DNA from: Actinoplanes missouriensis 431
GTDB taxonomy: Bacteria > Actinomycetota > Actinomycetes > Mycobacteriales > Micromonosporaceae
DNA: 64,000 nt
Assembly (NCBI RefSeq): GCF_000284295.1
Contig: NC_017093.1
Coordinates: 4,464,001 to 4,528,000, forward strand
Direction: 5' to 3'
Shown here: in pieces, positions 1 through 64,000 of the stretch
Layout: every line of letters starts with the position of its first letter
Position numbering within the stretch: the first letter of the stretch is position 1
Made by a program: the position numbers and the translations under genes
The notes under the pieces: generated by a model
Told to the model about the DNA's origin: nothing
The model's database searches: none
Seen by the model: only the letters and a program-made list of their open reading frames with translations

Positions 1-2
1 AG

Positions 3-641
3 CGGGCCGACCTCTTCGCCGATGTGCGGAGCGCGCTCCCCCGCCACCAGGGCATCTTCGTGGCGAGCGACTCCGGCCCGGTGCACGACGACGACGGCGG
101 GCGGCACCGGCAGGACTTCGGCCTGGCCACCTTCGCCGGCGAGCGGTGGCCGGTGATCGGGCTGGACTCGGCGTTCGTGCACGGCGAGTTCACCGACCAC
201 CCCGAGTGGACGATCGCCGACCGGCCGCGGGCCGCGCTCGCGATCCGCACCACCGACCGGTCCGGGCCGGACGGCGGGCGGCCGGTCTGGGTCGTCCAGG
301 TGCACGGTTTGCGGGATCCGGCCGGCAAGGGCGACACCCCGGCCCGGCTGCGGCAGGCCACCCGGCTGGCCGAGCTGGTGGACCGGATCCGCGGGCCGCG
401 CGATCTCGTGGTGCTCTGCGGCGACTTCAACGTGCTGCCGTCCAGCGAGACCTTCGCCGTACTGGCGGACGTGGGTCTGACCGACCTGGTCGGCGACGCC
501 GACACCCGCACGTCGAGTTACCCCAAGCCGGTACGGCACGCCAGTTACCTGCTCGTCTCGGACCTGGCGGCGGTCAAGCACTTCGCGGTGCTGTCCACAC
601 CGGAGGTCTCCGACCACCGCGCCCTGGTCCTGGACATCTGA
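3..641 (+). CDS. Endonuclease/exonuclease/phosphatase family protein, 5' end outside window
   Basis: The reading frame is open to the first base, so only the C-terminal 212 residues are present. They carry the late EEP-fold motifs: a GDFN motif (near base 420), preceded by a strand ending in VQVHG, and a terminal SDHRALVLDI in which Asp-His is the catalytic pair near the C-terminus of DNase I-like enzymes. The family hydrolyses phosphodiesters in nucleic acids, inositol phosphates or sphingomyelin; substrate cannot be told here. No neighbour gives context. Family assignment is firm, function is open. Confidence 0.85.
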   Translation, partial: RADLFADVRSALPRHQGIFVASDSGPVHDDDGGRHRQDFGLATFAGERWPVIGLDSAFVHGEFTDHPEWTIADRPRAALAIRTTDRSGPDGGRPVWVVQVHGLRDPAGKGDTPARLRQATRLAELVDRIRGPRDLVVLCGDFNVLPSSETFAVLADVGLTDLVGDADTRTSSYPKPVRHASYLLVSDLAAVKHFAVLSTPEVSDHRALVLDI

Positions 642-746
642 ATCGAGCAGTGGTTTTGCGCCGTGGCACCACATGTCGATAACAATGAGATCCTGCGTGC
701 TGATATCGGCGAGCATCGACCGAACAGTCCTACTATTCTCGCTGCC

Positions 747-1280
747 GTGCCTACCGATGCTCTTCCCACACCTCCGGACTTCGAAGCGGTCGAGAACTGG
801 GCGGGTGCCGGGCGGGTGATCCGCGCGGCCGGGCCGGACGTGGCCGCGTGGCAGCTGCCTGACCAGCAGAAAACCGCACTCACGTCGAGTGGTGTGCCGA
901 TGATCGAAGGGCTGGTGGACGTCGTGTCCTTCCAGGCCAAACCGACGATGTACCAGCTCGCGCACGCGCACGGGCTGGACCGGATCTTCGGGGCCGCCAC
1001 GGCCACCGGCGCGGTGATGGAGCATTCGCCGGAAGCCGGGATGCGGTTCGTCAACTCGTCCATCGTGCATTGGCTCTGGTCATTGCATCTGGTCGGCAGC
1101 TGGGTGAAGGGGTCGGCGGCGCTGGCCCGGTGGGACGAGGACGCGGAGGCCGAGGAGCAGACGTTCGCGGAGATCGCGGCGCTGCTGGAGCAGATCCGCG
1201 CCCTGGACCCGCCGGCGGTCGGCGACGGCAGCCACGACAAGCACTTCTGGCCGGCCGTCCTGGACAGGTGGCTGTACTAA
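747..1280 (+). CDS. SUKH-4-like immunity family protein
   Basis: About 177 residues from a GTG start at 747; an in-frame start at 663 is possible but the codons before 747 look non-coding and a TACTAT-like -10 lies at 731-736, which would make the transcript nearly leaderless. The protein has the look of the SUKH-4 family: an N-terminal helical stretch, then SSGVP followed by a hydrophobic strand, and a Trp-rich middle part (HWLWSLHLVGSW). SUKH proteins are typically immunity proteins against polymorphic toxins or nucleases, but no toxin gene is next to it. Assignment rests on family resemblance and is moderate. Confidence 0.55.
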   Translation: MPTDALPTPPDFEAVENWAGAGRVIRAAGPDVAAWQLPDQQKTALTSSGVPMIEGLVDVVSFQAKPTMYQLAHAHGLDRIFGAATATGAVMEHSPEAGMRFVNSSIVHWLWSLHLVGSWVKGSAALARWDEDAEAEEQTFAEIAALLEQIRALDPPAVGDGSHDKHFWPAVLDRWLY

Positions 1281-1377
1281 AGACCCGGATGGCGGCCTCC
1301 GCGGGCGCGCCCGGCCACTCCCCGGACACATGTCCCGCCTGCTGGCAGCGGAAGCGGCCGCCACTAGGATCTGCCGG

Positions 1378-1680
1378 ATGACGAACGCGTTGGTGCCGCT
1401 GAGGTGGTACGCGGGACTGGCAGTGGTGTTCTTCGGCCTGCTCCCCGCGACGATGGTGACGTTGCTGGTGGCGCGCGGGAACACGCCGTCGGCGGTCGGT
1501 TTCCTGCTGATCGGCGGGATCCCGCTGGTGCTGGCCGCCGTGGTGTTCGCGGTGCGCGGCATGCTCGGCGCAGCGGAGCCCGAGGTGGCGGCGCGGCGGC
1601 TGAACCTGAGCATGGCCCTGGTGGCCGGCGCGGACGTGCTGCTGCTCGGCGGCAACGCGCTGATCCGGATGGCGTCCTGA
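1378..1680 (+). CDS. Small integral membrane protein
   Basis: About 100 residues from ATG 1378; a TAGGAT hexamer 9-14 bases upstream suggests a leaderless or near-leaderless transcript, which is why I prefer this start to the one at 1330. There are three hydrophobic segments: a first after PLRWYAG, a second around GFLLIGGIPLVLAAVVF, and a third (LVAGADVLLLGG) near the end, with a short charged loop AAEPEVAARR between the last two. No family recognised. It converges with the CadD-like gene, four bases apart. Confidence 0.6.
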   Translation: MTNALVPLRWYAGLAVVFFGLLPATMVTLLVARGNTPSAVGFLLIGGIPLVLAAVVFAVRGMLGAAEPEVAARRLNLSMALVAGADVLLLGGNALIRMAS

Positions 1681-1684
1681 GGTT

Positions 1685-2266
1685 CTAGAAGGCCTCGCTC
1701 AGGATCAGCAGGCCGATTCCGATCAGCACGATCGGTAGCAGGACGTGGCCCCATCGGCTGAGTGCCTTCGCGATCACCGGGCGGGTGGCGAAGAACCGGC
1801 CGGCGGCGACCCAGACGGCGACCAGGATCAGGAAGACGGTGACGTAGGCGGCGGCGCCGGTGGCACCGGCGGTGGCGAGGACCGGGACGTAGACGCCGAT
1901 GTTGTCGCCGCCGTTCGCGAACGTGACGGCCGCGATCGTGAGGGCGCCGACGTCGCCGCCGGTCGGCTGTTCATCGTCCTGATCGTCGCGGGCGCGCCAG
2001 GACTGGATCGCGGCCTTGATGCCGAGCCCGAGCGGGAGCAGGCCGAGGAACGGGATCACCCGCTCGGGCAGGAACGTCGCGCCGAACGCGGCGGCCAGCG
2101 CGACCGCGAGGATGCCGATGAACCCGAGGTACTGGCCGGCGGCGATGCTGCGGCTCAGGTGCGGCCGCCCGGCCCCGCGCGCGAAGTAGAGCGCCAGGAG
2201 AAGAATGTCGTCGATGTTGGTGACGGCGAACAGGCCGACCGCCTGTCCGATGATGCCCAGGTTCAC
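1685..2266 (-). CDS. CadD-like cadmium resistance/cation transporter
   Basis: 193 residues, the usual size of CadD/LysE-superfamily transporters. The N-terminus carries the family signature FAVTNIDDILLLALYF, with a conserved Asp pair within the first membrane helix; a second symmetrical motif TFANGGDNIGVYVPV lies after a charged cytoplasmic loop (RARDDQDDEQ). About five or six hydrophobic segments are visible. Members export cadmium or related divalent cations, or have unassigned substrates in actinobacteria. No metalloregulator gene is adjacent. Confidence 0.75.
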   Translation of the reverse strand: MNLGIIGQAVGLFAVTNIDDILLLALYFARGAGRPHLSRSIAAGQYLGFIGILAVALAAAFGATFLPERVIPFLGLLPLGLGIKAAIQSWRARDDQDDEQPTGGDVGALTIAAVTFANGGDNIGVYVPVLATAGATGAAAYVTVFLILVAVWVAAGRFFATRPVIAKALSRWGHVLLPIVLIGIGLLILSEAF

Positions 2267-2281
2267 CGGGTCAGGGTAGGT

Positions 2282-2313
2282 CCTGTGCGGCGCTCGCTGA
2301 AACGCCGCACAGG
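2282..2313 (-). terminator. Hairpin terminator after the proline-rich gene
   Basis: Arms CCTGTGCGGCG and CGCCGCACAGG form an 11-bp perfect stem with a 10-base loop. It lies in the 98-bp gap between the end of the small proline-rich gene and the start of the CadD-like gene, both on the minus strand, so it probably separates the two units. There is no long U tract, as is usual in GC-rich actinobacteria. Confidence 0.7.
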
Positions 2314-2364
2314 CGTGCCGGGTTCACGGGATGGGGTCACGGGGCCGCTGTCACGGGCCGGCGG

Positions 2365-2526
2365 TCATGCCGGTTCCGGGACGGCGTCCGGCTCGGCGGG
2401 CTCGGGTACCGCCTCGGGCGGGGGCGGCGGGAGCGGATCGGGGTTGTCCGGCGACAGCTCGCCTGGGTCGTCGGGGATCGGCGCGCCAGGGTCGAGTGGC
2501 GGATATTTGTCGGGGTTCGTAGGCAT
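2365..2526 (-). CDS. Proline/aspartate-rich micro-protein, 53 residues
   Basis: ATG at 2526 is preceded by a strong Shine-Dalgarno run (GAGAGGAG, 7 bases before the start). The 53-residue product is about one third proline, with acidic spacers: it opens MPTNPDKYPPLDPGAPIPDD, has five consecutive prolines in the middle and ends PEPAEPDAVPEPA. It has no hydrophobic segment and is very likely unstructured. The strong ribosome site, clean codon usage and a terminator hairpin downstream support a real gene. Function unknown; I recall similar short proline-rich proteins in other actinobacteria but cannot verify this. Confidence 0.6.
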   Translation of the reverse strand: MPTNPDKYPPLDPGAPIPDDPGELSPDNPDPLPPPPPEAVPEPAEPDAVPEPA

Positions 2527-2652
2527 CGTGCGCTCCTCTCATGGCCGATTTATGGAGATCATCGGTACCCGGCGGCCTCGACGATCAAACAGAATCCGGC
2601 ATTTCGGACGCGTTACCGGGTTCCGGCGCGACACCGTCGCGCGCGGGACACG

Positions 2653-4593
2653 ATGGCAAACGTGAAAGCTGACGAGTCCAGCGAATGGAACGCCCGGCTC
2701 CTCGCCCGCGAGCAGGTCAGCCGGCGGTCGCTGTTACGGGCCGTGATGGCCGGGGCGGGTGGTTACGCGTACGCGCAGTTCCACCTCGCCAACGCGGCGT
2801 TCGCGGCCGGCGGCGGCACGGCGGGGCCCGCCGGGGTGGTCGTCTCCGGACGTCACCTGTCGTTCGTACCGGCGACCGACGGCACCCTGAAACCGGCGAT
2901 GGCGGTCACCGCGCAACTCGTCAGCACGACCGGCTCCCTGCCCGCGGCGATCCGGGCGTACGTCGACGTAGGTTCGGTCCCCGGCCGATACGGGACACAT
3001 TTCGAAGCTGACATCCGCCATCTGACCGGCCAATACGCCATTCCCGGCGGACCGGTCGGCAGCCAGTTCTATCTGAAGGCGACGGTCCGCGGGCTACGGC
3101 CCGGAACCGTCTACCACTATCGGATCCGGCTCTCCGACGGAACCGTCAGCGGCGACTCCCATTTCTCCACCGCGCCGGCCCGCGGCACGACGGTTCCGGC
3201 GCCGTTCACGTTCACCGCGTTCGCCGACGTCGGCACGAACACCGCGCCGACCGACCCGCGATTCGCGTGGGGACAGAACCCGGCATCGGTGACCGCCAAG
3301 AACGGCACCTGGCCACCCGGAGTCTTCGACAACAACTCCTATCTGCCGGACGATCCGGTGGCCGGGGCGAACGGCACCGACAAACGACCGGCGCTCACCC
3401 AGACCATGCTGCTCGCCACCCAGCAGCCCGTTTTCACGCTGCTCGCCGGGGACATCTGTTACGCCAATCCGTCCGGTTCCGGGTTACCCGCCGACGACAC
3501 CACGGCGCTGACCAGGATCGCCCCGAAGAAAAAGAACCTCTACAACCCGTACGTCTGGGATGTCTTCCTGAATCAGATCGAACCACTGGCGTCCACCACA
3601 CCCTGGATGTTCACCACCGGCAACCACGACATGGAGCCGCTCTACGGGAAAACCCGGTTCCTCGGCGACAGCCCCTCCCACGGGTACGGCGGTCTGGTGG
3701 AACGGCTCGACTTCCCGTCGAACGGGCCGCACACCTGCCCGTCGGTCTACCGTTTCGTCTACGCCAACGTCGGATTCATCTCGGTCGACGCCAACGAGCT
3801 CTCCACCGAACTGCAGACCAACACCGGTTACTCCGGCGGAGTCCAGGCGAAATGGCTGAAACGCAGCCTGCGCGAATGGCGGACCAGCCGCGCCGACATC
3901 GACTTCGTCGTCGCGTTCCTGCACCACTGCGCGTATTCCACGACGAACAGCCACGCCTCCGACGGCGGCGTCCGCGACGTGATCGACCCGTTGTTCAGCG
4001 AGTATCAGGTGGACCTGGTCGTGCAGGGACACAACCATCTGCTCGAACGCACCGACCCCATCCGGTACGGCCGGCGCACCCGCCACGCGCCGGACGGCGC
4101 CACCATCTCCCCGGTGACCGACGGCGTCACCTATCTCTGCGTGGGCTCCGGCGGCCGGCCGCGCTATCCGTTCCGGGCAGCGCCGTCGAAGGCCGCTCCC
4201 CCGCCGAAAGGCGTGAAACCGTCCGGCCCGCAGTTGCTGCCGGCCGGGCAGCGCTACCGCGGATATCAGCCACCGGGCGGCCCGAACGCGGCCGAGAACA
4301 ACACCGAGAACATCGTGAACAGCTACGTCTGGTCGGCCGACCGCAAAATCCGCCCGGCCGGTCACCCGACCGGAACCCGCGTCCCTGAGACCGTGGATTG
4401 GTCACAGGTCCGTTACGACGCGTACGCGTTCCTCGCCGTCGACGTGACGCCGGCGGCGGCGGGCGCTCGCACCACGATGACGGTACGCAGCCTGGCGGAC
4501 GCGCTGCCGGGCAGCAAGCAGCCGTTCACCGAGATCGACCGGATAACCCTGACCCGGGTGGCAGGCCGCGGGTTGATAGCCCAGCCCGATTGA
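2653..4593 (+). CDS. Tat-exported purple-acid-phosphatase-like metallophosphoesterase
   Basis: 646 residues. The N-terminus has a twin-arginine signal (SRRSLLRAVMAG, residues 23-34) and an Ala-rich cleavage region. Residues about 55-170 resemble the fibronectin-like N-terminal domain of purple acid phosphatases, ending FSTAPA. The metallophosphoesterase core follows with the expected metal ligands: FADVG, LLAGDICY (about 263), TGNHDME (about 321), FLHHCAYS (about 421) and VVQGHNH (about 456). The protein should fold in the cytoplasm, be exported, and release phosphate from organic phosphomonoesters or diesters. The standard GD-x-Y, GNH and GH-x-H triad is complete. Monocistronic by spacing. 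Confidence 0.85.
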   Translation: MANVKADESSEWNARLLAREQVSRRSLLRAVMAGAGGYAYAQFHLANAAFAAGGGTAGPAGVVVSGRHLSFVPATDGTLKPAMAVTAQLVSTTGSLPAAIRAYVDVGSVPGRYGTHFEADIRHLTGQYAIPGGPVGSQFYLKATVRGLRPGTVYHYRIRLSDGTVSGDSHFSTAPARGTTVPAPFTFTAFADVGTNTAPTDPRFAWGQNPASVTAKNGTWPPGVFDNNSYLPDDPVAGANGTDKRPALTQTMLLATQQPVFTLLAGDICYANPSGSGLPADDTTALTRIAPKKKNLYNPYVWDVFLNQIEPLASTTPWMFTTGNHDMEPLYGKTRFLGDSPSHGYGGLVERLDFPSNGPHTCPSVYRFVYANVGFISVDANELSTELQTNTGYSGGVQAKWLKRSLREWRTSRADIDFVVAFLHHCAYSTTNSHASDGGVRDVIDPLFSEYQVDLVVQGHNHLLERTDPIRYGRRTRHAPDGATISPVTDGVTYLCVGSGGRPRYPFRAAPSKAAPPPKGVKPSGPQLLPAGQRYRGYQPPGGPNAAENNTENIVNSYVWSADRKIRPAGHPTGTRVPETVDWSQVRYDAYAFLAVDVTPAAAGARTTMTVRSLADALPGSKQPFTEIDRITLTRVAGRGLIAQPD

Positions 4594-4639
4594 TCGCCGC
4601 TGCCGATGGATCCCCCACCAACACGGCCGGGGCGGAGGA

Positions 4640-5188
4640 TCACGTCGCTGGCCGGCCGGTGACCTCTTCATAGACGGCGTCGTAACCGGCAGCGTCGATC
4701 ACGTCGAGCAGACCACTCTCGTCCACCGCGTACACCGCCCGGGCGAAGCACCCGTTCGTGACCGCGACCAGCTCCGCGATGGAGTCGAACTCGACGACCG
4801 GCTGCCCCGGATCCAGCAGGGACACGACCACCGGCTCGTCGCCCGCAGCGGACCAGGCGGCCACGTACAGGTCGGCGCCGCCGTCGCGCAGCAGCGGAAC
4901 CCAGCGGGGGTACGGCACCTCGACCGACCAGTCGAGGCGGGTCTCGGCAAGAGCGACCGGCCAGTAGCCGGGGATCACCCAGCAGTCGCCGATCGTCTGA
5001 CCGGGCGCATCCTCCACGCCGTCGCACCACGAGAACCAGGTGAGCACCGACGCGGGCAGATCCGCCCCGAGCACGGCAGTGATCTCCTCCGGCGACCGCC
5101 CGGGACGCAGCGAGGAGGCGACCGGCGCACCCACCCGGCCCAGCCACCCGCTCCACTCGCGCAGGGCATCTGCCAGGCCTTCGTTCAC
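4640..5188 (-). CDS. SMI1/KNR4 (SUKH) family protein
   Basis: 182 residues. The N-terminal half shows the SUKH pattern: LRPGRSPEEITAVLGADLPASVLTWFSWCDGVE, then PGYWPVAL, and a second strand pair WVPLLRDGGADLYVAAW which is the typical acidic/aromatic SUKH signature. In polymorphic toxin systems such proteins neutralise nuclease toxins; others act as scaffolds. Its ATG overlaps the stop of the upstream LysR gene by four bases (ATGA), so it is cotranslated with the regulator rather than with any toxin, which is an unusual setting. Family call good, role unknown. Confidence 0.75.
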   Translation of the reverse strand: MNEGLADALREWSGWLGRVGAPVASSLRPGRSPEEITAVLGADLPASVLTWFSWCDGVEDAPGQTIGDCWVIPGYWPVALAETRLDWSVEVPYPRWVPLLRDGGADLYVAAWSAAGDEPVVVSLLDPGQPVVEFDSIAELVAVTNGCFARAVYAVDESGLLDVIDAAGYDAVYEEVTGRPAT

Positions 5189-6099
5189 GTCGGGAAAGCT
5201 AGCAAACCGTCACAGCGACGGCTCATCGCGGTGACGATCTCGGCCACCTGGCGGATCGCCGGTGAGGTGTCACCGGCCCTGGTCGCGATCGCGAGATCGA
5301 CGACGGGCGGGTCGGCGAGCTCGGCGTAGGTCACGCCGTCGAGGGTGAGGCTGCGGACCGGCTCGGGGACGAGGGCAACGCCGAGACCCGCCGCCACGAA
5401 GACGACGAGTGTCGCGGTCTCCCCGACTTCGGTGATCGGTTCCGGACGGAAGCCGGCGGCGGCGCACGCGGCGAGGACGTGTTCGTGCATTGACGAGCGG
5501 TGACCGGAGAAGTGCATGACGAACGGTTCGGCGCTCAGCTGGGCGAGATCGATCCGCGATCGGCGGGCGAGCGGGTGCCGGTCGGGCAGGACGGCGACGA
5601 GGCGTTCGGTGCGCAGGACCTCGACTGTCACGTCCGGGCGAGCCACCCCGTCGGGGCGGAGCACCACCAGGTCGTAGGTGCCGTCGATCAAGCCCGTGAG
5701 CAGGGCCGGACTGAGCAGTTCGCCGTGCAGCTCCAGGCGTACCCCGGGAAGTTGGTCTCTGATCCGGCGGGCCGCGGCCGGCAGCAGGTCGTAGGTCGCG
5801 GTGCCGATGAAGCCGGCCGACACCCGGCCGGCCTGGCCGGAGGCGACAAGGGCCATGTCGGCCGACGCCCGGCTCACCGACCCGAGCACGGTACGCGCGT
5901 GCTCCGCGAACCGGTGACCGGCTTCGGTCAGCTCGACCCGCCGGGTGGTACGGGTGACCAGGTCGACGCCGAACTCCCGCTCCAGCTGCTTGATCTGCTG
6001 GGAGAGGGCGGGCTGGGCGATGTGCAGGCGCTCGGCGGCGCGGCCGAAGTGCCGTTCCTCGGCGAGGGCGACGAACGAGCGGAGATGCCGCAGTTCCAT
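5185..6099 (-). CDS. LysR-family regulator divergent from the beta-ketoadipate genes
   Basis: 304 residues, standard LysR length. The winged helix-turn-helix fills residues 1-60 (MELRHLRSFVALAEERHFGRA, then LHIAQPALSQQIKQLE), followed by a linker helix and a periplasmic-binding-like effector domain from about residue 90. It is transcribed away from the thiolase gene with a 70-bp shared promoter region that contains a perfect inverted repeat with LysR-box geometry. By analogy with CatM/PcaQ-type regulators it probably senses an intermediate of aromatic breakdown and activates the pcaFIJ unit. Effector is inferred, not seen. Confidence 0.88.
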   Translation of the reverse strand: MELRHLRSFVALAEERHFGRAAERLHIAQPALSQQIKQLEREFGVDLVTRTTRRVELTEAGHRFAEHARTVLGSVSRASADMALVASGQAGRVSAGFIGTATYDLLPAAARRIRDQLPGVRLELHGELLSPALLTGLIDGTYDLVVLRPDGVARPDVTVEVLRTERLVAVLPDRHPLARRSRIDLAQLSAEPFVMHFSGHRSSMHEHVLAACAAAGFRPEPITEVGETATLVVFVAAGLGVALVPEPVRSLTLDGVTYAELADPPVVDLAIATRAGDTSPAIRQVAEIVTAMSRRCDGLLAFPT

Positions 6100-6111
6100 A
6101 ACGGCAGATTA

Positions 6112-6129
6112 TCAATAGGTTCGTATTGA
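6112..6129. promoter_or_regulatory. Probable LysR operator (T-N-A type inverted repeat)
   Basis: TCAATA-GGTTCG-TATTGA is a perfect 6-bp inverted repeat with a 6-bp spacer, midway between the divergent LysR and thiolase starts. A second, weaker symmetric site (ATTG-GCTT-CAAT) follows at about 6132-6143. This is the place and shape expected for recognition and activation sites of a LysR regulator. Confidence 0.6.
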
Positions 6130-6169
6130 GTATTGGCTTCAATCGGTCCACGGGACATAGGTTGGAGAC

Positions 6170-7347
<1,178 letters not shown>

Positions 7348-7351
<4 letters not shown>

Positions 7352-8007
7352 CCGTGACCATCTGCGACACCGCGCTCGAGGCGGTCGCCGGCATCCGGGA
7401 CGGCTCCACCGTCCTGGTCGGCGGGTTCGGCATGGCCGGCATGCCGGTACGGCTCATCGACGCCCTGATCGAGCAGGGCGCCGGCGACCTGACGGTCGTC
7501 TCCAACAACGCCGGCAACGGCGACACCGGCCTGGCCGCGCTGCTCGCCAAGGGCCGGGTCCGCAAGGTGATCTGCTCGTTCCCCCGGCAGACCGACTCGT
7601 GGGTCTTCGACGGGCTGTACCGGGCCGGCAAGATCGAGCTGGAGGTGGTGCCGCAGGGCAACCTCGCCGAGCGGATGCGGGCGGCGGGGGCCGGCATCGG
7701 GGCGTTCTACGGGCGCACCGGCGTGGGCACTCCCCTGGCCGAGGGCAAGGAGACACGGGAGATCGACGGCCGTACCCATGTGCTGGAATTTCCGATCAAG
7801 GGTGACGTGGCGCTGATCGGCGCCCACCGCGCGGACCGGATGGGCAATCTGGTCTACCGCAAGACCGCCCGCAACTTCGGTCCGGTGATGGCGACCGCCG
7901 CCGCGCTGGTGATCGCCCAGGTCCGCGAGATCGTGCCGACCGGCGACCTGGACCCCGAAGTGATCGTGACGCCGAGCATCTACGTGGACCGGGTGGTGGC
8001 GGTATGA
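7348..8007 (+). CDS. pcaI: 3-oxoadipate CoA-transferase subunit A
   Basis: 219 residues from the GTG at 7348 that overlaps the thiolase stop. The family I CoA-transferase alpha pattern is visible: VLVGGFGMAGMPVRLIDALIE with the glycine-rich CoA-binding turn, then VSNNAGNGDTGLAALLAKGRVRK and EVVPQGNLAERMRAAGAGIGAFY. It works as a heteromer with the next gene, moving CoA from succinyl-CoA to 3-oxoadipate. Stop and start of the two subunits overlap (ATGA at 8004-8007), which would keep their ratio equal. A succinyl-CoA:acetoacetate transferase role is the main alternative. Confidence 0.85.
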
Positions 8008-8639
8008 GTTCCCTGGACAAGCACGCGATGGCCGCGCTGGTGGCCCGCGACATCGAACCCGGCTCCTACGTGAACCTCGGCATCGGCCAGCCCACCCTGG
8101 TCGCCGACCACCTGCCGGCCGGCGCCGGGATCGTTCTGCACACCGAGAACGGCATGCTCAACATGGGCCCTGCCGCCACCGGCGACGCCGTCGACCCGGA
8201 CCTCACCAACGCCGGCAAGATCCCGGTGACCGAGCTGCCGGGCTCGTCCTACTTCCACCACGCGGACTCGTTCGCGATGATGCGCGGCGGTCACCTGGAC
8301 GTCTGCGTGATGGGCGCCTTCCAGGTGTCGGCCCGCGGCGACCTGGCGAACTGGCACACCGGCGACCCGGACGCGATCCCGGCCGTCGGCGGGGCGATGG
8401 ACCTGGCGGTCGGGGCGAAGAGTGTCTACGTGATGATGACGCTGTTCGCCAAGGACGGCTCGCCGAAACTGGTGCCGTCATGCACGTACCCGCTGACCGG
8501 GCTGGCGTGCGTCGACCGGGTCTACACGGACCGGGCGACGTTCCTGATCACGCCGGAGGGCGTGGTGGTGCGCGAGACGTTCGGGATCACGTTCGAGGAG
8601 CTGAGCGAGCGCCTGGACGTGACACTGCTGCGGCCATAG
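8004..8639 (+). CDS. pcaJ: 3-oxoadipate CoA-transferase subunit B
   Basis: 211 residues, normal for the beta subunit. It has the start VARDIEPGSYVNLGIGQPTLVAD and the catalytic-glutamate region HTENGMLNMGPA near residue 50 (Glu of the ENG motif), followed by the FQVSARGDLANWHTG segment common to these enzymes. Pairs with the preceding subunit. Together with the thiolase it forms a three-gene, translationally coupled operon for the final two steps of protocatechuate/catechol catabolism; no upstream pca genes lie in this window. Confidence 0.86.
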   Translation: MSSLDKHAMAALVARDIEPGSYVNLGIGQPTLVADHLPAGAGIVLHTENGMLNMGPAATGDAVDPDLTNAGKIPVTELPGSSYFHHADSFAMMRGGHLDVCVMGAFQVSARGDLANWHTGDPDAIPAVGGAMDLAVGAKSVYVMMTLFAKDGSPKLVPSCTYPLTGLACVDRVYTDRATFLITPEGVVVRETFGITFEELSERLDVTLLRP

Positions 8640-8690
8640 ACGGCTGGCGCTGTCCTCGTATCCTGAGGAGACTCACGCGGGGAGGCGCCC

Positions 8691-8837
8691 ATGCCGCTGA
8701 CCGAGGTGAGCGTGCTCGGGATCCGGACGTCCGTCATCACGGTCCGGCACCTGTGGGCGCGGCGCACATGCCGGCGGTGGTGCGGGCGCTGGCCGGCCGG
8801 CTCGGATACCGCCCGGTCCGGGGCGGGGATTGGTTGA
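8691..8837 (+). CDS. Possible short gene, perhaps frameshifted
   Basis: ATG 8691 follows a very strong ribosome site (GGGGAGG, 7 bases upstream) and opens a 48-codon frame beginning MPLTEVSVLGIRTSVITVR. The first 25 codons have GC-ending third positions, but after about base 8765 the frame becomes Arg/Trp/Cys-rich. In the +2 frame the same stretch reads PAVVRALAGRLGYRPVRGGDWLTAIDF and stops at 8854, which looks more protein-like. I suspect one small gene with a frameshift near 8765. No family recognised. Confidence 0.3.
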   Translation: MPLTEVSVLGIRTSVITVRHLWARRTCRRWCGRWPAGSDTARSGAGIG

Positions 8838-8843
8838 CGGCCA

Positions 8844-9905
8844 TTGACTTCTAGACGCGTTCTGATCGTCGCGGCGCCGCTGCTCGGGCACGTGTTCCCG
8901 CTCGTGCCCACCGCCGCGTCCCTGCGCAAGGCGGGACACGAGGTGCTGGTGGCCACGGCCGCCGAGGCGCTGAAGGTCCCGCTGCCCACCCACGACATCG
9001 CCCCGGGTTTCCGGTTCGGCCCGGTCGCGGCCGGCGCCATGCTCCGCCACCCGCTGCGCATCCGCGCCGAACTGTCCGGCACCGCCGGCACCGAGATGGT
9101 CGGCGCCCTCTTCGGCGCGGTCAACCGCAGGCTGCTCCCCGGTCTCCGGACCCTGGTCCGCGAGTGGCGACCGGATCTGATCATCCACGAGCCGCTGGCG
9201 GCCGCCGCGGCGACACTGGGCGTGCCGACCGTCCTGCACGAGAACTCGCTCTACGCCGGCCCGCCGCTGGTCACCGCCACCGCCGGCGACGTGCCACCAC
9301 CGGTCGCCACGATCACGATCGCCCCGCCCAGCGTCGCCGGTCCCCGGGCCGGGCTGCCGATGCGCGCGGTCCCGCACGGCCTCGACGACGCCCTGCCCGG
9401 CTGGCTCACCGAGCCGTCGCCCCGCCCGCGCGTCCTGGTCAGCCGCAGCACGGTGACCCAGCCCGGTCCGGAACGCCTGATGAGCCGCGTGATCGCCGCC
9501 GCCGCGTCGATCGACGCGGACTTCGTGCTGGTCCGGCCGGACGCGCGGGCGGCGGCGCAAACCCTTCCCCCCACGGTACGGGTGACCGAGTGGCTCCCGC
9601 TCTCCCCCGCGATGGCCGTCAGCTCCGCGATCATCCACCACGGCGGGGCCGGGACCGTGCTGGCCGCCCTCCACGCCGGCATCCCCCAGCTGGTGGTCCG
9701 CGGCGCCGGCGACCGCCGCCACAACGCCGAGCTGGTGGCGGCCCGGGGCGCGGGAATCGCCGTCGACGGCCGCCAGGTCGGTCCGGAAGTGATCAGCCGC
9801 CTGCTGACCGACGCGTCCCTGGCGTCAGCGGCCCGCGAGGTGAGCGCGGAGATCGCGGCGATGCCGCACCCGGACGAGGTGGTCGCCGACCTGCCCGGCC
9901 TGTAG
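8844..9905 (+). CDS. Macrolide-type (GT1) glycosyltransferase
   Basis: 353 residues from a TTG start. The N-terminal Rossmann half starts RRVLIVAAPLLGHVFPLVPTA, where the GH motif is the conserved acceptor-side His. The C-terminal half carries the nucleotide-sugar motif HHGGAGTVLAALHAGIPQLV and the following RHNAELVAARGAG. It is shorter than most antibiotic glycosyltransferases (about 390-420), mainly in the central linker. Such enzymes attach sugars to polyketides or other small molecules; no biosynthetic cluster surrounds it, so a detoxification role is as likely as biosynthesis. Confidence 0.8.
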   Translation: MTSRRVLIVAAPLLGHVFPLVPTAASLRKAGHEVLVATAAEALKVPLPTHDIAPGFRFGPVAAGAMLRHPLRIRAELSGTAGTEMVGALFGAVNRRLLPGLRTLVREWRPDLIIHEPLAAAAATLGVPTVLHENSLYAGPPLVTATAGDVPPPVATITIAPPSVAGPRAGLPMRAVPHGLDDALPGWLTEPSPRPRVLVSRSTVTQPGPERLMSRVIAAAASIDADFVLVRPDARAAAQTLPPTVRVTEWLPLSPAMAVSSAIIHHGGAGTVLAALHAGIPQLVVRGAGDRRHNAELVAARGAGIAVDGRQVGPEVISRLLTDASLASAAREVSAEIAAMPHPDEVVADLPGL

Positions 9906-10018
9906 GTCCGGCGTCTCAGGCCGCTCGGAGACGCCACCCGATCGCCGATGCCGCGTCGCCACCGCCGGATCGCCGCTGCTTGCCGCGACGTACCGGGGCT
10001 GCGGCTGACCGGCCCGGC

Positions 10019-10257
10019 GAGCCGTAGCCCACGCAGGTAAACCCACCGGCGAACCTGCACCAACTACGGCCGGGAGCGCCGAGCCGTAGTCCAGGCAGGC
10101 AAAACACGCCCAGAACCTGCTTGGACGACGGCTCGCGGCCCCGAGCCGTAGCTCCGACAGGTGATCAAGCCGTCATAACCCGCGCCAGCGACGGCTCGCG
10201 ACGCCGAGCCGTCGCTCCGCCATGTGATCAAGCCGGTTTTCCTGCGCCCGCTACGGC
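10019..10257. repeat. Four-unit array of palindromic elements
   Basis: Four consecutive units of 52-55 bp (10019-10070, 10081-10134, 10143-10197, 10206-10257) each begin GAGCCGTAG or GAGCCGTCG and end in the complement CTACGGC or CGACGGCTC. They are separated by 8-10 bp GC spacers that resemble each other (cgggagcgcc, gcggcccc, gcgacgcc). Units 1 and 2 add inner arms GCAGGT/ACCTGC; units 3 and 4 share GTGATCAAGCCG in the loop. Each can fold as a long hairpin. They lie in a 419-bp gap (9906-10324) without a gene between two converging genes. Confidence 0.75.
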
Positions 10258-10295
10258 CGAGGGCGCCGACCCAGCCAGAGCGACCGCCCTCAGCC

Positions 10296-10343
10296 GGTCA
10301 CCCCAGCACGTCACCCCGGCAAGGTCACCCCAGCACGTCACCC
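10296..10343. repeat. 27-bp-spaced direct repeat over the SMP-30 gene end
   Basis: GGTCACCCCAGCACGTCACCC occurs at 10296-10316 and again at 10323-10343, identical over 21 bp. The second copy holds the last codons and stop of the SMP-30-like gene (minus strand), so the gene end is duplicated downstream, in frame. Confidence 0.7.
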
Positions 10344-11317
10344 GTGTCCAGGATCGCCACGTCGTTTTCGGTCAGGCTCCCGACGACCACGACGCCGTCC
10401 CGCTCCGCCACCGACGTGACGAATCCATACGACCCGTCCGAACTGCGCCAGTCGTGCACCCGCTTCCCCTCCATCGTGAACGCCATCACCCACGCGATCG
10501 GGGTGGCCGCCGGCCGTACCCTCTCCGGCAGGTTCCAGACCAGCACCCGCAGCAGTCCCGGCATCGGCAGCAGGCGATCCACCAGCGGGTTCCGGGGCGC
10601 GGCGATCGCCACCCAGAGCAGCCCATCGCTGCCCAGTGACATGTTGTCCGGAAAACCGGGAAGGTTCCCCACAAGCGTGTCGGTGCGACCGGCATCCGGC
10701 CCGGTCAGCCAGTGCCGCCGGATCCGATAGCCGGCCGTCTCCGCGATCAGCAGGTGGGACTCGTCAGGGGCGAGAACGACCCCGTTCGCGAATTTCAGAT
10801 CGGTCAGCAGCGTGGTCACGGTCCCGTCCGGGGCACGCCTGACCAGCCTGCCGGTGCAGCTGTGCTCGAGGATGTCACCGGTGTGCTCGTCGAGGGCCCA
10901 CCGGCTGGTCGACGTGGTGAACCAGATCGTCCCGTCGCTGCCGGCCACGACGTTGCTGGCGAACCGGTACCCGGGGCTGACCAGGGCGGAGATCTCCCCG
11001 TCCGGGCTCATCGACAGCAGTCCCCGATCGTGGTCGCAGATCAGCGCTCCCCCGCCGGCGAGCGGCCACAGCCCCAGCGGGCGCCCGCCCGTCGACGCCA
11101 GCACCGCGCTCGTCCCGGTCGCCGGGTCGATCCGCACGACGGTCCCACCGGCGAGACCTGTCATGATCCGCCCGGCGTCGTCGAAGCGGACGTCCTCGGG
11201 TCCGTGTCCGCCGGTCGGCAGCCTGCGGCTGATCCGCAGCGGCGCGGTGGGCCCCGGATCGGCGAGCCGGGGCGGCGTCCACCGCCGGGGTCTGATCAGG
11301 CGACGAGCCATCAGCAA
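10325..11317 (-). CDS. SMP-30/gluconolactonase/strictosidine-synthase-like protein
   Basis: 330 residues. Beta-propeller strands recur with the pattern G..DGxIWF/LWV: GPEDVRFDDAGRIMTGLAGG, SNVVAGSDGTIWFTTSTS, FANGVVLAPDESHLLIAETAGYRIRRHWL and GFPDNMSLGSDGLLWVAIAAPRNP. The last two are the typical strictosidine-synthase-like C-terminal strands (Asn-Gly and Asp-Asn calcium ligands). The family hydrolyses lactones or esters using a bound divalent cation. No signal peptide seen. Upstream on the same strand are a histidine phosphatase (21 bp) and an SDR, suggesting one transcription unit. Confidence 0.75.
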   Translation of the reverse strand: MLMARRLIRPRRWTPPRLADPGPTAPLRISRRLPTGGHGPEDVRFDDAGRIMTGLAGGTVVRIDPATGTSAVLASTGGRPLGLWPLAGGGALICDHDRGLLSMSPDGEISALVSPGYRFASNVVAGSDGTIWFTTSTSRWALDEHTGDILEHSCTGRLVRRAPDGTVTTLLTDLKFANGVVLAPDESHLLIAETAGYRIRRHWLTGPDAGRTDTLVGNLPGFPDNMSLGSDGLLWVAIAAPRNPLVDRLLPMPGLLRVLVWNLPERVRPAATPIAWVMAFTMEGKRVHDWRSSDGSYGFVTSVAERDGVVVVGSLTENDVAILDTGDVLG

Positions 11318-11338
11318 CCTTCCAAGATCAAAAACAAT

Positions 11339-12037
11339 TCACCGGTACGTCAACAAGCGCGCGTCCCCGTCGAGGTGAGTGTGCTCGTTGTAGGTCGACA
11401 TCGACAGCCCGCGCCGCCCGGCGATCAGTTTCGTGACACCGGTGTTGACGGCCACCCGGTTCAACGCGGTCCACACCGTCGCGAGCTGCGCCACGTCCGC
11501 CTTCGGACCGCAGGTCAGCAACGCGACGGCCATCGCGATCGGCCCGCCGGAGCTGACCGCCACGATGTCGCGATGCTCGCGGAGCAGCTCGCCCGCCCGA
11601 TCCAGGACGCCGGCGACCCGGTCCCGGAACGCGGGGAACGACTCGGCGTACTCATGGTCGTTCCCGCCCGACGACCAGCGCCCGGTGGCCGCCTCGAACA
11701 CCTCCTGGAAGGCGCGGTCCGGACGGGCGTTCCGGCCGAGTTCGGCCATCATGGCGGCCCGGTCCCGGTAGAGCGGCCGGTGCACCTCGACGACGTGCTG
11801 GAAGTCGAACTCGTCGCAGCCCGGATCGACCGTCACCGCGGCCGGCAGGTCCAGGCCCGCCACGGTTTCCGCATGCCGGCGCAGGGTTCCGCGCAGCACC
11901 AGGCCGGGCCGGATCCCTCGCGCGGCCAGTGACCGGCCGAGCACCCGCGCCTGCTCGTGACCCGCTTCGGAGAGCGCGTCGTAGTCGTCCGCGCCGAACG
12001 ACGCCTGACCGTGCCGGATCATCAGGAGACGAGCCAC
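11339..12037 (-). CDS. Histidine phosphatase (phosphoglycerate-mutase-like) family protein
   Basis: 232 residues. The N-terminal RHG motif (MARLLMIRHGQASFG) supplies the phosphorylated His; the second His is in AVSSGGPIAMAV where the usual H is replaced by the S-G-G context, so check whether the second catalytic His is intact. LSEAGHEQARVLGRSLAARG and LRGTLRRHAETV are also typical. Such enzymes remove phosphate from small molecules or, in some cases, proteins. It sits 6 bp from the SDR gene upstream and is probably cotranscribed with it. Confidence 0.8.
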   Translation of the reverse strand: MARLLMIRHGQASFGADDYDALSEAGHEQARVLGRSLAARGIRPGLVLRGTLRRHAETVAGLDLPAAVTVDPGCDEFDFQHVVEVHRPLYRDRAAMMAELGRNARPDRAFQEVFEAATGRWSSGGNDHEYAESFPAFRDRVAGVLDRAGELLREHRDIVAVSSGGPIAMAVALLTCGPKADVAQLATVWTALNRVAVNTGVTKLIAGRRGLSMSTYNEHTHLDGDARLLTYR

Positions 12038-12043
12038 GGGCGA

Positions 12044-12781
12044 TCACACCATCTTTCGTACGACGGAAAGCGGAAGCACCCGCATGGCCGCGCCGATCGG
12101 CACCCAGGGCCAGGCCGGCACATAGGCCCGCGCCCGCCGTTTCTCGATCGCGTCGACCATGGACCGCACGCCGGCCGGGGTGTCGACCATGAACCGGGTC
12201 CGCTGCTGGACCCGGGCGTTCATCTCGGACCTGATGTACCCCGGGAAGATCACCGAGACGTCGACGCCGGGGATCCGCTCGGACCGTACCCCCTCGGCGA
12301 TCGCGGCGACACCGGCCTTCGTGGCGGCGTACGTGGTCATCGACCGGCGCATGCCGCGCAGCGCGGACATCGACGAGATCAGGACGAGGTGACCCCGTCC
12401 CTGCTCCCGGAAGATCCGCAGGGCCGCCTCGGTCTGCGCGAGCGCGCCCACGAAGTTGACCATGGCGGTCTCCCGGTTGGCGTCCCACCGTCCGGTGCCG
12501 AGCGGCGCGCCCTTGCCGAGCCCGGCGTTCACGACGATCCGGTCGATCCGGCCGAACTCGGCGGCGAATTCGGCGAAGACCCGGAAAACGGCGTCGTCAT
12601 CGGTGACGTCCAATGCCCGTACCGCGATGTGGCGCTCGGGAATCGCCTCGCGCAACCGTTCCAGAGGGTCGGTGCGCCGCGCGCAGAGCGCGAGGTCGTA
12701 GCCGAGCGCGGCGAACTGCCGCGCCATCTCCTCACCCAGGCCGGCGCTCGCGCCGGTGATCAGAACGACACCCTTGCTCAT
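12044..12781 (-). CDS. Short-chain dehydrogenase/reductase
   Basis: About 245 residues from ATG 12781, chosen because MSKGVVLITGASAG begins the Rossmann strand at the usual distance. Cofactor motif TGASAGLGEE, NAG motif VVNAGLGKG, catalytic Ser in LVLISSMSAL and YxxxK in TYAATKAG are all present. The C-terminus VLPLSVVRKMV suggests a membrane-associated tail as in acyl or sterol SDRs. No good ribosome site precedes either candidate start. Substrate unknown; grouped with a phosphatase and an SMP-30-like lactonase. Confidence 0.82.
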   Translation of the reverse strand: MSKGVVLITGASAGLGEEMARQFAALGYDLALCARRTDPLERLREAIPERHIAVRALDVTDDDAVFRVFAEFAAEFGRIDRIVVNAGLGKGAPLGTGRWDANRETAMVNFVGALAQTEAALRIFREQGRGHLVLISSMSALRGMRRSMTTYAATKAGVAAIAEGVRSERIPGVDVSVIFPGYIRSEMNARVQQRTRFMVDTPAGVRSMVDAIEKRRARAYVPAWPWVPIGAAMRVLPLSVVRKMV

Positions 12782-12927
12782 CCGCGGGAACTTACGCACT
12801 TCTCCGGATACGCGCTACTGATCGGTAATTTCCGCGGCGCGCGGAACGGGTTGTCGCCGTGCGAGTGACTTCCGGTCGGAGATCCGACTTGTGTCTTTTC
12901 GACGTTGTCCGCGGGGACATCGGTCGT

Positions 12928-12939
12928 TGCCCTAGGGCA
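12928..12939. promoter_or_regulatory. Palindrome TGCCCTAGGGCA upstream of the sensor kinase
   Basis: A perfect 12-bp palindrome 31 bp before the kinase start in the divergent gap 12782-12969. CATAGGTT just downstream (12938-12945) could serve as a -10 region. Possible operator; no regulator is known. Confidence 0.35.
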
Positions 12940-12969
12940 TAGGTTGCCCCGACGAACAGGACAGTGACG

Positions 12970-15069
12970 ATGGTGACGGAGAACGACGCGGTGCTGCGCG
13001 ACCCCGTGCGGCTGGCGGCGGTGGAACAGGCGCGGTTGCTGCTGCCCGTCTCGCCGGCGCCGGCCGACGGGGTCGCCCGCCTCGCGGCCCGGCTGCTGCA
13101 CACGCCGATGGCGGCGGTGACGCTCGTCGGCGCGGAGGAGGAGCATTTCGCCGGCGTGCACGAGCTGCCCGCGTCACTGGCCGGGACCGGGCACGCGTCG
13201 CTGTCGTACTCGGTGTGCAAGTACATCGTCAGCGCCGACCAGCCGGTCAGCTCCGGGGACATGCTCGCCGAGTCCGCCCGCGAGCTGCGCGGGCACCCGC
13301 TGGTGACCGAGTACGGAGTACGGGCGTTCGCGGGCGTGCCGGTGCGGGACGCCGAGGACCGTCCGGTGGGGTCGCTGACCGTTCTCGACGTCGCGCCGCG
13401 GGAGTGGACCGCGGAGCACATGGACACCCTCACCGAGGCAGCGGCGCTGGTGCGGCCGGTGGCGCCGGCCAAGCTCGACGCCGCGGCCCTGCTCACGGTC
13501 CTGCTCGACAGCCTCTCGGTCGGGGTGATCGTCGCCGACGAGCACGCGCGGATCGTGGTGATGAACCGGGCGTTGCGCGAGGTGGTCGGCCTGTCGCCGT
13601 ACGCGCCGGTGCCGGACGATCTCCCCGCTCACGTCGGCGGGATGCTCCACCGTCCGGATCTGACGCCGCTGCACTGGGAGGAGACCCCGCTGATGCGGGC
13701 GCTCGGCGGCGAGCAGGTCGGCGTCTCCGACGTGCTCACGGTGCGTCCCGGGCACCGGATCCGCACCTTCGCCGCCACCGCGAACCCGATCGTCGGCACC
13801 GGTGGCCGGCGGCTCGGAGCGTTGTCGGTGGCGCACGAGGTGACCGCGCTGCGCCGGGCCGAGAAGTTCCGGGACTGCCACCGCCGGGTCGAAGTGGTGC
13901 TGCGGACCGCGGAGTCGGCCGAGGACGCGGCGCCGGAGATCCTCGAACCGGTGGTCACGACGCTGGGCTGGCCCTGCGCGGAGCTGTTCCTGATCGACGA
14001 CGCCCACGGCGACCTGCGCTCGGTCGGGCACTACGACGCGACCGGCGCGGACCCCGGCGACGGGCTGTTCGGGCACGTGCCGGCGTACGGGCACGGGATC
14101 ACCGGCCGGGTCTGGGAGACCGGGCAGCCGCTCTGGGTGCCGGACATCGCGGACACCGCCGCCTACATCCCCCGGCCCGCCGAACGGGCACGCATCGACA
14201 TCTGCCTGCGGCGCGGCATCCGTACGGTCCTCGCCGTCCCGGTCCGCGACGGCGGCACCATGCTCGGGGTGCTGACCTGTTACGCCGGCACCCCCGAGGT
14301 CCAGGAGGACCTGCTGACCGTGCTGCTCGACGGGGTGGCGTCGCAGATCGGCGTCTACGTGGCGCTGCGCCGCGCCGAGCAGCTGGCCCGGCAGCTGAGC
14401 CGGGCGCAGAACGACTTCATCGACCTGGTCGGCCACGAGATGCGCACGCCGCTCACCTCGATCACCACGAACGCCGGCGTGCTCGCCGAGGAGGCCGGCG
14501 GGCTGGACGACGAGCAACAGCAGATGATCCAGTCGATCAGCCGGAACAGCGCCGCGCTGCAACGGATCATCGACACGCTGCTGGACCTGGCCGGCCTGGA
14601 CTCCGGTCACCTCGGCCTGCGGCTCACCGAGATCGACCTCGCCGCCCTGGTCACCGACGCGGTGCAGACCGCCCGGGCGAGCACGGCGCTCGACATCGAC
14701 CTGTGGGTGCCGCCGGCCGTCGGAGTACGCGGCGACGCGGACCGGCTGCGCCAGGTGATCACCGATCTGCTGTCGAACGCGGCGACGTACAGCCCACCCG
14801 GCGGTCACGTCGTCGTCACGCTGACCGCCGGCGCCCAGACCGCCGAGCTGAGCATCGCGGACAGCGGGATCGGCATGCCCGCCGAGGAACGGGAGCGGGT
14901 GTTCGACCGGTTCTTCCGCGGCAGCAACGTGCGCCACCAGGGGATTCCCGGCAGCGGACTGGGACTCAGCCTGGCCCGCACGATCGTCGCGCTGCACGGC
15001 GGGACCATCCGGCTGGACGCCAACGAGCCGGCCGGGACGATCGTGCGGGTGCGCCTGCCGAAGGCCTGA
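12970..15069 (+). CDS. Hybrid-sensor histidine kinase, GAF-PAS-GAF-HisKA-HATPase
   Basis: 699 residues from ATG 12970 (AGGA 9 bases upstream; a GTG two codons earlier is possible). Domains in order: GAF at about 15-155 (contains SLSYSVCKYIV, a pattern seen in GAF sensors of actinobacteria), PAS at 170-285, second GAF at 300-465, HisKA with phospho-His 489 (GHEMRTPLTS), then HATPase with N box (DLLSNAATY), G1 (DSGIGMP), F (DRFF) and G2 (GSGLGLSLA). There is no transmembrane segment, so it senses an internal signal. No receiver protein is adjacent, so it is an orphan kinase or works through a distant partner. Confidence 0.88.
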   Translation: MVTENDAVLRDPVRLAAVEQARLLLPVSPAPADGVARLAARLLHTPMAAVTLVGAEEEHFAGVHELPASLAGTGHASLSYSVCKYIVSADQPVSSGDMLAESARELRGHPLVTEYGVRAFAGVPVRDAEDRPVGSLTVLDVAPREWTAEHMDTLTEAAALVRPVAPAKLDAAALLTVLLDSLSVGVIVADEHARIVVMNRALREVVGLSPYAPVPDDLPAHVGGMLHRPDLTPLHWEETPLMRALGGEQVGVSDVLTVRPGHRIRTFAATANPIVGTGGRRLGALSVAHEVTALRRAEKFRDCHRRVEVVLRTAESAEDAAPEILEPVVTTLGWPCAELFLIDDAHGDLRSVGHYDATGADPGDGLFGHVPAYGHGITGRVWETGQPLWVPDIADTAAYIPRPAERARIDICLRRGIRTVLAVPVRDGGTMLGVLTCYAGTPEVQEDLLTVLLDGVASQIGVYVALRRAEQLARQLSRAQNDFIDLVGHEMRTPLTSITTNAGVLAEEAGGLDDEQQQMIQSISRNSAALQRIIDTLLDLAGLDSGHLGLRLTEIDLAALVTDAVQTARASTALDIDLWVPPAVGVRGDADRLRQVITDLLSNAATYSPPGGHVVVTLTAGAQTAELSIADSGIGMPAEERERVFDRFFRGSNVRHQGIPGSGLGLSLARTIVALHGGTIRLDANEPAGTIVRVRLPKA

Positions 15070-15109
15070 TCGCAGAGTTGTGCCGCTGCTCCGGGCACCA
15101 CTAGGTTGA

Positions 15110-15220
15110 GGATGCCAACTGCGGCGACGCGAGGGAAGCCGGTGGGAGTCCGGCGCGGTCGCGCCACTGTGACCGGTCCTGCGAGGGGCCGGGAGTCAGG
15201 GAACTCGCCCGTCGCAGCCC
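15110..15220 (+). ncRNA. Cobalamin riboswitch upstream of cbtA
   Basis: Contains the conserved cobalamin aptamer core: GGGAAGCCGGTGGGAGTCCGG, the GCCACTGTGACCGG segment (about 15163-15176) and the B12-box part GGGAGTCAGGGAACTC. Outer arms GCGACG (15124) and CGTCGC (15211) can pair as the closing stem. It ends about 40 bp before the cbtA start, with a short GGGA/TCCC hairpin near the GGAGG ribosome site as a possible expression platform acting on translation. It would lower cobalt uptake when cobalamin is plentiful. Confidence 0.85.
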
Positions 15221-15261
15221 CACGATCGGGACGCGTCATCCCGTTGGAGGTTCGCTCTCTC

Positions 15262-16017
15262 ATGTCTGCGTCTTTTCCGGCTGGGCAGCCCCGTTTCGTG
15301 TCGTTGCTCTTGCGGGGCCTGCTCGCCGGGCTGATCGCCGGTCTGCTGGCCGGCGGGTTCGCCTTCGTGTTCGGTGAGCCGCACGTCGACGCCGCGATCG
15401 CCATCGAGGAGGCCGCCGCGCCCGCCTCGTCCACCGACGCGGCGGAGGATCCGCTGGTCAGCCGCAACGGGCAGAAGGCCGGCCTGGTTCTCGCCACCAC
15501 CCTCTACGGCATCGCGATGGGCGGACTGCTCGCCACCGCCTACACGCTGCTGCGCCGCCGGTTCCGGATCGCCGCGGACAGCCGGGTGGCGCTCGTGCTG
15601 GCCGGATCCGCGCTGGTCGGGGCGGTGCTGGTGCCGTGGGTGAAGTACCCGCCGAACCCGCCCGCCGTCGGCGACCCGGCCACCATCAACCAGCGGACCT
15701 GGAGTTATCTGGCGGTGCTCGTGCTCGGCCTGGTCGCCGTCTGGGCCGCGGTGATCGCCGCCCGCACGCAGACCGTGGAGTGGCGCCGGGCGGTGGCCGC
15801 GACCCTGGCGTTCGTCGTGGTGGTCTCCGTGGCGTACCTGCTGCTGCCCGGCATCCAGGAAGTGCCGGAGTCGTTCCCGGCGGCGCTGCTCTGGGAGTTC
15901 CGGATCACCTCGCTCGGCGTGCAGGCGGTGCTCTGGACCGTGCTGGGCCTGGCCTTCGCCGCGCTGGTGACGCCGCGGGTCACCGCTGCGGAGCCGGCCG
16001 CCGCCGTCGCTGCCTGA
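15262..16017 (+). CDS. cbtA: CbtA-family cobalt transporter, cobalamin-controlled
   Basis: 251 residues from ATG 15262 (GGAGG upstream). Several membrane helices are visible: the Gly/Leu-rich first helix LLLRGLLAGLIAGLLAGGFAF, GLVLATTLYGIAMGGLLA, VALVLAGSALVGAVLVPWVKYP, YLAVLVLGLVAVWAAVI and AATLAFVVVVSVAYLL. The FGEPHVDAAIAIEE loop after helix 1 and VPWVKYPPNPPAVGDP are hallmark CbtA stretches, the first likely binding cobalt. The usual partner CbtB (a short His-rich membrane protein) is not encoded before it. Controlled by the riboswitch directly upstream. Its 3' end overlaps the converging FhuF-like gene by 38 bp. Confidence 0.82.
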   Translation: MSASFPAGQPRFVSLLLRGLLAGLIAGLLAGGFAFVFGEPHVDAAIAIEEAAAPASSTDAAEDPLVSRNGQKAGLVLATTLYGIAMGGLLATAYTLLRRRFRIAADSRVALVLAGSALVGAVLVPWVKYPPNPPAVGDPATINQRTWSYLAVLVLGLVAVWAAVIAARTQTVEWRRAVAATLAFVVVVSVAYLLLPGIQEVPESFPAALLWEFRITSLGVQAVLWTVLGLAFAALVTPRVTAAEPAAAVAA

Positions 16018-16720
16018 CGTTCAGCACGCAGTCGCCGCAGGTGCCGCCGCCCGGGATCCGGTAGTACAGGCAGCAGTTGTTGCGGGTCAGCGTTCTCCGG
16101 TGATGACGATCGGGGCGGTGCAGGACGGCCGTCCCGATCAGTGGTTCCCGGGACAGCAGCCCCTCGATCAGGTCGCCCGCGTCCGCCCCCTGCGCGGCCA
16201 TCATCGTGGCGGCGCCACCGAGCGCGGACGCCACGTTTCCCCACAAAACCCGGGGCGACACCACAAATTGGGTACGGAACACCTCCAGCACCGGCGCGAC
16301 CAGTATTTCGATCACCGTGTTGAGACCTGTGACAAGGTCACCGGTGCCGGCCGTCAGTCCGGCGCACGTGATCGGGATCGGTCCCCGGTCCACCGGCTGC
16401 CACCGCATCCGAGCCGGCTCCGGGATCGGGACCGCGCCGCCGGCCACCGCGGCCGCCAGCGGCGGGGAGACCAGGCGAGCCGCCAGTCCGAGGAAGACGG
16501 TCGACGCGACCGCGCGTCTAGGCAGGTCACCGGGGTTGAGCCCGCCCATCGCGGCGAGCAGCCGGGTGGCGGTGTCCACCCGATCGGCGAGCACCGCGGG
16601 GTCCTGCAGATCGGTCAGCGGCCTCGTCCCGCCGACCGGAGCTTGTGTCTCCCACGTGCAGTAGGGACCGAACCGCGCAGCGGCTTCCAGCGCGGGCGTC
16701 GCATCGATCGGGTCGGCCAT
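15980..16720 (-). CDS. FhuF-like (2Fe-2S) iron reductase family protein
   Basis: 246 residues. The C-terminus carries the FhuF iron-sulfur signature: RNNCCLYYRIPGG followed by TCGDCVL, i.e. C-C-x(10)-C-x(2)-C, which in E. coli FhuF binds a 2Fe-2S cluster. The rest is helical and Ala/Leu rich as in the family. Such proteins reduce ferric siderophores in the cytoplasm to release iron. No siderophore genes are nearby. Overlap of 38 bp with cbtA on the other strand is tail to tail. Confidence 0.78.
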   Translation of the reverse strand: MADPIDATPALEAAARFGPYCTWETQAPVGGTRPLTDLQDPAVLADRVDTATRLLAAMGGLNPGDLPRRAVASTVFLGLAARLVSPPLAAAVAGGAVPIPEPARMRWQPVDRGPIPITCAGLTAGTGDLVTGLNTVIEILVAPVLEVFRTQFVVSPRVLWGNVASALGGAATMMAAQGADAGDLIEGLLSREPLIGTAVLHRPDRHHRRTLTRNNCCLYYRIPGGGTCGDCVLNVRQRRRRPAPQR

Positions 16721-16777
16721 GCCGGCGACGGTATCAGCGAAGCCTCAACCGACAGTTCAACGATACGGTTCAGGGGT

Positions 16778-18172
16778 ATGACCGACGTCAACGCCCTGTT
16801 CCCCGACCCGCAGTCTCCAAGCACCCAGCCGGCAAGCCCGCAGTCCCCAAGCACCCGGCCGGTGAGCCCGCGGTCCCCAAGCGCCCAGCCGGCAAGCCCG
16901 CAGTCCCCGAGCACTCAGCCGGTGAGCCCGCGGTCCCCAAGCGCCCAGCCCTCAAGCACCCAGCCGGTGAGCCCGCGGTCCCCAGGCGCACACCTCGCAA
17001 GCGGGCAGTTCCCCAGTGCGCGCCCCGCAAGCGGGCAGCCCGTAAGGCCGCAGCCCGCCAGCCCGCTGTTTACCGGCCCGCCCCGGCTGCTTGCCGTCGG
17101 CGAACCCACCCACGGCTCGGAGCCCCTGCTCCGGCAGCGCAACGACCTGTTCCGGTCACTCGTCGAGCGGCACGGCTACCGAACCATCGCGATCGAGAGC
17201 GATTGCCTGATGGGCCTGATCGTGGATGAATACGTCGCCGGGGGCGCCGGCACGCTCGACGATGTGATGAAGCGCGGATTCAGCCACGAGTGGGGCGCCT
17301 TCGAGGGCAATCGCGAGCTGGTCCAGTGGATGCGTGAGCACAACACCAGCCGTGATGCCGCCGCCAGGATCCGTTTCGCGGGCTTCGACGGCCCTCTGGA
17401 GATAACCGCCGCGGCCAGCCCCCGAGAGGCCCTGACGGGTCTCCGCTCAGCCTGCGCCTCAGCCCTCCCGCCGTCCCCGCCGTTGCCATCGGCGCAGGAG
17501 CTCGACGATCTACTCGGCGCAGACGAACGGTGGACGAACCCGGCCGCCATGATGGACCCGTCGCAGTCCATCGGGCGGACCACCGAGGCCCTGCGGTTAC
17601 GCGTCCTCGCCGACGAGATGGCAGGCCTGGTCGAAGCGTGGACGCCACAGCTCGGAGCCGACGTGGACCGGGCGCGCCTCTATGCTCGAACCGCCCTCGG
17701 ACTGCTGCGCTACCACTACGCGATGGCCGACACCTCCCCCCACCGGATCGAGCGCCTGCTCGGCGTCCGCGACTCCATGATGGCCGCCAACCTGCTCGCC
17801 CTCGCCGAGCGCGGCCCGACACTCGCGAACGGCCAGAACGCCCACTTCCAGCGACACAAGAGCTCGATGCGGATGGGCGGCCGGCAGGTGGAGTGGTGGA
17901 GCGCCGGCGCGATTGCCGACGTCCACCTGGGTACGGCCTACGGGTTCCTCGCCGGCGCCGCAGGAACGATCCGTGCCCACGGCGTAGAAGTCCCCCCGCC
18001 GGACACCGTGGAAGGCTCGCTCTATGCCCTCTCCCTCCCCGAGGGCCGATTCGTCGGACGGGTGCCCGAGACGCCGGGCGCCGCGCGGGTGTCCCCGTGG
18101 TTCGGGTACGCCCCGCTCGACCCGTCTCACCTCGGCGACGTGGACGGCATCGTCTTCGTCAAGGACGCCTGA
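16778..18172 (+). CDS. Erythromycin-esterase-family protein with repetitive N-terminus
   Basis: 464 residues from ATG 16778. Residues about 98-464 form the Ere/EreA-like domain: GEPTHGSEP (about 107, metal/catalytic His), AIESDCLMGL, FSHEWGAFEGNRELVQWMREHN, NGQNAHFQRHK and a terminal region with VSPWFGYAPLDP. The family hydrolyses macrolide lactones in some members and has unknown esterase roles in most. The first about 95 residues are a Pro/Ser repeat of roughly ten-residue units (PQSPSTQPAS type). No promoter is clear, though TACGGT lies just before the start. Confidence 0.78.
   Translation: MTDVNALFPDPQSPSTQPASPQSPSTRPVSPRSPSAQPASPQSPSTQPVSPRSPSAQPSSTQPVSPRSPGAHLASGQFPSARPASGQPVRPQPASPLFTGPPRLLAVGEPTHGSEPLLRQRNDLFRSLVERHGYRTIAIESDCLMGLIVDEYVAGGAGTLDDVMKRGFSHEWGAFEGNRELVQWMREHNTSRDAAARIRFAGFDGPLEITAAASPREALTGLRSACASALPPSPPLPSAQELDDLLGADERWTNPAAMMDPSQSIGRTTEALRLRVLADEMAGLVEAWTPQLGADVDRARLYARTALGLLRYHYAMADTSPHRIERLLGVRDSMMAANLLALAERGPTLANGQNAHFQRHKSSMRMGGRQVEWWSAGAIADVHLGTAYGFLAGAAGTIRAHGVEVPPPDTVEGSLYALSLPEGRFVGRVPETPGAARVSPWFGYAPLDPSHLGDVDGIVFVKDA
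16808..17070 (+). repeat. In-frame 30-bp imperfect tandem repeat
   Basis: Seven to nine degenerate copies of a 30-bp unit that translates as PxSPSxQPxS; the core CCCCAAGC.CCCAGCC recurs every 30 bp, with one shortened copy. It lies between the start codon and the catalytic domain of the esterase-like gene, so copy number changes would alter only the N-terminal tail length. Confidence 0.75.
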
Positions 18173-18174
18173 GG

Positions 18175-18552
18175 TCAGCCGTTGGGGCGGGTCTCGATGG
18201 CCTGCAGGGACCAGCTGTTGCCGTCCGGATCCTGGAAGTAGACGAACCTGCCCCACGGCTGAACGTCCACCTCGCCGGTCGTGACGCCCGCCTCCAGCAG
18301 CTGGGCGCGGGCAGCGTCGGCGTCGGGCACCACCACCTGGATCTCCTGTGTGCCTGGCGTCTTCGCCGTGATCCCGTCACCGATCACGATGGAGCAGGCC
18401 GAACCGGGCGGGGTGAGCTGGACGAACCGCAGGCTGTCGTTGACCTTGTGGTCGTGATCGGCGTTGAAGCCCAGGCTCTCGTAGAACGCTTTGGCCCGGT
18501 CGACGTCGGTCACGGGGACGGGGATCAGCTCGATCTTCCATGTGGCTGTCAT
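18175..18552 (-). CDS. VOC-superfamily (glyoxalase-like) protein
   Basis: 125 residues in one VOC module pair: strand MTATWKIELIPVPVTDVDRAK with AFYESLGF, and the second half IQVVVPDADAARAQLLEAGV ending FVYFQDPDGNSWSLQAIE. The typical metal positions are Glu/His in the first strand and Glu near the end; here the first strand holds E9 and the last part has only Q, so metal binding may be lost. No partner gene. It ends three bases from the converging esterase-like gene. Confidence 0.8.
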   Translation of the reverse strand: MTATWKIELIPVPVTDVDRAKAFYESLGFNADHDHKVNDSLRFVQLTPPGSACSIVIGDGITAKTPGTQEIQVVVPDADAARAQLLEAGVTTGEVDVQPWGRFVYFQDPDGNSWSLQAIETRPNG

Positions 18553-18716
18553 GGATTCATCCTTCCTCGTATTGCGGTCACTTTCCGACCGCTAAGTGAG
18601 CCGACCCGCGAGGACGCGGCGCGGCGCGGCGCGGCGCACAGGACGGAAGCGTTGAGGCGGATCAGGGCGCAAGGACGCGTCACTGTACGAAGGACCTGTC
18701 GCGGAACGCCGGACCT

Positions 18717-18857
18717 GGTTGCCGCGCGGGCGTCGCGGTTACCGCGCGGGGTGCCTCGGTGGCCGCGCGGGCGTCGCGGTTGCCACGCGGGCTTCGCCAT
18801 TGCCACGCGGGCTTCGCGGTTGCCGCGCGGGGTGCCTCGGTGGCCGCGCGGCTGTCT
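18717..18857. repeat. 20-21 bp minisatellite, seven units
   Basis: Seven head-to-tail copies of a 20-21 bp unit with core TGCCGCGCGGGCGTCGCGG; two variant types alternate (ending GCGTCGC or GGGTGCCT). A GGCGC/GGCGCGGCGC run precedes it at 18618-18638. It fills the 303-bp gap 18553-18855 between a VOC gene and a small membrane protein gene; the last unit touches the stop of that gene. Confidence 0.7.
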
Positions 18858-19140
18858 AATGTGCCGGGGCGGGCGGAGCGGACACCGGACGCTCCGGATC
18901 GGCCGGCGTGATGGCGCCCCACTTCGGCCCACCCGGCGGTGGAGTGACCTGCAGCGGGTCCTCCAGAGGCACGGTGTTCTGCGTGAACAGGATGGTCCCC
19001 AGCACGACCAGCACACCCGAGACAGCGGCGAACCAGCTGGCGACTTCGACACCCTGCATTCCGAACAGCCACGCGGCGACCGTCAGCGCCGTGGCGGCGA
19101 ACGCGCCCACATCGAGGATTACCCAGCTTCCAGCACCCAT
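18856..19140 (-). CDS. Small membrane protein
   Basis: 94 residues from ATG 19140 (an in-frame start at 19197 would add 19 basic residues and is less likely). Two hydrophobic helices: WVILDVGAFAATALTVAAWLFG and ASWFAAVSGVLVVLGTILF, separated by a short loop MQGVEV, then a Pro-rich tail of about 40 residues (PPPGGPKWG...PPAPAH). No family recognised. The 3' end abuts a minisatellite whose last unit contributes to the stop region. Confidence 0.55.
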   Translation of the reverse strand: MGAGSWVILDVGAFAATALTVAAWLFGMQGVEVASWFAAVSGVLVVLGTILFTQNTVPLEDPLQVTPPPGGPKWGAITPADPERPVSAPPAPAH

Positions 19141-19217
19141 CCCTCCATCATCAACCCGTACGTCAACTCGCCTCCTCCACCGCCGTAGGCCATTCACCCG
19201 AAATCGTTTGCCTAGCC

Positions 19218-19907
19218 GTGCGCCGACTGCTGATGATGGGCGTCATGGTCATGGACACGGTCGATGGCCGCCCGGCCGGCAACGCCGCATCCATCCGGGC
19301 GACGGCACAGGCGATGGCAAGGGCCCAATCCGCCGCGTCCGTGATCCTCGTCGAAGGACTCACCGACCAGATCGCGCTCGAGACCGCCGCCGCCCTCTGC
19401 GGACGGGACCTCGATGCGGAACAGGTCGTCATCGTCCCGATCGGTGGAGCGCACGCGATCAGCCGAACCCTGTCCGTCCTGATCACCCCATCCTCTCGCC
19501 CGGCCCTTCCGGCTGCAAAAACTCGGCTCGCGGGCCTGTGCGACGTGCAGGAGGAACAGATCTTCCGTCGCGGTCTGGAGGCCGCCGGCCTGGGCTCGCC
19601 CCGCACGCGCGCCGAGATGGAACAACTCGGGTTCCACGTCTGCATCGACGACCTGGAGGACGAACTCATCCGGGCGGTAGGCGTCTCGGGTGTCACAGCG
19701 CTTTTCATGTCTCAGAGAGACCTCCGTTCCTTCCACTCGTTCCAGAAGCAGCCCGCGTGGCGTGGACAGGACACGCGAGCCCAGATGCACCGCTTCGTGC
19801 GTAGCAGCTCACGACGCAATCTGCGTTATGCACGGCTGCTCGTCGAAGCAGCCGTCGCCGGAAACGCCCTGCCCCGGCCGCTCGACGCGGTGCTGAACGC
19901 CGTTTGA
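19218..19907 (+). CDS. Stand-alone TOPRIM protein of the OLD-nuclease type
   Basis: 229 residues from GTG 19218; a later ATG at 19251 is possible. The TOPRIM pattern is clear: SVILVEGLTDQIALETAA gives the conserved Glu, and IVPIGGAHAISR, RLAGLCDVQEEQIF and HVCIDDLEDELIRA supply the D-x-D/E acidic cluster. This arrangement (VEG.TDQ ... GLCD ... DLEDELIRA) is that of the C-terminal nuclease half of OLD-family proteins, but the ATPase half is absent and no ATPase gene is adjacent. It could be a metal-dependent nuclease; partner unknown. Confidence 0.75.
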   Translation: MRRLLMMGVMVMDTVDGRPAGNAASIRATAQAMARAQSAASVILVEGLTDQIALETAAALCGRDLDAEQVVIVPIGGAHAISRTLSVLITPSSRPALPAAKTRLAGLCDVQEEQIFRRGLEAAGLGSPRTRAEMEQLGFHVCIDDLEDELIRAVGVSGVTALFMSQRDLRSFHSFQKQPAWRGQDTRAQMHRFVRSSSRRNLRYARLLVEAAVAGNALPRPLDAVLNAV

Positions 19908-20056
19908 GCTTCGCCTCGTGCGGCTTGGTTCGAAGTGAAACAGGACCGCCATGACAGGAGCAGAACGACCGCTGTTATGCCCCTGTCATACCCGGCGCGC
20001 GATGCTGTCGGCACGGAAAGCGGATCGCATCGCCATCGAGGTGGGAGCATGAGCCG

Positions 20057-20905
20057 ATGAGCTGGAGTGAACGACTGGGCGGCGTCGGCGTGTGGCGTCC
20101 GGGCCCCTTCCTTGATCGGGACCTCGCCACTGCCATTGAGGACCTCGGGTTCGGCACGCTGTGGCTGGGCGGCTCTCCCGGGTCCGACCTGCGCCAGGCG
20201 GAGGAGCTGCTCGACGCCACCACGTCGCTTCAGCTCGCCACCGGCATCGTGAACATCTGGGCGTCCGATGCCGCCGAGCTGGCCGACTCCTATCACCGCA
20301 TCGAGGCCAGGCATCCGGGACGGCTGCTGCTCGGCATCGGCTCGGGCCACCGTGAGGCCAACCCGGAACGGGTTCGCCCCGTCGACGCGATGGCTCGCTA
20401 CCTCGACGTTCTCGATGCGAGGGAGGTGCCCGTCCAGTCGCGTGTCCTGTCCGCGCTCGGGCCACGCATGCTCGCGATGGCGAGCGAGCGCAGCGCGGGC
20501 ACTCATCCCTACCTCACCGTGCCGTCGCAGAGCGGGGAGGCCCGTGCCGCGCTCGGCCCGGACGCGCTCGTCGCTCCGGAGCAGACCGTCGTCCTCGACA
20601 CCGACGTCGAGTCGGCGCGACGCTCGGCCCGCAGGTTCCTCCGGCTTTACCTGGGCTTGTCGAACTACACGACCACGATGCGGCGGGCCGGCTTCACCGA
20701 CGACGACGTCGCCGGCGAGGGCAGCGACGCGCTGGTCGACCGCCTCGTCGTGCACGGCGACGCGGCCGTCATCGCCGCAGCTGTCCGGGAGCACCACGAC
20801 GCCGGCGCCGATCACGTCTGCGTGCAGGTCCAGCCGCAGCGCGACGACATCGTGCCCGCCCTGCGCGCCCTCGCGGCCGAGCTGAAGCTCCGCCCGCAGG
20901 GATGA
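20057..20905 (+). CDS. LLM-class F420-dependent oxidoreductase (TIGR03620-like)
   Basis: 282 residues, a luciferase-like TIM barrel. Visible strands: GGVGVWRPGPF, LGFGTLWLGGSPGSDLRQAEELL, LQLATGIVNIWASDAAELADSYHRIEARHPGRLLLGIGSGHRE and the C-terminal loop GADHVCVQVQ. The IVNIWASDAAELA segment is characteristic of a subfamily found in F420-producing actinobacteria. It probably uses reduced F420 or FMNH2 to act on a small substrate in the cytosol. Substrate unknown. Confidence 0.82.
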   Translation: MSWSERLGGVGVWRPGPFLDRDLATAIEDLGFGTLWLGGSPGSDLRQAEELLDATTSLQLATGIVNIWASDAAELADSYHRIEARHPGRLLLGIGSGHREANPERVRPVDAMARYLDVLDAREVPVQSRVLSALGPRMLAMASERSAGTHPYLTVPSQSGEARAALGPDALVAPEQTVVLDTDVESARRSARRFLRLYLGLSNYTTTMRRAGFTDDDVAGEGSDALVDRLVVHGDAAVIAAAVREHHDAGADHVCVQVQPQRDDIVPALRALAAELKLRPQG

Positions 20906-20957
20906 GGCCGCCGATGTGACGCAAGCCCCGATCACCGCGCCCGCAACGGCGGCCGGC

Positions 20958-21022
20958 AGCGGTCCGGTCGCTCTGAGCGGACTCTAAACAAGAGCGGTCC
21001 GGCGCGCTGAGCGGACGCTAAA
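20958..21022. repeat. Imperfect 35-bp direct repeat
   Basis: AGCGGTCCGG and TGAGCGGAC.CTAAA recur at 20958-20988 and 20993-21022 in the same order, about 85% identical. Located in the 330-bp convergent gap 20906-21235, which holds no gene that I can support. Confidence 0.5.
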
Positions 21023-21130
21023 AGGCAGCGTGTGCTGGTCACCGAAATGTGTCGGGTGGCAACGGGTGCCCGGCAAAAACGAGCGCCGGCCGGCAACGGA
21101 CGCCCGCCAGAAACTGTGCCAGCTCGGAAA

Positions 21131-21155
21131 GGGCGCCGGCCTTCACCCGGCGCCC
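21131..21155. terminator. Probable bidirectional terminator hairpin
   Basis: GGGCGCCGG (21131-21139) and CCGGCGCCC (21147-21155) form a 9-bp perfect stem with a 7-base loop, in the gap between the converging LLM oxidoreductase and SGNH hydrolase genes. Confidence 0.5.
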
Positions 21156-21235
21156 ACCGAAGGACGGCGCTGGCCACCACCGAGGGCGGTGACCAGCACG
21201 TGCGAAACGGGGGAACATGTCATGCAGGGCTGGGA

Positions 21236-22456
21236 TCAGCGGAGCAGTCGCCGGGGCACTGCGGCGGCCAGTGCTCCGTACCCCGTGGGGTTGAGATGCA
21301 AGTGATCTCCGGTGTCATAAGGCCCGGCAAGGCGGGCCGGCGCGGCCGGGTCCCGCACGGCGGCGTCGAAGTCCACCACCGCGTCGAACAGTCCACCACG
21401 GATCGCCGCGTTGACCGCCTGCCGGGACCGCTCCCGCAGCCCTTCGGCGTCGTCGTAGATGTTGCCGCCGAACGGGGTGAGCGTCGCGCCGTAGGCTCGC
21501 AGCCCCGCCGCCTGGGCACGCAGCATGATCTGACGGTAGGCGCCGATCAGCTCCGCGGTGATCCGCTGCTGATCGGCGACGGTGGCCGGGGCGACGCCGA
21601 TGTCGTTCACGCCCTCGAAGACCAGCAGCCACCGCGCGCCGCTGGTGGAGAGGACGTCACGGTCGAGCCGGGCGAGCGCGTTGGGTCCGAGCCCGTCCCG
21701 CAGCACCCGGTTGCCGCCCGCTGCCTGGTTGAGCACTGCCAGTTCCGGATCGCGCAGCCGGTCGAAGAGCTGGTCGGGCCATCGATTGTTGCCGTTCGTG
21801 GTGGAGCCCCGGCCGTCGGTCAGCGAGTCGCCGAGCAGCACGAGACCGGACGCTCCGGCGAGGACTTCGACGCCGCTGATCAGGTACCAGTGGTCGGACC
21901 CGGTGGCGCCGGCGAGGTCCAGCGCGGTGTGCTGGTCGCCCTTGACCAGCCACGATGTGGTCCGCGATCCGGGATGCGAGGTCAGTTCTGCGGTAGCGAT
22001 GCCGTCGCGCAGGTAGGTGGTGAGAGTGAGGTTGGCGGCGGCCAGCACCGGCAGGTCGACCGGGTCGGAGACTATCTGCGCACCGACCGGAACCACCACC
22101 GACGGGCTACCGCCGAAGGTGAGCGGCCGGCTGCTGCCCGGCCGGATCGCGGACATGCCGGCCTGGTTACCGACGGGCAGCGCGACAGCCGCCGCGGTGA
22201 TCGGCAGGTCGGCGGTGCCGAACGCGTTGGAGTACCGCACACGCAACCGGCGCCCGCCGGCGGTGACCCGCACGGTCTGCCGCAGCGTGGTGTCGGCGAG
22301 ACGATCGAAGGGCGCGGGTGGCATGTTGTGCGGCTCGGTGAGCTGCGGCATCGCCGTCCAGGTGTGCGTCCAGCGGGAGAGTTGATCCCTGCCTCGGGTC
22401 AGGAGGAGGCCGGAGGCGGCGAACCCGGACGAGGCGAGCAGTGTGCGGCGTCGCAT
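21236..22456 (-). CDS. Secreted SGNH/GDSL esterase, probable xylan or carbohydrate deacetylase
   Basis: 406 residues. The N-terminus MRRRTLLASSGFAASGLLL looks like a Tat or Sec signal with a twin-Arg. The SGNH blocks are present: catalytic Ser in LLGDSLTDG, the Gly block, Asn in VFEGVNDIG and the Asp-x-x-His block DTGDHLHLNPTGY. The N-terminal 190 residues form a separate beta-domain (VRYSNAFGTADLPITAAAV). It starts 3 bp after the stop of the upstream GH115 gene, so the pair is cotranscribed; acetyl esterase activity on glucuronoxylan would fit the partner. Confidence 0.8.
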   Translation of the reverse strand: MRRRTLLASSGFAASGLLLTRGRDQLSRWTHTWTAMPQLTEPHNMPPAPFDRLADTTLRQTVRVTAGGRRLRVRYSNAFGTADLPITAAAVALPVGNQAGMSAIRPGSSRPLTFGGSPSVVVPVGAQIVSDPVDLPVLAAANLTLTTYLRDGIATAELTSHPGSRTTSWLVKGDQHTALDLAGATGSDHWYLISGVEVLAGASGLVLLGDSLTDGRGSTTNGNNRWPDQLFDRLRDPELAVLNQAAGGNRVLRDGLGPNALARLDRDVLSTSGARWLLVFEGVNDIGVAPATVADQQRITAELIGAYRQIMLRAQAAGLRAYGATLTPFGGNIYDDAEGLRERSRQAVNAAIRGGLFDAVVDFDAAVRDPAAPARLAGPYDTGDHLHLNPTGYGALAAAVPRRLLR

Positions 22457-22459
22457 GGG

Positions 22460-25609
<3,150 letters not shown>

Positions 25610-25619
25610 GGGTACGCCT

Positions 25620-25632
25620 CCGAAAGTTTCGG
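25620..25632 (-). promoter_or_regulatory. Xylan-regulon-type operator CCGAAAGTTTCGG
   Basis: A perfect 13-bp palindrome (CCGAAA-G-TTTCGG) directly upstream of, and touching, the ribosome site of the GH115 gene. The core matches CGAAA-N-TTTCG, the palindrome described upstream of xylanase genes in streptomycetes and bound by LacI-type xylan regulators. A partial copy (CGAAACGAATCCG on the coding strand) lies just upstream. Confidence 0.65.
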
Positions 25633-25707
25633 ATTCGTTTCGCGAGGACGTCCGCAACATATAGTTACAGGTCTATGCCGTCAACCCACCCGCCCGCCTA
25701 TGGACAA

Positions 25708-25743
25708 CCGAAAGGCCGCCCGGAAGTTACGAGCGGCCTTCGG
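25708..25743 (-). terminator. Terminator hairpin after the trypsin gene
   Basis: Arms CCGAAAGGCCGC (25708-25719) and GCGGCCTTCGG (25733-25743) pair over 11 bp with one bulged base and a 13-base loop. It starts 11 bp after the stop of the minus-strand protease gene. Confidence 0.65.
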
Positions 25744-25753
25744 TCCTTCCGGT

Positions 25754-26482
25754 TCAGCGCTTGGTATTGATGGTCTTGACGATCCACGGGCGGAGCTTGG
25801 TCGCGGCGGCTACGGCTACCGTGCTCCGGCGGTCCGAGTCGGTGAGGACTCCCTGGAGCACCGCGGTGCCCCGCTTGGTACGGGTCAGCGCCGGCCCACC
25901 GGAGTCGCCGCCGACGGGGAGGCCGGACTTCTTCGTGGCGCAGTAGTCGCTCGTGCCCGCGAGCATGTAGCACTGGTTGCGACTGTGCTTGATGACGGTC
26001 ACGGTGGCCTGGCGGAGACGGTTCGACTGGCACTTGGCCTCGTTCGGCTCGCACGTGGCGCCCCAGCCCTGCACGGTCAGCACCGAGCCGACCCGCAGCG
26101 GCTTCTGGGTCTTCACCGGGAGCGCGATCGGCTTCACCGTCACCAGCGGGATCTGGACGAGAGCCACGTCGGCGTTCGACGCGAAGTAGGTGCGGCCGGG
26201 GATTCGCTTGACGACCTTGCCGCGTCGCTGGTCGAGGTTGCCGACCCGGAACGTGATCTTCGTGTTGTCGAACTGCACGCAGTGCGCCGCGGTGATCACC
26301 CAGCGTGGGGCGACGACCGCGCCGGTACAGATCGGCTGGCCGTCGGCATAGATCCGGACCGCCCACGGCGCGCTGGTGGCGAGCTTGCCGCCGAGGACGG
26401 CCTGCGCCGGCGACGCGACGAAGAGGGCGGCAGCGGCGGCAACCGCAAGGCCGACAGCGACCCGGACAACGTTCCTGAACAA
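25754..26482 (-). CDS. Secreted trypsin-like serine protease
   Basis: 242 residues with a Sec signal (VGLAVAAAAALFVASPAQA) followed by mature start LGGKLATSAPWAVRI. The S1 triad is intact: His in TAAHCV, Asp in NADVALVQIP, Ser in GDSGGPALT. Cys pairs lie near TAAHC and before the Ser. It probably cleaves extracellular protein; no cognate inhibitor or propeptide is encoded nearby. Related actinobacterial proteases are 240-270 residues, so it is full length. Confidence 0.85.
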   Translation of the reverse strand: MFRNVVRVAVGLAVAAAAALFVASPAQAVLGGKLATSAPWAVRIYADGQPICTGAVVAPRWVITAAHCVQFDNTKITFRVGNLDQRRGKVVKRIPGRTYFASNADVALVQIPLVTVKPIALPVKTQKPLRVGSVLTVQGWGATCEPNEAKCQSNRLRQATVTVIKHSRNQCYMLAGTSDYCATKKSGLPVGGDSGGPALTRTKRGTAVLQGVLTDSDRRSTVAVAAATKLRPWIVKTINTKR

Positions 26483-26669
26483 GAGGGGCTCCCTTCGAGC
26501 AAAGGCGGAACCCCACCATCACACCGGCGGAGCCGAACGCCGTCCGTCAACCGACTGCCGATCCCGCCGACCCGCCGACCCCGCCCGCGACCCTGCCGCC
26601 CTCTCCGGCCCGCCTGCCACCAGCACGCTCAGCGGCACGCGGCCGCCGCTCGCGGCCATCGTGGAGCGC

Positions 26670-26789
26670 GGCCGCCCGCCGGGACCGGACCCGGAGGGGC
26701 GCCCCTACCGCACCTACGCCTCGTTCACCGACCCGGACGGCAACGGCTGGCTGCTCCAGCAGGTCACCGAGCGCCTGCCCGGCCGCTGA
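26670..26789 (+). pseudogene. Fragment of a VOC-superfamily gene (C-terminal end)
   Basis: Codons from 26670 to the TGA at 26789 translate as the last 39 residues of a glyoxalase-family protein: PGPDPEGRPYRTYASFTDPD, then GNGWLLQQVTERLPGR. The 5' part of such a gene (about 100 codons) is missing; upstream sequence (26483-26669) shows no related frame, so this is a truncated relic. Confidence 0.65.
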
Positions 26790-26801
26790 CACCGGAGCCG
26801 C

Positions 26802-28547
26802 TCAGCGGCGCCAGGCCTCCCTGATGTTGACCAGCAACACCAGCAGGGCGGCCGCGAAGAAGCCGAAAGTGATCACATAGCGGCCGTCCACCACGAGCAC
26901 CGAGATCAGGAAGATCACGGCGGCCGCGACCAGCAGGCGCAGCAGGACGGCGAAGAACTTGCCGCGGACCAGTCCCTCCACGCCGAGCAGCAGGAGCAGC
27001 AGCACGAGCGCGGTCTCCTGCCCCTGGATCGCCGCCAGGGGCGAGGCGACCGCACCGATCGCCCACAGGATCAGCGGGGTGCTCAGCACCGCCCACCAGG
27101 AGCGGGATCGGCCGAGGAGACCCGTCGCCTGCTCCATCGGCAGCCTGCGGTGCTGCAGGTGGGCGTGCGGGTCGTCGGGGACGGGTCCGGGCGTGAGGGT
27201 GGCCCGGTGCAGCTCGTCGGCGAGGCGGGTGTGTTCCATCCGCAGGCTGAGCAGCCGCTGTTCCTGACCGGCCAGGGCGCGTACCTCCGGGTCGGCGGCC
27301 GGCAGACCGGCCGCCGCCACCGCTAGTTCGTGACGCAGCGCGGCGATCTCCTGGTCCAGCTCGGCGAGCCGGTCCCGGTCCTTCTGGGTACGGATCTCCG
27401 CGTACCGCCGTTCTTCGGACGGATCGGGTATCACCTTGGCGAGTCCCGCCCAGCTGACCGGATCCGCCCAGCAGGCCCGCACGGTGCCGTCGCGGGTGTA
27501 CCGGGGACCGGCCGGCCCGCGTTCGCCGCCGAGCCGGTCGCGGGTGTCGCGTCCCCACAGGCCCCGGAAGTCCCGCACCCACGGCGTCTCATCGCTGATC
27601 ACCACGGGGTGCCAGGCCTCGCGCTGTCCGGGACCGATCGCGCGCCCGTCACCGCGGGCGTAGTCGACGTACGGGATGCCGACGGTCCGCTGGTCCTCCG
27701 GCGACCAGGGCGCGAGCAGCCGCGCCGACCAGCGCAGCGCGGTGACCAGCCCGCGCAGCCGCGGCGGCCGCACCGTGATCAGGTAGTCGCCGGGCAGGTA
27801 CGCCCCGGAGTGCGACCCGGCGCCGACGAACACCACCGGATGGGTGCCGCCGACCAGTGTCAGGTCTGGATCGTCCCAGCGGCGTCGCAGGTCGTCGCCG
27901 GTCTCGTCGTGCGCGGAGAAGACCACCCAGGCGGGCCGCGGCTCGGCCGGGTCCCCGGTCCCGTCGAGGAAGACGGTGACCTGCTCCCAGTCCCCCTCGT
28001 GCTCGTTGACCCCGCCGAACGCCGAGCGCCAGTTGTTGAAGGAGTAGAAGTACCAGTACTGCAGGACGATCCACGGGTCGTCGCGCAGCACCCGGCCGTA
28101 GTACATCGGCCGCATCGGCTCCAGGTGGTCGCGCTGCAGCAGGAACGAGTGCGCCGCGCTGCCGCCCGGCACGCTGCCGCGGAACAGCAGCGAGAACCGG
28201 TTGAGCGTGTCGACGAGCCGGGCGGTGAGGCCGACCGACGCGAGCCGGCTGGCCCGGGCCAGGTGCGGCGGGCGTTCGCGGAGCGGGATGTGGGTGAGCC
28301 GCTCGCTGCCGATGCCCGAAATCGAATACCCCAGGCCGTGCTGGGCGCCGCCCGCCTCGGCGAGGGTGTCCAGGGTCAGCCCGCCCGGTTCGAGGATCTG
28401 CACCGGGTGCGCGCCCGGCTCGGCGCGCCACAGGCCGGCCTGCCGCACGAACCGCTCGACCGAGATCGGGTAGAAGTACTCCCCCTCGGTGAACTTGGCC
28501 ACCGGCTCGTAGGCGCGCAGCAGCCGCAGGTCGTCCGCAGTCCCCAA
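26802..28547 (-). CDS. Vps62-like large membrane-anchored protein of unknown role
   Basis: About 581 residues from a TTG at 28547 (GAGGAA 9 bases upstream; a farther start would read through codons without good usage). Residues about 130-360 resemble the Vps62/DUF946 domain: DPWIVLQYWYFYSFNNWR, HEGDWEQVTVFLD, VVFSAHDE and VVFVGAGSHSGAYLPG. A coiled-coil segment with many Arg/Glu follows (about 390-440), then a TM-rich tail (WWAVLSTPLILWAIG, LVLLLLLLGVEG, FFAVLLRLLVAAAVIFLISVLVV). Vps62 proteins are of unknown function even in fungi. Probable membrane anchoring at the C-terminus. Confidence 0.6.
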   Translation of the reverse strand: MGTADDLRLLRAYEPVAKFTEGEYFYPISVERFVRQAGLWRAEPGAHPVQILEPGGLTLDTLAEAGGAQHGLGYSISGIGSERLTHIPLRERPPHLARASRLASVGLTARLVDTLNRFSLLFRGSVPGGSAAHSFLLQRDHLEPMRPMYYGRVLRDDPWIVLQYWYFYSFNNWRSAFGGVNEHEGDWEQVTVFLDGTGDPAEPRPAWVVFSAHDETGDDLRRRWDDPDLTLVGGTHPVVFVGAGSHSGAYLPGDYLITVRPPRLRGLVTALRWSARLLAPWSPEDQRTVGIPYVDYARGDGRAIGPGQREAWHPVVISDETPWVRDFRGLWGRDTRDRLGGERGPAGPRYTRDGTVRACWADPVSWAGLAKVIPDPSEERRYAEIRTQKDRDRLAELDQEIAALRHELAVAAAGLPAADPEVRALAGQEQRLLSLRMEHTRLADELHRATLTPGPVPDDPHAHLQHRRLPMEQATGLLGRSRSWWAVLSTPLILWAIGAVASPLAAIQGQETALVLLLLLLGVEGLVRGKFFAVLLRLLVAAAVIFLISVLVVDGRYVITFGFFAAALLVLLVNIREAWRR

Positions 28548-28653
28548 ACCCGTTCGTTCCTCTCGGCATCGCCGTCGCGTGCCGAGGTTATCCGTATCGC
28601 CTGGGTGCCCGTGACAGGGCAGGCTATGGACAGCGTGCCTCGTCACCCTGTTG

Positions 28654-28675
28654 GATAGTCAACAAATTGACTATC
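28654..28675. promoter_or_regulatory. Palindrome GATAGTCAA-N4-TTGACTATC upstream of the NTF2-like gene
   Basis: Two perfect 9-bp arms separated by CAAA, 15 bp before the start codon and just upstream of the GGAGG ribosome site at 28677. The AT-rich perfect arms in a GC-rich region suggest a MarR/PadR/TetR-class operator that would block transcription or translation initiation. No such regulator is next to it. Confidence 0.6.
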
Positions 28676-28689
28676 TGGAGGTGGCTGCT

Positions 28690-29079
28690 ATGCATCCGTT
28701 CCGTTCTGCCGTGGAGGCCCGTGACGCCGCCGCGGTCGAGGCCCTGCTCGCCGACGACGTCGTGTTCGTCAGCCCGGTCGCGTTCCCGCCCTATCCCGGC
28801 AAGGCGATCACCGCGGCGATCCTGCGCGGCGCGCTGCGGGTCTTCGAGGATTTCCGGTACGTCCGGGAGATCGCCGGCGAGCGTGACCACGCGCTCGTCT
28901 TCGAGGCCACGGTCGGCGGCAAGCAGGTGACCGGCTGCGACTTCCTGCATCTCGACGAGGACGGGCTGATCGACGAGGTGATGGTCATGGTCCGGCCGCT
29001 CTCCGGGGCGAACGCGCTGGCCGAGGCGATGGGCGCCCAGTTCGACCAGATCCGCCGGGAGGCCGCGGCGCAGGCCTGA
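28690..29079 (+). CDS. SnoaL/NTF2-like protein
   Basis: 129 residues from ATG 28690 (GGAGG 8 bases upstream). The cone-like fold pattern is visible: MHPFRSAVEARDAAAVEALLADDVVFVSPVAFPPYPG, then GALRVFEDFRYVREIAGERDHALVFEATVGG and CDFLHLDEDGLIDEVMVMVRP. Such proteins act as small enzymes or ligand binders (polyketide cyclases, epoxide hydrolases, isomerases). Cytoplasmic, single gene. Confidence 0.8.
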   Translation: MHPFRSAVEARDAAAVEALLADDVVFVSPVAFPPYPGKAITAAILRGALRVFEDFRYVREIAGERDHALVFEATVGGKQVTGCDFLHLDEDGLIDEVMVMVRPLSGANALAEAMGAQFDQIRREAAAQA

Positions 29080-29123
29080 GCCGATTCGCGCTTACACGGC
29101 TGACCCGGGGGTACAGCACCTGC

Positions 29124-30224
29124 GTGGTTGTGGTGATCACCGGAGCATCCAGCGGCGTCGGGCGGGCCGCCGCGATCGCGTTCGCCCGTGCCGGCGCGCG
29201 CCTGGTCCTGGCCGCCCGGTCCGCCTCCTCACTCGAACCGGTCGCCGAGACCTGCCGGGGCCTCGGCGCCGAGGTACGCGTCGTGGTCGCCGACGTGACC
29301 GACCCGGCGGCCCTGGACCCGGTCGCCGACGCGTTCGGCCGGGTCGACGTCTGGGTGCACACCGCGGCGGTGATGGCGTACGGGCGGTTCGAGGACGTGC
29401 CCGCCGACGTGTTCAACCAGGTCGTCGAGACGGACCTGATCGGCGCGGCGAACGTGGCGCGGGTCGCGCTGCGGCGGTTCCGGGCGCAGGGACGGGGCGT
29501 GCTGATCTACGGTGGGTCGCTGCTGGGGACGGTCGTCACCCCGTACACCAGCTCGTATGTCACCAGCAAGTGGGGCCTGCGCGCGCTGGTGCGGGCGTTG
29601 CGCCTGGAGACCCGGGACGCCCCGGACATCCATGTCTGCCTGGTCGCTCCCGGCTCGGTGGACACGCCGATCTATCGCACCGCGGCCAACTTCGCCGGAC
29701 GGTACGGGCAGCCACCGCCCCCGATCGACTCGCCGGAGAAGGTGGCCGCCGCGATCGTGCGCTGTGCCCGGCGGCCCCGCGGCGTGGTGACCGTCGGACT
29801 CGCGAACCGGATCATCCAGTTCGGGTTCGTCGCCACCCCACCGCTGTACGACCTGCTGGTGGGCCCGCTCATGCGGCGCGGCGGACTCTCCACGGAGACG
29901 GTGGCGCCGCACGAGGGCAACGTGTTCCGCCCCTACTCTCAGGCGGGCCAGACCGCGCGGACCGCCTCGGCCAGCGCCTCGCCCTGGCGCAGCCCGGCCC
30001 CGGCCGCCGCCGGGCGTCGCGACGGGTCCATGAAGTTCGGCCCGAACGCCTCCAGCGCGGCCTCGTCCGGCTCGACCAGCAGGGTCTTGCCGGCGCCGGT
30101 GGACGCCATCTCGGCGCGGATCCGGTCCCGGCTCAACGCGGCCATCGGGGCGATCACCACGAGGTGGTCGGCGCCGGCGGCCAGGTCCGCTCCGGCGCCC
30201 AGCCGCACTCCCCCGTCCATGTAA
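29124..30224 (+). CDS. Short-chain dehydrogenase with read-through C-terminus
   Basis: 366 residues. The Rossmann core is complete: VVVITGASSGVGRAA, NAG-equivalent VWVHTAAVMAYGRF, catalytic Ser in IYGGSLLGT, YxxxK in SYVTSKWG, and the PGSVDTPIY loop. The family-like C-terminus should end shortly after GNVFRPYS at about base 29938. Instead the frame continues for another 95 codons (Ala/Ser/Pro-rich) into the antisense strand of the patatin gene, to 30224. Hence an overlap of 286 bp, tail to tail. Either a stop was lost or a frameshift error is present. Confidence 0.75.
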   Translation: MVVVITGASSGVGRAAAIAFARAGARLVLAARSASSLEPVAETCRGLGAEVRVVVADVTDPAALDPVADAFGRVDVWVHTAAVMAYGRFEDVPADVFNQVVETDLIGAANVARVALRRFRAQGRGVLIYGGSLLGTVVTPYTSSYVTSKWGLRALVRALRLETRDAPDIHVCLVAPGSVDTPIYRTAANFAGRYGQPPPPIDSPEKVAAAIVRCARRPRGVVTVGLANRIIQFGFVATPPLYDLLVGPLMRRGGLSTETVAPHEGNVFRPYSQAGQTARTASASASPWRSPAPAAAGRRDGSMKFGPNASSAASSGSTSRVLPAPVDAISARIRSRLNAAIGAITTRWSAPAARSAPAPSRTPPSM

Positions 30225-30778
30225 CGGGCGTCGCCGATGGTGACCGGCGGCATCAGACCGGGCACCGCGCAGCTCGCCGACACCGCCTGCAGCAGGGTGG
30301 CGCCGGAGGCACGGTCCAGCACCAGGTCCCGGCCGTCGGCCGCGTCGACCACCACCAGCCGCAGGTCACGCTCCGGCCAGTCGCGCACCGGGATCAGCGG
30401 CTCCATCCGGGACAGATAGGTGGCCTCGTCCGCGGTGGGCGCGGTCAGAGCCATCGCGCCGACCTGAGCCCGCGCCTGCTGCGGCGGCACCGACGGGTCG
30501 GCCAGAACCGCCAGCGCGGCGAGGAACTGCCCGGTGCCGCGGCCACCGCCACCGCCGCCGCCCGGGCGGGGCGCCACCTCGCGGAGCTGCTCGGCCACCG
30601 CGGCCTCCAGGTCGACACCCGCCGCCAGCAGCGTGCCGACCACCGAGCCCGCCGACGTGCCGACGATCGTGTCGGCGCCGCCGAGCGGGACACCGGCGCG
30701 CTGCAGGCCGCAGAGAAGACCGAGATGCCAGGCGATGCCGGTCACGCCACCGCCGCCGAGAACCAGAGCTTTCGTCAC
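29939..30778 (-). CDS. Patatin-like phospholipase
   Basis: 279 residues. Glycine-rich oxyanion loop LVLGGGGVTGIAWHLG near the start, catalytic Ser in GTSAGS (about residue 43) and Asp in the DGGVRLG motif (about 185). An Arg/Pro/Gly-rich insert (PRPGGGGGGG) lies at about residues 70-80. The family cleaves acyl groups from phospholipids or lipids with a Ser-Asp dyad. Its last 286 bp lie on the other strand of the SDR frame. Confidence 0.85.
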   Translation of the reverse strand: MTKALVLGGGGVTGIAWHLGLLCGLQRAGVPLGGADTIVGTSAGSVVGTLLAAGVDLEAAVAEQLREVAPRPGGGGGGGRGTGQFLAALAVLADPSVPPQQARAQVGAMALTAPTADEATYLSRMEPLIPVRDWPERDLRLVVVDAADGRDLVLDRASGATLLQAVSASCAVPGLMPPVTIGDARYMDGGVRLGAGADLAAGADHLVVIAPMAALSRDRIRAEMASTGAGKTLLVEPDEAALEAFGPNFMDPSRRPAAAGAGLRQGEALAEAVRAVWPA

Positions 30779-30812
30779 GTCCTGGACCCTAACCGAAGAT
30801 CGATGGGCGCGG

Positions 30813-31217
30813 TCATCGGCAATTCCGCCGGGCCGGCAGGCCGATGATCAGAGCGAGGCCCACCGTGAGGTGCAGGCCGATCAGCGCGAGCGTGGTGGTC
30901 AGGTCGCCGCCGGCGCCGAGCGGGCCGGCCAGCGACAGCAGCAGCACGATCGCGGCGATGATCCGGAACGTCCGGGCCGGCCGGCGGGTGCGGCGCTCCA
31001 GGATCGCGAGCAGGGCCCAGGCGGCCAGACCGGCGAGCAGGGCGGTCGCCAGGACGGCCACCGGGCCGATCACGCCCCGGTCGACGATGAGGTCGTGACC
31101 GCCCCGCGGGTCGTTCACGGCCCACAGCAGCAGGGCGCCGGCGGCTCCGGCTGCGATCGTCAGGGGACGGCTGATCCGGCGTACCAGGGAAGGTTTGTGG
31201 GTCTGCGTCGTCGTCAT
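30813..31217 (-). CDS. DUF6069-like membrane protein
   Basis: 134 residues from ATG 31217. Four hydrophobic segments: LTIAAGAAGALLLWAV, VIGPVAVLATALLAGLAAWAL, TFRIIAAIVLLLSLAGPLG and LALIGLHLTVGLALIIGL, with Arg-rich loops between (LERRTRRPAR). The spacing resembles DUF6069 proteins. Function not known. It lies back to back with the NarL-type kinase (109-bp divergent gap). Confidence 0.7.
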   Translation of the reverse strand: MTTTQTHKPSLVRRISRPLTIAAGAAGALLLWAVNDPRGGHDLIVDRGVIGPVAVLATALLAGLAAWALLAILERRTRRPARTFRIIAAIVLLLSLAGPLGAGGDLTTTLALIGLHLTVGLALIIGLPARRNCR

Positions 31218-31325
31218 GCCGAGAAGCATCGATGAATCGGCGGGCGCGCACATCGGGCCGCGGAAGGGGTGGCCTACAACTTTGGATGGTGTCGGCGGGC
31301 GGTGATCGATGGTTAGCCTCGCTGC

Positions 31326-32504
31326 GTGACCGACCGTCGCAGAACCGATCGCCGCAGAATCGACCGTCGCGGGACCGATCGGCGCGGGCTTGCCATCGCC
31401 GTCGCCTGGACCATGACCGCGTCCGGCGTGCTCGTCGCGGTGTCGATCGTGTCCTGGTGGAGCGATCGGGCCACCGGGCCGCTGCTCGCCCTCGACGTGA
31501 CGACCGGCGTCCTCGGCTGGATGCTCACCCCGCTGCTGCTCCACCGGCCGGTGCTGGCCACCGCGATGCTCACCGCCCTCGCCGCGCTCTCCCCCGCGGT
31601 CACCCCGCCGGCCACGATCGGCGCGTTGCAGGTCGCGCGGCGGCCGCGCTTCCCGGTCGCGATCGGCGTGGCAGCCGCCGGTGTCGCCGCGCACGCGATC
31701 CAGGGGGCATGGCGATCCAACCCCGGCATGTCATACGGCTGGTGGCTGATATTGATCACCATTGGGTACGGTGCTCTGCTCGGCTGGGGCGCCTGGGCCC
31801 AGGCCCGGGAGGCGCTGATCAGCTCCCTGCACGAACGCGCCCGCCGCGCCGAGGCCGAACAGGGCCGCCGCGTCGCCGAGGCCCGCATGCTGGAACGCCG
31901 CAAGATCGCTCACGAGATGCACGACGTGCTCGCCCACCGGCTGTCGCTGCTGGCGACGTTCGCCGGAGCGATGGAGTACCGCCCGGACTCCCCGCCCGAG
32001 CAGCTCTCCCGCGCCGCCGGGGTGGTCCGGGACGGGGTACATCAGGCTCTCGAAGAACTCCGCGAGGTGATCTCGCTGCTCCGTGAGGACGAGGTGGAAT
32101 CCGACGGGAGCCGCCCGCAGCCGGTGCTGGCCGACGTGCCCCGCCTCGTCGAGGAGTCCCGGGACGCCGGAACCGCGGTGCAGCTGCGCTCCACCGTGGA
32201 GGAGCCGGGAGCGGCGCCGCCCGCGGTGGCGCGGACCGCGTACCGGGTGATCCAGGAAGGGCTGACCAACGCCCGCAAGCACGCGGCGGGGCAGCCGGTG
32301 TCGGTCGCTCTGCGCGGCGGTCCCGGTGCCGGGCTGGAGATCTCGCTGGTCAATCCGCTGGTGGTGTCGGGGGCGCCGGGGTTCTCCGGTGGAGCGGGGC
32401 TGGTGGGGTTGACCGAGCGGGTCAGCCTTGCCGGGGGACGCCTCGACCACGAGGCGATCGACGGCGAGTTCCGCCTGCACGCGTCGTTACCATGGCCGTC
32501 ATGA
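31326..32504 (+). CDS. NarL/DesK-type membrane sensor histidine kinase
   Basis: 392 residues from GTG 31326. Residues about 18-155 contain four or five membrane helices (VAWTMTASGVLVAVSIVSWW, LLALDVTTGVLGWMLTPLLL and others). Then the HisKA_3 motif ERRKIAHEMHDVLAHRLSLL with phospho-His 196, and HATPase c. 290-390 (AYRVIQEGLTNARKHA; GGAGLVGLTERV). Its stop overlaps (ATGA, 32501-32504) the start of a short duplicated leader in front of the regulator gene. Cognate regulator follows. Confidence 0.88.
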   Translation: MTDRRRTDRRRIDRRGTDRRGLAIAVAWTMTASGVLVAVSIVSWWSDRATGPLLALDVTTGVLGWMLTPLLLHRPVLATAMLTALAALSPAVTPPATIGALQVARRPRFPVAIGVAAAGVAAHAIQGAWRSNPGMSYGWWLILITIGYGALLGWGAWAQAREALISSLHERARRAEAEQGRRVAEARMLERRKIAHEMHDVLAHRLSLLATFAGAMEYRPDSPPEQLSRAAGVVRDGVHQALEELREVISLLREDEVESDGSRPQPVLADVPRLVEESRDAGTAVQLRSTVEEPGAAPPAVARTAYRVIQEGLTNARKHAAGQPVSVALRGGPGAGLEISLVNPLVVSGAPGFSGGAGLVGLTERVSLAGGRLDHEAIDGEFRLHASLPWPS

Positions 32505-32566
32505 CCCCGCCGGTGCGCGTGAGCTCGCTCGTGTTGTCGGCTGCGGCGTGGGCGTGGCCGTCATGA
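32501..32566 (+). CDS. Short leader peptide created by duplication of the regulator start
   Basis: A 21-codon frame MTPPVRVSSLVLSAAAWAWPS followed by stop. Its ATG overlaps the kinase stop (ATGA) and its stop overlaps the regulator ATG (ATGA at 32563-32566). The first seven residues, MTPPVRV, are identical to the first seven of the regulator, because a 29-bp block starting TGGCCGTCATGAC is repeated 62 bp apart (32493 and 32555). So translation can pass kinase stop, leader, regulator by two successive overlaps. It may be only an evolutionary relic. Confidence 0.45.
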   Translation: MTPPVRVSSLVLSAAAWAWPS

Positions 32567-33216
32567 CGCCGCCGGTGCGTGTGCTCGTGGTCGACGACGA
32601 CGCTCTGGTGCGCGCCGGGCTGACCATGATGCTCGACGGCGCGCCCGGCCTCGCCGTCGTCGGGGAGGCCGACGACGGCGACAAGGTCCCGGCCGCCACC
32701 GACGCCCACCACCCCGACGTGGTGCTGATGGACCTGCGGATGCCCCGCGTCGACGGCATCACCGCCACCCGGCGGCTGCGCGCCCGCCCCCGGCCGCCCG
32801 AGATCATCGTGCTGACCACGTTCGACACCGACGAGAACATCCTGCACGCGCTGCGCGCCGGGGCCAGCGGCTTCCTGCTGAAGGACACGCCGCCCGCCCG
32901 GATCGCCGAGGCCATCCGGCAGGTGGCAGCCGGCGAGCCGATCCTGTCCCCGCGGATCACCCGGCGGCTGATGGACCGGGTGTCCGTCCAGGCCGGGGCG
33001 TATGCGCGGGCCACCGCGGTGCTGGCCGGCCTCAGCCCCCGGGAACGGGACGTGGTCGTGGCGATCGCGCGCGGCCGGAGCAACGCGGAGATCGGCGCGG
33101 AGCTCGACATGACGCTGGCGACCGTGAAGACGCACGTGTCGCATGTGCTCACGAAGCTCGGGCTGGACAACCGGACGCAGATAGCGCTGCTCGCCCACGA
33201 CGCGGGCCTGGTCTGA
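32563..33216 (+). CDS. NarL-family response regulator
   Basis: 217 residues from ATG 32563. Receiver domain: acidic pocket D11-D12-D13, phospho-acceptor D57 (VVLMDLRMP), T-T and K (LLKDTPP) positions present. LuxR-type HTH from about residue 155: LSPRERDVVVAIARGRSNAEIGAELDMTLATVKTHVSHVLTKLG. It is the cognate partner of the preceding kinase and is translationally coupled to it through the leader described above. Target genes unknown. Confidence 0.9.
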   Translation: MTPPVRVLVVDDDALVRAGLTMMLDGAPGLAVVGEADDGDKVPAATDAHHPDVVLMDLRMPRVDGITATRRLRARPRPPEIIVLTTFDTDENILHALRAGASGFLLKDTPPARIAEAIRQVAAGEPILSPRITRRLMDRVSVQAGAYARATAVLAGLSPRERDVVVAIARGRSNAEIGAELDMTLATVKTHVSHVLTKLGLDNRTQIALLAHDAGLV

Positions 33217-33252
33217 GCGCGATCCGCTCTTTTCTGCCGCGCCGCGGTCGAC

Positions 33253-33284
33253 CCCGCGGGAGCGCGTGTCCGCGCTCCCGCGGG
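33253..33284. terminator. Strong bidirectional terminator
   Basis: Arms CCCGCGGGAGCGCG and CGCGCTCCCGCGGG (14 bp, perfect) with a TGTC tetraloop, between the converging response regulator (ends 33216) and GH127 gene (ends 33327). Confidence 0.8.
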
Positions 33285-33326
33285 CCATCCCCGGTATCTC
33301 GACGAGCCCAGCGACTCCGACCGAGG

Positions 33327-35660
33327 TCAGTTGTTGACGATCCGCCAGCGGTTGTCGGCGCCGCCGTTGTCGGAGTCCTGGACGGCCAGAGCACCCTGGG
33401 CGGTGGAGTTGTTCTGGATCGCCAGCAGCTTGCCGCTGTGCACATTGCGGATCTTGTAGGTGCCGTCGCCGTTGTTCACCAGCGTCCACAGGTGGTCCGC
33501 GGTTCCCGTGTCGCCCCACTGCAGGACGCGGGCGCCGTCGCCGGTCCCCATGTTCTCCACGCCGAGGACCTTTTGGCTGTTGGCGTTGCGGAACTTCACG
33601 TTGTTGCCGGAGGTCACCATCGTCCAGTTGTGGTCGGCCGTGCCGGTGTCGCCCCACTGCAGCGCCAGGCCGCCGTCGGCGGTGGACATGTCCTGGATGC
33701 CGAGGACCAGGTTGCTGCCCACGTTGACCAGCTTGACCGTGCCGGTCGGCTGCTGCGGACTGCCGCCGGCGTTCCAATAGACGGTGTAGTTGAAGCCCTG
33801 CGCGTCCCAGAACGGACCCAGGTTGACTCGAGCGCCGTTCGCCGTGGCGGTGAACGCCAGCGACGTGGTGCTGGACCGGGCGATCGACGAGACGGTCAGC
33901 GACGGCAGGGCGCTGAGCGCGGTGTTGCCGTAGTTGCCGGCGAGCACGCTCGGGCCGTACGTGATGGCCTGGATGTCGGCGTTGTCATTGGCCGCCTTTA
34001 TGATCACGCGCATCGGCAGCCGCACGGTGATGGTGTCGCCGTCCGCCCAGGTACGGGTGACGGTGGCGTAGCTGCCCGGAGTGACGGTGATGTTCTGGTT
34101 GGCACCGTTGACGGCGATGGTCGCGCCGGCCGCCCAGGCGGGGATGCGGAACCGGATGCCCCAGCTGCCGCTCACGCTGCCCGACAGCGTGAACGTCGAC
34201 GTGTCACCCACCGGGTACGCCGTGGTCTGCGTGACCGTCAGCCCTCGCTCGGACCAGTTGAGCGTCGACGGCACGTACAGGTTGACGGTCAGCGTGGTGC
34301 CGCCGCGGAAGTAGATCGAGTCCATCAGCTTGGTGTTGGTCTCGATGCCGGTGCCCTGGCAGCACCAGAACGAGTTGTAGTCGGTGCTCCACGTGCCACC
34401 ACCCCACGCCGGGCCCACGCCGCGCCGGCCGCCTGCCTTGAGCGGGGTGAAGTACGTGATGTGGCCGTGGCTGTCCGCCGGGTTCTGGGCGCCGATCAGG
34501 TGGTTGTACAGCGCGTTCTCGTAGAAGTCGAAATATCCGGCCCGGTTGGGGTCGAGCTGCCACAACTCGCGCGTCAGCTTCAACATGTTGTACGTGTTGC
34601 ACTGCTCGCACGTGTCGTTGGTCAGGTAACCCGCGATCGCGTTCGGCGCCTTGAAGTGCTCGGCCTGACTGTTGCCACCGATCGCGTACGTGTGTGCGCC
34701 GACCGTGATGTTCCAGGCATTGCCGGCGATGTCGCGGTAGCGGGTCGTGCCGGTGGCCTTGAACTCCCGGATGGCGCCGACCCACTTGGGGATGTTGGTG
34801 TTGGCGTGCTTGCCGTTGAGCTCGTCGCGGTTGGCCGCCAACGGGTCGAAGATCGCGGCGTGGTCGAAGCGCTGCGCCACTCGCAGCCAGCGGGCGTCGC
34901 CGGTCTGCTGGTAGAGGTTGGCCAGCACCTCGTTCATACCGCCGAACTCGGTCTGCAGGGTCGTCTGCATCTGGCTGTAGCTGAGCCGGCCGGTACGCCA
35001 GTCGACCCACCCGGCAAGCTTCAACAGGACGTCCTTGGCTTGGGTGTTGCCGATCAGCCGCCACACGTCCAGCAGACCCGCGAGGGTCTTGTGGATGCAG
35101 TAGTACGACACCGCGATCGGCTTGCCGGACTCGACGGCGTCGAGGTCCGACTCCGGAAAGCCGGACAGGTAGCCCGCGTTGAACCCGGCCACGGCGTTGT
35201 TCGCCTGGCACTTGGCCAGCTCGGCGACCATGTAGTCGGCCTTGTCACGGCAGGTGGTGTCGCCGGTGTAGGCGTACGCCTGCGCCCATGCGGTCAGGAA
35301 GTGGCCCTGCATGTGCGAGCGGAACGGGAAGTTCGGCGCGTCCCAGCCGCCGTTCGCGGCGGCACCGGCGGTGGACAGCCGGTGGTTGGCGCGGAAGACG
35401 TAGAGCATCCGGTTGACGTCGACGAACCGCAGGTAGTTCATGGTGCGGTTCTGGTTGTCCAGCAGCCGGCTCGCGGTCAGCCGCACCTGACCGGGCATGA
35501 ACTCGGACGCCGCGTTGCCGATGTCCGTACGTACCGGCGGGACGACGGCGGCATCGGCCTCCGCGGTGGTCGCAGCGATGGAGACGCCGACGGCGGAGAC
35601 GACCGCACCGGCGCCGGCGGCACGAAGGACGCTCCGCCGGCTCAGGGGAAGGGACGACAC
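33327..35660 (-). CDS. GH127 beta-L-arabinofuranosidase with ricin-type lectin domain
   Basis: 777 residues from GTG 35660 (GGAGG just upstream). A Tat signal (SRRSVLRAAGAGAVV) is followed by the GH127 catalytic domain, with conserved features of the family: CEQCNTYNMLKLTRELW and SFWCCQGTGIETNTKLMDS, where Cys residues bind zinc and one Cys is the nucleophile in characterised members. The last about 130 residues are a beta-trefoil of three repeats (GSNLVLGIQDMSTADGG, SQKVLGVENMGTGDG, SGKLLAIQNNSTAQG, each with ALQWGDTGTAD or similar Q-W box), i.e. a carbohydrate-binding ricin-type module. Expected to release L-arabinofuranose from plant arabinosides outside the cell. Confidence 0.85.
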   Translation of the reverse strand: MSSLPLSRRSVLRAAGAGAVVSAVGVSIAATTAEADAAVVPPVRTDIGNAASEFMPGQVRLTASRLLDNQNRTMNYLRFVDVNRMLYVFRANHRLSTAGAAANGGWDAPNFPFRSHMQGHFLTAWAQAYAYTGDTTCRDKADYMVAELAKCQANNAVAGFNAGYLSGFPESDLDAVESGKPIAVSYYCIHKTLAGLLDVWRLIGNTQAKDVLLKLAGWVDWRTGRLSYSQMQTTLQTEFGGMNEVLANLYQQTGDARWLRVAQRFDHAAIFDPLAANRDELNGKHANTNIPKWVGAIREFKATGTTRYRDIAGNAWNITVGAHTYAIGGNSQAEHFKAPNAIAGYLTNDTCEQCNTYNMLKLTRELWQLDPNRAGYFDFYENALYNHLIGAQNPADSHGHITYFTPLKAGGRRGVGPAWGGGTWSTDYNSFWCCQGTGIETNTKLMDSIYFRGGTTLTVNLYVPSTLNWSERGLTVTQTTAYPVGDTSTFTLSGSVSGSWGIRFRIPAWAAGATIAVNGANQNITVTPGSYATVTRTWADGDTITVRLPMRVIIKAANDNADIQAITYGPSVLAGNYGNTALSALPSLTVSSIARSSTTSLAFTATANGARVNLGPFWDAQGFNYTVYWNAGGSPQQPTGTVKLVNVGSNLVLGIQDMSTADGGLALQWGDTGTADHNWTMVTSGNNVKFRNANSQKVLGVENMGTGDGARVLQWGDTGTADHLWTLVNNGDGTYKIRNVHSGKLLAIQNNSTAQGALAVQDSDNGGADNRWRIVNN

Positions 35661-35729
35661 GAATCCTCCAGAGGATGGGGACGGGAGGGAACGAAGACGA
35701 CCGATGTATTCGTACCGGGGGGGATGAAC

Positions 35730-35921
35730 GTTAACATCGACGTAACTGGATCGTTGCACAGGTTCGATGCCGCGACAAGACGCCGACGATTTCGGGCGGG
35801 TACTCGCACAGGCTTTCCCACAGCTCCGCTGCTCGGGACCGATCAGGGGAATCATGCCGTGCCCGACATCAGGAAACGGCTCACACCAGACAGGGCTCGA
35901 TCGATTTGTTAGCGCTCACGA
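35730..35921. promoter_or_regulatory. GH127 upstream region with LacI-type sites
   Basis: The 328-bp gap 35661-35988 between the GH127 start and the converse bluB end holds no gene. It contains a GTTAAC palindrome at 35730-35735 within AACGTTAACATCG, and GTTAGCGCTCAC at 35908-35919, one base away from the symmetric GTTAGCGCTAAC class of LacI-family operators. These are candidate sugar-responsive sites for the arabinofuranosidase gene. Confidence 0.4.
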
Positions 35922-35988
35922 ACATCGGCCAGAGATGCGGAAGCAGCCGGTTGTCCGGGCGACCACCCCGCGCCCGAAAGGCCCGGCG

Positions 35989-36624
35989 TCAGCCCTCCCT
36001 CGGGGACCACCTGTTCTCGTGGACCGCCGACTGCCACGGCATTCGCCTGCGCCAGCCATGGCGTTCCAGGTCGGGGGTCTCCTCCAGGTGGGTCACCGGC
36101 CCCAGGCAGAGCCACGCCACCGGGCGGATGCCGGCGGGTATGCCGAGCAGGTCCTGGACGAACGGCTCGCGGTAGAAGGAGACCCAGCCGACGCCCAGGT
36201 CCTCGGCGGTGGCGGCGAGCCAGAGGTTCTGGATCGCCAGGCAGACCGAGTAGAGGCCGGCGTCCGCGATGGCGTGCCGGCCGAGGACTGCCGGGCTGCC
36301 CCGGTCCGGGTCGTAGGTGACGACCACGGAGAGGGTGGATTCCCGTACCCCCTCGATCTTGATTTTGGAGAAGGTGGCGGCGGCGTCCGGGTCGAGGGTG
36401 GACGCGAAGGCCGCGCGCTCGCGCTGGACGTGATCGTGGAAAGCGACGCGGGTTGACTCGTCGCTGACCAGGATGAAGTCCCAGGGCTGGGAGAGTCCGA
36501 CGCTGGGTGCGGCGTGGGCGGCCGCCAGCACGCGATCGAGGACCGCCGGTGGGATCGGGGCGCCGGTGAACTGGCCGCGGACGTCGCGGCGGCGGTGGAT
36601 GACGTCGTACAGCTGACTGGACAT
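35989..36624 (-). CDS. bluB: 5,6-dimethylbenzimidazole synthase
   Basis: 211 residues, typical for BluB. It opens with an SQLYDVIHRRRDVRGQF segment and continues AAHAAPSVGLSQPWDFILVSDE, RHAIADAGLYSVCLAIQNLWLAATAEDLGVGWVSFY and WLCLGPV, the nitroreductase-like flavin fold of BluB. It turns reduced FMN into the lower ligand of cobalamin. A cobalamin riboswitch precedes it on the same strand, which supports the call. The other window riboswitch (before cbtA) points to the same pathway. Confidence 0.88.
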   Translation of the reverse strand: MSSQLYDVIHRRRDVRGQFTGAPIPPAVLDRVLAAAHAAPSVGLSQPWDFILVSDESTRVAFHDHVQRERAAFASTLDPDAAATFSKIKIEGVRESTLSVVVTYDPDRGSPAVLGRHAIADAGLYSVCLAIQNLWLAATAEDLGVGWVSFYREPFVQDLLGIPAGIRPVAWLCLGPVTHLEETPDLERHGWRRRMPWQSAVHENRWSPREG

Positions 36625-36647
36625 GGGCAGGCTCCCGCTGCGATTCG

Positions 36648-36838
36648 GCCCGGGCGTGCGCCCGGGCGACAGTCGGCGAGGCCGGTCTTCGGACTCCCGG
36701 ATCGTCGCCTCACCGCCCGCCTTCCCAGCCGTTGCGGCCAGTGGCTGCGCTCGCGCGCGTGGGCGGCGGCTCCCCGGTCACCGCGGCGGGCCCGTGCCGG
36801 AATCACACCGGCTTCCCAGATTCTCCCCGCTCCGAGCC
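36648..36838 (-). ncRNA. Cobalamin riboswitch upstream of bluB
   Basis: On the minus strand the aptamer contains GGGAAGCCGGTGTGA with TTCCGGC, then GCCACTGG (core) and GGGAAGGCGGGCGG, and the closing GATCCGGGAGTCCGAAGACC at about 36680-36701. About 20 bp further, arms GCCCGGGCG/CGCCCGGGC (36648-36667) form a hairpin just before the bluB ribosome site, a likely expression platform. It is about 190 bp in all, longer than the compact one before cbtA. Confidence 0.85.
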
Positions 36839-36909
36839 GGACCAATCCATATCGGACACGTCCGGAGCGGAACGGGGCACCTCACCATGATCTTGTGCCG
36901 TGCTGAACC

Positions 36910-38079
36910 CTACAACGCGCTCACGATCCGCCCGCGGACCTCCCCGAAGCTGATCGTGGAGCCGTCCGGGCCCGGCGCGACCGCGCTGATCACCACCTCG
37001 TCGCCGTCCTCGAGGAACGCGCGGGTCGAGCCGTCCGGCAGCGCGAGCGGTTCCTGACCGTTCCAGGACAGCTCGATGAGCGAGCCCGGCGAGCCGCCGC
37101 TGATCGTTCCGGAGGCGAACAGGTCACCGGTGCGCAGCGAGGCGCCGTTGACCGTCAGATGGGCGAGCATCTGCGCGCCCGTCCAGTACATGTCGGCGGC
37201 GCGCGGCTGGGAGATCACGTGACCGTTCAGGGTCACCGTAAGCCGCACGTCCAGGCCCCACGCCGGCGTCTTCTCGTCGTCGAGGTAGGGCTGCACCGGC
37301 ACGGAACGCTCCGGCGGCGCCACCCGGGCATGATCGAGAGCGGACAGCGGGACGATCCACGGGCTGATCGAGGTGGCGAAGCTCTTGCCCAGGAACGGGC
37401 CGAGCGGAACGTACTCGAAGGCCTGGATGTCCCGCGCCGACCAGTCGTTGACCAGGCAGACCCCGAAGACGTGTTCCTCGAAGGCGCCCAGCTCGACCGG
37501 TTTGCCGAGCGAGGATCCGACGCCGACGACGAAACCCAGTTCGGCCTCGATGTCGAGCCGCTGGGAGGGCCCGAAGACCGGGCCGACCCGCTGGCCGCTC
37601 GGCCGCACGATGTCGGTTCCTGACACGACGACGGTTCCGGCGCGGCCGTGATAGCCGATCGGGAGGTGTTTCCAGTTGGCGGTGAGCGGTTCCTGGCCGG
37701 GGCGCAGGATCCGTCCGAGGTTGGTGGCGTGCTGCTCGGAGGCGTAGAAGTCGACGTAGTCGGCCACCGTGAACGGCAGGTGCATCGTCGCCTCCCGGGC
37801 CGGCACGAGATGCGCCGCGATCAGATCGCGATGAATCTCGTCGGTGACCCAGGTGGTCAGCTGCGCCCGCAGGTCGGCCCAGACGCGGGGGCCGGCGGCC
37901 AGCAGGGCGTCCAGGGACGGGCCGGCGACCGCGCCGGCCAGTTGCGGGGCGAGGCGCCGGACGGCCGCCGGGAGATCGATGATCTGGTCGCCGATCGCGA
38001 CGCCGGCCCGGGGATGCGGGTCGGCCGCGGTGCTGAACACGCCGTAGGGCAGGGTGGCCGGGCTGCCGAGCGGGCTCAC
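36910..38079 (-). CDS. fahA: Fumarylacetoacetase
   Basis: 389 residues from GTG 38079, which overlaps the stop of the upstream gene (GTGA). It has the N-terminal beta-barrel (TLPYGVFSTAADPHPRAGVAIGDQIIDL) and the catalytic domain with DYVDFYASEQHATNLGRIL, ADTHKHLPIGYHGRAGTVVVSGT, EAELGFVVGVG, VCLVNDWSARDIQAFEY and GLDVRLTVTLNG. The His in DFY.SEQHA and metal-binding Glu residues of EAELGF are the ones used by mammalian and bacterial fumarylacetoacetase. It splits fumarylacetoacetate into fumarate and acetoacetate, ending tyrosine catabolism. Last gene of the hppD-hmgA-unknown-fahA operon. Confidence 0.88.
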   Translation of the reverse strand: MSPLGSPATLPYGVFSTAADPHPRAGVAIGDQIIDLPAAVRRLAPQLAGAVAGPSLDALLAAGPRVWADLRAQLTTWVTDEIHRDLIAAHLVPAREATMHLPFTVADYVDFYASEQHATNLGRILRPGQEPLTANWKHLPIGYHGRAGTVVVSGTDIVRPSGQRVGPVFGPSQRLDIEAELGFVVGVGSSLGKPVELGAFEEHVFGVCLVNDWSARDIQAFEYVPLGPFLGKSFATSISPWIVPLSALDHARVAPPERSVPVQPYLDDEKTPAWGLDVRLTVTLNGHVISQPRAADMYWTGAQMLAHLTVNGASLRTGDLFASGTISGGSPGSLIELSWNGQEPLALPDGSTRAFLEDGDEVVISAVAPGPDGSTISFGEVRGRIVSAL

Positions 38080-38948
38080 AGGATGTCCTCCGGGAGAAGT
38101 CCGAGCTGCAGCAGGCCGTCGACCGGCTCGCTGATGCTGCATGTGCCGAAACTGACGAACTGCCGCCGCACGTCGCGGGCCAGTCGATCATCGATGGTGG
38201 CGATCGCCGCGGCGACCCGGTGACCGTCCTGGTCGGCCAGTGCGGCCGCGACCTCGTCCACGCCGCCACCCTGGACGGCGTGCGCGGTCGCGACCAGCAC
38301 GTTGAGGAACCCGTGATGCTCGAAACCGGTCAGCGGGTCACGGTGACGGATCGGATCGTGGAGTCCCGCGGTGAGCTTGAACGGCACCCCGCCCGCGGTC
38401 GCCCGGCAGATCGCCTCAGCCAGATCCTTTTCGGTCGGGAACGCGTCAGGCCGTACCCCACCGGTCCTGATCTTCAATCGCAGGCCCGCGTCGCGCAAGG
38501 CCGCGACGCGGGCCGCGGTGATCTCTCCCCGGCCCACCTCGCGGTACGCGGTCAGCGTCCCGCCCGGACTGATCAGTTCCGGCCCCTCGACCGCCACGAC
38601 TTCGATCGCGGTCGACGCGGCCGGAATCGCGGCCACGTCCGGCCCCGGCAGCACGAGCGACACCGGCAGCGGCCGCCCTGGCGCGGCCGCCGCGATCGGC
38701 TCGGCGGCGGCGATCGGCGCGGGTGCGGCGATCGGCGCGGGTGCGGCGACCGGCGCGGATGCGGCGACCGGCCCGGCCGCCGCGACCAGCTCGTCGAGGC
38801 GGGCCAGCGAGCAGACGAACGGCCCGAGCAGCGGTTCCAGGGGCGACAGCTGCCGCTCCCGGTACGCCTTGACCGCGTCCGGAACCGGGAGGTCACCCGG
38901 CGGGAAGATCGCCGCGTCGTCGAAGAGCCGCGCGAACAGCGGGTTCAC
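38076..38948 (-). CDS. Uncharacterised protein inside the homogentisate operon
   Basis: 290 residues, start overlapping hmgA stop (ATGA) and stop overlapping the fahA GTG. No family with known function recognised. The C-terminal half looks like a TIM-barrel edge: LRLKIRTGGVRPDAFPTEKDLAEAICRATAGGVPFKLTAGLHDPIRH and FEHHGFLNVLVATAHAVQGG, then SFGTCSISEPVDGLL. Residues about 62-92 are an Ala/Pro tandem repeat (PAAVAAPAPIAAP type) from an 18-bp DNA repeat. Tight coupling on both sides suggests a role in the pathway; maleylacetoacetate isomerase, the one missing step, is a candidate but untested. Confidence 0.55.
   Translation of the reverse strand: MNPLFARLFDDAAIFPPGDLPVPDAVKAYRERQLSPLEPLLGPFVCSLARLDELVAAAGPVAASAPVAAPAPIAAPAPIAAAEPIAAAAPGRPLPVSLVLPGPDVAAIPAASTAIEVVAVEGPELISPGGTLTAYREVGRGEITAARVAALRDAGLRLKIRTGGVRPDAFPTEKDLAEAICRATAGGVPFKLTAGLHDPIRHRDPLTGFEHHGFLNVLVATAHAVQGGGVDEVAAALADQDGHRVAAAIATIDDRLARDVRRQFVSFGTCSISEPVDGLLQLGLLPEDIL
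38707..38778 (-). repeat. 18-bp tandem repeat (four units) inside the unknown gene
   Basis: GCGGCGATCGGCGCGGGT at 38707-38724, 38725-38742, then GCGGCGACCGGCGCGGAT at 38743-38760 and a fourth variant to 38778; a degenerate fifth lies just before. It encodes the Ala/Pro repeat of the protein and keeps frame. Confidence 0.75.
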
Positions 38949-40141
38949 GGCTTCCGCGCCCAGGTCCAGGCGTAGACGCCGTCGTCGCTGATCCGGCCGG
39001 CCTCGCCGAGACCGAGCGGCCGGAACGTGTCCACCATGACCGCCGTCTCGTCGAACCGTTCCGCGCCGAGGCTCGCCTCGATCGCGGCCGGCTGCGGCCC
39101 GTGCGGATAGCCGCCGGGATGCAGGGAGATCGACCCGACGTTGATCCCGGAGCCCTTGCGGGCCTCGTAGTCGCCGCCGACGTAGAACATCACCTCGTCG
39201 GAGTCGACGTTGGAGTGGTAGTAGGGCACCGGCACGGCCAGGGGGTGGTAGTCGACCTTGCGCGGCACGAAGTTGCAGATCACGAAGTTGGCGCCCTCGA
39301 AGACCTGGTGCACCGGCGGCGGCTGGTGGATCCGGCCGGTGATCGGCTCGTAGTCGGCGATGTTGAACGCGTACGGATAGAGGCAGCCGTCCCAGCCGAC
39401 CACGTCGAACGGGTGGTGCGGCAGCACGTGCACGCTGCCGGCCAGCCCGGCCGGGCCGTCGCCGCGGTGCTTGATGTAGACCTCGACGTTCTCGTCCTCG
39501 ACACGATCAGGAGCTGCGGGGGTACGCAGATCGCGCTCACAGTACGGCGAGTGCTCGAGGAACTGGCCGTACCGGGAGAGGTACCGCTTCGGCGGGGCGA
39601 TATGGCTGTTCGCCTCGATCGGATAGAGCCGCAGCGGCCCGTCCCCGGACGGCACCCACCGGTGCGTGGTGGCCCGCGGGATGATCACGTAGTCGCCGGG
39701 CCCGACGTCGAGGTGACCGAAGACGGTCTCGACGGTGCCGCTCCCGGCCTCGACGTAGACGCACTCGTCCCCGGTGGCGTTGCGGTACAGCGGCGACGCG
39801 GTGCCGGCGACGACGTAGTTGATCCGTACGTCGGCGTTGCCGAGCACCAGGCGCCGGTCGCGGACCGCGTCGCACGACTTCCACTCCTCGCCCTCGAAGA
39901 GGTCGTGCAGCTTGAGGTGGCGCGGGAGCAGCGGCTGGTTGGACTGGGTGGCCTGGTCGGGCAGCTGCCAGATCCGGGCGCCGACCACGGCCGACGGCAC
40001 GTGCCGGTGGTAGAGCAGCGACGAGTCCGACGAGAAGCCCTCCTCCCCCATCAGCTCCTCGTAGTAGAGCCGCCCGTCGGGATCGCGGTGCTGGGTGTGC
40101 CGTTTCGGTGGGACGTGGCCGGCCCGCTGGTAGTGAGCCAT
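38945..40141 (-). CDS. hmgA: Homogentisate 1,2-dioxygenase
   Basis: 398 residues from ATG 40141, two bases after the hppD stop. Features: N-terminal RAGHVPPKRHTQHRDPDGRLYYEELMGEEGFSS, cupin-like DFY segments VGPGDYVIIPRATTHRW, iron-binding His/Glu region FVPRKVDYHPLAVPVPYYHSNVDSDEVMFY and GSISLHPGGYPHG. These match the bacterial HmgA family, which is shorter than the human enzyme. It opens the ring of homogentisate to maleylacetoacetate. Stop overlaps the next gene (ATGA), and the upstream gene makes its substrate. Confidence 0.87.
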   Translation of the reverse strand: MAHYQRAGHVPPKRHTQHRDPDGRLYYEELMGEEGFSSDSSLLYHRHVPSAVVGARIWQLPDQATQSNQPLLPRHLKLHDLFEGEEWKSCDAVRDRRLVLGNADVRINYVVAGTASPLYRNATGDECVYVEAGSGTVETVFGHLDVGPGDYVIIPRATTHRWVPSGDGPLRLYPIEANSHIAPPKRYLSRYGQFLEHSPYCERDLRTPAAPDRVEDENVEVYIKHRGDGPAGLAGSVHVLPHHPFDVVGWDGCLYPYAFNIADYEPITGRIHQPPPVHQVFEGANFVICNFVPRKVDYHPLAVPVPYYHSNVDSDEVMFYVGGDYEARKGSGINVGSISLHPGGYPHGPQPAAIEASLGAERFDETAVMVDTFRPLGLGEAGRISDDGVYAWTWARKP

Positions 40142-40143
40142 GG

Positions 40144-41475
<1,332 letters not shown>

Positions 41476-41484
41476 AGGGAAGCG

Positions 41485-41607
41485 CTATGTCGGACGACGC
41501 CGGGGGCGGCGGTCCGGCGGGGCCCAGATCGGGCGGCGGGCGACCCCGCACCGCGATCGTCCCCGCCGGCGCAGTCGTGACGGGCGCGGCCACTGTGCGG
41601 GTTCCAC
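41485..41607 (-). CDS. Possible 40-residue basic protein
   Basis: GTG 41607 follows an excellent ribosome site (AAGGAGG 5 bases upstream). The 40-codon product is Arg-rich (MEPAQWPRPSRLRRRGRSRC... ). Codon usage is neutral and there is no family, so this is a weak candidate only; another frame over the same stretch is longer but lacks a ribosome site. Confidence 0.25.
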   Translation of the reverse strand: MEPAQWPRPSRLRRRGRSRCGVARRPIWAPPDRRPRRRPT

Positions 41608-41714
41608 TGATCCTCCTTCGGCGCGACGGGCGCCGGTCGGCCGTACCCGGGAATGGGCGCAAGCGAAACGCCCAGAACAGGGTAATCCTGCCATTGATGG
41701 CCGTGCTTCGGAGG

Positions 41715-41945
41715 TCAGTTCTCGGAGCCGCCGTCGAAGCTCTCCGCTCGCAGGCCGGCCACGGTGAGCGCGTCGAGCCGGTCGGCGAGGGCGGCCTCCT
41801 CGGTGCGGACCAGCTCCGCGTATTCGATCAGCACGCTGGGGTCGGTGGTGTCGTCGATCCGGTCGAAGTAGCGCTGCGTCTGCCGCACCGCCTCGGCGTA
41901 GGCCTCGGCGGCCGCCCGGATCCGGATCAAGGTCTCGTCTGCCAT
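41715..41945 (-). CDS. Small helical protein of unknown function
   Basis: 76 residues from ATG 41945, MADETLIRIRAAAEAYAEAVRQTQRYFD then a second helix IEYAELVRTEEAALADRLDALTVAGLRAE. Two amphipathic helices with many Glu/Ala residues; no signal peptide. Monocistronic. No family recognised; cytoplasmic coiled-coil is plausible. Confidence 0.5.
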   Translation of the reverse strand: MADETLIRIRAAAEAYAEAVRQTQRYFDRIDDTTDPSVLIEYAELVRTEEAALADRLDALTVAGLRAESFDGGSEN

Positions 41946-42004
41946 GACGGCGCGATTACCCGGTCGGATCGGGGCGGACACGTGAGCATGGACACCACCA
42001 CCCG

Positions 42005-42145
42005 CTACCCGGCGTCCTCGTTGAGGGCCTCGTCGCGGGGCGTCTCGGTGGGTCGGCGGGTGATGCGTCCGGTCGGGGCGATGGTGTGCACGACCCGGGC
42101 GTCCGGCTGAGCCGTCGGGAACGTCATTCGCTGGAACTTCGGCAT
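42005..42145 (-). CDS. Possible 46-residue protein downstream of the protease
   Basis: From ATG 42145 the frame reads MPKFQRMTFPTAQPDARVVH and ends TRRPTETPRDEALNEDAG. It lies in the 205-bp gap after the membrane protease, on the same strand. There is no good ribosome site, so translation is doubtful; the codons are consistent with protein-like usage. Reported with low confidence. Confidence 0.2.
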   Translation of the reverse strand: MPKFQRMTFPTAQPDARVVHTIAPTGRITRRPTETPRDEALNEDAG

Positions 42146-42210
42146 GACGGTGCCGTTCGGCAGCCGGCCGCCCGGGTTGAGGGAACGCCGGGAATCAGTC
42201 CGCAACCGGC

Positions 42211-43206
42211 TCAGCGCGCTGAGTTCCGCCGTCGCCCGCGGTACCGGCGCTTGCCCCGCGCCGCCGTGAGCAGCCCGATCAGGACGACCAGCACGATCGG
42301 GACGGACAGCAGGGCCGCAGGCGGCAGGGTCAGCGCGGCCGGGTCGCCGGCCGGTGGGGCGGCCACGGTGGTCCGGGCCGGCGTGCCGCCCGGCTTGGCG
42401 GGCTTCTTCGTGGTCTTCGACGGCTTCACCGACGGGCTCGCGGCCAGGTCGGACTTGATGATCGAGAGGATCCAGGGCGCTATCGCGTCCACCCGGGTCG
42501 CGATGTCCGGGCCGGTGTGCGGGCAGGCCGGGCCGCGGCTCACCACGCCCACCACCACCGCCGCGCCGTCCTTCGCCTCGGTGAAGTAGGGGCCGCCGGA
42601 GTCGCGCTCGCACGGGCTGGTGCTGCGTTTCGGTGACACTCCGGACAGTCCCATCTCGGTCTGCTCCACGCCGGTGACCCGGAACTGGCCCGTCCGCAGA
42701 CGATCAGGGGTCCGTTTGGCGGTGGCGGTCGTCAGGCCGTACCCCACCAATCGGGCCTTCTGGCCCGCCGCCGGACGCGCCCGGCTCAGCCGCAGCGGGG
42801 TGATGTCCGTGATCCCGCGATCCAGCCGGGCCAGCGCGACATCCGCCTCGCCGTGCTGGCGGACCTCCACGACCTCGGTCTCGTGCCCGTCGTCGCCGCT
42901 CTGGTCGGTGCGCCCGACCGTGGCGAGGGACTCCTCGGCGACCGGGCGGGACACCCGGCGGCCGTCCGCGTCCTTGAAACAGTGCCCCGCCGTGAGCACC
43001 CAGTGCGGCGAGACCAGCCCGCCCGAGCAGGAGCTGTCGCGGCGGCCACCGTCCGCGGTCGGGATGCCGTTGTCGATCAGTTTGACCGCGAAGGGATACC
43101 GGCCGTCGGGCACACTCGTCCCGTTCGCGATCGCTTCGGCGGGCGCGGCCGCGACGACCGCCCCGATCGGCACCGCAAGGATCACCGGCAACAACTTCCA
43201 GAACAT
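42211..43206 (-). CDS. Membrane-anchored trypsin-like serine protease
   Basis: 331 residues from ATG 43206. N-terminal signal (LLPVILAVPIGAVVAAAPAEA). S1 triad: His in LTAGHCF, Asp in EADVALARLD, Ser in CERDSGGPYF; the RDSGGP tripeptide context is typical. After the catalytic domain comes a Ser/Thr/Pro/Lys linker (about 250-290) and a C-terminal helix LLSVPIVLVVLIGLLTAA with a basic cytoplasmic tail RGKRRYRGRRR. So the protease domain is displayed on the cell surface and tethered by its C-terminus, as in mycosin-like or other actinobacterial anchored proteases. Confidence 0.85.
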   Translation of the reverse strand: MFWKLLPVILAVPIGAVVAAAPAEAIANGTSVPDGRYPFAVKLIDNGIPTADGGRRDSSCSGGLVSPHWVLTAGHCFKDADGRRVSRPVAEESLATVGRTDQSGDDGHETEVVEVRQHGEADVALARLDRGITDITPLRLSRARPAAGQKARLVGYGLTTATAKRTPDRLRTGQFRVTGVEQTEMGLSGVSPKRSTSPCERDSGGPYFTEAKDGAAVVVGVVSRGPACPHTGPDIATRVDAIAPWILSIIKSDLAASPSVKPSKTTKKPAKPGGTPARTTVAAPPAGDPAALTLPPAALLSVPIVLVVLIGLLTAARGKRRYRGRRRNSAR

Positions 43207-43285
43207 CCGCACACTGTTATTGACGAACGCAACCCGAATTACGTTCACACGGGTGCCGGGACGCGACGAGCGCCACGTGCCGGGA

Positions 43286-43393
43286 TTGAACTTCGCCGTC
43301 TCCCCCGCGGTCGAGTGGCACTTCCGCACGATCTTCACGAAGCTCGGCCTCACCTCCCGCCGCGACCTGGCAACCGCCCTCCGCACCGGCTGA
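43286..43393 (+). pseudogene. Remnant of a LuxR-type regulator (C-terminal HTH end)
   Basis: Codons 43286-43393 read LNFAVSPAVEWHFRTIFTKLG and LTSRRDLATALRTG then stop: this is the last helix pair of a LuxR-family HTH, where VEWHxxxIFxKLGxxSRRxLxxAL is a standard signature. The N-terminal part is absent (the frame before it lies antisense to the protease gene). A truncated relic. Confidence 0.7.
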
Positions 43394-43427
43394 CGCCCCG
43401 CACTTCCTCGCCATCATATGGACGCGA

Positions 43428-43465
43428 CGTTCATTTCTTGGTTAAATGAACTCGTCGTTCATTTC
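43428..43465. promoter_or_regulatory. Probable TetR operator cluster before the SDR-TetR operon
   Basis: CGTTCATTTC occurs twice, at 43428-43437 and 43456-43465, 28 bp apart, and AAATGAA (43444-43450) pairs with TTCATTT (43458-43464) across 7 bp. The arrangement is that of TetR-family operators built from AATGA/TCATT half-sites. It lies 23-60 bp before the SDR start. Confidence 0.6.
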
Positions 43466-43487
43466 AGTGAGTTGCAGGAGGCAGCAC

Positions 43488-44225
43488 ATGTCCACTCAGC
43501 AGAAGCGGGTCGCTCTGGTCACCGGTGGATCCGGGGGCATCGGCCGCGCCGTCGTGGAGCGGCTGTCGCGCGACGGTTTCGCCGTCGCGGTGCACTACGC
43601 CGGGAACGCCGCCCGGGCCGAGCAGATCGCCGGCACGATCACCGGGGCCGGCGGGGCCGCGATCGCCGTCGGCGGTGACGTCGCCGACGAGCAGGCGATG
43701 ACGGCGGCCTTCGACGCCACCGAGGCCGCGTTCGGCGGGATCGACGTGGTCGTCAACACCGCCGGCATCATGCTGCTCTCCCCGATCGCCACCCTCGGCC
43801 TCGACGACCTGGACCGCATGCACCGCATCAACATCCGCGGCACCTTCGTCGTGTCGCAACTGGCGGCCAACCGGGTCCGCGCGGGCGGCGCGATCGTCAA
43901 CTTCTCGACGAGCGTCACCCGGACACAGTTCCCCACGTACGGCGCCTACGTCGCCAGCAAGGCCGCGGTCGAGGCGATGACCCTGGTGCTGGCTCGTGAG
44001 CTGCGCGGCAAGGACATCACGGTGAACGCCGTCGCGCCCGGCCCCACCGCCACTCCCCTGTTCCTGGAGGGCAAGGACGAGACCGCCGTGGCGAACCTCG
44101 CCAAGGCCGCACCGCTGGAGCGCCTCGGTCAGCCCGAGGACATCGCGGAGGCGGTCGCCTTCCTGGCCGGCCCGGCCCGCTGGGTGAACGGCCAGGTGCT
44201 GTTCGCCAACGGCGGCCTCGCCTGA
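43488..44225 (+). CDS. Short-chain dehydrogenase/reductase in a TetR operon
   Basis: 245 residues from ATG 43488 (AGGAGG 6 bases upstream). Motifs: ALVTGGSGGIGRAVVERL (NADP-type), NTAGIMLLSPI, NFSTSVTRTQFPTYGAYVASKAAVEAMT with Ser and YxxxK, and PGPTATPLFLEG. Closest in style to 3-oxoacyl-ACP reductase-like or quinone/aldehyde reductases. Followed after 51 bp by a TetR regulator; the shared upstream operators suggest substrate-inducible repression. Confidence 0.85.
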   Translation: MSTQQKRVALVTGGSGGIGRAVVERLSRDGFAVAVHYAGNAARAEQIAGTITGAGGAAIAVGGDVADEQAMTAAFDATEAAFGGIDVVVNTAGIMLLSPIATLGLDDLDRMHRINIRGTFVVSQLAANRVRAGGAIVNFSTSVTRTQFPTYGAYVASKAAVEAMTLVLARELRGKDITVNAVAPGPTATPLFLEGKDETAVANLAKAAPLERLGQPEDIAEAVAFLAGPARWVNGQVLFANGGLA

Positions 44226-44276
44226 ACCCCCGATACGAGACGAAAGCCAGATCATGTACGAGCGGAGGAACCACAC

Positions 44277-44906
44277 GTGACGCGGCTGCCGGACCCGACC
44301 GAACCGTCCTCGTCCGGGCCGCGGGCACGGGGCCGCGGCCGGCGACCCATCGAGGAGGTCCGCGGCGACGTGCTCGACGCGACCGGACGCATCGTCCTGG
44401 GCGAGGGCATCGCCGGCCTCACCTTCGAGAAGGTCGCCAGGGCCGCCGCCGTCAGCAAGACCACCCTCTACAAACTCTGGCCCTCGCCGAACGCGCTGGC
44501 GCTGGACGCCTACTTCCACGCGGTCGCCGACACGCTCGCTTTCGAGACCACCGACGACGTACGCCGTGACCTGCTCGCCCAGCTGCACAACTTCGCCGCC
44601 GTCATGCGTACGCCCGGCGGCCGGGCCCTGCTGGAGCTGATCGGCGCCGCCCAGACCGATCCGGATCTCGCCGTCGCGTACCGCACCCGGTACTCGGCCG
44701 GCCGCCGGGCGCTCGCCTGCGAGCGGCTGACGCTGGCCCAGGAGCAGGGGCAGATCCGCGGCGACGTGGACGTGCGGGTCCTGGTCGACCAGCTCTGGGG
44801 CGCGGTCTACCACCGGCTGCTGGTCCCCGACGAGCCGGTCACCGACGAGTTCATCGAGGCCCTCGTGGCGAATCTGTTCACCGGGGTCACCCCTGACGGC
44901 CGCTAA
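44277..44906 (+). CDS. TetR-family regulator
   Basis: 209 residues from GTG 44277 (GGAGG 8 bases upstream). N-terminal HTH: RPIEEVRGDVLDATGRIVLGEGIAGLTFEKVARAAAVSKTTLYKLWPSPNALALDAYF, the recognition helix being VSKTTLYKLW. C-terminal ligand domain with QLHNFAAVMRTPGGRALLELIGAAQTDPDLAVAYRTRY as in AcrR-like repressors. It probably represses its own operon with the SDR through the AATGA-type sites upstream. Ligand unknown. Confidence 0.88.
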   Translation: MTRLPDPTEPSSSGPRARGRGRRPIEEVRGDVLDATGRIVLGEGIAGLTFEKVARAAAVSKTTLYKLWPSPNALALDAYFHAVADTLAFETTDDVRRDLLAQLHNFAAVMRTPGGRALLELIGAAQTDPDLAVAYRTRYSAGRRALACERLTLAQEQGQIRGDVDVRVLVDQLWGAVYHRLLVPDEPVTDEFIEALVANLFTGVTPDGR

Positions 44907-44917
44907 GCTCGGCGGCC

Positions 44918-45475
44918 ATGGGAATCCTCACCTTCAGCCTCAACGTCACCCTGGACGGTTGCGTCGACCACCAGGAGGGGATCGCCGACGACGAGACGCA
45001 CGCCCACTTCACGCGCCTGATGGACGAGAGCGGCGCCATGCTCTGGGGCCGCGTCACCTACGAGATGATGGAGGTCTTCTGGCCGGCGGTGGCCCGCGGC
45101 GACGAGGAGGCGCCGCCGGCCATGCGGGAGTGGGCGGAGAAGCTGGAGGCGAAACCGAAGTACGTGGTGTCGTCGACGCGCACGGACTTCCCGTGGACCA
45201 ACAGCCACCACGTCGCCGGTGATCTGCGCGAGGGCGTGCAGAAGCTGAAGGACGCCACCCCGGACGGGGTCCTGCTCGGCAGCGGCCTGCTCGCGACCGA
45301 GCTCGACCGGCTGGACCTGATCGACGAGTACCAGCTGCTCGTCCATCCCCGGATCGCCGGCCACGGGCCGACGCTGTACCAGCGCGGGCTGCCCGGCACG
45401 CGCCGGCTCGAGCTGATCTCCGCGTCGCCGTTCCGCAACGGCGCGGTGGCCATGCACTACCGCCGCGCGCGCTGA
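44918..45475 (+). CDS. RibD C-terminal/DHFR-like reductase family protein
   Basis: 185 residues. Rossmann-like reductase with GILTFSLNVTLDGCVDHQEG, LWGRVTYEMMEVFWPAV, YVVSSTRTDFPWTNSHHV, VLLGSGLLATELDRLDLIDEYQLLVHPRIAGHGPTLYQ. These are the typical segments of the NADPH-dependent DHFR-like group used in riboflavin/lumazine or unknown reductions. No flavin genes nearby. Confidence 0.8.
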   Translation: MGILTFSLNVTLDGCVDHQEGIADDETHAHFTRLMDESGAMLWGRVTYEMMEVFWPAVARGDEEAPPAMREWAEKLEAKPKYVVSSTRTDFPWTNSHHVAGDLREGVQKLKDATPDGVLLGSGLLATELDRLDLIDEYQLLVHPRIAGHGPTLYQRGLPGTRRLELISASPFRNGAVAMHYRRAR

Positions 45476-45487
45476 GCTCCGGGCGGC

Positions 45488-45937
45488 TCATCGGTGCGCG
45501 TGGTGGTACCGGTGCACGACCGCATGCCCCTTGCCGCGTGAGATCAGCCAGCGGTTGATCGGCACGGTCAGCACGAACGCGACAGCCAGGGCGAACGCCA
45601 GCGAGCCCCAGAAGAGGCCGCTGGCCAGCCCGGCCTCCATCGCGCCGGGGACGACGAGCATCACCGCGTTGTCCAGGATCTCCATCACGGCGATCGACAC
45701 GGTGTCGGCGGCGAGGGCGACGCCGAGGGCGGTGCGCAGCGGGAGGCCGTGCGCCAGCAGCGGCCGCATGGTCAGCGCGTAGCCGAAAACGAACGCCAGC
45801 GCGATCGAGAGCACCACGGTGGGTCCGGCATGCCAGCCCAGCGCGGTGCCGATCACCATGCCCAGAATCTCGCCGATGGCGCAGCCGGTCAGGCAGTGCA
45901 GGGTGGCTTGAGCCGCGGAACGCCAGGAAGTCATCAT
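45488..45937 (-). CDS. DUF4396 membrane protein under a CsoR-type operator
   Basis: 149 residues with four membrane helices: CLTGCAIGEILGMVIGTALGW, VVLSIALAFVFGYALTM, LGVALAADTVSIAVMEILDNAVML and LFWGSLAFALAVAFVLTVPI, plus a His-rich tail HAVVHRYHHAHR at the C-terminus that could bind metal. The GCAIGEILGM and DTVSIAVMEILDN segments fit DUF4396. The perfect CATACCCCCCGGGGGTATG site upstream suggests copper control, so a role in copper handling is likely. Inference, not shown. Confidence 0.72.
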   Translation of the reverse strand: MMTSWRSAAQATLHCLTGCAIGEILGMVIGTALGWHAGPTVVLSIALAFVFGYALTMRPLLAHGLPLRTALGVALAADTVSIAVMEILDNAVMLVVPGAMEAGLASGLFWGSLAFALAVAFVLTVPINRWLISRGKGHAVVHRYHHAHR

Positions 45938-45946
45938 GCGTCCAGC

Positions 45947-45963
45947 ATACCCCCCGGGGGTAT
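45947..45963. promoter_or_regulatory. CsoR-like operator ATACCCCCCGGGGGTAT
   Basis: A 17-bp perfect palindrome (8-bp arms around one base) 10 bp upstream of the DUF4396 gene. Alternating ATACCC...GGGTAT pattern is that of CsoR-family repressors, which release DNA when Cu(I) or persulfide binds. No csoR gene is in this window. Confidence 0.65.
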
Positions 45964-46021
45964 GAGTAAGTCCAGCGGAATTCGACTCGTGCCGATGCCT
46001 CGCGCTCCGGGGCCGGGGCGC

Positions 46022-46666
46022 TCAGATGACGCCGTACCGCATGGCGTGGGCGATGATGTGCGAGCGGTTGCGCAGCCGCAACCGCCGGGTGATGGCGTGG
46101 ATGACGCCCTTCACGGTGCGTTCCGAGTAACACAGCTCGGCGGCGATCTCGGTGGTCTCCAGGCCCTCGGCCATCAACCGGATCACGGCGATCTCGCGGG
46201 GCGTCAGCCCGGACGCGGTGAGCCCCGCCTCGTCGAGGACCTGCCGTTGCAGCTCACGCAGATGCTTCAGCAGGTCCCCGACGAGCGGCGGCGGGAGCAG
46301 GCCGTCACCGGCCGCGACAGCGGTCACCGCGCGAACCAGCCGCTCCCCCGTCGCGGCCGCGCGCGGCAGCACCGACTGCACCCGGCACTCCACCGCGAGC
46401 AGCAGCTCGGACTCGTTGATCTCGTCGAGGACCAGCACCACCGGCCGCCGGGTGACGGCCGCCGAGCGGCGCAGCGCCGGCACCACCCGGGCGTCGAGCC
46501 GGTCGGCGGCGAACACCAGCACCTCACCGCCGGCCTCGTCCGGGTCCAGCACCAGCAGCTCGGGCCGGTCGGCGAGCAGCCCGCTCAGCCCGGCCAGGGT
46601 GAGCGGGTCAGTGGCGCGCAGCGAGACGGAGATCTGCGTCGCCGGCGCGACGGCCTGGGTGGTCAT
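46022..46666 (-). CDS. LuxR-family regulator with degenerate receiver
   Basis: 214 residues from ATG 46666. C-terminal HTH: GLTPREIAVIRLMAEGLETTEIAAELCYSERTVKGVIHAITRRLRLRNRSHIIAHAMRYG, a NarL/FixJ-like recognition helix. The N-terminal 120 residues have a CheY-like pattern (VSLRATDPLTLAGLSGLLADR, VLDEINESELLLAVECRVQ) but no Asp at the acceptor position, so phosphorylation is unlikely. The upstream flavoprotein gene ends 67 bp from its start on the same strand. Target unknown; atypical regulators like this are common in streptomycetes. Confidence 0.75.
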   Translation of the reverse strand: MTTQAVAPATQISVSLRATDPLTLAGLSGLLADRPELLVLDPDEAGGEVLVFAADRLDARVVPALRRSAAVTRRPVVLVLDEINESELLLAVECRVQSVLPRAAATGERLVRAVTAVAAGDGLLPPPLVGDLLKHLRELQRQVLDEAGLTASGLTPREIAVIRLMAEGLETTEIAAELCYSERTVKGVIHAITRRLRLRNRSHIIAHAMRYGVI

Positions 46667-46732
46667 GTCGTCCTCCTTCGGAACCTGCTGCGGCAACAGT
46701 GCCGCAGCGGGTGGCGGGAGGCATACGTCGAA

Positions 46733-48352
46733 TCACTGACGATTCAGTGACTGGTGCACCGAGCGGACCGCGCCGGACCCCTCGCCGACCGCGGCGGCGA
46801 CCCGTTTCATCGAGCCGAGCCGCACGTCGCCGGCGGCGAACACACCGGGCACGCTGGTCTCAAACGGCAGCCGGCCGGGCCCATCGGTACGGATGAACCC
46901 GTCCCCGTCCAGCTCCGGCCCGTCCAGCCACGACGTGTCGGCGACCGCGCCGATGAAACTGAACAGCCCCCGGCAGGCGAGCCGCCCGCCCCGGCCGGTC
47001 ACCGTGATCCGGTCCAGGTGCTTCCCGCCGTGCAGCGCGGTGACCTCGGCACCGGTCAGCACCGTGATCCTCGGATCGGCGCGGATCCGCTCGACCAGGT
47101 AGGCCGACATCTTCGCGCCGAGATCGTCACCCCGCACGATCAGGGTGACATGCCGGGCGTACCGGGCCAGGTGCAGCGACGCCTGCCCGGCCGAGTTGGC
47201 GCCGCCGACCACCGCGACCGGCTCACCGGCGACGGTCTGCGCCTCCAGATCGGTCGCGGCGTGATAGATCCCCGCGCCGACGAAGTGGTCCCACCTGCCG
47301 ATCGGCAACGACCGGTACGCGGCGCCGGTCGCGATCAACACGGCCCGCGCCCGGATCCGGGTGCCGTCGCCGAGCACCAGCTCGTGCCCGTCCGGCCCGG
47401 ACCGCAGGGCCGCGACCCCGCACGGGGTGGCGATCTCGGCGCCGAACTTGAGCGCCTGCACGGCCGCCCGGGTGGTCAGATCCAGGCCGCTGAGCCCGAA
47501 CGGGAAGCCCAGGTAATTCTCGATCCGGGCGCTCGTCGCGGCCTGCCCGCCGGTGGCGACCGCGTCGAGCAGCAGCGTGGCGAGCCCCTCCGAGGCGCCG
47601 TAGACCGCGGCGGCCAGCCCGGCCGGTCCGGCACCGACGATCGCCAGGTCGATCACCCCGCGGCCGGTGCTCCGGTACGACAGACCGAGCCGCTCGCTGA
47701 GCACACCCGGCGTGACCCGGCGCAGCGTGGCCCCGGCGGTGAACGCGACGGGCAGGTCGGCGGATCCGAGCCCGGCGTCGCGCAGCGCGGTTCGCCCGGG
47801 CGCTGCCTCGCTGTCCACCCAGAGGTGCGGCAGCCCCTGCCGGGACAGGAAGACCTGCAGGGCGAGACTCTCCCCGGCGCGCGGGTCGCCGACGATGCGG
47901 GTCTCCTGCTCGGCGCTCATCCGCAGCAGCCGGCGGCGGGCCAGGAACGCGCGCAGGAACAGGTCGCCGAGGTCGGTCTGCTGCGCCATCAACCGGCGGA
48001 ACCCACCGTGGTCGATCATCAGCACCGTGCCCGGCTCGGCGACCCGCACCGCGAGGTTGCCGATCTGCCCGGTCAGCAGGCTCAGCTCACCGGCGAACCC
48101 GCCCGGGCCGTAGGTGAGGAACGGCTCCTCGGACACGGCACGGGAGGTCAGTGTGGCCGACTCGCTGATCACGAGATCGCAGTTGGCGTCGCCGATCTCG
48201 TACAGCGGCTGCCCGGCGACCACCGCGACCCGCGTGCCGTAACCGGCGGCCAGGCTCAGCTGCTCGGCGGTGAGCAGCGCGGTCGCGGCCGCCCGCAGAT
48301 CCTCGGTGCGCAGCCCTAGCTCCGGGAACGATGTTGCTGGCAGGTTCGTCAC
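46733..48352 (-). CDS. cNMP-binding domain fused to a TrxR-like flavoprotein lacking CxxC
   Basis: 539 residues. Residues about 20-150 form a cyclic-nucleotide-binding-like domain (LVISESATLTSRAVSEEPFLTYGPGGFAGELSLLTGQIGNLAVRVAEPGTVLMIDH), including the GFAGELSL phosphate-binding cassette. From about 230 the thioredoxin-reductase fold appears: FAD motif VIDLAIVGAGPAGLAAAVYG, GGQAATSARIENYLGFP, and the NADPH motif VAVVGGANSAGQASLHLA. Where TrxR has CATC the sequence is GIYHAATDL, so the disulfide redox centre is missing. It may couple a nucleotide signal to FAD/NAD redox; substrate unknown. Confidence 0.75.
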   Translation of the reverse strand: MTNLPATSFPELGLRTEDLRAAATALLTAEQLSLAAGYGTRVAVVAGQPLYEIGDANCDLVISESATLTSRAVSEEPFLTYGPGGFAGELSLLTGQIGNLAVRVAEPGTVLMIDHGGFRRLMAQQTDLGDLFLRAFLARRRLLRMSAEQETRIVGDPRAGESLALQVFLSRQGLPHLWVDSEAAPGRTALRDAGLGSADLPVAFTAGATLRRVTPGVLSERLGLSYRSTGRGVIDLAIVGAGPAGLAAAVYGASEGLATLLLDAVATGGQAATSARIENYLGFPFGLSGLDLTTRAAVQALKFGAEIATPCGVAALRSGPDGHELVLGDGTRIRARAVLIATGAAYRSLPIGRWDHFVGAGIYHAATDLEAQTVAGEPVAVVGGANSAGQASLHLARYARHVTLIVRGDDLGAKMSAYLVERIRADPRITVLTGAEVTALHGGKHLDRITVTGRGGRLACRGLFSFIGAVADTSWLDGPELDGDGFIRTDGPGRLPFETSVPGVFAAGDVRLGSMKRVAAAVGEGSGAVRSVHQSLNRQ

Positions 48353-48500
48353 CCGGCAACCGTGCCAGCGCCGGCGGCCGGAGCGCTGTACGCGGCGCCG
48401 TTCCCGTCCCGCACGGGCAGGCCCGGTTGCCCGCCGGACCCGGCGACCGTCGCGGCCAGGCCAGCCAGATCATGGAAGTTAACACGTACCCCATGGTGAT

Positions 48501-48527
48501 CTTGATTTTTTTAAGGTAGAACTTGAT
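48501..48527. promoter_or_regulatory. AT-rich promoter with CTTGAT direct repeats
   Basis: CTTGAT at 48501-48506 and 48522-48527, exactly 21 bp (two turns) apart, inside an AT-rich stretch with a run of seven T and TATATG next to the start. A strong contrast with the 70% GC surroundings; likely the promoter of the DUF2089 operon and possibly an autoregulatory site. Confidence 0.45.
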
Positions 48528-48529
48528 AT

Positions 48530-48907
48530 ATGACAGAGCGGGCGATGGACTGGCAGGAACTCACCGACCTCACCCGGGGCCGGCCGTTCGTCGTCGAGCG
48601 GGTGCGCCTGGAAGGCAGCGGCGTCGTGATCGAGGGCGAGTTCGAGCTGCCGCAGCTGGCTCAGCTCGGCGTCGAGGAGCAGGTCTTCGTCACGGCGTTC
48701 GTGCGGTGCCACGGCTCGATCAAGGAGATGGAGCGGATCTTCGGGGTGAGCTACCCGACGATCAAGTCACGGCTGAACCGGATCGCGCAGACGCTCGACT
48801 TCGTCGAGACCGATCCGGCGCCGTCCCGGGCCGAGGTCATCGCCCGGCTGCGGCGCGGCGAGATCACCGCCCAGCAGGCCCTCGCCGAGCTGGACGGTGG
48901 AGCGTGA
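48530..48907 (+). CDS. DUF2089 family protein, first gene of a membrane-stress-type operon
   Basis: 125 residues from ATG 48530, or 120 from the in-frame ATG 48545 which would suit a leaderless transcript. Core FELPQLAQLGVEEQVFVTAFVRCHGSIKEMERIFGVSYPTIKSRLNRIAQTLDFVE is the DUF2089 HTH; the zinc ribbon seen in longer members is missing. C-terminus RRGEITAQQALAELDGG resembles a SHOCT-like helix pair. The stop overlaps the GTG of the next gene (GTGA). The operon continues with a small membrane protein and a SHOCT-like protein, a mix seen in envelope-stress genes. Confidence 0.75.
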   Translation: MTERAMDWQELTDLTRGRPFVVERVRLEGSGVVIEGEFELPQLAQLGVEEQVFVTAFVRCHGSIKEMERIFGVSYPTIKSRLNRIAQTLDFVETDPAPSRAEVIARLRRGEITAQQALAELDGGA

Positions 48908-49164
48908 TACCGCAGCTGGTGACCGTCCGGGTGGACCGGCCGGGGCGCGGGCCGATCCGTGCCTGGGTGCCGGTTCTCCCGGTGGCGCTGCTGCTGTCAC
49001 CCCTGCTGATCGTGGCGGTGGTGGCGGCGGTGATCGCCTGTGTGGTGTTCCGCATCGACGTGGTGCGGGCGTTCGGCGTCGGCTGGCGACTGATCTGCGC
49101 GCTGCCCGGCACCCGGGTCGACGTCCACGAGGGACGCTCGACCCTGCTCGTCAGGATCCGATAG
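48904..49164 (+). CDS. Small membrane protein of the DUF2089 operon
   Basis: 86 residues from GTG 48904 (overlaps the previous stop). One long hydrophobic stretch VPVLPVALLLSPLLIVAVVAAVIACVVF and a second region VVRAFGVGWRLICAL, with an otherwise polar ending RVDVHEGRSTLLVRIR. Function unknown; position suggests it acts with the DUF2089 and SHOCT proteins, 17 bp from the latter. Confidence 0.6.
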   Translation: MIPQLVTVRVDRPGRGPIRAWVPVLPVALLLSPLLIVAVVAAVIACVVFRIDVVRAFGVGWRLICALPGTRVDVHEGRSTLLVRIR

Positions 49165-49181
49165 AACCAGAGGGAGAGACA

Positions 49182-49604
49182 GTGACCGAACAACGCAGAG
49201 ACATCCTCGACATGCTGGCCGAGGGCAAGATCACCGCAGAGGAGGCGGAGCAGCTGATCGCCGCGCTGGAGCGCAACCAGCCGCCGGTGGCCGCGGTCAC
49301 CGAGACCCGGCCCAAGGGCACCGCTAAATATCTGCGCGTCGAGGTGGACACCACCGAGGGCGGCGAGCCGGGGCGGGTCAACGTCCGGGTGCCGCTGCAG
49401 CTGCTGCGGGCCGGTGTGCGGCTCGCCGCGCTGATCCCGCCGCAGGCGCTGACCAAGGCCAACGCCGAGCTGAGCAAGTCGGGCGTCCCGTTCGACCTGA
49501 CGCAGCTCAAGCCGGAGCAGCTGGAGGAGCTGATCGAACACCTCGACGAGGTGACGGTCGAGGTCGACCAGCCGGACAGCAAGGTGCGGGTCTTCTGTGA
49601 GTGA
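49182..49604 (+). CDS. SHOCT-like/LiaX-YvlB N-terminal domain protein
   Basis: 140 residues from GTG 49182 (GGGAGAG 5 bases upstream). Residues 1-30 are the SHOCT-like motif ERRDILDMLAEGKITAEEAEQLIAALE, used in YvlB/LiaX and similar envelope-stress proteins to bind partners. Then a beta-like part KYLRVEVDTTEGGEPGRVNVRVPLQLLRAGVRLAALIPPQAL and a C-terminal acidic helix pair ending RVFCE. No signal or TM segment; probably cytoplasmic. It ends with a strong hairpin. Confidence 0.75.
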   Translation: MTEQRRDILDMLAEGKITAEEAEQLIAALERNQPPVAAVTETRPKGTAKYLRVEVDTTEGGEPGRVNVRVPLQLLRAGVRLAALIPPQALTKANAELSKSGVPFDLTQLKPEQLEELIEHLDEVTVEVDQPDSKVRVFCE

Positions 49605-49605
49605 A

Positions 49606-49635
49606 CCCGGGAGGGTGCTGGAACACCCTCCCGGG
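49606..49635 (+). terminator. Terminator of the DUF2089 operon
   Basis: CCCGGGAGGGTG and CACCCTCCCGGG form a 12-bp perfect stem with a 6-base loop immediately after the operon stop. Confidence 0.75.
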
Positions 49636-49663
49636 GACCGCTGAAACAGCTATCGCGATACTA

Positions 49664-49695
49664 GCCGAGGGCCATCGAATTCGATGGTCCTCGGC
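49664..49695 (-). terminator. Terminator of the SEC-C gene
   Basis: 32-bp near-perfect inverted repeat centred on GAATTC (left arm GCCGAGGGCCATCGAA, right arm TTCGATGGTCCTCGGC, one mismatch), directly after the stop codon of the minus-strand gene. It stands back to back with the terminator of the plus-strand operon. Confidence 0.7.
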
Positions 49696-49696
49696 C

Positions 49697-50683
49697 TCAG
49701 CTGCGGGAACGCGGCAGGCAGCACTTCTTGTACTTCTGGCCGGAGCCGCACCAGCACGGCGCGTTCCGCTCCGGCGGCCAGCTGATCTGCGCGGTTCCGG
49801 ACTCCAGCTGGCGGGCGTACCCCGCGCGGTTCTCCGCGCTTCCCGGGTCGCCGTCACCGGCCAGCGCGGTGAAGCCGGCGACCGAACCCGGCAGCACCGC
49901 CAGATCGGCCCGGCCCGCCCCGGCCAGCCGCACCAGCTCGCGCTCCAGCCGGGCGCGGTGCTCGTCCCAGGTCGTGCCGTACGCCTCGGTCAGCTTGCGC
50001 ACCTCGTCGAACGCGGGCTGCGGCCAGAACACCAGGTCACCGGCCGGCTCCGCGGCCGCGCGGGCGTTCGCGTTCGCGAGCCGGGTCTCCAGCCGCTCGG
50101 CCAGGTTGTCGTGCGCGTCGTGCTGCAGACCCAGCATGTGACGGACCCGGTGCCGCTGCTGCAGCAGGAAGAAAAGCGTCCCTGCGTCCTCCGCGCTGGC
50201 CGGCTCCGCCGTCCCGCCGCGCTCGGCGAGGGCCTCCTTCACCGCCTCGGTCAGCCACTGCTCGGCCTCCCGGCCACGGCCACCGACAGCCAGGGCGGCA
50301 CTCAGGTACGCCGCGGCGTCCGGGAACCGGGTCAACGTGGGGCGCAGCGGCTCCAGCTCGGCCATCGCCTCGTCGCCGCGACCAGCCCGGAACAGCAGCC
50401 GGGCACGCACCGCACGGGCGGTCGCGGCCGGGCTGTCATCCCGCTTGCCGAACGCGTCGACGGCCTGCTCCACATAACGCAGGGCGGCGTCAAGCTTGCT
50501 GCGGCTCTCGGCGATCTCGGCGGCGAGCGTCAACGCCACGCCCGCGTCGTCCGGGTCGGCGAGCCGGCCGGCCTCCGCGGCACTCGCCAGATCGGCGGCG
50601 ACACCGAGCGGGTCGGCGGCACCGAGGGCGGACTCCCGGATCTCGGTCAGGTCTGCACTGGTCAGATCGGATTTCAACGGCAC
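49697..50683 (-). CDS. SEC-C zinc-motif protein with TPR-like N-terminus
   Basis: 328 residues. The C-terminus carries the SEC-C zinc signature NAPCWCGSGQKYKKCCLP, as in SecA tails, which binds zinc and often protein partners. Residues about 40-240 are helical, Ala/Leu rich and look like TPR or similar repeats (AAEIAESRSKLDAALRYVEQAVDAFG, RLLFRAGRGDEAMAELEPLRP). Unknown role; may join ribosome or membrane complexes. The CDS is flanked by a palindromic terminator. Confidence 0.75.
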   Translation of the reverse strand: MPLKSDLTSADLTEIRESALGAADPLGVAADLASAAEAGRLADPDDAGVALTLAAEIAESRSKLDAALRYVEQAVDAFGKRDDSPAATARAVRARLLFRAGRGDEAMAELEPLRPTLTRFPDAAAYLSAALAVGGRGREAEQWLTEAVKEALAERGGTAEPASAEDAGTLFFLLQQRHRVRHMLGLQHDAHDNLAERLETRLANANARAAAEPAGDLVFWPQPAFDEVRKLTEAYGTTWDEHRARLERELVRLAGAGRADLAVLPGSVAGFTALAGDGDPGSAENRAGYARQLESGTAQISWPPERNAPCWCGSGQKYKKCCLPRSRS

Positions 50684-50781
50684 GTGGTCACGCTACTGCG
50701 TTGCGCGCGGGCGCGGCCGTTGATCTGGATCACTCAGCGGGTGCATCGCGGGGCGGGGCGGGGCGGCCCGGGGGCGGGCGT

Positions 50782-50850
50782 GAGTCGCGGGCTCGAGTCA
50801 CGGGCGGGGGTCACGGGCCCGGGTCACGGGCGAGAGTCGCAGGCGCGGGT
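50782..50850. repeat. 13-bp tandem repeat
   Basis: Five or six head-to-tail copies of a 13-bp unit (GAGTCACGGGCGG with G/A and C variants) from 50782 to about 50850, trailing into related GGGTCACG-rich sequence to 50898. It lies in the 652-bp gap 50684-51335, which carries no supported gene. Confidence 0.6.
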
Positions 50851-50968
50851 CACGCTCGGGCGCGGGTCGGGGGCGCGAGGCACGAGCGCGGGTCCCAGAT
50901 CTTGGAAATGCCGACGCCGGCTGGCGCCCAGTGCGGACAAATCGGATGCCCGACAGCACTGAAAGCCA

Positions 50969-51044
50969 GCCGGACCAGCCGGCTCACAGCGCTGGTCCGG
51001 CACCGACGTGACGGCGACTTGATCACGTGCACCAGCTACGGCTC
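50969..51044. repeat. Palindromic element related to the 10-kb array
   Basis: GCCGGACCAGC (50969-50979) pairs with GCTGGTCCGGC (50991-51001), and the rest of the element reads, on the minus strand, GAGCCGTAGCTGGTGCACGT then GATCAAGTCG (51044 leftwards). That matches units 3 and 4 of the 10.1-kb array (GAGCCGTNGCT, then GTGATCAAGCCG). So the same repeat family is present at two sites 41 kb apart. Confidence 0.6.
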
Positions 51045-51079
51045 GTTCGCCACCGTGTGCTGACGCCTACGCCGGCGGT

Positions 51080-51317
51080 CACCGTGAGCGCTGGTCTCGG
51101 GTAGACGCAGGCTCACCGTGAGCGCGGGTAAGGGGTCGACGCGGGCTCACCGTGAGCCCTGGGCCCGGGCCGGTGCGGGTTCACCGTGAGCGCGGGTCAC
51201 GGGTGGACGCGGGGCCACCGTGAGCGCGCGTCACGGGTGGACGCGGGCCCACCGTGAGCGCGCGTCACGGCTCGACGCGGGGCCACCGTGAGCGCCGGGC
51301 GCGGGCGGGACGGATCC
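51080..51317. repeat. 34-bp tandem repeat, seven units
   Basis: CACCGTGAGCG starts at 51080, 51114, 51148, 51182, 51216, 51250 and 51284, an exact 34-bp period. A full unit reads CACCGTGAGCGCG, then a GGTCACGGGTG stretch, then GACGCGGGCC; most units contain the small palindrome CTCACCGTGAG or similar. No spacers lie between the copies. Downstream it degrades and is followed by the terminus of the cyclopropane synthase gene (minus strand). Confidence 0.85.
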
Positions 51318-51335
51318 CCTCAGGGGGGGACCCCG

Positions 51336-52640
51336 TCAGGCCAGGTAGGCGCCTCGGGTCGGGGGCATCTCGCTGACGCCGTCGCGGTGGGCCTTCACCG
51401 CGAGCACCTGGTTGACCCCGATGTTCGCCTGTTCGAACGCGAGCGCGGACGCCGCCATGTAGAGCCGCCACACCCGCGCGCGGCCGGGACTGGTCAGCTG
51501 GACGGCGGTGGACCAGTCGGATTCCAGGTTCGCCACCCAGGCCCGCAGCGTACGCCCGTAGTGCTCACGCAGCGCGTGCACGTCACGCACCTCGAAGCCG
51601 GCGTCCTCGAGGAGGCTCACGGTGGTGCCGATGGAGGCCAGTTCGCCGTCCGGGAAGACGTAGGCGTCGATGAAGCTGCGCTGCTGGTCCGGCGCGGCGG
51701 GTGCCGGGTGCAAGGCGGAGATCTGGTGGTTGAGCAGGCGGCCGCCGCGCTTGAGGTGGCGGAAGAGGATCCCGGCGTACTCCCGGTAGGGGCCGGTACC
51801 GACGTGTTCGGCCATGCCGACGCTGGAGATCGCGTCGAACGGGCCGTCGTCGAGGTCGCGGTAGTCCTGGACCCGGATCTCGACCTGGTGGCTGAGGCCG
51901 GCGGCGGCGACCTGCTTGCGGGCGAACTCGGCCTGCTCGGTGGAGAGGGTGATGCCGAGGACCTCTACGCCGTACTCCCGGGCGGCGTGGATCGCCAGGC
52001 TGCCCCAGCCGCATCCGACGTCGAGCAGCCGCATGCCCGGTTCGAGGCCCAGTTTCCGGCAGATCAGGTCGAGTTTGTCGCGCTGGGCGTCGGCCAGGCC
52101 GTACCCGGGGGCGTCCGATGTCCAGTACGCGCAGGAGTAGACCATGCTTTCGCCGAGCACCAGGCGGTAGAAGTCGTTGCCGACGTCGTAGTGGTGGCTG
52201 ATCGCCTGGCGGTCGCGGCTCTTGCTGTGCCGGGCGCCGGAGACGGCCATCTCCTCGGCGGGCGGCTTGGGCTGGCTGCCGATGACGCCGAGCCGGAGCG
52301 CCTCGGTCATCACGGAGCGTAGCGGGATGTGCTTGCCGGTTCCCTTGCTGCCGGACGTGGTCCAGAGCAGCGCGGTGAGGCGGGAGAGCACGTCGTACAG
52401 GTCGCCCTCGACGTCGATCTCGCCGGAGACGTACGCCCGGGCCAGGCCGAGCTGGTTGGGCTGCCAGACCAGCCGGCGCAGCGCACGGCGATGCTTGATG
52501 ATCACAACGGGGGCGTCGGCGGGGCCGGCCTCGGAGCCGTCCCAGGCGCGCAGGCGCACCGGCATGGGCGTCTGCAGCAGCGTCTCGAGCAGGCTTTTCA
52601 GGCGTACGGCGGTGGTGTCGGTGTGGATGGTGGTAGGCAT
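51336..52640 (-). CDS. Cyclopropane-fatty-acyl-phospholipid synthase family protein
   Basis: 434 residues from ATG 52640 (GGAGG 6 bases upstream). SAM motif LLDVGCGWGSLAIHAAREYGVEVLGITLS, the VQDYRDLDDGPFDAISSVGMAEHVG region with the bicarbonate/active site Glu, and the N-terminal extension with HYDVGNDFYRLVLGESMVYSCAYW are all typical. It would methylenate membrane unsaturated fatty acids. Compared with E. coli Cfa (382) it is longer because of the N-terminal domain. No operon partner. Confidence 0.85.
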   Translation of the reverse strand: MPTTIHTDTTAVRLKSLLETLLQTPMPVRLRAWDGSEAGPADAPVVIIKHRRALRRLVWQPNQLGLARAYVSGEIDVEGDLYDVLSRLTALLWTTSGSKGTGKHIPLRSVMTEALRLGVIGSQPKPPAEEMAVSGARHSKSRDRQAISHHYDVGNDFYRLVLGESMVYSCAYWTSDAPGYGLADAQRDKLDLICRKLGLEPGMRLLDVGCGWGSLAIHAAREYGVEVLGITLSTEQAEFARKQVAAAGLSHQVEIRVQDYRDLDDGPFDAISSVGMAEHVGTGPYREYAGILFRHLKRGGRLLNHQISALHPAPAAPDQQRSFIDAYVFPDGELASIGTTVSLLEDAGFEVRDVHALREHYGRTLRAWVANLESDWSTAVQLTSPGRARVWRLYMAASALAFEQANIGVNQVLAVKAHRDGVSEMPPTRGAYLA

Positions 52641-52789
52641 GAGGACCTCCCCGGGGTGGAACGCGCCGCGCTCGGGCGGGAACCGAGCGCGGTCGATCTC
52701 GAACCACTTCACTATCCGCCCGGACCGGGGATTTGTATAAGGTCCTTCTGTAACTTTGTGTTGAAGGACTCATCCAGGTTTCGTGAGCA

Positions 52790-54280
52790 TCAGCCCACGG
52801 TGGGACGTTCGTTGCGTTCGATGTCCTCGGAGTTCTGCACGAACGTCTGCTGGGAGACCTGGACCAGGGTGGCCGTCTCGTGGAAGCGGCGCAGGGTGGT
52901 CGAGCCGCAGCTGATCATCGTGGAGCGGAGTTTGGCGAGGGTGACCTTGACGTTGTCGTACAGGCTGCCGGCGAACGGGACGTAACCGTCGACGCCCTCC
53001 TCGAAGTGCAGCTCGGTGCCCTGGCCGTACCGGGCCGCGTTGCGAGCCCGCGCGCTGCCCTCGCCCCAGTACTCCTTCAGCGCCTGACCGCGGACCTTGA
53101 CCAGCGGCGCCGGGCTCTCGGTGAACCGGGCGAAGTAGCGGCCGAGCATCAGGAAGTCGGCGCCGAACGCGAAGGCGATCGCCATGTGCGAGTCGTGCAG
53201 GACGCCGCCGTCGGAGCAGAGCGGGACGTACTCGCCGGTCCGCTGCGCGTAGGCGTCCCGGGCGGTGACGATCTCGGCGAGCGCGGACGCCTGGCCCCGG
53301 CCGATGCCTTTTTGGTCGCGGGTGATGCAGATCGAACCGCCACCGATACCGACCTTCACGAAATCGGCGCCGGCGTCCGCGAGATAGTCGAATCCCCGGG
53401 CGTCGACGACGTTTCCGGCGCCGATCCGGACCGTGTCGCCGTACTCGGTGCGGACGAATTCCAGGACGTTCTTCTGCCACACCGAATAGCCGTCCGAGGA
53501 ATCGAGGCAGAGCACGTCCGCACCGGCCTCGACGAGCGCCGGAATCCGTTCGCGGTAGTCGTGCGTGTTGACGCCGGCGCCGACCCGGAACTGTTTGTCG
53601 TCGTCGACGCTCTCGTTGCTGAACTGCTTGTGCAGCTCGTAGTCGCGGCGTTGGACGAGCGCGGTGACCCGGCCGTCGTCGCCGACCAGCGGCAGCACGT
53701 CCTGGCGTGAGTCCCAGAGCAGCGAGTTCGCGGTGGACAGCGACATCCCCGCGGTGCCGGTCACCAGCTCGGCGCCGCCGCGCATCCGGCTCTCCACGCT
53801 GTCGCCGACGTGGTGGCGGTGGAAGTTGAAGTCCTGGGTGGTGATCAGGCCGAGGAACGCACCGCTCGGGGTGCCGTCGTCGGTGACCACCGCCGCGTCG
53901 CGCCCGGTGGACCGCAGCAGCTCGTCGGCCTCGCCGAGGGTCGCCGACGGCTTGATGTTGACGTCGTTGTGCCGGAAGCCGGCCTTGTGCTTCTTGACCG
54001 CGGAGACCATGCCGGCCTGCTCGGCGATCGGCTGGTTCTGGTGGATGAACGACAGGCCGCCGACCTGCGCCAGGGCTATCGCCAGCTGCGGCGACGACAC
54101 GGCGCCCATGATCGCGCTGGTCAGCGGGGTGGCGATCCGTATCGGGGAGGCCTGCCCGAGGCGGTGGCGGACCACGGGTGCGGAGAGGTCGACGTTGTCC
54201 GGGGTGCAGGTCTCATCGGTGAGGTTCGGGACGAGCAGGTATTCACCGAAGGTGCGGGAGATCTCGGGCAGGATCCGCAC
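52790..54280 (-). CDS. IMP dehydrogenase-family protein with CBS pair
   Basis: 496 residues. The active-site loop [20 protein letters not shown] has the catalytic Cys (about 325), though GGGS replaces the usual GPGS of standard GuaB. A CBS-like pair lies at about residues 95-230 ([50 protein letters not shown]). The remaining TIM barrel ([34 protein letters not shown]) is of the IMPDH type. It probably oxidises IMP to XMP in guanine nucleotide synthesis, or is a paralogue with another function (GMP reductase possible). Confidence 0.78.
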
Positions 54281-54412
54281 TGCTGCACTCCTTTGAGTTG
54301 TCTGCCATGCTTTGCGGTGCTTGGTGATGATCGGATGACGTTACCAGCCGGACTCCCGGGCGCGGGGCGGTCACCCCGTACCCGAAAGAGGGTTTGCCGT
54401 TACGCTCTGCCC

Positions 54413-56710
54413 GTGAGTGATCGCATAGACATCGGTGTCCTGCGTGAGATCGCCCGGCGTGTGCTCTGGCTGTCGGCCTCGATCGTCGACGCCGCAAACG
54501 CCGGACGGCCGAACGACTCCGGGGTGAAGGTCGGTGGCCATCAGGCGTCCAGCGCCTCCATGGTCGACATCATGGTGGCGCTCTGGTTCGCCGAGCTCAC
54601 CGCGGATGACCGGGTGTCGGTGAAGCCGCACGCCTCCCCGGTGCTGCACGCGATCAACTACCTGCTCGGCGACCTGGACGAGTCCTACCTGCCCCGGCTG
54701 CGCGACAAGGGCGGGCTGCAGTCCTACCCGTCGCGGCTGAAGGACCCGGACACCGTCGACTTCTCCACCGGCTCGGTCGGCATCGGCGCGACGGCCGCGC
54801 TCTGGGCCGCGATGGCCCACCGCTACCTGGCGTCCCGCTTCCCCGGCACACGGACCGGCGGGCGGTTCGTCAGCCTTCTCGGTGACGCCGAACTCGACGA
54901 GGGCGCCATCTGGGAAGCGGTGATGGACCCGGCCGTCGCGAAGATGGGCGAGCTGCTCTGGGTCGTCGACCTCAACCGGCAGTCGCTGGACCGGGTCGTC
55001 CCGGACATCCAGATCGCCAAGCTGCAGGGCATGTTCGCCGCCGCCGGCTGGCAGGTGGTCGTCCTCAAGTGGGGACGGATGATCTCCCGGCTGTTCGAGC
55101 GGCCCGGGGGCGAGGCGCTGCGCGCCCGGCTCGAGGCGATGCCGAACGAGGAGTACCAGCGGATGCTGCGGGCCGCCCCGGCGCAGACCGCCGAGCGCAT
55201 CCTCGCCGACGCGCCGCACCTCAAGCCGCTGCTCGACGACATCGACCCGGCCGAGCTGGCCGCCGCCGTGCGCGACCTCGGCGGCCACGACCTGGGCCTG
55301 CTCGTCGACACGTTTCGCGGGGTGGACGCGGACCGGCCGACGGTGGTGTTCGCCTACACCGTCAAGGGCCGCGGCCTGCCCACCGAGGGACACCCCAACA
55401 ACCACTCCGCGCTGCTCACCGCCGCGCAGATGGACGCCCTCGCCGCCGCGTCCGGGATGGATCGCTCCGCGCCGTGGCAGCCGTTCGACGCGGGCGACGC
55501 GGCCGGGAGACTGTGCGCGCGGCGGCGGGAGGCACTGCGCCGTGAGCCCGTGACGCCGACCGCGCCGGTGACGGTTCCGGCTCAGCTCGGCCACCCGTAC
55601 CGCAAGGCGATCAGCACTCAGGCCGCGCTCGGCCGGCTCCTCGCCGACCTGCCCCGGGACGCGCCCGGGGCCGCCGCCCGGGTCGTCACCTGCTCCCCCG
55701 ACGTCGCGTCCTCCACCAACCTCGGCGGCTGGATCAACAAGACCGGCGTGTGGTCGGCCGAGGACCGGCGGGACTGGTTCGCCGACGACGCCGAACGGGT
55801 GCTGCGGTGGCAGGAGAACAGCACCGGCCAGCACATCGAACTCGGCATCGCGGAGGTCAACCTGGTTTCGCTGCTCGGCGAGCTCGGGGCGACCTGGTCG
55901 CGCTGGGGCGAGCGGCTCATCCCGATCGCCACCCTGTACGACCCGTTCGTCTCCCGGGCGCTCGAACCGTGGTCGTACGGGATCTACGCCGGTGGGCAGT
56001 CGATCCTGGTCGGCACGCCGTCCGGGGTGACCCTCGCGCCGGAGGGCGGCGCCCACCAGTCGATCACCACCCCGTCGATCGGCCTGGAACAGCCCGGATG
56101 CGTGGCCTGGGAGCCGGCGTTCGCGCAGGACCTCGAGTGGTGCTTCCTGCACGCGATGAGCCGGGTCGGCGTGGACGGGGGCACGTCCGCGTACTTCCGG
56201 CTCTCCACCCGGCCCCTCGACCCGGCTCTCGCGCGGGTCCCCGACGATCCGGCGCTGCGGGAGCGCCGGCGGCGGCAGGCGGTCGCCGGCGGGTACCGGA
56301 TCTCGGGTTCCGCCACGGACCGGGTCACGCTCGTCGGCGTCGGGGCGATCATGCCGGAGGTGATCGCGGCGGCGGAGGCCCTCGCGGGGCACGGTGTCGA
56401 CGCCGGTGTCATCTGCCTGACCAGCCCCGACCTGGTGTTCCGGTCGCTGCAGCAGCGCGGCAGCCGGGACCCCGGGGTGGGCGGGGACATCCTCGAGGAG
56501 CTGCTGCCGGCCGGGCGGGGGACGCCGCTGGTGACGGTTCAGGACGGGCATCCGCACACGCTGGCGTTCCTGGCGGCGGCTCGCGGTGACCGGATCCGGT
56601 GCCTGGGGGTGACCGAGTTCGGTCAGTCGTCGAGCCTCGCTGACGCGTACCGGCTGCACGGGATCGACACGTCGGCGATCGTGGACGCGGCGCTGACCCT
56701 GATCTCCTGA
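54413..56710 (+). CDS. AceE-like thiamine-diphosphate E1 protein (transketolase fold)
   Basis: 765 residues from GTG 54413; TACGCT 6 bases upstream makes a leaderless start likely. ThDP-binding motif LLGDAELDEGAIWEAVMDPAVAKMGELLWVVDLNRQSLDR (GD... DLNRQSLD is the homodimeric pyruvate-dehydrogenase E1 style; the first Gly-Asp-Gly is GDA). Middle and C-terminal transketolase domains follow (TYDPFVSRALEPWSYGIYAGG, VQDGHPHTLAFLAAARG). It is shorter than AceE (about 890) and has no lipoyl-acyltransferase partner nearby. It may decarboxylate pyruvate or another 2-oxoacid. Confidence 0.75.
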   Translation: MSDRIDIGVLREIARRVLWLSASIVDAANAGRPNDSGVKVGGHQASSASMVDIMVALWFAELTADDRVSVKPHASPVLHAINYLLGDLDESYLPRLRDKGGLQSYPSRLKDPDTVDFSTGSVGIGATAALWAAMAHRYLASRFPGTRTGGRFVSLLGDAELDEGAIWEAVMDPAVAKMGELLWVVDLNRQSLDRVVPDIQIAKLQGMFAAAGWQVVVLKWGRMISRLFERPGGEALRARLEAMPNEEYQRMLRAAPAQTAERILADAPHLKPLLDDIDPAELAAAVRDLGGHDLGLLVDTFRGVDADRPTVVFAYTVKGRGLPTEGHPNNHSALLTAAQMDALAAASGMDRSAPWQPFDAGDAAGRLCARRREALRREPVTPTAPVTVPAQLGHPYRKAISTQAALGRLLADLPRDAPGAAARVVTCSPDVASSTNLGGWINKTGVWSAEDRRDWFADDAERVLRWQENSTGQHIELGIAEVNLVSLLGELGATWSRWGERLIPIATLYDPFVSRALEPWSYGIYAGGQSILVGTPSGVTLAPEGGAHQSITTPSIGLEQPGCVAWEPAFAQDLEWCFLHAMSRVGVDGGTSAYFRLSTRPLDPALARVPDDPALRERRRRQAVAGGYRISGSATDRVTLVGVGAIMPEVIAAAEALAGHGVDAGVICLTSPDLVFRSLQQRGSRDPGVGGDILEELLPAGRGTPLVTVQDGHPHTLAFLAAARGDRIRCLGVTEFGQSSSLADAYRLHGIDTSAIVDAALTLIS

Positions 56711-56714
56711 TCTC

Positions 56715-57782
56715 TTAGCGCGTCGGGTCGATCATGGTCATGCCGGCGACTGTCGCGCTGTCGAAGCCGGGCAGCAGGGCGGCTGCCTCCTCCAGTCCCA
56801 CCGTGCGCTCGATCAGGCGATCGGGCGCGAGGACGCCGCGCTCGATCAGCTGCAGCATGGCCGGATAGTCGGCGGCGGCCATCCCGTGGCTGCCGAGGAC
56901 GTCCAGCTCCCAGCCGATCACGCGGGCCATCGGGACCCGGGGGTGGCCGTCGATCGGGGGCAGCAGGCCGACCTGGACGTGGCGGCCCCGGCGACGCAGG
57001 CTGAGGATGGCGTCGGCGCAGGTCTGCTCGCTGCCGACCGCGTCGACGGAGACGTGACTGCCGCCGCCGGTGAGATCGTGGACGGCCTGCGGAATCCCGT
57101 CGGCCCGCGGCGCGAGCCCGGTCTCGCGCCCGGCGGCGCGCAGCGTGTGGTCGGCGCCGAGGGCCGCCGCTGCGGCGAGGGCCTCGGCGTTGCGGTCCAC
57201 GGCGATCACCCGCGCACCCAGGGCTCGCGCGATCATCACGGCGCTCAGGCCGACGCCTCCGGCGCCGATCACCGTCACCCACTCCCCCTCGGCGAGCCGG
57301 GCACGACCCACCAGGGCCCGGTACGCGGTGGCGAACCGGCACCCGAGCCCGGCCGCCGCCGCGAACCCCACCTGATCGGGAATCGCCACCAGGTTGGTGT
57401 CCGCGGCGTGCAGGGCCACGAACTCGGCGAACGACCCGGCGTGCGTGAAGCCGGGCTGCTGCTGGTCCGGGCAGACCTGGGCCTGCCCGGACCGGCACCA
57501 CTCGCAGCGCCCGCAGCCGCAGACGAACGGCACGGTCACCCGGTCGCCGGCCGACCAGCGCCGGACACCCGCGCCGACCTCGGCCACCACGCCGGCCAGC
57601 TCGTGCCCCGGCACGTGCGGGAACACGATGTCGTCGTCGTGACCCGCCCAGCCGTGCCAGTCGCTGCGGCACATCCCGGTCGCGGCGACCCGCACCACGA
57701 CTCCGCCGGCCGGGGCGACGGGGGCGGGCATCACCCGTACCCGGGGAAGGGTTTGGGCAGTGTCGATCACGACGGCGCGCAT
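56715..57782 (-). CDS. Zinc-dependent alcohol dehydrogenase family protein
   Basis: 355 residues. Catalytic-zinc part GMCRSDWHGW with C and H, structural-zinc Cys cluster CGCGRCEWCRSGQAQVC (about 89-105), and NAD motif VTVIGAGGVGLSAVMIARALGA. Catalytic zinc later supplied by GHELAGVVAEVGAG region. Substrate unknown; it is five bases from the converging E1 gene. Confidence 0.85.
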   Translation of the reverse strand: MRAVVIDTAQTLPRVRVMPAPVAPAGGVVVRVAATGMCRSDWHGWAGHDDDIVFPHVPGHELAGVVAEVGAGVRRWSAGDRVTVPFVCGCGRCEWCRSGQAQVCPDQQQPGFTHAGSFAEFVALHAADTNLVAIPDQVGFAAAAGLGCRFATAYRALVGRARLAEGEWVTVIGAGGVGLSAVMIARALGARVIAVDRNAEALAAAAALGADHTLRAAGRETGLAPRADGIPQAVHDLTGGGSHVSVDAVGSEQTCADAILSLRRRGRHVQVGLLPPIDGHPRVPMARVIGWELDVLGSHGMAAADYPAMLQLIERGVLAPDRLIERTVGLEEAAALLPGFDSATVAGMTMIDPTR

Positions 57783-57793
57783 GCGCCCATTGT

Positions 57794-58783
57794 TCAGCCG
57801 CCGTCGACCGGATGGAACGGGTGGGGCAGGGAACGGGGCGCGACGGTCCGCGCGGCCGTGGTGGCGGGCAGGTTGTCCATCATCGTGCGACCGATCCTGG
57901 AGTGCGCCTGCACCGCCGGGTGGGTCGCGCCGTAGTTCTCCGGGTCACCCAGACCCTCGGCGAACATCGCGTAGGTCAGCAGCGGCACGCCGTTCGCGCT
58001 GAACATGATGCCCGCCTCGTGCCGGGACTCGCCGAGATCGTTGAAGCCGGCGCCGTACTTGGTGGCGACCCGCTCGCGCTCCTTCGACGACATCACCCGG
58101 CGGACGCCGTCGTGATAGCCGTTCAGCCAGCGGGTGATGCTCAGCAGGAAGTCGCAGGACTCCGGCTTCAGCAGGGTCTTGGTGGCCAGCCGCCAGAGCA
58201 GGTCGTGCATCTCGCGCGGCGTGGTCGTGCCGAGGAAGAAGCGGTTCGGGTTCGCCACCGGCTCCACCCTGGTGTGCACGAACCCCTTGGCGGCGAGGAT
58301 CTCGTTGATCTCCAGCGCGGGGACGACACGACCACACATGCGTACGGCGGTGTTGTCCGAGACGAGAAGCATGGCGGTCAGGAAGTTCGCGACCGTGATC
58401 TCGTCGCCCCAGACGCGGTGCAGGTGGTAGATGCCCGAGCCGCCGAGGATGATGTCGGCGGGCAGGTCGAGCTTCGTGCCGAGGGTCAGCCCGCCACGGT
58501 CGATCTTGTCCATGACGGCGGTGGCGACGGCGAGTTTCTGCACGCTGTAGCCGTGGGTGACGTGGTCGGCGTCGTCCTCGACGATCGGTTTCGGCGTGCC
58601 GGTGGCGTCGACGGCGGCGATGTGGGTGTGCCAGACGCCGCCCGCTCTGGACTTCTCCCGCTGGTAGACCTTCCGGATCGACCTCGTGCCGTTCTCCGCG
58701 GCTTCAGCGGGACTGCTCATGCCTGCGACCGCGGCGGCGGCGCCGAGACCCAGCGCCGAGCGGCGGGACATGCTCGATGACAT
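57794..58783 (-). CDS. Class A beta-lactamase-like serine hydrolase, Tat-exported
   Basis: 329 residues from ATG 58783 (GAGGGAG 5 bases upstream). The N-terminus MSSSMSRRSALGLGAAAAVAG is a Tat signal. SxxK motif S80-V-Q-K (about residue 80) and SDN (LLVSDNTAVR) are present; the KTG box is replaced by a KYGAGFN region, so classic beta-lactamase activity is doubtful. Related to the beta-lactamase/DD-peptidase fold found in many actinobacteria. It faces away from the VWA gene across a 208-bp divergent region. Confidence 0.78.
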   Translation of the reverse strand: MSSSMSRRSALGLGAAAAVAGMSSPAEAAENGTRSIRKVYQREKSRAGGVWHTHIAAVDATGTPKPIVEDDADHVTHGYSVQKLAVATAVMDKIDRGGLTLGTKLDLPADIILGGSGIYHLHRVWGDEITVANFLTAMLLVSDNTAVRMCGRVVPALEINEILAAKGFVHTRVEPVANPNRFFLGTTTPREMHDLLWRLATKTLLKPESCDFLLSITRWLNGYHDGVRRVMSSKERERVATKYGAGFNDLGESRHEAGIMFSANGVPLLTYAMFAEGLGDPENYGATHPAVQAHSRIGRTMMDNLPATTAARTVAPRSLPHPFHPVDGG

Positions 58784-58991
58784 TGCTCTCCCTCGATGGA
58801 CAGGAGCGCCAAGATACCGGGGGCCGTCAACGGTGGCATCTCGCAGATCCTGCCACATTGACCCCTGTCGAACGCGTTGACCATTCATGAACGACAAATA
58901 GATCAACTTGCGCGGCTCCCTAGAATGAGATCTGCGGCCGAGGCACCGTGGCCCCGGAAACATCTGCATTCTCGGTGGAGGCGCATTCCGC

Positions 58992-60917
58992 GTGCCGGAC
59001 GAAACGGGCGAGTCCGAAAAGGGTCACCGTCTGCACACCATCGTGGCCGGTCTGATCGCCATGGTGATCGTGGGAGTTTCGCTTTTCGCTCTGGAACGGG
59101 CGAACAACATCTACGTGCTGGCCGTCTCCGCGACGGTGCTGGCGGCCGTCACCCTCTGGACGTTCGCCATTCTCGCCTCGATCTCCAAGGCGGTCGAGGC
59201 GGGTTTCTCGCTGCCGCAGAGACTGCCGCGCCGGGCCCGGCTCATCCTGATCGGCGGCACGGTGATCGCCATCGTCACCGTGAGCGGCGTCGTCTTCGAG
59301 GCCACCCGCCCCGACATCTGCCCGCAGGCCTTGGAGCTGCGGATCCTCGCCTCGCCGGACGGCGCGCAGGCCACCCGCGAGCTCGCCCACGAGTACACCC
59401 GGGCCACCGCGCTCGGCAACGACGGCTGCCCGGCCGTCTACCCCTACGTCTACGCCGCCGGCACGTCGGTGGCGAGCGGCGCGCTGGCCCGGATGTGGAC
59501 CGGCGCGAAACAGGACCGCCCGCTGGAGCACCTCGGACCGCGCCCGGACATCTGGCTGCCGGACTCCATGCTGGACGTGCGCCAGGTCGAGGAGATCGTG
59601 GTCAAGGGCACCCTGCCGTCACCGCTGGCCGGTGTCACGTCGATCGGGTCGTCGCCGATCGTGCTGGCCGGCACGCGGGTGACGGGTGTGCCGGAGTCCA
59701 CCGACAACACCCTGCCGAAGCTGGTGTCGGCGGTGCTGGACCGGCCGGGCTTCGCGCCGGCGCTCGCCGCCGCGGATCCGCAGTCCTCGACGGCGGGCCT
59801 GCTCGCGGCGGACGTCTATCTGCGCGACGCGGAGGGCGAGATGGTCGGTGCCGACGTGGCCCGCCGCCGGACGCAGATCGTGGCCGACTCGGCGCCGCCG
59901 GCGGGCAGCGAGACCCGCCTGCTCTGTGCGTACCTGCGGGAGGGCCGGCTGCCGGAGACCGCGCTGACCAGCCTGCGGACGTGGAAGCGTTACCTCAAGG
60001 GCAAGCCGCTCGGCACGCCCGGCTGCACCACCCCGCGCACTCCCCCGTCGAACCTGCCGGAGCCGGTGGTGCTCGCCTCCGCGCCCGCCCTCGACCTCCC
60101 GTTCGTGCAGTTCACCTGGACCAGCACGCGGCACCGCGCGGAGGTCGAGCGGTTCCGCGCCTGGCTGCTCGGTGAGGACGCCGATCCGTACCTGCGGGAG
60201 GCCGGCCTCGGCGAGCCGCATTCCGCGTGTGCCGACCTCGCCCTCAACGCCTGCCTCCCCCGGGACCCCAAGAAAACCCTTTCCCTGTACGAGCGGGCGA
60301 AGCGTCCCGGACGCGTCCTGCTGGCCGTGGACACCTCGGGTTCGATGGCCGATCCCGCCGGTCCGGGCAAGGCGACCCGTTTTTCCGTCGCCGCGCGGGG
60401 CGTGGGCGAGGCCCTCGGCCAGATCGGCGCCCGGGACGAGTTCGGCCTCTGGTCGTTCCCGACGGTCAAGGGCCGCACCTCCCCGGAGCTGGTGAGCATC
60501 GGACCGGGCACCCCGCAGCACCGCACCACGGTGGTCGACACGCTGCGCACCGTGAAACCGGCCGGCGCGACACCGCTCTACACCACGGTCGTGGCCGGGA
60601 TGCGCGAGCTCGCCGAGCCGGGCGGCGGCGACCGGATCCGGGCGATGGTGGTGCTCACCGACGGCGAGAACACCAGTGGTGATCTCAGTCTGGAACGGAC
60701 CGTCGCGGAGGTGAAGCGGGCGGCCGGCGCCGACGTCCGGCTGTACGTGATCGCGACCGGCGAGGCCAGCTGCGACGACGGCGGCGGCGGCGCGGCCGAT
60801 CCGGGTCCGCTGTACCAGCTCGCCCGCGCCGGCCGCGGCGCCTGCCTGCCGGCCGGCGCGCAGGAGCTGCCGGAAACGATGACCCGGCTCTTCGAGACGT
60901 TGTGGAGTGGAAAGTGA
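58992..60917 (+). CDS. Membrane-anchored solute-binding-like/VWA fusion protein
   Basis: 641 residues from GTG 58992. Three N-terminal membrane helices (HTIVAGLIAMVIVGVSLFAL, IYVLAVSATVLAAVTLWTFAIL, ARLILIGGTVIAIVTVSGVV) are followed by an extracytoplasmic part with a solute-binding-like fold (LELRILASPDGAQATRELAHEYTRATALG, SPIVLAGTRVTGVPES). Residues about 440-640 are a VWA domain with MIDAS DTSGSMADP (about 446) and VVLTDGENTSGD. Stop overlaps the start of the next gene (GTGA). Binds and perhaps scaffolds a substrate or protein; no permease nearby. Confidence 0.75.
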   Translation: MPDETGESEKGHRLHTIVAGLIAMVIVGVSLFALERANNIYVLAVSATVLAAVTLWTFAILASISKAVEAGFSLPQRLPRRARLILIGGTVIAIVTVSGVVFEATRPDICPQALELRILASPDGAQATRELAHEYTRATALGNDGCPAVYPYVYAAGTSVASGALARMWTGAKQDRPLEHLGPRPDIWLPDSMLDVRQVEEIVVKGTLPSPLAGVTSIGSSPIVLAGTRVTGVPESTDNTLPKLVSAVLDRPGFAPALAAADPQSSTAGLLAADVYLRDAEGEMVGADVARRRTQIVADSAPPAGSETRLLCAYLREGRLPETALTSLRTWKRYLKGKPLGTPGCTTPRTPPSNLPEPVVLASAPALDLPFVQFTWTSTRHRAEVERFRAWLLGEDADPYLREAGLGEPHSACADLALNACLPRDPKKTLSLYERAKRPGRVLLAVDTSGSMADPAGPGKATRFSVAARGVGEALGQIGARDEFGLWSFPTVKGRTSPELVSIGPGTPQHRTTVVDTLRTVKPAGATPLYTTVVAGMRELAEPGGGDRIRAMVVLTDGENTSGDLSLERTVAEVKRAAGADVRLYVIATGEASCDDGGGGAADPGPLYQLARAGRGACLPAGAQELPETMTRLFETLWSGK

Positions 60918-62209
60918 CAAAGTTCCTGTCCGGGCCGTTCACCTGGTTCGTCGCGTTCCTGCTGGGAGTGCTGGTGATGGTCACCGCGGTGGCCGCCCGC
61001 AACGTGTTCCGGGAACCGGACGAGCCACGTCAGCAGCAGCAGCCGGGGCGCGCCGAGCTGGTGATCTACTCGGGGGTGGACGAGAGCACCGGCGGTCAGC
61101 GGCAGAAGCTGATCGAGGAGTGGAACGCGGAGAACCGGGACACCCCGGCCCGGCTGGTCAGCCTGTCGCGCAGCGCCGACGCCCAGCACAGCGAGATGCG
61201 GGCGACCGCCCAGTCGGACGTCTCGGACGCCGACGTCTACAACCTGGACACCACGTGGACCGCCGCGTTCGCCTCGGCCGGGTACATCCTGCCGCTGGAC
61301 CCCTCGACCGACACCAGCGGATTCCTCGGGCCGCCGCTGGAGACCTGCCGGTTCGAGGGCAAGCTGTGGGCGCTGCCGTTCAACACCGACGCCGGGCTGC
61401 TCTACTACCGCAGGAGCGTGCCCGGCAGCGCGTTGCCGGCCGCGCTGCCGCCGGGGCCGAACGACGTGCGGGCGCTGCGGAACGCGATGCCGGGCATGGA
61501 GGCCGGGTTCGTCACCCCGCTCGACGCGTACGAAGGGCTCACCGTGAGCGCGCTGGAGGCGATCTGGGCGGAGGGCGGCGAGGTGTACGACCAGGAGAAG
61601 GACCTGGTCGTGATCGACAGTAAACAGGCGCGGGAGGGCTTGCGGAAACTGGCCGCGGCGATGGACCGGGTCGACGACCTGCCGCCGGCCGTGCACCCGA
61701 AGTCGATGACGTTCCGCGAGGACACCAGCCGGGAGGCGTTCCGGGAGGGCAAGGTCGCGCTGATGCGGAACTGGCCGGTGGCGTACGGACTGCTGCGCTC
61801 CGGCGACAAACCGCTGACCGACTTCGACGTCCGGTCGCTGCCCGGCCCCAGTGTGCTGGGCGGGCAGAACCTGGCGGTGGCGAGCAGCACCGACAACCCG
61901 CGGGCGGCGCAGAAGCTGATCCAGTTCCTGACCAGCGAGGAGAGCGAGCGCCGGCTGTTCCGTGACGGCGGCCTGGCGGCCACCCGCACGGCCGTCTACA
62001 ACGACCCGGCGGTGATTCGCTTCCAGCCGTACGCCTCGACGCTGAAGCAGGCCGTGGAGAACGCGAAGGCCCGCCCGGAGACCACGCACTACGCGCTGTT
62101 CAGCAGCACCTTCCAGGACATCGTGACGCAGACGCTGAACAGCGACGGCAAGCTGCCGGACGACGCGGTGAAACGGCTCACCGAGGCGCTGAACGGACGC
62201 ATCGTCTAG
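60914..62209 (+). CDS. Membrane-tethered extracellular solute-binding protein
   Basis: 431 residues from GTG 60914 (overlaps the upstream stop). The N-terminal helix [21 protein letters not shown] is uncleaved-anchor-like (no lipobox Cys). Then a type-1 binding fold: [87 protein letters not shown] and [32 protein letters not shown], all standard for ABC solute-binding proteins of the maltose type. No ABC permease or ATPase gene follows. It is coupled in translation to the VWA fusion. Confidence 0.78.
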
Positions 62210-62324
62210 CCGCCCGGATTCCGCATTAACAGACAGCCTTGACTGTTTCTGGGTCCACGGTGAAGACTCGGCAGGCGCGGACCCCGCTGCCGGCGGTCCG
62301 GCTGGACTGCGAAGGGGATCTGAC

Positions 62325-64000
<1,676 letters not shown>

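Follow-up and report, generated by a model that had tools for sequence, protein, structure and literature searches.

MITEs are short, non-coding elements with inverted ends that are found in high copy. REP and BIME sequences are short intergenic palindromes, present in many copies and either single or clustered, for which GTAG and CGTC super-families have been described, and they lie mostly between convergent or co-directional genes, downstream of coding regions (PMC3733652). The CGTC super-family has no dedicated transposase, and how families of this kind spread is left open (PMC3733652). The unit length is set at 20–40 (50) bp (PMC3733652, PMC8266576), and the spacers of REP dimers are mostly 20–100 bp, with 1–2 bp in a few families (PMC3733652). 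REPINs are REP doublets tied to a RAYT, in which two highly conserved inverted ends flank a more variable middle; they are predicted to form a single hairpin and are dispersed as a unit (PMC3116915). REP-type palindromes have been described mainly from Proteobacteria, tied to RAYT, while the family reported here is actinobacterial and abundant, with no Y1 gene found. The strings 'Actino' and 'Streptomyces' do not occur in the main text of PMC3733652, and among open-licence papers on REP or palindromic repeats in Actinoplanes, Actinobacteria, Streptomyces or Micromonosporaceae, taken by title and start of abstract, the family is not described.

The window, the whole 64,000-nucleotide stretch that was analysed, covers bases 4,464,001–4,528,000 of a single contig of 8,773,466 bp (genome G000). 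At 10019–10259, between two convergent genes, are four imperfect palindromes of 54, 54, 55 and 54 bp. The initial annotation had already recognised four palindromes with common ends, though it placed the end of the array at 10257 rather than 10259 and gave spacers of 8–10 bp, where all three are exactly 8 bp. Unit 1 (10019–10072, minus strand, 54 bp) is of the GCAGGT/ACCTGC core type, has a matrix score of 54.5 and is a match to the element model; it is followed by spacer 1 (10073–10080, GGAGCGCC) and by unit 2 (10081–10134, minus strand, 54 bp, score 55.8), which is the most perfect hairpin of the four. Beyond spacer 2 (10135–10142, GCGGCCCC) lie unit 3 (10143–10197, plus strand, 55 bp, score 60.8, also a model match) and unit 4 (10206–10259, plus strand, 54 bp, score 54.6), with spacer 3 (10198–10205, GCGACGCC) between them. 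Both are of the GTGATCAAG core type and, as had been pointed out, they have a sequence in common, GTGATCAAGCCG. The strand assigned to each unit is that with the better matrix score. Each of the four units opens with GAGCCGT[A/C]G and has C[T/G]ACGGC two bases from its other end. The array is not a chance arrangement, since its units score 54.5–60.8 with a matrix made from 70 family units, the four window units included, whereas nothing in 140 kb of control sequence from the same genome exceeds 7.9.

The upstream gene (ORF 8844–9905, plus strand; our gene caller starts it at 8892), which we take to be glycosyltransferase-like, has its stop 113 bp before the array. The downstream convergent gene (ORF 10325–11317, minus strand), presumably SMP-30-like, has its stop 65 bp past the array end. 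Relatives of its protein at 20 named loci are 46–75% identical; the eight best named relatives are all from Actinoplanes/Paractinoplanes, as are 10 of the 20 overall. An identical pair of 21-bp direct repeats, GGTCACCCCAGCACGTCACCC (10296–10316 and 10323–10343), lies between the array and the end of this gene and reaches into it.

With the window array as query, at least 55 places in the genome match at E<=1e-3, one of them the array itself; 40 of the 195 candidates were scored. A reading as repeats depended on there being copies at other intergenic sites, and many are present. A matrix scan of the window and 53 fetched loci, with a cut-off score of at least 18 (control maximum 7.9 in 140 kb), gave, for these 54 loci, 117 units in 56 arrays, of which 14 are single, 26 double, 13 triple and three quadruple. 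The gap between units is 8 bp in 58 of 61 cases, the others being 14, 18 and 19 bp, and the period is 62 or 63 bp in 56 of 61. The units found by pattern numbered 84, with a length of 54–55 bp in 78; removal of two non-members left 82, and 70 entered the alignment, which excludes duplicates, odd lengths and some others. Looser patterns gave mostly background in coding DNA (233 matches vs 169 for a reversed control). There are two core types, GCAGGT...ACCTGC and GTGATCAAG, each in either orientation. Single units and arrays start and stop at identical unit borders. Neighbouring 8-mers agree at 4.75 of eight positions within a locus vs 3.70 between loci, as tandem duplication predicts, and some spacers are identical within one locus.

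Among the 70 aligned units G3, C4, C5, G6, G9 and the five mirrored positions are invariant, and the unit ends, GCCGTAG...CTACGGC, are conserved as sequence. Because the first selection had used the ends, units were picked again by the inner 33 columns alone; the ends GCCG...CGGC are kept in 98 of the 105 units obtained in this way, a few of which may be chance, the cut-off of 17 being barely above the control maximum of 16.6 (three control loci). GTAG, which is present in both arms and pairs with CTAC, varies, with another base at its A in about 14% of the units picked by the inner part. No covariation was found: 77.4% of cells are paired vs 78.3% when shuffled, the covariation score is 0.130 vs 0.145, and RNAalifold keeps six pairs. 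Intact ends in 98 of 105 units, with pairing that does not exceed the shuffled level, point to conservation of the ends as DNA sequence, and the inner mismatches are uncompensated. Rfam has no family for the array, its two sub-threshold matches both lying outside it, so that neither base-pair covariation nor an Rfam family marks the array as a structured RNA element. Folded singly as RNA and compared with shuffles, units 1 and 2 give z-scores of -3.3 and -7.1 on the plus strand and unit 3 a moderate -2.2, while unit 4, on the plus strand, folds no better than shuffles (z -0.5). The array as a whole folds far better than shuffles (z -9.4), because unit ends (10010–10143) are able to pair across spacers and across units too.

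The element model R1 has matches in nine of 60 genomes, our own included, and none in 51: 39 in G015, 19 in G026, five in G008, two in G007 and one in each of four genomes, the weak single matches being possibly due to chance. In G075 it has at least 150. A junction pattern occurs 89 times in G000, 124 times in G075 and 20–52 times in each of the 65 remaining genomes of the genus, against 4–19 for the reversed control; G015 (48) and G026 (39) are not set apart by it. Among fetched loci the 8-bp gap stands out in G000 (72), G075 (22) and G015 (19), while in G026 a gap of 8 is found in six cases and one of -2, at which the unit ends are fused, in seven. Unit lengths of 54/55 bp stand out in all four genomes, although a model built for this length had been used to select the loci, which makes the gap the more independent sign. 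Both the unit length and the 8-bp gap are found again in G075 and G015, and with less clarity in G026. The consensus unit sequences differ between species, so that a rigid spacing rule is common to species with different units. Some arrays are beside the same genes: behind what we take to be a purH-like gene in G000 and G026, behind another shared gene in G000 and G015 (18 and 9 bp past the stop) and upstream of one shared gene in G000 and G075. At these shared genes the units are of each species' own type, which may reflect independent insertion or concerted change.

How do these units compare with the described systems? They are palindromic, extragenic and in many copies, and lie mainly between convergent or co-directional genes (33 arrays convergent, 16 tandem); like REP/BIME sequences (PMC3733652), they are short palindromes at gene ends, single or clustered, and no dedicated transposase was found for them, which recalls the CGTC super-family. 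They differ in being 54–55 bp rather than 20–40, in holding GTAG within the stem at both ends rather than having an unpaired tag, GTAG or CGTC, at a single end, and in gaps fixed at 8 bp where most are 20–100 bp (PMC3733652). The resemblance to REP/BIME put forward in the initial annotation is right in kind, these being dispersed extragenic palindromes, but strict REP membership fails. With REPINs (PMC3116915) they share a pair of conserved inverted ends with a more variable stretch between; unlike REPINs they come in tandem at 8 bp with no Y1 gene found, and they are shorter. With the TnpAREP/REPtron system (PMC8266576) they share the conserved tetranucleotide GTAG, here as GCCGTAG, although no TnpAREP was found and the Actinoplanes GTAG is paired and variable.

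A search for Y1 transposase/RAYT (PF01797) gave nothing in five genomes, our own and four relatives with element-model matches, while the positive controls were found in five of 14 control genomes. The absence of a visible RAYT noted initially thus extends to the whole genome and to four related ones, and neither a cognate RAYT nor RAYT as the mobiliser fits these five genomes; a RAYT may have been lost earlier. The reading that we favour, and to which we give about an even chance, is that the four units of the window array belong to a REP/REPIN-like family of palindromes that are short, non-coding and non-autonomous and that spread without RAYT.

Of the 56 arrays 55 are intergenic, and in the exception one unit overlaps a called gene end by about 22 bp. 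With genes called by our own codon-usage caller, 33 arrays are between convergent genes, 16 between tandem and six between divergent genes, and one overlaps a called gene. In the background, the 140-kb control plus the 64-kb window, there are five convergent gaps among the 50 that measure at least 150 bp, including the gap that holds the window array itself; the convergent excess has a Fisher P of 6e-8 against these gaps and of 1e-8 against all 171 gaps (31 convergent). In G075, with the caller trained on G000, 12 of 21 arrays at 20 loci are convergent. Such placement, together with a median distance of 110 bp to the nearest gene 3′ end (49 arrays having one), would suit bidirectional transcription terminators or 3′-end stabilisers, that is, RNA hairpins selected at convergent gene ends. 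The good folding of several units and of the whole array, and the arrays behind stops of orthologous genes in G000/G015 and G000/G026, also point this way. We consider this unlikely nonetheless: the pairing shows no covariation, unit 4 folds no better than shuffles, six arrays are divergent, no terminator-like site was found in the region, and at the G075 locus L131 a separate hairpin can be seen by eye between the upstream stop and the unit. Nor is there the T-tract that follows the GC-rich hairpin of an intrinsic terminator; T is in fact rarer after the units, with at least three T in the best 8-nt window on eight of 234 unit sides vs 122 of 700 control windows. RNA end protection, an early suggestion for the array, accordingly finds no support in covariation or a T-tract, and in reading Actinoplanes gene ends such arrays could be mistaken for terminators. 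By eye, several G026 arrays (L099–L103) show a T-run, then an array ending CGGCTAGCCG, then an A-run, the reverse of the order in an intrinsic terminator. End sequences conserved without covariation would also be expected if dyads conserved in sequence, and set at a constant interval between convergent genes, formed a binding array for a chromosomal protein concerned with the nucleoid, topology or boundaries, and the fixed 8-bp gap, the period of 62–63 bp (by arithmetic about six helical turns) and the same architecture in other species agree with this. The lack of a model match in 51 of 60 genomes argues against a core function, however, 14 of the 56 arrays have a single unit, and we know of no such protein; we regard this explanation as very unlikely.

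Two further explanations concern the moving element. Similarity of the flanks to another array is lacking in 21 of 56 G000 arrays, that of the window included, is confined to one side in 28 and extends to both in seven. In G075, which holds near-identical, almost perfect palindromes and is therefore a species where movement could be caught, 44 pairs among 93 units, over 16 units, are at least 96% identical. An ungapped test put both flanks below 50% in 33 of these 44 pairs and suggested units moving alone; gapped BLAST reversed this, with flank similarity in 40 of 44, a result that lowered our confidence in the REP/REPIN-like reading and raised that in a larger element. The unit is found in many contexts, but the near-identical G075 copies mostly lie within longer repeats, a composite being visible in alignments, and the last mover there may have been longer than the unit. 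Such an element would be a non-coding repeat, modular in build and a few hundred bp long, with the unit array as one part. The shared flanks of those pairs, a composite of about 420 bp that encloses the unit in G075 and has 105 matches in that genome, and a second repeat that begins at a constant spacing from the edge of the unit at 11 of 53 G000 array loci all favour it, but that junction is absent from the other 42, several of the second-repeat matches, among the matches listed, are away from known arrays, the flank similarity in G000 is as patchy as given above, and single units and arrays have identical borders; on balance we think it rather improbable. The second repeat family is itself non-coding, CAATGCCACT...TTGATCTCC followed by a minisatellite and then a GCACGGAAACGGTTCGTGTGC core, and it matches at least 60 places in the genome, with 40 of 119 candidates scored; where it adjoins arrays it starts 6–9 bp from the unit edge (L032:3205-3560; also L031, L035, L037, L042, L043, L044, L048, L050, L059 and L110). 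The G075 composite (L129:1380-1800 and similar loci) is made of the unit and GTGTCGAGTT...AAATCGACAC blocks. The units are also like MITEs in being short, non-coding, with inverted ends and in high copy, and in a MITE of a classical DDE transposon an 8-bp target duplication, a typical length, would account for the 8-bp spacers, some of which are identical within a locus. Yet around 32 single G075 units the left and right 8 bp agree at 2.69 positions vs 2.55 shuffled, none exactly, and target duplications of k=2 to 10 show no excess beyond about two standard deviations. No parental transposon was found: no long element emerged from the exact matches to half-units in G075, 23 of them forward and 28 reverse, and three unpaired ones that were fetched all lay within full units. 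We hold this origin to be highly improbable.

Comparison of occupied and empty sites, proposed initially, gained little, as no clean empty site was found: the upstream protein of the window has no match at E<=1e-5 in 16 loci (L009–L024), the neighbour of the gene at the L034 array was found only in G000 (one of 30 loci with short flanks), and two G075 composites that lack the unit also lack neighbouring bases. The early proposal of a mobile element is supported by the dispersal to 56 arrays, 21 without flank similarity; its moving enzyme and moving unit are putative.

For a REP/REPIN-like family spread without RAYT, then, speak the 55 of 56 intergenic arrays, 33 of them convergent, the 58 of 61 gaps of 8 bp, the 21 of 56 arrays without flank similarity, the ends intact in 98 of 105 units with pairing no better than in shuffles, the failure to find Y1 in any of the five genomes, the greater likeness of 8-mers within loci, the near-identical palindromes of G075 and the same architecture in other species. 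Against it stand the lack of a mobilising gene and of a clean empty site, and the flanks shared by 40 of 44 G075 pairs and, on at least one side, by 35 of 56 G000 arrays. In such a family a trans-acting protein would recognise the inverted GAGCCGTAG ends and would have inserted copies of single units or short arrays elsewhere, leaving no target-site duplication; since no RAYT/Y1 gene was found, this protein is probably of another kind. Tandem duplication of a unit together with its spacer would let arrays lengthen or shorten, the arms of the units would decay with age, and copies would persist mainly behind stop codons, where they do no harm to promoters or genes. The arrays may also influence transcripts ending there or be bound by a chromosomal protein, and copies beside the same genes across species could reflect a function of the site and not tolerance. 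Least accounted for is the strict 8-bp gap: tandem duplication alone does not explain it, and either the mobilising complex or a binding protein may impose it. More speculatively, and with considerable doubt, Actinoplanes may hold a fast-changing two-part system in which 54–55-bp units exactly 8 bp apart are spread by a protein unrelated to RAYT, the recognition sequence shifting between species while the spacing stays, and this would give species-specific units beside the same genes.

The units and tRNA 5′ ends have TAGCTCAG in common; an origin from tRNA was considered and rejected, the match being taken as a short coincidence. ARAGORN made five tRNA calls on the fetched loci, of which the Pro call looks spurious. 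Half-units (CCTGCGTGGGCTACGGCT), as direct repeats at about 30–33 bp, half the full period, adjoin the arrays at L039, L040, L041, L065, L066 and L113.
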